25,997 bases of DNA from a virus. Positions within the stretch are counted from its first letter, which is position 1, and each line of letters begins with the position of its first letter. Both the position numbers and the translations under genes were made by a program. The DNA is taken from positions 1 to 25,997 of IMG/VR virus record IMGVR_UViG_3300042868_006866. One strand, given 5' to 3'. Below, in pieces: positions 1 through 25,997 of this stretch. A model generated the notes under the pieces. It saw only the letters and a list, made by a program, of their open reading frames with translations, ran no database searches and was not told the DNA's origin.

Positions 1-499
1 GGACGTGGGTAAAAGTATCTTCATCATTTAATTCTTCAAGCCAATTGCTTAATTCAGACTTAGCTCTTTCAACTTTTCTCTGGGCTCTAACTCTTTGATT
101 AACATCTTCAATCTCTTCTATTCTTGCCTTAACAATGTCAGACATTATAAAGCCATATCCAAGACCCACTGTATTTGCAACTTTTGCATTGATTGCAGCA
201 TGGTTTGCAAAAGAATTGTCAAAAAAGAATGCTAACTCGTCAAGATTGTAAGGTGGAAGAACCACATCAAAAAGACCGTAGGCTGTAGTTACATCTTGTT
301 CTGGGAATAACTGCTTAGACTTTGTACCATCTTGACCAGTATAAGCTTTATTCATCCTTGTAATTCTTCTCTTAAAGTTTGCATCTATTCCGTCAAAACT
401 TTTTACAAGATCTGCTTCAGTCATAAAGTCATCTGTTTTATTTGCAGATGGCTTATTCTTATCTAAATTGTCAATTCTTGCAATAACCTCATTAGTCAT
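1..499 (-). CDS. Phage portal protein, N-terminal part (runs off the window)
   Basis: The portal forms the dodecameric ring at the capsid vertex through which DNA is packaged and ejected. The first 166 residues are visible, starting at the ATG at 499-497; no stop occurs before position 1. Residues 74-115 read as the conserved N-terminal portal block (YGLFDVVLPPYNLDELAFF, then NHAAINAKVANTVGLGYGF), which matches PBSX/actinophage-type portals where a 'PPYNLD' stretch precedes 'AINAKVAN-VGLGY'. A charged helical segment follows (about 123-160). The start overlaps the stop of the 123-residue gene upstream by 8 nt (ATGACTAA), so translation is probably coupled. The assignment rests on remembered family motifs, not on a search. 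Confidence 0.75.
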   Translation of the reverse strand, partial: MTNEVIARIDNLDKNKPSANKTDDFMTEADLVKSFDGIDANFKRRITRMNKAYTGQDGTKSKQLFPEQDVTTAYGLFDVVLPPYNLDELAFFFDNSFANHAAINAKVANTVGLGYGFIMSDIVKARIEEIEDVNQRVRAQRKVERAKSELSNWLEELNDEDTFTHV

Positions 500-863
500 T
501 TCCATGTTTTTGTAGCCCCTTTGCAGCATCAGCAAAAGCACCAGTGTCAAATTCACTTGGTATATAGCCTTGCTTCATTCTGTCAATTTGAACAGAATGT
601 TCTTCTTCTGTAATCCTTGTAACTCCTGGCATAAATACTGCCTTGCCTGGACCAGCTCCGTAATGTGCTGCAGCTTGTGTAATTCTATTAATAGCAGTTA
701 AATCATATTTTCTAGCTGGAATGTTCATAAAGCTTCCATTTCCATCTCCAAATACTCTACCTGTTTCTGTTTTCCAAACATACAGACCATATTCAGCATC
801 GTTTTCAACGTAGCTTACTTTTGGCTTGTTTGGTAATTTTTGCAATCCTTCTAGATAATCCAT
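492..863 (-). CDS. Small phage protein of unknown function upstream of portal
   Basis: A 123-residue soluble protein without a signal peptide or membrane segment. It is mixed in charge, contains a Gly/Pro-rich middle (about residues 69-80, AAHYGAGPGKAVFMPG) and ends in a polar helix. I do not recognise the family. It lies directly upstream of the portal gene and overlaps it by 8 nt, so a packaging or head role is plausible by context only. There is no Shine-Dalgarno before its ATG. Instead a TGGTACAAT box ends 6 nt before the start codon, suggesting a leaderless transcript. Confidence 0.6.
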   Translation of the reverse strand: MDYLEGLQKLPNKPKVSYVENDAEYGLYVWKTETGRVFGDGNGSFMNIPARKYDLTAINRITQAAAHYGAGPGKAVFMPGVTRITEEEHSVQIDRMKQGYIPSEFDTGAFADAAKGLQKHGND

Positions 864-869
864 GACAAT

Positions 870-878
870 ATTGTACCA
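870..878 (-). promoter_or_regulatory. Extended -10 promoter, leaderless type
   Basis: On the minus strand TGGTACAAT is followed by six bases and then the ATG at 863. It fits a TGn extended -10 element, with transcription expected to start at or next to the A of the ATG. It lies in the short gap after the stop of the LamG-like tail gene at 890. Confidence 0.45.
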
Positions 879-889
879 TAAATTATGGC

Positions 890-3800
890 TTAAATCAAAA
901 ATTCATCCCAAGTAATGTCATTTATTATTACAATAGAGTCTTGAGTAACATTAATGATGCTATTATCGTCAGCAATTCCAGAAGATATTCCTGCATAGGT
1001 ATTAAATATTTCTTCTCCATTTAAGGAAAGAACAGTAACTTCAAGAGATTGTTGGTCCAACGCCTGTGTCCATGTTGCAGAAGCAGACCAGTAATCCCAC
1101 TCTTCATCATCAACAACATTCCATTCATCGTAAGTAATAAGCTCTTGCTTGATAGGATTTAACTCCATGAAGCTTGCAACATTGTCTACCTTTACTCCAG
1201 AGTATATTTCAATTTCTCCAATAATTCCATCTAAAGGTATTGAATTTTCCTGCAAAGATATTGCAATGTAATTCCAGGACAGGGGCTCGATTACTATATC
1301 GTTTACAAGCTTTCCATTTAAAAAGAATTTTGCAGTAGTAAACTCTGCACCAGTATTAGAATCAAAGATGTATAGAAAAGCTCTTTTACCATCATCTTCA
1401 GGATCTAGGATAATGTCATAAGAATTGTCAGAGCTAAATATTTTTCCAATTTTTCTTCTTTCAGTAAATAGCTTAGACTCGTTGTACATTAAAAACATTT
1501 GTAATCCAACAACTTCTTGGCTATTTTTTAAAGTTTCATTTATTGGAATAGCAACTCCTTTTACTAGATTTTCATCTATATCTGGTAAAATTTCTATACC
1601 AGAATCTCCAGAAAGATACAGGTACGGGGAAGATTCGGTATCAATAATAACTGGAACTTTTCTTTTATAAACATACTGGTCTTCGTTTTTAACTATTGGA
1701 TAAAATTTTCCTGCAGCAGGGGTATTAATTGAATAAAACTTTCCTTCATCAAAAGATAGTGCAGCCATTCCCATATTTTTAATATTTACATTTTCTGTAT
1801 AAACACCTTTAGAAGAAATTTCAATATGAATAGTTATGTAATAGTTTGTAAAACCAGATATGTCTTTTGGTGGATAAATCACTGTTCCATCGTTAATTTT
1901 GTACTTTGTATTTTCTGAAGAAGTTATTTCTCCTAAATCTAAAATTCTATTCATTCCAATGTTTTCTATATTTGTAAATTGAGTGTAAACTACTTGTCCA
2001 AGCTCAACTATGTTTTGTAGTGTAACGTAAACTTTTGTAGACAAAGAATCTTGATAACTTGAAGAGTATTCATTGTATTTTGAAAATATTGAACTTGGTG
2101 TATCAATATTAAACTGTAATAAATCTAAGTCATATTTTAACTTGCCATTAGCCTGAGTTATATATTTTCCAAAATATGATAGTGGTATTGAATTTTCCCA
2201 GTATCCTGAGACTCCTACATCTAAAACTATTGAGGTATTTGTTTCTTTTGGCAATAAGGTATAGGATCCGATATAGTCATAAAGTTCTGTATTAAAATTT
2301 TTAATTGCAATGCCAGAAGAATTAAATATTGCAGACCCATCTTTATCTGTAAAGAAGTCATTATTTATTGTTAAAGAAAATATTTTTCCGAGGAAGGTTT
2401 GCTGTTCGTTACCTGCAAAATTTAAAGAAAGGGATTCTGGTCTTGAGAAAAATGATCCAACGGTTGAGTAGTAGGTTTGCTCAATTTTATTAAAATCAAT
2501 TCCAACTGCAAAATAAGAACTTGCACCAATAACTTCTGAATTTAATATTGTTTCATTATAGATATATTGAATGCTTCCAGAGTTTATTGCTACTTCAAAT
2601 ATATTTCCATCAAAATTATTTGAAATATAAATCAAAGACTGCCTAGTTGATACATCACTTGAAGATTTAAGTATTGAGTGTATAGATCTTGCTTCATAGC
2701 TTGTTTGATTTAATTTTGAAAAATAAATTGTTCCATAGGAGTCGTTTGTTATATATGAACTATTTGGATCCATAGATATGTATGGATACTCTTCATCCTG
2801 AATTGTGTAATTTTGTTCATAAAATCCTGAAGTTATTAAGGATTTTTGATAATCTATTAGATCCGAACCATTATTAAATATAACTTCTGGCAACTGATAT
2901 TGTGGCAAGGTAATTCCTTTATCACTAGCTACAATATTATTATAAAATCCATCATTCCACTTGCTTCTGTCTGGATATCTAACTGTAGAACTGTATCCAG
3001 AAAATGGGAAGTCTATGTATGAAAGATTTCCATTCTTTGCTGCAATAATATTTTCTTGTTCTTGAACTCCTTGTCCAAACACATATCTTTTCTTTGCAAC
3101 CTGCTCTGCAACAACATATGGGAATATTGAAAAAGAATCTATTTCAAAAAGATTTATATATTCATTTGTATAAAATCCTAAGAAGTCTTCACTCTCTGTT
3201 GGAAAAGTTGAAATCTGTAAAGATTCAATTGGAATTGATACGACCTTTTCTCCATTTATCATTAAGAAAATTTCATTTGGACTTTGACAAAAATGAACAA
3301 GCATTGGTCTATACCATTTTCCAATAAAATAAGACTTAGTATTACTTCCAACATTTATAGTTATAAAATCTCTATCAATATATATTCCATCTTTTGATGT
3401 AAGTGGTCCAAAAATTCTTGTTTTTTTAGTTACTTCGGGACTAATTCTTAACCAAAATTCTGTTGTAAGTGTTTTATTATATCCATACTGATTTAAAAAT
3501 CCTTTTCCAGGAAATACTATTGATGGAAAGTTATAATACTGGTCTTCTGTTAAGTACAAATACTCAAAAGCCCCTCCTCCATCTATATACTCTAAGTAAG
3601 CTGCAGAAGAAGACCCTCCATCAATAGTCATTGGATCTAAAGAAGATCCGTCAATTGTTTCTGTTAAAACTATTCCGTCTTTATTTAAATTAATATTTCC
3701 AGAAGATCCATACACCATTGGAACACCAGAAAGTTTTGCAAAAAGAGAATTACTCAAACATGTAATGTAACCATTGTCTGAAACATCATTAATACCATAC

Positions 3801-4489
3801 GAATCTAAGACAGTACATTTTATTGATTCAGGAAAATCTATTAAAGAGCTAATATTGTTTGGTAATGCAATCAAGGATGCACTAGATATTCCAGTACTTA
3901 TTGAATTATAGGGTTCAGACCATTGTCCAAATGATACTCCATTGAAATAAACAGAAGATTCTTCCTCATTAGGATCAACATCAGGATCGAATACAACTCT
4001 TATAAAAATAGAAAAACTTTCTCCCGATGCAGATTCTGTATGAGAAATTTTTTCCCAGTTATTTGTTTTTAAGAATGAATACCTTGTATAAAACTCTTGC
4101 CCATCTATCAAAAAACCTATGTCTGTATATAATATAGAAGTTTGCTCAGGGATATAGATATAGTTAGAGACACACACGCTACCCTTATTTGGATCAAGTT
4201 CTACATAAGATACAGAAGAAGATAAAGAAACTACAAACTCTGTTGTTGCTGCTGAAGCTGTAGCAAGATATATTTTATTTACATCTAGGTCATCAAAAGG
4301 ATATCCAGACAATGTAAAAACTGCAGAAGAGCTAACTGCATTATCAAAGTCCCAATAAGAACTTGTCACTTCTTTTTCTTCTTCTGATATTAAAGAAACA
4401 AAATAATTTGCTTCATCCATAGCCCACAAAGCGACTGGGTGCTCTGCATAAACTCTTGAAGCATAAAGATTTGAACGTGTGTAGGACAT
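890..4489 (-). CDS. Large LamG/concanavalin-like minor tail protein
   Basis: A 1,199-residue virion protein, very rich in Ser, Tyr, Asn and Ile and low in Cys. It is probably a tail-tip or fibre adhesin that binds surface glycans. Three segments look like laminin-G/concanavalin jelly rolls: about residues 340-470 (EFWLRISP, then MLVHFCQSPNEIFLMINGEK, then a 'AKKRYVFGQGV' block), about 615-715 (SLIYISNNFDGNIFEVAINSG), and about 990-1100 (AFLYIFDSNTG, then FFLNGKLV and WNYIAISLQENSIPLDG). The N-terminus (YAEHPVALWAMDE) is typical of LamG-bearing actinophage minor tail proteins. It sits between the ribonucleotide reductase and the small gene before the portal. The ATG is preceded by AGAGGT, which can pair with an upstream CCTCTA. 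Confident as a structural tail protein; the receptor is unknown. Confidence 0.75.
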   Translation of the reverse strand: MSYTRSNLYASRVYAEHPVALWAMDEANYFVSLISEEEKEVTSSYWDFDNAVSSSAVFTLSGYPFDDLDVNKIYLATASAATTEFVVSLSSSVSYVELDPNKGSVCVSNYIYIPEQTSILYTDIGFLIDGQEFYTRYSFLKTNNWEKISHTESASGESFSIFIRVVFDPDVDPNEEESSVYFNGVSFGQWSEPYNSISTGISSASLIALPNNISSLIDFPESIKCTVLDSYGINDVSDNGYITCLSNSLFAKLSGVPMVYGSSGNINLNKDGIVLTETIDGSSLDPMTIDGGSSSAAYLEYIDGGGAFEYLYLTEDQYYNFPSIVFPGKGFLNQYGYNKTLTTEFWLRISPEVTKKTRIFGPLTSKDGIYIDRDFITINVGSNTKSYFIGKWYRPMLVHFCQSPNEIFLMINGEKVVSIPIESLQISTFPTESEDFLGFYTNEYINLFEIDSFSIFPYVVAEQVAKKRYVFGQGVQEQENIIAAKNGNLSYIDFPFSGYSSTVRYPDRSKWNDGFYNNIVASDKGITLPQYQLPEVIFNNGSDLIDYQKSLITSGFYEQNYTIQDEEYPYISMDPNSSYITNDSYGTIYFSKLNQTSYEARSIHSILKSSSDVSTRQSLIYISNNFDGNIFEVAINSGSIQYIYNETILNSEVIGASSYFAVGIDFNKIEQTYYSTVGSFFSRPESLSLNFAGNEQQTFLGKIFSLTINNDFFTDKDGSAIFNSSGIAIKNFNTELYDYIGSYTLLPKETNTSIVLDVGVSGYWENSIPLSYFGKYITQANGKLKYDLDLLQFNIDTPSSIFSKYNEYSSSYQDSLSTKVYVTLQNIVELGQVVYTQFTNIENIGMNRILDLGEITSSENTKYKINDGTVIYPPKDISGFTNYYITIHIEISSKGVYTENVNIKNMGMAALSFDEGKFYSINTPAAGKFYPIVKNEDQYVYKRKVPVIIDTESSPYLYLSGDSGIEILPDIDENLVKGVAIPINETLKNSQEVVGLQMFLMYNESKLFTERRKIGKIFSSDNSYDIILDPEDDGKRAFLYIFDSNTGAEFTTAKFFLNGKLVNDIVIEPLSWNYIAISLQENSIPLDGIIGEIEIYSGVKVDNVASFMELNPIKQELITYDEWNVVDDEEWDYWSASATWTQALDQQSLEVTVLSLNGEEIFNTYAGISSGIADDNSIINVTQDSIVIINDITWDEFLI

Positions 4490-4495
4490 GAATTA

Positions 4496-4520
4496 CCTCT
4501 ACCCTATTTTATCATAGAGG
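4496..4520 (-). promoter_or_regulatory. Hairpin that can mask the ribosome binding site of the LamG-like tail gene, with a -10-like loop
   Basis: On the minus strand CCTCTA (4520-4515) is complementary to TAGAGG (4501-4496), with a 13-nt loop. The 3' arm is the Shine-Dalgarno AGAGG of the gene starting at 4489. The loop holds TGATAAAAT (4514-4506), a possible extended -10 element. It could act as a translation gate, a weak terminator behind the reductase gene, or a promoter. None is established. Confidence 0.35.
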
Positions 4521-6461
4521 CTACTTTGTAATGTCTACAATTTCACATGCTCCAGCAACACAAGATAGCTCCTGGCTACCAGTTGTTCCGTCTGTTGTTT
4601 CATAAAGAGAAAGCATATCCCAACGAATTGAGTCAGGCATCTTGCTTACCCAAGATTCATACTCTTCTTTTGAAATTTCTTGATAAGGTGCTTGCTTATA
4701 TGAATGCTCTACAGACGGAAGAAAAGACACTCCACCAATTGAGTCAAAGTTGTCAAACACCCAAGCACCAACACGCATCCACTCATCTTCTTCAACATTG
4801 ACTGTAACACTTGGATTATGCTCTGTCCAATGAGTTCTATATGTTTTCCACATTTCAAGATGATCAATTGCAGTTAAGTCTTTAGTTAGAACTGCATTCT
4901 TTGGAGCCTTTATTGGAAAATAAAACACTGTTGTAACTTCTGGCTTCATTACATCTGCTTCAAAAGGAATTCCAGAATCTTTCAAGAACTGCGTTAAAGG
5001 ATCTTTATTATCTGCTCTAACACTTCTTATGTAATATTCTGAATACCATGGATGGATGCCAGAGGATACACCTGTGAGCTGTGAGACTGTTCCTGAAGGC
5101 TTTACACAGGTAATTGATACTGAAGGGTTAATGTTTAAAGACTTAGCCTCTTTATCATTTACTGAAACAGATAGATCTCTCATTTCATCAAGTAGTGCTT
5201 CAAGAGCCTTTCCATTTGTAGCAGTAATCTTATTTCCATATATACCTGTTAAAGACACTCCAAGAAGTCTTTCTTCTTCACAGTTATCTCTCCAAGTTTT
5301 TCTGATGTACTTGAAATTAGTCAAAGTAGATTGCCATGTTCCTAAAATAGTAGCAAGTCTAATTTTTTCAAGCAAAGTTTCTTTTGTATCAGTTGCATCA
5401 ATTACAACCTCAGTTAAATTACAAAATTCATTTGGACGAAGAAGAATTTCTCCACAAGGATTTGTTCCACCAACAAGGCTTGAATCTCTACGACCAAATT
5501 TATCAATATGCTTACGAACAGAGTCCATGTTATATATTCCACGCTCTCCTGACTTTGATTCGTAAAGGTTACGCCATTCACGAAGGAACTGTGCAGTATT
5601 TGGCTTTGAATTATAAACAGCAGAGTTATTTGCCAATGCTCTTTGAGAATTTCCTTCCCACCATTGTCCACTCTTTGCCTTTGCCATTTCAAAGTCATCT
5701 AAGTTAGAAAGGGAAATTAAGGCACTTCTGCGAACTCCACCAACAACAACAACTTCTCCAACTTTGCACATAATGTCATGAGCTTCGATTGACTTAAGTC
5801 TTCTTCCTGAAGCCATCTTAAATGTTTCAATTGTAAACTTAAAAAGGTCAACTAGAGGATCAGGACCAGAAGCACGACCACCAAAAGTTTTTAGTCTTGC
5901 ACCAGAGGGGCGTACCTTTGAGGTATCCCAGTTTGGAATCTGACCTTGATAAAGAAGAGCAATTAATTCTTTATAAGCTTTAGCCCAGCCAAGCTTTGAA
6001 TCATCAACAACAATTGTTGTATTTGTTTCAAAAAATGATTCTGAAATAACTGGAAGTTGATTAATATATTTTTGTTCAACACTAAAACCAACACCAGTTC
6101 CATTCATCAAGATGTACATAGCCTCATCAAAGGCTCTAGGGCTATCCACAGCAATGAAAGAGCAATTGTATGCTGCGATATGGTCTCTTTCTAAAGCAGG
6201 TCCAGCGGTCATCAGAGCCCTCATGGAAGGCATTATGTGATGGTTTAAGATTGCCTCTCTAACTTCTCCAAATACTTTTGCATTTGGACTATAGCCATGA
6301 TTTAAAACAAGATGGTCTCTCATAAAGTTACAGTATCTGTCAACAGTCTCCTCCCATGTTTCTCTGCGGTTTTCGCTTTCAATCCAGCGAGCATACCTTG
6401 AGATATGAATAAAGTTGCGGTATGGATCTGTTATAGATCCGTTGGAGTCAATAAATGACAT
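4521..6461 (-). CDS. nrdJ: Adenosylcobalamin-dependent (class II) ribonucleoside-triphosphate reductase, monomeric type
   Basis: Reduces ribonucleoside triphosphates to dNTPs for phage DNA synthesis, using a cobalamin-generated thiyl radical. From the ATG at 6461 the protein has 646 residues; an upstream in-frame extension is rejected because AGAAGGA lies 11 nt before this ATG. Key residues are visible: Cys100 (AYNCSF) and Cys347 (FCNL) as the redox pair; the thiyl Cys336 in GGTNPCGEIL with Asn334 and Glu338; and a C-terminal CVAGAC pair (Cys634, Cys639) for re-reduction. The 11-residue gap between the thiyl and second redox Cys is as in the Lactobacillus leichmannii enzyme (408/419). The chain is about 90 residues shorter than that 739-residue enzyme. 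The gene is a metabolic gene among virion genes. Confidence 0.93.
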   Translation of the reverse strand: MSFIDSNGSITDPYRNFIHISRYARWIESENRRETWEETVDRYCNFMRDHLVLNHGYSPNAKVFGEVREAILNHHIMPSMRALMTAGPALERDHIAAYNCSFIAVDSPRAFDEAMYILMNGTGVGFSVEQKYINQLPVISESFFETNTTIVVDDSKLGWAKAYKELIALLYQGQIPNWDTSKVRPSGARLKTFGGRASGPDPLVDLFKFTIETFKMASGRRLKSIEAHDIMCKVGEVVVVGGVRRSALISLSNLDDFEMAKAKSGQWWEGNSQRALANNSAVYNSKPNTAQFLREWRNLYESKSGERGIYNMDSVRKHIDKFGRRDSSLVGGTNPCGEILLRPNEFCNLTEVVIDATDTKETLLEKIRLATILGTWQSTLTNFKYIRKTWRDNCEEERLLGVSLTGIYGNKITATNGKALEALLDEMRDLSVSVNDKEAKSLNINPSVSITCVKPSGTVSQLTGVSSGIHPWYSEYYIRSVRADNKDPLTQFLKDSGIPFEADVMKPEVTTVFYFPIKAPKNAVLTKDLTAIDHLEMWKTYRTHWTEHNPSVTVNVEEDEWMRVGAWVFDNFDSIGGVSFLPSVEHSYKQAPYQEISKEEYESWVSKMPDSIRWDMLSLYETTDGTTGSQELSCVAGACEIVDITK

Positions 6462-6527
6462 TTTGTAACACGTCCTTCTGATAAAATGTAATAGATACAT
6501 TCTACACGAGTATTCAAGGAGAAGCAA
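6462..6527. promoter_or_regulatory. Divergent intergenic region with probable back-to-back promoters
   Basis: This is the only divergent junction in the window, between the reductase (minus) and the small plus-strand gene. Plus strand: TGATAAAAT at 6479-6487 resembles an extended -10, and AAGGAG at 6516-6521 is a strong ribosome binding site 6 nt before the ATG at 6528. Minus strand: TAGAAT at 6504-6499 is a possible -10, with AGAAGGA at 6479-6473 before the reductase ATG. TGTAATAGATACA (6488-6500) is an imperfect palindrome that could be an operator. The -35 elements are not convincing on either strand. Confidence 0.4.
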
Positions 6528-6749
6528 ATGGATTTAACAATTCAAGAGGTTAATCACTATAACAATCTTGTAAAAAATAAGAAGGCGTTAAAAATAGAAT
6601 GCCAATTTGATGCTAATGATACTGTTGTTTCTAAAGTTGACAGTAGTGACAAAGTATTTTTTTATTGTCTTGGATGTCAAACATCTTTTTATCCAGGAAT
6701 TAATTTAATAGAAAAAATTAAAGGATATATTTCTTTATCTACTTCTTAA
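6528..6749 (+). CDS. Small unknown protein with CxxC motif; only plus-strand gene
   Basis: A 73-residue protein. The start is set by a strong AAGGAG Shine-Dalgarno 6 nt upstream. The N-terminal third is charged and helical (IQEVNHYNNLVKNKKALKIE). It is followed by a Cys at 25 and a CLGC pair at about 47-50 with an aromatic flank (FFYCLGCQTSFYPG), then a helix. Two or three Cys suggest a half zinc ribbon or a redox CxxC, but a full four-ligand site is not visible. Its 3' end overlaps the convergent gene at 6739-7269 by 11 nt. Function unknown; orientation opposite to all other genes suggests separate, perhaps earlier, expression. Confidence 0.7.
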   Translation: MDLTIQEVNHYNNLVKNKKALKIECQFDANDTVVSKVDSSDKVFFYCLGCQTSFYPGINLIEKIKGYISLSTS

Positions 6750-7269
6750 ATAAAAATTTTGAGTTACTTGTTGGCTCTTGAATATATTTTCTATTTACAA
6801 AACTTTTATCCCCTGGTTTTTTAATTTTGTCTTTTACTGAAAAAGTATCAAATACAGCTCCAGGATTAAAGTGGGAAACAATTCCTTGACCAATTACTAA
6901 AGCATAAACTTCTTCATCTATCTCTACAGAATCATTTGTTAAATTAATACTAAGAGTTGGACATTTAAAATCTATCTCATACTCATCTCTTGGCATAGAC
7001 TTTTTAGACACTGGTCTAGTTTTAATTTCAGCCTTTGAGCATTGGTAATAAATTCTATCTGAAAGTTCTTGCATGTTTTCGGCATTATTGTAAAAATAAG
7101 CATTAAATCTTTGCTCTGCTGGATATTCTGGAATAAAAAGACTAATGCACACATCAGCATTTTGTTCATGTACAGCTAAATTATGAACAGTTTCTTGTCT
7201 AATATATTTTTTTAAAAATCCTTTAACTGGTTCTGAGTATTCATCACTTTTTATAAATATCTTAGCCAT
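6739..7269 (-). CDS. Unknown protein, possibly a catalytically degenerate amidase_3-like fold
   Basis: A 176-residue cytosolic-looking protein with no signal peptide. I chose ATG 7269 over an upstream TTG at 7287. Residues 37-113 follow the strand and helix order seen in N-acetylmuramoyl-L-alanine amidase_3: NADVCISLFIP, then FNAYFYNNAENMQELSDRIYY, then TRPVSKK, then CPTLSINLTND. In active enzymes the first block ends in the zinc-binding SxHxN, and the last carries the catalytic Glu; here the positions read SLF and SIN, and no N-terminal zinc-binding GHGG is present. If the resemblance is real the protein is non-catalytic. It lies three genes downstream of nothing lytic other than the holin-like gene at 8379. 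It may instead be an unrelated unknown; confidence refers to the gene being real. Confidence 0.65.
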   Translation of the reverse strand: MAKIFIKSDEYSEPVKGFLKKYIRQETVHNLAVHEQNADVCISLFIPEYPAEQRFNAYFYNNAENMQELSDRIYYQCSKAEIKTRPVSKKSMPRDEYEIDFKCPTLSINLTNDSVEIDEEVYALVIGQGIVSHFNPGAVFDTFSVKDKIKKPGDKSFVNRKYIQEPTSNSKFLFKK

Positions 7270-7275
7270 ACCTAT

Positions 7276-7281
7276 ATTATA
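7276..7281 (-). promoter_or_regulatory. TATAAT box 6 nt before a start codon
   Basis: A perfect TATAAT on the minus strand lies six bases before the ATG at 7269. Its central TAA is the stop codon of the GT-B glycosyltransferase gene. A leaderless promoter is the simplest reading; no clear -35 is seen. Confidence 0.4.
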
Positions 7282-8371
7282 ACGCAAGAATTTTTTTACA
7301 AACTTCGTCCCAATCGTATCCTCTTTGCTTCATTGAAAACTGCTCAGATATAATTTCAAAGTTTTTAGTTCTTTCTTCAAGTCTTACCTTTGGATCTAGC
7401 AATTCTTCCATATGACCAATCCATTCATCAGGAGTGTTTGCAATTCTTCCAACCCCAGCATCTGCAAATAGCTGATATTCTGGGAGCCCTCCAGATGCTA
7501 TAAAAGGAATTCCTGCTGCTGCATTTTCTAAACCTTTTAAGTAAGACTTTGCATGATTAAATTCAACATTTCTTAACGGAACAATTCCAACATCCATTTT
7601 TCTATACAATTCTGGAACATTCATCATTGTTTTCATTGGTTCAAATGTACAAATCTTTTTGTCAATTCCAATTTGATCAGATGCTTGTGGAGCATTTATA
7701 ACATTACCAGCATGATGAAACTTTAAATGTTTCTTTTTTAAAAACTCTCCAAAAAATGGTCTTAAAGTTTCTAAGTCTCCAGATCTCCATGGCGTAGCAC
7801 CAACCCATCCAAAAGTTGGAAGACGACCAGCATGGTCTTTTCTTTTTATCCCCCATCTTTCAATATCAATACCATTTCTTACTATAAATATTGGTTTATC
7901 TGGATATTTTTTTTGATAGAAATCTTTTAAAAATGGTGTAGAGGTTATTAGTGCATCTGCCTGTTCAATAATTGCAACATAATGATCTCTATTATTATTT
8001 GGATTTGAATCTGGATGAGTTGTTTTATATGCAAGATTAGTTTCTTCAAGACCTTCCATATGATCATCAATATCAACAACAATTTTTTGACCAAGCTCTC
8101 TTGCTCTTCTAACATGATCAACAAATCTTTCAAGCATAATTAGTTTTAAAACAATTATGTCCCAACCATGTATTGCTTTTTCTTCTGGAATCAAAATACC
8201 AAAAGCATGTTCTTCACTAAATCCTGGTATACCAATTCCACTTTCCCAGCCATGCTCCTTCAATTGCTTCATTGGAAGGTATGCTCTATACCAACCACAC
8301 CCATTTGGTTGCAGTGGCTTTACACCAAACGACCAGTCATAAGTTAAAAAAGCAATTGTTGGAGTTGGCAT
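7277..8371 (-). CDS. GT-B fold glycosyltransferase (family 1/4-like)
   Basis: A 364-residue enzyme expected to transfer a sugar from a nucleotide-sugar donor to an unknown acceptor. The N-terminal domain begins with a strand (TPTIAFLTYDW) and a GCGWYRAYLP loop. VVDIDDHMEGL at 98-108 and ITSTPFLKDF at 142-151 are typical of phage GT-B proteins. The interdomain segment FIVRNGIDIERW (162-173) leads to the C-terminal domain with TFGWVGATPWRSGDLETL (186-203). The donor-binding region is FNHAKSYLKGLENAAAGIPFIAS (271-293), whose Glu282 fits the family's nucleotide-binding acidic position. No membrane segments. It lies 7 nt downstream of the holin-like gene with no obvious ribosome binding site, so is probably coupled to it. 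A role in virion, teichoic or lipoglycan modification is inference. Confidence 0.85.
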   Translation of the reverse strand: MPTPTIAFLTYDWSFGVKPLQPNGCGWYRAYLPMKQLKEHGWESGIGIPGFSEEHAFGILIPEEKAIHGWDIIVLKLIMLERFVDHVRRARELGQKIVVDIDDHMEGLEETNLAYKTTHPDSNPNNNRDHYVAIIEQADALITSTPFLKDFYQKKYPDKPIFIVRNGIDIERWGIKRKDHAGRLPTFGWVGATPWRSGDLETLRPFFGEFLKKKHLKFHHAGNVINAPQASDQIGIDKKICTFEPMKTMMNVPELYRKMDVGIVPLRNVEFNHAKSYLKGLENAAAGIPFIASGGLPEYQLFADAGVGRIANTPDEWIGHMEELLDPKVRLEERTKNFEIISEQFSMKQRGYDWDEVCKKILAL

Positions 8372-8378
8372 AGGTTTG

Positions 8379-8657
8379 TTACTTACTTTCAGTCTTTTTC
8401 GTAGCAGCCTTTTTTACTGCTTTGACAACTTCTGTAGCAACTTCTTCTGAAGTTGAGTTTCCAGAAATTTTTCCAAATGCGATATCGTTCTTGTTAAAGT
8501 AGCGAATTGCAACTGGTGCAAATGCAGCTACAAAAGCATATAGATATGTGTAGGCATCTGTATTACCTGCCATGTATAGTGCAAGAGCTGCACCTAAAAA
8601 TGAGCGACCATACGATTGCAACATTTCTTTTTGTGAATTTGTTAACTTGAGTACCAT
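8379..8657 (-). CDS. Putative holin / small two-helix membrane protein
   Basis: A 92-residue protein with two hydrophobic segments, about residues 16-31 (GRSFLGAALALYMAGN) and 36-53 (YTYLYAFVAAFAPVAIRYF), separated by a short polar turn. A polar linker and a Lys-rich C-terminal tail (VVKAVKKAATKKTESK) follow. This is the classic small-holin layout: short transmembrane hairpin and basic cytosolic tail. Holins form lesions in the inner membrane that let endolysin out. It has the best promoter of the window (TTGACA, 17 nt, TATACT) and a strong AGGAGA site, so it can be expressed apart from the fibre operon. No convincing active endolysin gene lies next to it, which weakens the lysis assignment a little. 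Confidence 0.7.
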   Translation of the reverse strand: MVLKLTNSQKEMLQSYGRSFLGAALALYMAGNTDAYTYLYAFVAAFAPVAIRYFNKNDIAFGKISGNSTSEEVATEVVKAVKKAATKKTESK

Positions 8658-8688
8658 GTTAATTCTCCTGTCTATAGTACTTCATAAA

Positions 8689-8717
8689 AGTATATCTTAA
8701 AACATTAAGGCTGTCAA
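8689..8717 (-). promoter_or_regulatory. Consensus sigma-70 promoter for the holin-like gene
   Basis: On the minus strand TTGACA (8717-8712) is separated by exactly 17 nt from TATACT (8694-8689). The -35 is a perfect match and the -10 has five of six. AGGAGA lies before the ATG at 8657. It occupies the short gap after the stop of the 81-residue gene at 8725. Confidence 0.85.
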
Positions 8718-8724
8718 GAGTGAT

Positions 8725-8970
8725 TTAAAAAAGCTGTCTTCCAATAATAGCTTTTGCTTCTATTTCAGTTAAACCCAGAGCTTTTAATTTTTGCTCAGCA
8801 GTTCTTATTGCATCGTGGTATTCTTTTCCATCAAATCCAGAGGCAACATAATAATGCCCAACAACTCCTGCTCTTGCTGAAAATGTATCTGACATTTCCC
8901 ATATATCATACCCATTATCTTCTTCAAGATAATCTTTGTTAATTTCAATTTTTCTAAACTTTAAAGCCAT
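8725..8970 (-). CDS. Small unknown phage protein with C-terminal LGLTxxEA motif
   Basis: An 81-residue acidic protein. The middle (ARAGVVGHYYVASGFDGKEYHDAIRTAEQ) is mixed strand and helix. The end (KLKALGLTEIEAKAIIGRQ) matches a short C-terminal motif common in small phage tail-neighbouring proteins and also found at the end of the 76-residue protein at 18764-18994. The start has AGGAGA five A's before it, and the preceding fibre gene's TAG stop forms part of that site, so the two genes are tightly coupled. A fibre assembly or chaperone role is suggested by position after a tail fibre, but not shown. Confidence 0.7.
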   Translation of the reverse strand: MALKFRKIEINKDYLEEDNGYDIWEMSDTFSARAGVVGHYYVASGFDGKEYHDAIRTAEQKLKALGLTEIEAKAIIGRQLF

Positions 8971-8979
8971 TTTTTTCTC

Positions 8980-10221
8980 CTATATCTTAATTATATAGTT
9001 TAAAGCTATATAAGGTTGTAAATTTGATAAACTATCTGAAGATGATATTGTGTGAGTATGTGTTGAAGAAAGGCTTGTATTGTTTCCTGCACTTGCTCCA
9101 CCTGTAGTGTTTCCTGCACTTGCTCCACCTGTAGTATTTCCTGCATTTGCTCCACCTGTAGTGACTCCAGCCCCATTAGCATTAGCGGTGTTTCCATAGT
9201 TTGAATTTCCTGAATTAAAAGATGCAATGTTTACACTATGAGAATGATTGCCCGAATTTCCTGTATTAAAATCATGAGTATGTCCAGAGTTTGAAGCACC
9301 TCTGATAGTAGTTGTTGATGCTGCATTTATTCCAGCACTATTTGGAATAGCCACAGTTCCATTATGGTCATGGTCTCCATTAGAAGTTGTGGAAGTTGTT
9401 CCAGGGTTTACAGCATGACTATGATCTGAGTAATGGCTGTGGTCTGCATAGTGTGAATGATCTGGTGTGTTATGTGAGTGATCTGTTGTGTTATGTGAGT
9501 GATCGTCTGTACTATGTGAATGTGATCCGTCTCCTCCAGAATTAGACCCTGCGTGTTGATGTGTCATTTGCCCACCAGTTTCTCCACGAGAATCAAATTG
9601 TGCTTGAGCAGCATCTATTCCAACTACAACTTTTCCTTTTAAGTTTGGAACATTAAAGCTTGCACCAGATCCTCCAAAAGTATATCCAACTACACCAAAA
9701 AGTGATGGGTATGTAGCAGATCCGTGAGAAGTTCCATCACACAATAGCCACCCAGTTGGAGCAGATGATCCAGCATGTATTGAAATCATTCCAACTGGAG
9801 TGTTAGTGTTTAATTGAGTTTGAACAGAGGAAGTAACTCCATCAACATAGTTAAGTTCTGTTGCTGTTGCAGTAAGTACAACATTTTCATTTATTTTTGG
9901 AGAGTCTAATCTTTTATTTGTAAGAGTTTGTTCAGTTCCAGTTCCAACAACTGAATTTCCAGCACCAACACCATGGACATCTGAAATTCCTCCAATATGA
10001 CCAGACAGTCCTGCTGTTGCTGAATCAATTCTGTTATCAAAATCTATTAAATTTGAATAAATGCTGTTAGTTGGATCAATTGTATTTCCATCTTCTGCAT
10101 TTCCATAATAAAAATATTCTAGTGCATTTTGAATATCAGCATTGTCAGATAGTTCTGGAACGTATGTATCAAAAGCTGGAGTATATCCTAAACCTTTTGT
10201 TTCACTAATTTTTTCTGCCAT
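8980..10221 (-). CDS. Tail-collar fibre protein with His-x-His array and tandem repeats
   Basis: A 413-residue tail fibre. Residues 1-140 form a stalk-like N-terminus with a 'GTEQTLTNKRLDSPKINENVV' adhesin-type repeat block at about 95-116. Residues 142-200 are a phage tail collar domain (VGMISIHAGSSAPTGWLLCDG through NVPNLKGKVVVGID). Residues 221-270 are a dense run of HSH triplets, and three 9-residue TTGGA[SN]AGN repeats lie near 355-380. The C-terminus (LQPYIALNYIIKI) is the usual closing strand. HxH repeats in T4 long-fibre tips chelate iron along a trimeric needle; the same role is inferred here. ATG 10221 is chosen over a GTG at 10230 because AGGTG lies 6 nt before it. Confidence 0.85.
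   Translation of the reverse strand: MAEKISETKGLGYTPAFDTYVPELSDNADIQNALEYFYYGNAEDGNTIDPTNSIYSNLIDFDNRIDSATAGLSGHIGGISDVHGVGAGNSVVGTGTEQTLTNKRLDSPKINENVVLTATATELNYVDGVTSSVQTQLNTNTPVGMISIHAGSSAPTGWLLCDGTSHGSATYPSLFGVVGYTFGGSGASFNVPNLKGKVVVGIDAAQAQFDSRGETGGQMTHQHAGSNSGGDGSHSHSTDDHSHNTTDHSHNTPDHSHYADHSHYSDHSHAVNPGTTSTTSNGDHDHNGTVAIPNSAGINAASTTTIRGASNSGHTHDFNTGNSGNHSHSVNIASFNSGNSNYGNTANANGAGVTTGGANAGNTTGGASAGNTTGGASAGNNTSLSSTHTHTISSSDSLSNLQPYIALNYIIKI
9081..9161 (-). repeat. Three tandem 27-bp repeats inside the tail-collar fibre gene
   Basis: Units at 9081-9107 and 9108-9134 are identical, and 9135-9161 differs at two positions. Each encodes the nonapeptide TTGGA[SN]AGN. Unit length is a multiple of three, so copy-number change by slippage would lengthen or shorten the fibre without a frameshift. 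Confidence 0.9.
9412..9525 (-). repeat. Degenerate repeat encoding DHSH units
   Basis: A run of short imperfect repeats (mostly 18-21 bp) encodes residues 233-270 of the fibre, with six DHSH units in succession after a first SHSH. The DNA repeats carry GTGAGTGATC/T-like cores (read on plus as TATGTGAGTGATC). Confidence 0.8.
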
Positions 10222-10222
10222 T

Positions 10223-10807
10223 TTATGCACCTACTCCAGCAGTTATATAAAAATTTATAGGAACTGCAGATGACGAAAGCAAAGAAACTGATCCCGAAGA
10301 TAGTTCTGCACCTTTTAATTCTGCAATAAAAGTTTTAACGGTAGAAACTGTTTGAATATCTTTGTTTGAAATAGATATAAAAGCTGGATTATTTAATTCT
10401 GAAGTTGCTTGAATAAGAATTGTATTTGGATCTAAAGTTTCTGGAGCATTGTCATAAAAAGATGCTAATGGAATTGAAATAGATCCAGAGCCAGCTGTGA
10501 AGTTAACTAGTTTTTGAATGCTATGAGATATGGGCTGAAATTTTAATATAGCTTGCCAAGAACTACCACCAGCTACTGCATTTAATTTATAAACAACTCC
10601 ATAATTTCCACCAAGAAGTCTATTTATATATAGATCGTTTATTTTTGCATCTACAAGACTTGCTGCATTTTGTGCAGGAGTTCCAACACCAGAATAGAAT
10701 TGAGAGCCTCTTTCTCCTTGTGGACCAATGTCAACACTTACAGATACTGAAGCAGGTGGTCCAACTACAACTAATTCATCATTAGATATAATAGTATCTA
10801 TTGCCAT
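10223..10807 (-). CDS. Virion structural protein with a collagen-like GPQGERG turn
   Basis: A 194-residue, Ser/Ala/Ile-rich beta protein. Residues 1-35 contain VVVGPPASVSVSVDIGPQGERGSQFYSGVG, a short Gly-x-y segment followed by a 'G-GTPAQ' turn that in phage minor tail proteins precedes a 'DLYIN...G..Y' strand pair, here DLYINRLLGGNYGVVYKL. The remainder is a beta-rich domain ending ITAGVGA. It lies between a BppU-like gene (1 nt gap) and the His-rich tail-collar fibre, overlapping neither in coding sense, so it probably connects or caps that fibre. Assigned by composition and neighbours. Confidence 0.65.
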   Translation of the reverse strand: MAIDTIISNDELVVVGPPASVSVSVDIGPQGERGSQFYSGVGTPAQNAASLVDAKINDLYINRLLGGNYGVVYKLNAVAGGSSWQAILKFQPISHSIQKLVNFTAGSGSISIPLASFYDNAPETLDPNTILIQATSELNNPAFISISNKDIQTVSTVKTFIAELKGAELSSGSVSLLSSSAVPINFYITAGVGA

Positions 10808-10808
10808 A

Positions 10809-11186
10809 TTAAGTTACCGCCACATCTTGTGTAACATTTATAGTTCCAGTTAAAAGTGTAAACACTTTTCCAAAAGAGGATGAGGATGCACTTGTGTTTT
10901 CAATTTGAAGGTCATAAAAGTAAGCTGCATCGGTTAATTTTCTACCGCCAGCTGGTTTAATTGTACAAGAAACGTGGTCTCCATCTTCAATAGTTGCTAA
11001 AGCTTCTGAAGAATCAAGAGAGTCTATAACAGATGCTGATGCACCTCTAGATGTAGCAACTAAAAAAAGTGCGGTGTAATTAGAAAGCTCATCAAATTCT
11101 GTACCAGTTGAATTTTTAGGGTATACAAAAAACTCAAAAGTGTCACCAGCATAGTAGTTAAAATTATATGTACCTGGAAATGCCAT
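10809..11186 (-). CDS. BppU-like N-terminal domain baseplate/minor tail protein
   Basis: A 125-residue protein that matches the fold pattern of BppU-type baseplate N-terminal domains: FNYYAGDTFEFFVYPKNS (GDTF opening strand), then a D-x-L-SNYTALFLVATSRGA strand, a KPAGGRKLTDAAYFYDLQI core, and a closing LLTGTINVTQDVAV strand. These domains anchor receptor-binding proteins to the tail tip. It is the first gene after the 11221-13783 cassette and has its own promoter-like TGGTATAAT and AAAGGTGA site, so it starts a short unit with the two tail genes that follow. Confidence 0.7.
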   Translation of the reverse strand: MAFPGTYNFNYYAGDTFEFFVYPKNSTGTEFDELSNYTALFLVATSRGASASVIDSLDSSEALATIEDGDHVSCTIKPAGGRKLTDAAYFYDLQIENTSASSSSFGKVFTLLTGTINVTQDVAVT

Positions 11187-11204
11187 AGTTAATCACCTTT
11201 CAAT

Positions 11205-11213
11205 ATTATACCA
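11205..11213 (-). promoter_or_regulatory. Extended -10 promoter TGGTATAAT
   Basis: A perfect extended -10 element on the minus strand, 18 nt before the ATG at 11186, with AAAGGTGA as ribosome binding site between. It lies in the 34-nt gap after the stop of the cassette gene at 11221. Confidence 0.6.
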
Positions 11214-11220
11214 CGCAGTA

Positions 11221-11940
11221 TTACTCAAAACTTTTTTTCTTCCAGATATTTTGCCTATACCATCCAGACAAACTATTTCTTGGAGACCATATTGGAGCAT
11301 TTTTAGGGGCTTGGTGCTTAGAGTACTCTAATTTCCAATTGTCTCTTTTAAAAGGTATTATTTGCATAATTGGTGTACCAGCCTTTATAACTCCTTCAAA
11401 ATTATTTTTTATAGAAAAAGGAATTCCTCCTGAAGCCATTCCTCCATCAGCATCTACTACTCCAGAAGTAGTAAAGGTATTTAATTCAAAATGATTCAAT
11501 GGCTGGGTTACTAAAATACTGTATCCTTTTGGAAGAAGAACTCCATGTCTAAAATTCCAAGCCTGGGTATAATCACCATATCCAGGAATACTTGGAATAT
11601 CTTTTACCAATACTGATGGTCTTGATTGCAATGGTTTAGTCTCTGAAGTCCAAGAAAGTTTTTGAACATCATCTACTATCTCTACCAAGATATCGCAGTG
11701 AAGTGTGACCATATAACCTAAGCTTAACGAATCTAAAAATGGAGAGCAACCTTTTAATCCAACATTAGTAAAACCTTTGCTGTCTATCTTTAAAGTACTA
11801 TCAGTAACATATCTTGAAAGATCCTTGTACCAGTCTGGAATAAATTTTCTTGAAGGCTCTATTTTACAAACGTCTCCTTCAAATACTTCATTCTTGTAAA
11901 TCCAAGTTTTGATTTTTTTATTTTTTATCTTGTTTCTCAT
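11221..11940 (-). CDS. Unknown cassette protein A, paralogue of the protein at 13082-13783; faint dUTPase-like C-terminus
   Basis: A 239-residue protein. It aligns by eye along its whole length with the gene at 13082-13783: IPDWYKDLSRYVTD (34-47) with IPEWYKKQSKYTQD; KGCSPFLDSLSLGYMVTL (63-80) with KACMPIFDMMTAGYTITL; LLPKGYSILVTQP (135-147); and GVVDAD (160-165) followed by NNFEGVIKAGTPIMQIIPFKRDNW (179-202). The last two blocks recall the dUTPase trimer motifs (GvIDxDYrGe, then ikkGdrIAQlv), but the uracil-binding Tyr and the RSG motif are absent. No membrane segments. Family name not known to me; proteins like this occur in phages as hypotheticals. Promoter-like TATAAT lies 32 nt upstream; no clear ribosome binding site. 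Confidence 0.7.
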   Translation of the reverse strand: MRNKIKNKKIKTWIYKNEVFEGDVCKIEPSRKFIPDWYKDLSRYVTDSTLKIDSKGFTNVGLKGCSPFLDSLSLGYMVTLHCDILVEIVDDVQKLSWTSETKPLQSRPSVLVKDIPSIPGYGDYTQAWNFRHGVLLPKGYSILVTQPLNHFELNTFTTSGVVDADGGMASGGIPFSIKNNFEGVIKAGTPIMQIIPFKRDNWKLEYSKHQAPKNAPIWSPRNSLSGWYRQNIWKKKSFE

Positions 11941-11972
11941 TTAAAACTCATTTCATTTAAATATCTTTTAAT

Positions 11973-11978
11973 ATTATA
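11973..11978 (-). promoter_or_regulatory. TATAAT box before cassette protein A
   Basis: A perfect TATAAT, preceded by GG, lies 32 nt before the ATG at 11940 on the minus strand, in the gap after the glycosyltransferase stop at 11986. The short leader holds two other ATGs that run into stops almost at once. Confidence 0.45.
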
Positions 11979-11985
11979 CCGTGTA

Positions 11986-12618
11986 CTACTCATAAAAAGA
12001 TTTAAGATATTCTTTAAAATTCCCTTTAAAAGAAGCACTACCTATATGGTATGGATCAATTGAGGGGTCAATAAATATCTTTCCACCTAAATCTTTCCAT
12101 TTTTTGCAAAACACAAAGTCTTCAGACATAATATTACCATCAATTATTTTTATTTCAAAAGCCATTTTATTTAACGAATCCCCCTCTTTATATTCTTCGC
12201 TAATATCCCAGACAGCCTTAGCTACCTTTTTAGATATCTTTAGAAAGCCTGTGCCAACAAAATCAACTTCCATTAATTCATCATTGCTAACCCTGTCAAA
12301 ACTAACATTGTAGTTATTGGAAGTTTTAAGTATAACTGGAGCACCTATAAAGTCTTTATCTGAGTCTATTAGTTTTAATAAATCATCTGGAGTCCATGCT
12401 TGGTCAGAGTCAATAAATATTAATTGATCGCAATCGGATTCAAGGAACACGGATAATAGCTTATTTCTGGCTAACTGAATAAGAGGCTCGTTGATTATAA
12501 TATCTAAGCAAAACTCCACATCCTTAGCTAAAGCTTTTTGGCTATTAAACAAAGATGTAACATAGTATGCACTCAATGCTGCATTACTAGATACCGTACC
12601 TATAAATACTTTTTTCAT
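11986..12618 (-). CDS. GT-A fold glycosyltransferase (family 2-like)
   Basis: A 210-residue glycosyltransferase. It opens with MKKVFIGTVSSNAALSAYYV. ARNKLLSVFLES (50-61) precedes the metal and nucleotide-sugar binding DxD in QLIFIDSDQAW (65-75, Asp70-x-Asp72). FVGTGFLKISKKVA (120-133) is the usual acceptor-side loop. SEDFVFCKKWKDLGGKIFIDP (165-185) holds the catalytic-base-like E-D pair, followed by HIG (191-193), a typical third metal ligand. It is a compact single domain with no membrane anchor, as usual for phage enzymes that glycosylate virion proteins, DNA or host glycans. The start shares one base with the upstream stop (TAATG), showing coupling to the helical gene before it. Confidence 0.88.
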   Translation of the reverse strand: MKKVFIGTVSSNAALSAYYVTSLFNSQKALAKDVEFCLDIIINEPLIQLARNKLLSVFLESDCDQLIFIDSDQAWTPDDLLKLIDSDKDFIGAPVILKTSNNYNVSFDRVSNDELMEVDFVGTGFLKISKKVAKAVWDISEEYKEGDSLNKMAFEIKIIDGNIMSEDFVFCKKWKDLGGKIFIDPSIDPYHIGSASFKGNFKEYLKSFYE

Positions 12619-13085
12619 TATCTATTGATTGCTGTGTTGTAATTGATTTCCCATTCATGATCTCCAAGACCATGAGTTCTCTGGAACTTTCTAAGAGCAA
12701 TGATGCTGTCAATGATTCCCTTGCGATAATCATCACTCATCTTTTCTCCTCTGTACCTGCCAGTGGTGGCTAGTTCAAGAAGGTCATAGAGCGGTGAGTA
12801 AACATTATCAAAGTTAAAAATAGACTCTAAAAACTTAGAACTAAGTGGAAAATCATTTCCTGCCTCTTTTAATTGCTTTAAACATTCTACAGCCATATCC
12901 ATAGTTTCAGCATTTGGAGTGGTATTCATATAATTCATCATTGTTGTAAATAGAATAAGTATGCTTAATTCATCAGGGTCTAGATGCTTATTAGCTACAT
13001 CCTTATCTATGCTTAAAATGTGGTGATGACCTTCATGTTCATTAGATATAATTTCATCAAAATACTTATCTATATTTTCTCTCAT
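12618..13085 (-). CDS. Helical acidic protein of unknown function in the glycosyltransferase cassette
   Basis: A 155-residue mostly helical soluble protein with a His cluster near the N-terminus (HEGHHHILSIDKD, about 17-29) and a conserved-looking stretch DDYRKGIIDSIIALRKFQRTHGL near 115-137. I do not recognise the family. Start MREN at 13085 is preferred to an ATG two codons upstream, because AGAAGG is 7 nt before it and the ATG overlaps the previous stop as ATGA. It ends in a TAATG overlap with the glycosyltransferase, so the two products are probably made together, perhaps as partner proteins. Confidence 0.7.
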   Translation of the reverse strand: MRENIDKYFDEIISNEHEGHHHILSIDKDVANKHLDPDELSILILFTTMMNYMNTTPNAETMDMAVECLKQLKEAGNDFPLSSKFLESIFNFDNVYSPLYDLLELATTGRYRGEKMSDDYRKGIIDSIIALRKFQRTHGLGDHEWEINYNTAINR

Positions 13086-13783
13086 TCCCATACCTTCTTT
13101 GTTCTATAAAATGTTTTATATCTATTCCCCAATTTTCTTTTTGCAAACTGAAAAAGTTCATCTTGACTTTTGCTAGAAACAGAAAACTTAGATTTCCAAT
13201 CTTCTCTTTTAAAGGGAATGACTTGAACAATTGGAGTTCCATAAGGAATTACACCTGAAAAATTTTCTTTAAGAAAGAATGGGAAATTTACCATAATAGG
13301 ATGTTTGTCTGTATCTACAATTGCTGGAAGTGTATAAAAAGGAAGATCTGGAACATATGTTGGATGAATAAACATAGTAGAATATCCTGGAGGGGTTTTT
13401 ATAATCCAAGGCTGTATAAATTTAAAAGCAACATTTTTTTGATACCCATCTAGAATATTAAACTCACTAAATTGAACTTTGTCGTGTGACTCTACACAAG
13501 TAAGAAGATCGGTACTCCATTTTACCTGTCCATTACCTTCAAAATATACATCTGCTGGTAAAGTAATTGTATATCCTGCAGTCATCATATCAAATATAGG
13601 CATACAAGCCTTTATGGTATGATTTGGATTTCCATTATCACCAATAGAGAAAGTATCTTGTGTATATTTACTTTGTTTTTTATACCATTCTGGAATTAGG
13701 CTGGAGGTTTTTTGTGGCTTATCAAACACTTCACCACTTATTTTATTTACAGCAATAAATTCAATTTCTTTATTTTTTTTCAT
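13082..13783 (-). CDS. Unknown cassette protein B, paralogue of the protein at 11221-11940; faint dUTPase-like C-terminus
   Basis: A 233-residue protein. Start at 13783 (MKKNKE) because AAGG lies 6 nt before it; an ATG two codons upstream is less well placed. It shares with paralogue A the IPEWYK block (30-35), the KACMPIFDMMTAGYTITL block (58-75), KTPPGYSTMFIHP (129-141), AIVDTD (154-159) and YGTPIVQVIPFKREDWK (181-197). The last two mirror the end of a dUTPase core, but with no catalytic Tyr or RSG motif. Cysteines and aromatics are spread out; no export signal. It is the first gene of the cassette that follows the tail-collar gene at 13792. A sugar- or nucleotide-binding beta barrel is a possible reading, not shown. 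Confidence 0.7.
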   Translation of the reverse strand: MKKNKEIEFIAVNKISGEVFDKPQKTSSLIPEWYKKQSKYTQDTFSIGDNGNPNHTIKACMPIFDMMTAGYTITLPADVYFEGNGQVKWSTDLLTCVESHDKVQFSEFNILDGYQKNVAFKFIQPWIIKTPPGYSTMFIHPTYVPDLPFYTLPAIVDTDKHPIMVNFPFFLKENFSGVIPYGTPIVQVIPFKREDWKSKFSVSSKSQDELFQFAKRKLGNRYKTFYRTKKVWE

Positions 13784-13791
13784 TATCATCC

Positions 13792-14595
13792 TTATATTTT
13801 GATAAAGTATAGCATGTTTACATAGGGGATGTCAATAGCTGATGATACTGGTATTGACACGTTTGCACTTGAAATGGTGTGAGAATGAGTTGCTTCTGAA
13901 TATGAAGTTGTGCCCCCAGAAGCGTCTCCTTCACTGTGACCGTGATACATATTTTCACTAGAGGTGCTAGATGAAAGTGCTGTCGCATTGAATGTATGTG
14001 TGTGTGCTGCACCTGCAGCAGTTCCAGTTCCATCTGCCTTAGTAAGTGTTGTACCAAGTCCTTGTCCAACAGTAAATCCTGGCATAGTATAGTCTACAGA
14101 ATGACTATGAGTTGCGTTAGAAGCACCAGTAGAGTAATTAACTGTTTGACTATGAGATCCACCTATTCCAGCAGAAATATTTGCTGCATTTGTATTAAGA
14201 TTTTCCCCAGACATTCCATTTACAGAATGACTATGAGTTACTGAGTTTGTAGTATTTGCACTAAGAGATGGAGTATAAATTCCTCCAGACACCACACTTT
14301 GACCATAAATATATCTTCTTGATGTTCTTAAGTCTGGAACTTTAAAATTAGTATTATTTGTGCCACCATAAATGTTTCCTATAATATTAAATAGGTTTTG
14401 ATATGAGGCGTAAGTTGCTGCATTCAAGGTTCTACCATCGCAAGGTATAATTCCAACGGCAATGCATTCAGCATCTGTATCATAATTCAATAGTGCTGAG
14501 GGAGGTGTTGCTTTTATAATAAGACTACCAGTTGGAATATAAGAATTTGTTGAAGATGTTGTATCAACTCCATCTTTTATATCAAAATTTACCAT
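13792..14595 (-). CDS. Tail-collar fibre protein with His-x-His motifs (third of three in a row)
   Basis: A 267-residue fibre protein. A tail collar domain spans about 21-98: IPTGSLIIKATPPS, then VGIIPCDGRTLNAATYASYQ, NLFNIIGNIYGG and FKVPDLR. The rest is a Ser/Thr/Asn/Gly-rich beta needle with repeated histidine pairs: THSHSVNG, GGSHSQTV, THSHSVDY, AHTHTFN, YHGHSEG and THSHTIS. Two copies of a THSHSV unit show internal duplication. It ends with the family closing strand IPYVNMLYFIKI. Its start overlaps the end of the previous collar gene by 7 nt (ATGGTAA). Probable role: receptor-binding tip whose trimer is held by metal ions. Confidence 0.8.
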   Translation of the reverse strand: MVNFDIKDGVDTTSSTNSYIPTGSLIIKATPPSALLNYDTDAECIAVGIIPCDGRTLNAATYASYQNLFNIIGNIYGGTNNTNFKVPDLRTSRRYIYGQSVVSGGIYTPSLSANTTNSVTHSHSVNGMSGENLNTNAANISAGIGGSHSQTVNYSTGASNATHSHSVDYTMPGFTVGQGLGTTLTKADGTGTAAGAAHTHTFNATALSSSTSSENMYHGHSEGDASGGTTSYSEATHSHTISSANVSIPVSSAIDIPYVNMLYFIKI

Positions 14596-15281
14596 TTTAT
14601 ATAATACCTCATTGAAATTACATTGTCTAGAACATAAGAAGTTGTAGTATTTGTACTTGTAGACAAGGTTGCAGAATGACTATGATTGTGAGCAGAGCAT
14701 GTAGTAGTTATACTTATATCATGAGAGTGAGAGTCAGTAACTGTGTTTGTGCCTCCACCGCTGGTCCAGCCGTGAATATGTCCAACAATTGCAAGATTCA
14801 CTCCCTGACCAGAACCATTACTTCTATTTGCGGTATTACTTGCACCATTTACGTTTGCTCCTACTCCTGGAACATTGTGGTTATGACCAGAAACATTATA
14901 ATAGCTTGTAGATGTGCTACGAGTATGAGTATGGCTTGGGGTAGTGTGAGATTGTGAAGTTACTGTATTATTTGTAGTTGTGTGAGAATGTGAAGAGGCT
15001 GCTACTGGATAAGATGCTTCATTACCTACAGTACTGCAGGGGAAAAACCAGTCTGATTGATTTAAGTTTGGTAGCTTACAAACAGTAAGTGCTGAATCAT
15101 AGTAGGTTCCTAAAATTGCATATAAGGCTGGATACTCTAACTCTGTAATTGTTGCACCATTACAAGATAAAAATCCATCTGGAGCAGCATTTGAGTTTAA
15201 CATAATAATGTCTCCTGGAGAATAAAATGAACCATTTACTGAATCAATTTCCATACCTTCTGCTATTTGTAAATTTTCCAT
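14589..15281 (-). CDS. Tail-collar fibre protein with His-x-His motifs (second of three in a row)
   Basis: A 230-residue protein. The tail collar lies at about 22-80: PGDIIMLNSNAAPDGFLSCNG, then EYPALYAILGTYY and CKLPNLNQSDWFFP. A His-rich needle follows with SSHSHTTT, PSHTHTRS, GHNHNVPG, GHIHGW, DSHSHDIS and SAHNHSHS, and the chain closes with VISMRYYIKW. The segment TANRSNG (about 151-157) also occurs in the neighbour at 15288-15923 (PANRSNG), a sign of common origin. ATG 15281 is chosen over an in-frame TTG at 15287. A TATAAT box lies 5 nt before it. No chaperone gene sits directly next to it. Confidence 0.8.
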   Translation of the reverse strand: MENLQIAEGMEIDSVNGSFYSPGDIIMLNSNAAPDGFLSCNGATITELEYPALYAILGTYYDSALTVCKLPNLNQSDWFFPCSTVGNEASYPVAASSHSHTTTNNTVTSQSHTTPSHTHTRSTSTSYYNVSGHNHNVPGVGANVNGASNTANRSNGSGQGVNLAIVGHIHGWTSGGGTNTVTDSHSHDISITTTCSAHNHSHSATLSTSTNTTTSYVLDNVISMRYYIKW

Positions 15282-15286
15282 ACCCA

Positions 15287-15292
15287 ATTATA
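15287..15292 (-). promoter_or_regulatory. TATAAT box 5 nt before a start codon
   Basis: A perfect TATAAT, preceded by AGG, on the minus strand. Its TAA is the stop codon of the collar gene at 15288-15923, and five bases (TGGGT) separate it from the ATG at 15281. AAGG upstream could also serve as a distant ribosome binding site, so the promoter reading is uncertain. Confidence 0.35.
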
Positions 15293-15923
15293 CCTTCATA
15301 ATGAAATTAACGTAAAAAATTGAAGGAAGACTTGTGTGTATTAGGGTTTGTGTATTAACTGTTGGAGAAGAAGTAATTGTATGTGAGTGAGAATTTGAAG
15401 AAGTTGCATTTATTGAATAAGCAGTAAAACCATGAGTATGATTTGGACTTTGACTGCCTGTATTAAAATTAACAGATGAGTTAGTAGTCCCACCATGAGT
15501 GTGATTTCTTCCAATAACATTAGCCTGTGTTCCATTTGATCTATTAGCTGGTCCTGAATCTCCCCAAGCACTATTTCCAAAATATGCGTTGGCATTATGA
15601 GCACCAGTATTTTGATTTCCTGATTCATTTGCAGCTGTAATATTAGCTGTAGGAGCAACTGTTGCAGAATTAAAGCTTCCTAAAGTATTAGTAAACGTAT
15701 GGCTATGAGTTTGATTTCCACCAACTTCAACATTTGTAATTCCACCTGGAATTTTTCCTCTTAAATTAGGTGTTCCATTTGTTCCGTCACACAGTACCCA
15801 TCCAGTAGGTATTTTATTAGAAGGTCCTGCAAATGGCAATATATGTCCAGTTGCTGGCAATACATTTATAGATACTGAATTAGTTAGTTTTACATCAAGT
15901 TGCTGTGTTTTAAAATTAGCCAA
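15288..15923 (-). CDS. Short tail-collar fibre protein with His-x-His motifs (first of three in a row), TTG start
   Basis: A 211-residue protein. The collar segment is shortened: residues about 24-62 run from ATGHILPFAGPSNKIPTGWV through LCDGTNGTPNLRGKIPGG, skipping the central helix and strand found in the neighbouring collars. The needle carries THSHTFTN, NHTHGGT, NHTHGFT and SHSHTIT. The closing strand is LPSIFYVNFIMKV. There is no ATG near the N-terminus; a TTG begins immediately after the previous stop (TAGTTG), with GGTGG upstream, making a coupled non-ATG start likely. Probable receptor-binding fibre. Confidence 0.75.
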   Translation of the reverse strand: MANFKTQQLDVKLTNSVSINVLPATGHILPFAGPSNKIPTGWVLCDGTNGTPNLRGKIPGGITNVEVGGNQTHSHTFTNTLGSFNSATVAPTANITAANESGNQNTGAHNANAYFGNSAWGDSGPANRSNGTQANVIGRNHTHGGTTNSSVNFNTGSQSPNHTHGFTAYSINATSSNSHSHTITSSPTVNTQTLIHTSLPSIFYVNFIMKV

Positions 15924-16379
15924 CTAGACCACCACCAATGTACGAACTACTTTTACCTCACAGTTAGTTGTTGCAGCATCCGTAATGGTAGCTTGAAGTA
16001 ATACATTGTTAGTAGAAATGACAGATGAAATAGTTACTGGTATAGCACCAGTTGTACTTTCTAAAATTGCATACTCTGTCATCTTTGTATTTGTTCCATC
16101 ATGAATTAAAAATGCTCTTGAGGAATAATAATCTGTACCCTGCTTTATTTGAATAATATATTCAGCAGTTCTATAATCAAGTTTAGAAAATGATCCAATA
16201 GTTGTGGCAGTATTTACACTAACAGTATATGCCTGTGCTAATATCCCTGCTAATGTATCAACATTGACGGTATCATCAACATATGATCTTAACCATGCTT
16301 CACCGTCCCATTTCCAGGTTATACCACCTGAAATATAGGTATCGTTAACTTCTGGGTCTAAAGGAAATATAGTAGCCAT
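15924..16379 (-). CDS. Tail fibre protein with T4-like cyanophage-type beta domain
   Basis: A 151-residue protein. The N-terminus (MATIFPLDPEVNDTYISGGITWKWDGEAWL) is the 'W-WDG..W' motif common at virion-attached fibre ends. Residues about 51-151 match a beta domain frequent in T4-like cyanophage fibres: TTIGSFSKLDYRTAEYIIQIKQG, then SRAFLIHDGTNTKMTEYAIL, VLLQATITDAA and CEVKVVRTLV. The start shares bases with the upstream stop (TAATG); a more distal ATG at 16391 has its GGGG too close to serve. It lies between a C1q-like fibre and the three collar fibres. Confidence 0.75.
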   Translation of the reverse strand: MATIFPLDPEVNDTYISGGITWKWDGEAWLRSYVDDTVNVDTLAGILAQAYTVSVNTATTIGSFSKLDYRTAEYIIQIKQGTDYYSSRAFLIHDGTNTKMTEYAILESTTGAIPVTISSVISTNNVLLQATITDAATTNCEVKVVRTLVVV

Positions 16380-16966
16380 TAAGATACCCATGCCCCTCTA
16401 AAATATGTGTGATTGCCATTTGTAATAATTGTAGTAGTGCCACCATTTGACCATGGCTGAAAGCCCAATGTATCCCCTGCAGACAAATAAATTATTCCAG
16501 TTCCTGCATGATTTGCATTCCCAGTATCTGTTAAAGTAAAGGATCTCTCTCTAGCTCCATTTATAATAAACCATAGCTGAGATACATCTGCTGATTGATA
16601 AATTCCTGCATTAAATACATATGTTCCTGCTATTGGAGCAGTAAATAGTCCAGTAGATGTATTATAATTGCTACCAATATTATAAACAACAGTATTGAAT
16701 ACTGCTGGAACATTTTGTGCTCCTGGGCTATGTGAAAAGTTTGCACTTGGATATGCTAAAAATCTAGGAGAGCTTGGAAGTATTTGACGACCAGTGCTAT
16801 CAATAGATGCGATACTGGTTCCAGAACTATTTTGAATGTTTAATAAGTTTGCTGATTGTGATACAGCCCCTTTGATTGTTAGGGGGGTTTGGGTAGCAAG
16901 AGACGGTATCATTTCCATAGTACCGTTTACACGTCCATTTACTGGAGGTTTTACATATCCTGGCAT
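16379..16966 (-). CDS. C1q-like tail fibre protein
   Basis: A 195-residue protein. A short N-terminus (MPGYVKPPVNGRVNG) and a LNIQNSSGTSIASIDSTGRQ strand block (42-61) typical of phage fibre stalks lead to a C-terminal C1q/TNF-like domain at about 66-195. Its signature includes PAVFNTVVYNIGSNYNTSTG, LFTAPIAGTYVFNAGIY, and a late GDTLGFQPW and YFRGAWVS. C1q-like domains trimerise and bind surface ligands. The start overlaps the upstream stop as TAATG. A second C1q-like fibre is encoded at 20836-21447. Confidence 0.8.
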   Translation of the reverse strand: MPGYVKPPVNGRVNGTMEMIPSLATQTPLTIKGAVSQSANLLNIQNSSGTSIASIDSTGRQILPSSPRFLAYPSANFSHSPGAQNVPAVFNTVVYNIGSNYNTSTGLFTAPIAGTYVFNAGIYQSADVSQLWFIINGARERSFTLTDTGNANHAGTGIIYLSAGDTLGFQPWSNGGTTTIITNGNHTYFRGAWVS

Positions 16967-17496
16967 TATCCTGCAATCTCCATTGCTACTACTCTATTTA
17001 CTCCACCAGACCACATTATAAAGTTGCCAAACCCAGCCTCAAACTTTTTTCCACTTAAATTATAAGTTATTGCACTGGTTGTTCCTGGTTCATCCCAAAA
17101 CATGGTGTCCCAATGATTATGTGCTGCAGTTCCATAAGTGGCATATGTTTGATAGTTATGCGACCATTCTCCCCATGTTGTTGTTCCAGATGTAACTCTT
17201 GCTCCAGATATGCTATTTCTTCTAACATAAAGAGAGTAATAACCTAAAGCACCTGCAGCTGGATAGCCACCAAATGTGAAATTAAAAACTATCTTAGAAG
17301 TAGAACTTTTAGGAGTAATTGTAATTAAAGATCCTACGTTTGTTTCTGACGTGCTATTTAATGCAACATCTGCATATAATGGTTGAGCTGTAACTACTTG
17401 AAGCAATGCTCCAGCATTTACTGCTTCAAATACATTATACCCTCCAACGGTAGTAGATTGATCAACAGTATTTGTAGGTACTAAATATCCAGGCAT
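16966..17496 (-). CDS. Tail fibre / receptor-binding-like protein
   Basis: A 176-residue protein whose first residues (MPGYLVPTNT) echo the neighbour's MPGYVKPPV. The core has the pattern frequent in marine phage fibres: ALLQVVTAQPLYADVAL, then SETNVGSLITITPKSSTSKIVF, a Tyr/Trp-rich centre (TTWGEWSHNYQTY, HNHWDTMFWDEPG) and a closing MEIAG. The aromatic-rich centre fits carbohydrate contact. There is no Shine-Dalgarno at its start; a TATAAT box lies six bases before the ATG. Confidence 0.7.
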   Translation of the reverse strand: MPGYLVPTNTVDQSTTVGGYNVFEAVNAGALLQVVTAQPLYADVALNSTSETNVGSLITITPKSSTSKIVFNFTFGGYPAAGALGYYSLYVRRNSISGARVTSGTTTWGEWSHNYQTYATYGTAAHNHWDTMFWDEPGTTSAITYNLSGKKFEAGFGNFIMWSGGVNRVVAMEIAG

Positions 17497-17502
17497 ATCA
17501 CT

Positions 17503-17508
17503 ATTATA
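17503..17508 (-). promoter_or_regulatory. TATAAT box 6 nt before a start codon
   Basis: A perfect TATAAT preceded by GGGG on the minus strand. Its TAA is the stop codon of the 54-residue gene at 17504-17668. Six bases (AGTGAT) separate it from the ATG at 17496, where no ribosome binding site is visible, which favours a leaderless promoter. Confidence 0.45.
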
Positions 17509-17668
17509 CCCCCTCTGGAATCCAAGGCTCTGCTATATTTCCTTGTTCTACCCATTCTAAATAACCAGGATCTTCTTCTTTTAATCCTAGCCATGTTGGT
17601 ATACCGTCTTCATCAATTCTTACAACTAATCTACCCATAATTTGATCTTCTAATATTTTATATATCAT
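17504..17668 (-). CDS. Small fibre-associated protein (assembly-type)
   Basis: A 54-residue protein, starting at MIYKIL (17668) with GGAG just upstream and a TAATG overlap with the previous fibre stop; a longer in-frame start at 17692 would overlap the fibre gene further. The end (DPGYLEWVEQGNIAEPW) carries the 'Y..W..EGN..EP' pattern common in small phage proteins encoded next to tail fibres. Likely a fibre assembly aid or minor component for the carbohydrate-binding-like fibre before it; function inferred from position. Confidence 0.65.
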   Translation of the reverse strand: MIYKILEDQIMGRLVVRIDEDGIPTWLGLKEEDPGYLEWVEQGNIAEPWIPEGV

Positions 17669-18771
17669 TATAACTCCGCATTCGCTGTCCATGCACCGTT
17701 AGAAACAGTTATTGATGGAACCCCCACTATAAAAACCATTAAGCCATTATGAAAAGGTGATACGCTAACGGCATAAGAATTATTTGCCTGAGCACTAGAA
17801 TTATATATACTCCAAGTTCCTACTGCACTAGTTTCTGCATTGTACAATACCACGTCTGGTTGCCTTCTCATAGTTGTTTGAAATCTAATTAATCCTGAGT
17901 AAGCATTTCCTACTGTTGCATTATATATTGCAAGATTATTTCCAGTTCCATCTCCAGTTCCAGCTGGTGCAGATGGTGCAGTTGTTATTGGAAAACTTTT
18001 TTGAAAATATCTCTGACATAAAGATATTTCTGTACCAATAGGTCGTTGTTCAAACGGAGTGGCTATTGACCCTTTTTCCATTTGTATTCCCCAAAAATCA
18101 AAAGTGTTGTTTTGAATACCAAGTGATCCGCTACGAGCATTAAAATCAGCACCTGTAGATGTAAATAAGTCTAAGGCAATAAATGAGCTTGATCCAATTG
18201 TTTTTCCAGAAATAGAAGGAACCTGAACTGTTACCGAATATCTATTCCATAAAGTAGATAGAGTCACCTGACCTGCTAAAGTTGTTACACGAGTTGAGCC
18301 ACCTGATCCAAACTGTTGGTCTAGTTCAATAGCAACCTTTGGAGTACCAGATGCAGCCTTAGCCCAAAAAGATATAGTAACTGTTTGCCCTGCAAGCGAT
18401 CTAACATCTTCAATTTTTTGAATTAATGCTGCATAAGCACCAGACAAAGTTTGACCACTAGTAGTTAATCTTGCAAAACTTGTTGGCTCATATCCATCTA
18501 TAGCATTTCCAGGAGTAAATGTTTGTGCAGAGTGAGTCAATGTTCCATTATTTGCTTCTACATACCATCTATCAAAGCCATATCCTGAAGTATAGACTGT
18601 GCCAGAGGATCCTAAGCCACGTTGATTAATTCTAAAGTCACCATTAATAATTACATTTCTAAAACCACTAATTGGGGTAGTAGTCATGTTTGGATAGTTA
18701 TCTAAACTGACGGCAGGTGATGCTAATCCTACAAATTCACTTCCATCATATACATATGTTCTTTTAGCCAT
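17668..18771 (-). CDS. Carbohydrate-binding-like tail fibre protein
   Basis: A 367-residue fibre. The N-terminus (MAKRTYVYDGSEFVGLASP) is a virion-attachment strand. Residues 39-52 (NVIINGDFRINQRG) and FDRWYV open a jelly-roll domain typical of phage fibres and CBM-like modules; QTVTISFWAKAASG and FWGIQMEKGSIATPFEQRP (about 225-243) are its signature strands, followed by GTEISLCQRYFQKSFP. The C-terminal part (about 265-367) is a beta receptor-binding tip. The start overlaps the previous 76-residue gene by 8 nt. Expected to bind surface glycans. Confidence 0.8.
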   Translation of the reverse strand: MAKRTYVYDGSEFVGLASPAVSLDNYPNMTTTPISGFRNVIINGDFRINQRGLGSSGTVYTSGYGFDRWYVEANNGTLTHSAQTFTPGNAIDGYEPTSFARLTTSGQTLSGAYAALIQKIEDVRSLAGQTVTISFWAKAASGTPKVAIELDQQFGSGGSTRVTTLAGQVTLSTLWNRYSVTVQVPSISGKTIGSSSFIALDLFTSTGADFNARSGSLGIQNNTFDFWGIQMEKGSIATPFEQRPIGTEISLCQRYFQKSFPITTAPSAPAGTGDGTGNNLAIYNATVGNAYSGLIRFQTTMRRQPDVVLYNAETSAVGTWSIYNSSAQANNSYAVSVSPFHNGLMVFIVGVPSITVSNGAWTANAEL

Positions 18772-18994
18772 TTATTAATGCCACCGCCTCTTCTTCAGTT
18801 AATCCCAATGCTATTAATTTGCTTATACCTGAAGCCTTAAACTCTTCTTTTGAAATTCTATCTAACTCTACTTGCTCTTGCTCTTGTTGCATTCTTAAGT
18901 TATCTGCATCACGAATCTCTTGCTCTTCTTCTGTTAATGCTTCTAGGTATACAGGAATAATACTATCTTCTGGAGTTATGTCAATTAGTTCCAT
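18764..18994 (-). CDS. Small coiled-coil phage protein with C-terminal LGLTEEEA motif
   Basis: A 76-residue, very acidic, Gln/Glu-rich helix (about 18-54, likely coiled coil), followed by KLIALGLTEEEAVALING. The same terminal pattern closes the protein at 8725-8970. The gene overlaps the fibre gene at 17668-18771 by 8 nt and begins just after the stop of the gene at 18995 (TAG then ATG). Position between fibres suggests a fibre assembly chaperone or bushing, but no direct evidence exists. Confidence 0.65.
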   Translation of the reverse strand: MELIDITPEDSIIPVYLEALTEEEQEIRDADNLRMQQEQEQVELDRISKEEFKASGISKLIALGLTEEEAVALING

Positions 18995-19573
18995 CTATGC
19001 ACCACCATCATTATACCCATAAAATCTAATTGTTGCGTTCATTGTACTTGAACCTGGAATAAGACGAATGCCATCATAGTTGTCTTTAACATTGTGAAGA
19101 CCATGAACTGTCCATGCTGCATCAAAGTTGCTTCCGATGTGTTGAATTGAAGTTCTAGATGAAGAAACAAAAGGGGACTGAAATTCCACAAAACCACCAG
19201 AAGTATCTACTGCTGTTGCAACATATAGCATTTGCCAATCGGCACTGTTGTTTCTATTTGCACTATATACTGTTGTGGCTGAATAAAGACCGTATACTGA
19301 GTGTCCATAATATAAAGTATCGCTACTTGTTCCAGACTTAGACATTCTCATATATATGCCAGCAGTTCCAGTTGTCACAGAGACCTGGCTCATAACCATT
19401 TTGTAATTTTCAAACCTGGAAGAAAAAACTCCATTAATAACAAGATTTGATGCACCAGAAATTGTTATTTGACCGTTTGAAGCCACTGTAGCAGTACCAG
19501 ATCCAACTGTTACAGATGTTGGTATCACCTGAACCATTCCGCCTTGCTTTGCATTATCTCTAGCTCTACTCAT
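18995..19573 (-). CDS. Tail fibre protein made of the C-terminal 'YGYNxGGA' module
   Basis: A 192-residue protein aligning by eye with residues about 235-420 of the gene immediately upstream (19574-20836). Shared blocks are PTSVTVGSGTATVASNGQIT, then the SGAS...I..FS..F.NYK segment, YDGIRLIPG and YGYNDGGA. It starts right after the upstream stop (TAAATG). This is probably a tandem duplication of the distal receptor-binding module, freed as a separate chain. Confidence 0.75.
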   Translation of the reverse strand: MSRARDNAKQGGMVQVIPTSVTVGSGTATVASNGQITISGASNLVINGVFSSRFENYKMVMSQVSVTTGTAGIYMRMSKSGTSSDTLYYGHSVYGLYSATTVYSANRNNSADWQMLYVATAVDTSGGFVEFQSPFVSSSRTSIQHIGSNFDAAWTVHGLHNVKDNYDGIRLIPGSSTMNATIRFYGYNDGGA

Positions 19574-20836
19574 TTATGCACCACCATTATTATATCCATA
19601 AATTCTTATTTTACCAGAAATTGCATTTGCCCCTGGAATAATTCTAATTCCATCATATGATGCTGCTGTAGAATGATATCCTGAAAATTGTTCAAAGTAG
19701 AAGGGGTTTGTGGGATCTGAATAGTTACCCTGAGATATACTTTTTGTAACAGTAGACAAAAATGGATTCATAATTTCAAATGATACATAATTCAGTGCAC
19801 TTATGCCAATATAAGATAGTCCACATGACTGTTGGCTAGTAGCCTTTACAGTTCCGATTGTAGTATCTTGAGCATAAATTCTTTGATGAGAGTATGTAGA
19901 TGTTGAAACTGCTGTACCACCACTTGACATTTGATATTGCAATAGTTGACCACTTGTTGTTATAGACAAATTACTAATTATTACTTTGTAGTTATCATAG
20001 TTGGCACTAAAACAATTATTAATTGTTACATGAGATGCCCCAGAAAAAGTAATTTCACCATTTGCTGTAACAGTTGCTGTTCCAGTTCCTGCAACAACAG
20101 ATGAAGGAACGACTAGATTTAATCCACTTGATGCCTTTGTATCATACTTAGCATCAGAAACAGATTTAGTATATACATCTGTTAATTCAATAGCATATGG
20201 AGAAATTACTTCTACAATATCCCCTGCAGAAAGTGCGGTTAAAGATGTAATAGATGTTCCATTAGTTGCTGTATAGTCTAATGTTTTAGCAAGAAGAACA
20301 CCATTTAGATATACCTGCTCATATCCTGCAATATATTTAAGTATAGATAAATCGTTTCCAGTTCCAGATAAAGAAGTCTCTCCACCTACGGCAGTTTTTG
20401 ACCAACGGTATACTGTTGTGTTATCAATACTTGGAACATCACTTGCTGTGTCTACCCAGATATCACCGATTTGTGGGGCAATAGGTTGAGTTGATTGTGC
20501 ATAAACATATGTATCTGCACCTGTTTCATATATGCCCATAATTTGAAATGACACATCTGCAGTTGTTGATCTTACATAAATCTTATCTCCAGCCATTACT
20601 GGAAAACGAAATGTCTCAAGAGAGTTAGTTGCAGTAATATCTGCATCGTATGCGATATATGACCAGTTTGCTGGGGTAGCATCTTGTCCAGTTGGAATTA
20701 TCCAAACTCTAACTTCCGCTACAGTACTTGCCTTGTTTGTTGCAATGATTGATGCAAGTGAACTACGAGTTGCGGTATGCAAAAGAGTATCAGTTGTTGC
20801 ACTTGGATTTGAAATTGCTAATCTTGAAATTGCCAT
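19574..20836 (-). CDS. Modular tail fibre protein (N-module, middle domain and YGYNxGGA module)
   Basis: A 420-residue fibre with three parts. Residues 1-110 are an N-terminal module (RLAISNPSA, ATRSSLASIIATNKAS, YIAYDADI, VRSTTADVSFQIMGIY) shared with the gene at 21732-22622. Residues about 120-225 include GDIWVDT, and VYLNGVLLAKTLDYTATNG with LSAGDIVEVISP, the latter a widespread phage fibre domain. The C-terminal third (about 235-420) matches the following gene and ends YGYNNGGA. The start overlaps the upstream stop as TAATG. A virion-binding N-module with exchangeable tips is the likely plan. Confidence 0.8.
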   Translation of the reverse strand: MAISRLAISNPSATTDTLLHTATRSSLASIIATNKASTVAEVRVWIIPTGQDATPANWSYIAYDADITATNSLETFRFPVMAGDKIYVRSTTADVSFQIMGIYETGADTYVYAQSTQPIAPQIGDIWVDTASDVPSIDNTTVYRWSKTAVGGETSLSGTGNDLSILKYIAGYEQVYLNGVLLAKTLDYTATNGTSITSLTALSAGDIVEVISPYAIELTDVYTKSVSDAKYDTKASSGLNLVVPSSVVAGTGTATVTANGEITFSGASHVTINNCFSANYDNYKVIISNLSITTSGQLLQYQMSSGGTAVSTSTYSHQRIYAQDTTIGTVKATSQQSCGLSYIGISALNYVSFEIMNPFLSTVTKSISQGNYSDPTNPFYFEQFSGYHSTAASYDGIRIIPGANAISGKIRIYGYNNGGA

Positions 20837-21447
20837 TATCCCACCAAAAATCCTGTAAAAGATCCATACCTTTGATGAAGCCTGGATCCTGCATTATCTA
20901 TAGAGACATTTACATAGTCTCCTGCAGCTAAAGAAAATATCATTGATTTACTTAAAGATTGATTATCACCGCTTGTAAATGCTTCTGACCCATCTGTTTG
21001 AACTCCATTTTTTGCTATGTGAATATGGTGAGTTGTAATGGTATCAAACAGACCATCAAAAGTGAACTTATATATTCCAGCTATTGGAGCAGTAAACCTT
21101 CCAGTTGAAGTTGAATAATGATTTCCAACATTTACATAAGTTGCATTAAATATAGCAACCGTTACACCAGTAATAAAAGTTCCTGATGGATTATATGCTT
21201 GAAATGCAGGTTGAAATGGAATTGTTACCCTACCACTAGAATCAATACTTAATCTATTAACTCCACCTGTTTGTAAACTTAAAGTGGAGGTAGCATTAAT
21301 ACCATTATTAGCAGTAACCAAACCATTAAAAGTTTGATTAGCTGTAAAAGTGTATGCTTGACCAGTATCAACTACCCCAGACATTGGAACCCAATCGCCT
21401 AGAGTAGTGTCATAAATATAAGCTGGTCTTGCTTGTGCTGCTACCAT
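20836..21447 (-). CDS. C1q-like tail fibre protein (short tail fibre type)
   Basis: A 203-residue fibre. The N-terminus (ARPAYIYDTTLGDWVPMSG) matches cyanophage-type fibres, followed by a 'QTFNGLVTANNGINATSTLS' repeat and a GVNRLSIDSSGRVTIP stalk block. The C-terminal C1q-like domain, about 80-203, includes VAIFNATYVNVGNHYSTSTG, RFTAPIAGIYKFTFDGLF, and SLAAGDYVNVSID with a final YGSFTGFLVG. It has no ribosome binding site; TATAAT lies 6 nt before the ATG. It may trimerise at the tail tip. Confidence 0.8.
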   Translation of the reverse strand: MVAAQARPAYIYDTTLGDWVPMSGVVDTGQAYTFTANQTFNGLVTANNGINATSTLSLQTGGVNRLSIDSSGRVTIPFQPAFQAYNPSGTFITGVTVAIFNATYVNVGNHYSTSTGRFTAPIAGIYKFTFDGLFDTITTHHIHIAKNGVQTDGSEAFTSGDNQSLSKSMIFSLAAGDYVNVSIDNAGSRLHQRYGSFTGFLVG

Positions 21448-21453
21448 TCTTTA

Positions 21454-21459
21454 ATTATA
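21454..21459 (-). promoter_or_regulatory. TATAAT box 6 nt before a start codon
   Basis: A perfect TATAAT preceded by CGG on the minus strand, six bases (TAAAGA) before the ATG at 21447. Its TAA is the stop codon of the 87-residue gene at 21455-21718. No ribosome binding site is visible for the downstream gene. Confidence 0.45.
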
Positions 21460-21718
21460 CCGCCTCTGGTGCTGAAATTGAAGCTTGGCGTTCTGCTGCA
21501 GAAAGTATCTCTGCTGCAAGAACTACTGCTTCACGATCTGCAGGAATTTCAGTTACAGACGGATCAGCAAGCATTCTTGCTACCTCTGCCTGAAAAATTT
21601 CTTCCATTGCAATTCGTGCACGTTCTGAAGCGGCATTTTGAATCCATTCTTGTGGATCAAATGCAACATAGGCTAGTGCCTTGTCTTGTGCTTCTGTTAG
21701 TGTTACTGTATATTCCAT
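21455..21718 (-). CDS. Small fibre-associated helical protein
   Basis: An 87-residue acidic helical protein with a strong AGGAG site before the ATG. The stretch LTEAQDKALAYVAFDPQEWI, then NAASERARIAMEEIFQAE, matches a small-protein type often found beside phage tail fibre genes in marine phages. It lies between two fibre genes and is likely an assembly aid or minor structural component; no catalytic motif is present. Confidence 0.7.
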   Translation of the reverse strand: MEYTVTLTEAQDKALAYVAFDPQEWIQNAASERARIAMEEIFQAEVARMLADPSVTEIPADREAVVLAAEILSAAERQASISAPEAV

Positions 21719-21731
21719 TTTATTCTCCTTT

Positions 21732-22622
21732 TTATGCTGGTCCTATATCTTCAATAATAATTGAAGCTCCACCATCTGCTCTATAGGCTGTTCCAGTTCC
21801 TGTGTTTGCCTGTAAAGAGCCAACTACCGTTTGAGTTCCTGCAGTTAACGTAAAAACTCCAGTTAAAATTGCATTTGTTGAAGCAGTATTTGATAAAATA
21901 TGTCTAGATATTCCAATTATTGCTCCGCTAGTATTGGTTAACCTAATCCTAGCAGTTGCTTCTCCTGCTGCAGAACCATAAGTGGTCCCTTCAACGTATG
22001 TGGCTTTATACATTCTATTTGCGAATGCTGTAAAAGATGGAGCAGTAATGCTCAATGTCTCAGATGTATAAGTTATATTTGATGTATTTGTTTTTACATA
22101 TGAAACAACTCCCCAAGGCATATTCCAAGGTTTAGTGTTTATGTTTACTGTTGATGCTTCACCAAATGAGGTGCTGGAAGTTTGTTTTAAGAAAGTGTCA
22201 GGAACGGCAGTTCCATTTCCATCTTTATCTACCCAAATCATTCCATCCATAACATCAAGTGGTGGGGTATTTGAATATGATGTAACACCTGCTGCTAATG
22301 CAATATCTACCTGCTTTAATCCATTAATCATAAATGACATATCAGCAGTGTCTGCTCTTACATATACCACGTCATTTTGATTTAATGCAAATCTATGAGT
22401 TTCTAAAGTATTTTGTGGAACAATATCTTGATCATATGCAAGATAGGCATATTGTGATGTTAGTGTTGCACCACTTGGAACAATCCACATTCTAACATTT
22501 GAAGTAGCTGAAGCAGATTTATTTGTAGCAATAATAGATGCTAGAAATGGACCAGTTGCTGTATAAATAGCAACATCAGTATTTGCTGAAGGATTACTAA
22601 TTCCTAATCTCATTAACCCCAT
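21732..22622 (-). CDS. Tail fibre protein sharing an N-terminal virion module
   Basis: A 296-residue fibre. The first 105 residues align with the gene at 19574-20836 (RLGISNPSA, FLASIIATNKSA, VRMWIVPSGA, LAYDQDI, VYVRADTADMSFMINGL), and this alignment supports the ATG at 22622. Residues about 125-165 include GMIWVDKDGNG. The C-terminal half is a beta domain ending ASIIIEDIGPA, unlike the paralogue's tip. GGAG lies 6 nt before the start, in the end of the large fibre gene. Same attachment, different tip is the likely meaning. Confidence 0.8.
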   Translation of the reverse strand: MGLMRLGISNPSANTDVAIYTATGPFLASIIATNKSASATSNVRMWIVPSGATLTSQYAYLAYDQDIVPQNTLETHRFALNQNDVVYVRADTADMSFMINGLKQVDIALAAGVTSYSNTPPLDVMDGMIWVDKDGNGTAVPDTFLKQTSSTSFGEASTVNINTKPWNMPWGVVSYVKTNTSNITYTSETLSITAPSFTAFANRMYKATYVEGTTYGSAAGEATARIRLTNTSGAIIGISRHILSNTASTNAILTGVFTLTAGTQTVVGSLQANTGTGTAYRADGGASIIIEDIGPA

Positions 22623-22623
22623 T

Positions 22624-25600
22624 TTATGCTCCTAACCAAAAACTATTTGAAAGGGCAGTATTTGTAGATACCGCTCCGCCACCTGAACCTATTGATTGGT
22701 ACTCTGTACCATCATTTGTGAATTCCCATTCATCTTCTGTTTCATTAAATCTAATTGCAACATCAGTTAAGTCTCCACGATTTACTATTATACCAGCATT
22801 ACCCACTGGAGTTCCAGTTATACTTTCATTTAATGTTAAAAAGTCTGTAATTGGTTCACTAAGAACGTTAAAACTCATGGCATTATTTACATCAGTATAT
22901 AAAATTTCAATATTACTATGAGATCCACTAGAGAACATTGTGGATACAATATCCATTACCGCTTCATCATTAAGACTACTGGTTGCTTCTACCCAGAACG
23001 TGCCATCATATATGTACAACTTGCCAGTTTCATTATCAAACCACCCCATACCTTCTTCTGGAGAAGCTGGAGGAGTAGTAGAAACAACTGTTCCTGCTCC
23101 AGAACCTCCACCCTCTACCCACTCAAGACCAGTAGCTGTTCCATTTACAGCAAGAATATATCCAGCAGAACCAAGTGACGTTAAACCAGTTCCACCCTTT
23201 GTAGTAGGAATGACTGATCCATTCCAAGTACCTGAAACACTTCCTGAAAAATATGCATTTGATGCAGATATATCTGCTAAAGAAAATGATGCATGACCAG
23301 TATCAATATTTACTGCCTCATCTGGCTCTGGAGTATATCCATCAAAGAATTTAAATGTTCCATCTGATGCATCTCTAAATAAACCTGCGTGAGCATAACC
23401 TGCATCATAATATCCACCTGCAAATCCTAAGTCTGGATTGGCTTCTTCTTTTGCATGTGAGGTTCCACCAGAAACATATGATGCTCCAGGATCTGTTTTA
23501 ACAACTATAAAATATGTAGGAGTTGCAGAAGCAACAGTTAGATTATCTCCACTAGCAATATTAAATCCTGCTGGATCAACTCCAGTAATTCTAATATCCA
23601 TTCCAGCAGTATATAAATTTTCTGCAGTGTAAGTTATTGATCCACTTGAAAAAACTGCATTTGTAATAGTTGAATCAAGAGCAGCATTTAAATAAATTAA
23701 ATTATCATGAGTCGCAACTGTTTTAGTATTTTCAGTTGTTGTAGTTCCAGCTACATGCAAGTTTCCATCAATCCAAAGATCTTTTGCCACCCCAACTCCA
23801 CCAGATACAATTAAAGCACCAGTAGTGGCACTTGTAGATTCTGTTGTATTACTGATTGTAATAGCGTTTGTTGAAGTTGCACCACGATCAGTAACGGTCT
23901 CTAAAGTATCTGATTCTGAAGTTAAATAGCTTCCAATAGGCTGGTATATTGATGCTGCAGAAGCAGAAGTTAAATAGCTAGATAAATCCTGAACAACTGT
24001 TTCATTTATCCACTTTGAAGTGCTTGTATCCCAAACAAGTGCCTGTCCGTCTAAAGGTGTTCCTGTAATTACAACATTTGAAAGACTATTTATTGAATGA
24101 TTGTGAGATGTTAAAGAATATCCTGCAGCAGAATGATCTCCCCAAGCATATGCTGCATTCCAAGCTGAGGTTGAACCAGAAGTAATGTTAAAAGCATCTG
24201 ATGCAGTAAATATTGGATCTGACTCTGAAATTATATATGTATTTGAATCTACTGTCCAAGATCCAGATCCATTTGTTTTTAAGAATCCAGAAGTTCCAGA
24301 AATTGCAGAAATTGCAGTAAGGTCTGCATCTAATGGTTGATAATTTGTTGATGCTGAAGAAAGTGTTAGATAATTTGACAAGGTAGAAGTTAATGCACTA
24401 ACTGATCTTTCATTTGTAAAATATAGATTAGTTCCTTCTGAAAGATTTGTTGTAGTATATGAAGACATTCCTAAAAATGCAGTATCTTGAATTGATGCAT
24501 CTGGAAATTGTAATTCTCCATTATTATTAAATACAAAGTTTGCAGATCCTGAATTAGTTGTAATAGTAACACCATTATCATCACTTAATCTTATTGCATT
24601 AAGATATCCTTCAAGATTAATTGCACCGTCAGTAATTCCATCATATGATCTAATATTTATTACACTATCATATTCCCATCCATCTCTTGTAGCAAGATTT
24701 GCTTCTTCTGCTGTTTTATTTATCCAAATACCATTTGATAAATCATATGATAATATTTCATTATTTTGAACAGATCCAGAAATTAAAACATCAACAATAT
24801 CATGTAAATGTTGTCCAGGAATAGCTCTTGATAATATTCTTCCAGATGATGCGTGTACTCTTGTTACTGCTGCAACTGGAAATGTCCAATTTGGTGCAGT
24901 TGGCTTTACATTTGTTAGAAGTCCAGGAGTTGCTGGATTAATATAAAGTAAGTCTCCAAGTGCCCAACTTGCAGTATTAACGTTATTAATAAAACCAAAT
25001 TGTGTTACAAATCCAAATCCATCTGCTGGAATTTCTTCTGTTGTAATTCCAACAAAAAGCTCTGGTTCTGATGCTGATGTTGAAACTGCAGGAGATACCT
25101 TGACTGTATCTCCAGTAGCACCAGAAAACATAACAGCTGTTCTATCTGGTATTGCAACAGAATTAGAATTATTTTTAACTCTAATAACATGCTCTTGACC
25201 AATTTGAAGTGTAACGCCATTTGATTGAAGTTTTAAGGTTTCAAAATCATTATCCCATGAAAGTGTTCCAATTTCTTCACTTGTATTTTCAGGGGTAGTA
25301 TCAAAAGTAATATAATCTGGGTAAACAATAGAATCAATAGATACTAAAGATCCACTAGTATTTAAATTAATAACATTATTTACATCATCATAAATTGCTG
25401 TAACATTTGTATTACTAGCACTTGTAAATAAAAGAGCAACATAATCTTGGACTTGTTCTTGAGTTAATGGAGGATTTTCTATTACTCCATTTATTTCTAC
25501 CCAATAAGTTCCATCATATACATAGAATTCACCAGTATCATTTTTATACCAAGAATCTCCGATTTCTGGAGAAGTTGGCTCTGTTGTGCTAACGGTTGTT

Positions 25601-25755
25601 CCGCCACCACCTGCACCAAGGACTGACCAAGATCCTGCTTGGTAAATCTTTGCAACAGATGCTGAAGAATTAAAGTATAGCTCTCCATCAGATCCACTTA
25701 CAGGATCTGAAGGTAGATTAACTATCTTTAAAGTACTTAAAAATTTCTTTGCCAT
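22624..25755 (-). CDS. Large tail fibre / structural protein with duplicated module
   Basis: A 1,043-residue virion protein. The N-terminus (STLKIVNLPSDPVSGSDGELYFNSS) matches cyanophage fibre N-termini. Residues about 47-134 (TTVSTTEPTSPEIGDSWYKN, YVYDGTYWVE) recur in a second copy at about 882-965 (TVVSTTPPASPEEGMGWFDN, YIYDGTFWVE). Between them lie a hydrophobic beta region, a SYTTTNLSEGTNLYFTNER block, ESDPIFTAS with AYAWGDHSAAGYS, and TTGALIVSGGVGVAKDLWI followed by NLHVAGTTTTENT, all typical of long-fibre and tailspike shafts. DVAIRFNETEDEWEFTNDG lies near the C-terminus. It is the first gene of the fibre operon, after a GC-rich hairpin; AGAAGGA serves as ribosome binding site. Confidence 0.85.
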   Translation of the reverse strand: MAKKFLSTLKIVNLPSDPVSGSDGELYFNSSASVAKIYQAGSWSVLGAGGGGTTVSTTEPTSPEIGDSWYKNDTGEFYVYDGTYWVEINGVIENPPLTQEQVQDYVALLFTSASNTNVTAIYDDVNNVINLNTSGSLVSIDSIVYPDYITFDTTPENTSEEIGTLSWDNDFETLKLQSNGVTLQIGQEHVIRVKNNSNSVAIPDRTAVMFSGATGDTVKVSPAVSTSASEPELFVGITTEEIPADGFGFVTQFGFINNVNTASWALGDLLYINPATPGLLTNVKPTAPNWTFPVAAVTRVHASSGRILSRAIPGQHLHDIVDVLISGSVQNNEILSYDLSNGIWINKTAEEANLATRDGWEYDSVINIRSYDGITDGAINLEGYLNAIRLSDDNGVTITTNSGSANFVFNNNGELQFPDASIQDTAFLGMSSYTTTNLSEGTNLYFTNERSVSALTSTLSNYLTLSSASTNYQPLDADLTAISAISGTSGFLKTNGSGSWTVDSNTYIISESDPIFTASDAFNITSGSTSAWNAAYAWGDHSAAGYSLTSHNHSINSLSNVVITGTPLDGQALVWDTSTSKWINETVVQDLSSYLTSASAASIYQPIGSYLTSESDTLETVTDRGATSTNAITISNTTESTSATTGALIVSGGVGVAKDLWIDGNLHVAGTTTTENTKTVATHDNLIYLNAALDSTITNAVFSSGSITYTAENLYTAGMDIRITGVDPAGFNIASGDNLTVASATPTYFIVVKTDPGASYVSGGTSHAKEEANPDLGFAGGYYDAGYAHAGLFRDASDGTFKFFDGYTPEPDEAVNIDTGHASFSLADISASNAYFSGSVSGTWNGSVIPTTKGGTGLTSLGSAGYILAVNGTATGLEWVEGGGSGAGTVVSTTPPASPEEGMGWFDNETGKLYIYDGTFWVEATSSLNDEAVMDIVSTMFSSGSHSNIEILYTDVNNAMSFNVLSEPITDFLTLNESITGTPVGNAGIIVNRGDLTDVAIRFNETEDEWEFTNDGTEYQSIGSGGGAVSTNTALSNSFWLGA

Positions 25756-25774
25756 TTTTTCCTTCTAAAAATGA

Positions 25775-25798
25775 GGGGCTGGGGTTTATTCCAGCCCC
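25775..25798 (-). terminator. GC-rich hairpin, probable terminator of the upstream tail gene
   Basis: On the minus strand GGGGCTGG and CCAGCCCC form a perfect 8-bp stem with an 8-nt loop, followed by TCA and a run of five T. It lies between the stop of the partial tail gene (25816) and the large fibre gene (start 25755). A rho-independent terminator is the best reading, although the T-run is short and offset; a 5' mRNA stabilising hairpin is the alternative. Confidence 0.65.
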
Positions 25799-25802
25799 CC
25801 AC

Positions 25803-25813
25803 ATTATATTATA
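25803..25813 (-). promoter_or_regulatory. Overlapping TATAAT boxes before the large fibre gene
   Basis: TATAATATAAT on the minus strand contains two overlapping perfect -10 hexamers. Transcription would start near 25796, within the 5' arm of the hairpin just downstream. No convincing -35 is seen. Confidence 0.3.
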
Positions 25814-25815
25814 CT

Positions 25816-25997
25816 TTACCCAATTACTACAACACGATAAGTGTCAGCAGTGATTGTTGTTGCACTATTGATTTTAATAGTTATAGCAGATGTTGATGTA
25901 TGTTGTACATCTACTTCTACCTGATTATAATCAGCAGCAACTTCATATACTTGAACTGTTACATCCTTGGTTCCAAGGTTGTGTGTTACAGTCCATG
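25816..25997 (-). CDS. Tail protein, C-terminal fragment (starts beyond the window)
   Basis: The last 60 codons of a gene entering the window from the right, ending in TAA at 25818-25816. The visible end (WTVTHNLGTKDVTVQVYEVA, then EVDVQHTSTSAITIKINSAT and TYRVVVIG) matches the closing domain common to phage fibre and structural proteins ('VTHNLGT.DV.VQVYD...V.RTD...TYRVVVIG'). Its 5' part and full length cannot be judged. Confidence 0.8.
   Translation of the reverse strand, partial: WTVTHNLGTKDVTVQVYEVAADYNQVEVDVQHTSTSAITIKINSATTITADTYRVVVIG

Follow-up and report, generated by a model that had tools for sequence, protein, structure and literature searches.

A variable slot behind phage tail fibres carries an old pair of paralogues with a predicted dUTPase-type fold

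The DNA analyzed here, called the window below, is a whole IMG/VR virus record of 25,997 bases. All four ORFs that the sequence-only reading had described as a non-structural group between fibre genes were confirmed on the − strand, and fibres with the phage tail collar domain (Collar, PF07484) were found on both sides. In the order of transcription, the upstream Collar fibre (13792-14595, − strand), one border of the slot discussed below, is followed on the same strand by U1 (13082-13789), H (12618-13091), GT (11986-12618), U2 (11221-11940) and a phrog_1084 gene (10809-11186), then by an ORF at 10223-10807 and the second Collar fibre (8980-10230). The phrog_1084 gene is the downstream border of the slot and is syntenic in three related loci (L003, L014 and L015). 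U1 and U2 had been termed ‘unknown B’ and ‘unknown A’, respectively; U1 is an A-type, phrog_7084/DUF6065-like protein with a predicted dUTPase/DCD fold, and U2 is its faster evolving B-type paralogue in phrog_7084. GT is a GT-A-like glycosyltransferase of phrog_1574, and H is a mostly helical protein with no family assigned. Translation of U1 may start at Met3 (13783), the start used in the sequence-only reading.

Both gene overlaps reported earlier are present: ATGA at 13085-13082 joins U1 and H if H begins at Met3 (the overlap is 10 nt if it begins at Met1), and TAATG at 12620-12616 joins H and GT. A TATAAT element had been assigned to U2 as its own; it does lie 38 nt upstream of the gene, within GGTATAATATT (11970-11980, − strand), but it is not conserved. 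In the closest relative, L003, GT is directly followed by U2 with no TATAAT-type element between them, hence a promoter of its own is not a conserved feature of U2. The extended element GGTATAATAnT has five matches with at most one mismatch in the window (867-877, 11202-11212, 11970-11980, 17500-17510 and 22784-22794, all on the − strand) versus 1.2 expected. Four of the five are situated immediately upstream of genes, and the copy preceding the gene at 10809-11186 is kept in L003 (GGTATAATAATT). Judged by sequence, the element is a possible phage promoter.

The two flanking proteins share homology along roughly 200 aa (33% identity by BLASTP, E = 3e-29), and both match phrog_7084, a PHROG annotated as ‘unknown function’, over nearly their full length (1.3e-48 for U1 and 8.6e-33 for U2); the paralogy proposed before was upheld by the alignment as well as by the profile. 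The U1/U2 family is related to DUF6065 (PF19541), which has no recorded function and is mentioned in no paper of the literature searched. This profile was matched by 49 of 93 relatives (best 1.3e-11); U1 scored 16.3 bits where the curated cut-off is 26.6 bits, whereas no match was obtained with U2. The NCBIfam profile search produced a chance-level match only, and the sequence search against solved structures gave no credible match. A defence role of the family was discarded, as the PADLOC search gave no match.

At least 561 viral stretches carry the family. Within the phage collection nearly all matches came from Hafunaviridae-type haloviruses. The family is also present in many alphaproteobacterial chromosomes, mostly as single genes with uninformative neighbours; the copies in Rhizobiaceae and Rhodobacteraceae have no fibre genes around. 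When 93 sequences from viruses and bacteria were aligned (alignment A3), eight columns were invariant, and many polar residues are invariant across viral and cellular members.

In a maximum-likelihood tree of 50 sequences the second copies formed one clade, and the split into two clades was well supported (UFBoot 98/SH-aLRT 96). Each of the 16 multi-copy loci sampled in the tree has both A- and B-type genes. A-type proteins mostly have His102, Gln106, Lys/Arg123 and Arg229, B-type proteins mostly Arg102 and always Trp229, while W35, K60, S137, P143, D161 and R195 are invariant in both types alike. Two supported clades with diagnostic residues identify the A/B pair as the product of an old duplication, whose two copies have stayed together in several groups of phages. 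Such retention suggests cooperation of the two proteins, perhaps in a mixed oligomer. Identity between the window and L003 is 81% for U1, 78% for H, 64% for GT, 50% for U2 and 46–60% for Collar-type fibres. At 5995-6717 of another locus, L049, an in-frame TAA interrupts the A-type gene; the adjoining B-type copy is intact.

The GT-A glycosyltransferase named in the sequence-only reading has the acidic motifs expected of it: IDSD (residues 69-72) and SED (165-167), kept together with the C-terminal His191 in six aligned relatives. Both Asp of IDSD are invariant in six sequences, with Ser or Ala in the middle of DSD. GT shares this DxD-like metal motif with GT-A glycosyltransferases and stays under the Pfam cut-offs (20.3 bits versus 28.8 for Anp1, PF03452; 13.9 bits versus 23.3 for Glycos_transf_2, PF00535). 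No family match was found for H in the searches, and its AF2 model (pLDDT 56) was too poor for interpretation.

Elsewhere in the window, a second glycosyltransferase, of GT-B type (7277-8371, − strand; Glyco_trans_1_4 just under the cut-off), is conserved in L003, L014 and L015. The fibre-region protein at 17668-18771 (− strand) has a carbohydrate-binding domain, CBM_4_9, and is a candidate receptor-binding protein. A class II (B12-dependent) ribonucleotide reductase (RNR) with a TTG start is encoded at 4521-6527 (− strand); it is about 62% identical to enzymes of Streptomyces phages, a likeness in sequence that hints at an actinobacterial host.

The complete four-gene set was found, beyond the window, in L003 and L004 only, two near-identical contigs. 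At the same site, L014, a close relative with 94% identity to the window in RNR and 93% in GT1, has the A-type gene alone, and L015 has the A-type gene with an unrelated 97-aa ORF. An A-type gene is combined with H in L010, L013, L017 and L025; in L016, L018 and L023 it is found with a B-type gene, a small ORF and a phrog_1574 GT, without H. In all seven non-redundant loci having H, this gene immediately follows the A-type gene. Since gene content differs in this way among relatives, the site behind the fibre genes is a variable slot rather than a fixed four-gene unit, and is best called a variable cargo slot with the A-type (U1) gene as its constant member. The comparison rules out one conserved unit of four genes, and the single functional module proposed earlier did not survive the co-occurrence check.

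The AlphaFold/Foldseek comparison, run on U1, pointed to a dUTPase-type fold. The AF2 model of U1, built with 93 sequences, had pLDDT 95.8 and pTM 0.89. Among the 50 PDB matches listed by Foldseek, 49 were dUTPases and one was a dCTP deaminase (probability 0.99-1.00, best E 6e-4). The TM score reached 0.76 when normalized by target and was about 0.4 when normalized by query, as U1 has some 100 extra residues. In BFVD, family members and unnamed proteins came first, and then annotated dUTPases dominated. Computed from this model, a fold of the dUTPase/dCTP-deaminase type is very likely for U1.

An independent sequence test agreed. We used hhalign to compare the family with a profile of canonical dUTPases from related loci and an E. 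coli sequence taken to be its dUTPase. The score was 32.3 (E = 3e-4, with a probability of only 39.5%), while 200 column-shuffled controls had a mean of 13.2 and a maximum of 26.1, and the reversed profile scored 16.2. In the alignment GIVDTD/AIVDTD of the family is paired with GLIDSD, and GTPIxQ (YGTPIVQVI) with GERIAQ (PGERIAQMI); the N-terminal halves, where the motif I Asp is expected, gave E = 0.21 and no alignment. Fold kinship with dUTPases is thus well supported. Membership among the dUTPase enzymes is not: neither the motif II serine (PRSxxG) nor the glycine-rich motif V is present, and the Pfam model is blind to the family. The consensus of the 93 sequences instead has HPxxRxDLPF and a basic/aromatic tail, YK...K. 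The PF00692 profile matched neither U1 nor U2, and only one of the 93 relatives, at E = 0.063.

Because the loci compared were selected for their similarity to U1, the counts of neighbours are biased and do not represent a census. Among 62 non-redundant virus loci, fibre-type genes were located within a few genes of the family member in 31, glycosyltransferases in 20, 2OG-Fe(II) oxygenases in 9, and RNR or ThyX in 7. The Pfam scan of 101 selected neighbours gave Collar (15), GlcNAc PF11397 (10), 2OG-FeII_Oxy_3 (10), Glycos_transf_2 (6) and RNR small chain (5). In random-shift tests per lineage, proximity was better than random for Collar (P = 0.02) and for phrog_1574, the family of the window's GT (P = 0.01). 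An association with PF11397 GlcNAc-transferases was significant only with related contigs counted separately (P = 0.17 per lineage) and was rejected. A general association with RNR was not significant either (P = 0.08 for all and P = 0.11 per lineage; 24 records with both), although individual close cases exist. On the question whether the family stands in for a missing dUTPase, PF00692 was matched in only 5 of 46 virus records, with co-occurrence in some, a count made without a control; a canonical dUTPase is present in 15 of 18 cellular carriers.

We lean, by a little, to the view that U1 and U2 are anciently split paralogues whose family diverged within the dUTPase/dCTP-deaminase (beta-clip) fold, and that they bind some nucleotide-type ligand that is not dUTP. 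The fold and the invariant polar residues are most simply read as a dUTPase-like site for a ligand of this type, which is probable. The dUTP itself is an unlikely ligand, as motifs are lost and the family coexists with true dUTPases. Haloviruses suggest a dNTP, whereas the glycosyltransferase neighbours suggest a sugar nucleotide. As the Asp of motif III and the Gln of motif IV are retained, hydrolysis is plausible. U1 and U2 would most likely bind the ligand, and probably hydrolyse it, with the core of motifs III and IV that they have kept (Asp159/Asp161 and GTPIxQxIPFKR), to which the family-specific Lys60, Cys62, Lys194, Arg195 and Tyr224 would add; the proteins would perhaps form homo- or mixed trimers. 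In this phage they share the slot behind the tail fibres with GT and H, and may work jointly with GT.

A different reading, which we regard as unlikely yet deserving attention, is that U1 and U2 are enzymes of the dNTP pool (a non-canonical dNTP phosphatase or related) aiding phage DNA synthesis, with an incidental position at the fibres. It draws on the haloviruses, as the family gene stands beside RNR in HF2 and beside ThyX in HSTV-2; at 48-49 kb, the HF2 gene is at the margin of what PMC8707807 describes as the early-middle region. S-RIM4 has its family gene after RNR A/B, within about 2 kb, and in a T4-like group RNR genes are no more than 2 kb from the gene and a canonical dUTPase is close as well; the window itself has the class II RNR. 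Against this reading, proximity to RNR was no better than random shifts, and in half of the sampled loci the gene is on the fibre side instead; at no sampled locus were fibre and RNR/ThyX genes both present within a few genes. A canonical dUTPase or DCD is already encoded by several carriers. The T4-like locus L067 (2046-6641) has a canonical dUTPase, genes for the large and small RNR subunits and a family member within 5 kb.

A place beside the fibres would fit a structural protein or a chaperone as well. U1 and U2 as trimeric non-enzymatic partners of fibres (assembly chaperones or minor virion parts), with the dUTPase trimer used as a scaffold, appear to us rather improbable. Fibres and canonical dUTPases are both trimers, many phages have the family directly behind Collar fibres, a proximity beyond that of random shifts, and U2 diverges about as fast as fibres do. 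On the other hand, single chromosomal copies in Rhizobiaceae and Rhodobacteraceae occur away from fibre genes and halovirus copies are replication-side; moreover, the same polar residues are invariant in all contexts, which argues for a ligand site.

A four-gene unit in which a nucleotide sugar is made or processed to modify virions or host surfaces with glycans is very doubtful. In its favour, a GT-A-like GT belongs to the set, each of the five sequences in the closest U2 clade adjoins such a GT or is one gene from it, and several glycosyltransferase families as well as 2OG-Fe(II) oxygenases are found repeatedly around family genes. Against it, the set is not conserved as a unit, the PF11397 proximity is not significant per lineage and no sugar-nucleotide synthesis gene was recognized in the cassette. 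The earlier guess at glycan or nucleotide-sugar processing thus came near the mark in its link to nucleotides, which the fold shares, and failed in its four-gene unit. We give slightly less credence still to A and B as two subunits of a dUTPase-fold enzyme that turns over nucleotide sugars or by-products for phage-encoded glycosylation of tail fibres; if true, the dUTPase fold would be used outside dNTP metabolism. In L005, L071, L078, L081, L047 and L062, tandem A and B genes have a glycosyltransferase and at least one 2OG-Fe(II) oxygenase close by. L047 and L062 also have glycosyltransferases of PF11397, a family that includes hydroxyproline GlcNAc-transferases. These loci could be hydroxylation-glycosylation sets.

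For the reading that we prefer, that of a divergent dUTPase-like pair with a ligand other than dUTP, what is new is the assignment of a fold and the recognition of A and B as an ancient pair. A large family of viral, haloviral and alphaproteobacterial proteins without a functional label gains its first testable function; the fold placement, the named invariant residues and the A/B split make this function directly testable, including in the cultured haloviruses HF2 and HSTV-2. A nucleotide-fold protein is also added to the variable slots beside phage fibres, which are usually searched only for receptor-binding genes.

Compared with known enzymes, U1 is about 100 residues longer than a trimeric dUTPase (PF00692). 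In the mapping computed from the model and profiles, D159 (D in 86 of 93 sequences and E in 7) pairs with the first Asp of GLIDSD, the motif III Asp of trimeric dUTPases (GhIDxxYxG); the Tyr-x-Gly after this Asp is not kept. Motif IV (GxxIAQ) corresponds to GTPIxQ, with Gly in 87 and Gln in 91 of 93 sequences and the Ala not kept. In dCTP deaminases the strand that follows motif III has a catalytic Glu; the U1/U2 family has no conserved Glu there, and its consensus is VNFPFFI. In turn, the family has invariant residues of its own, W35, K60, C62, R195 and Y224.
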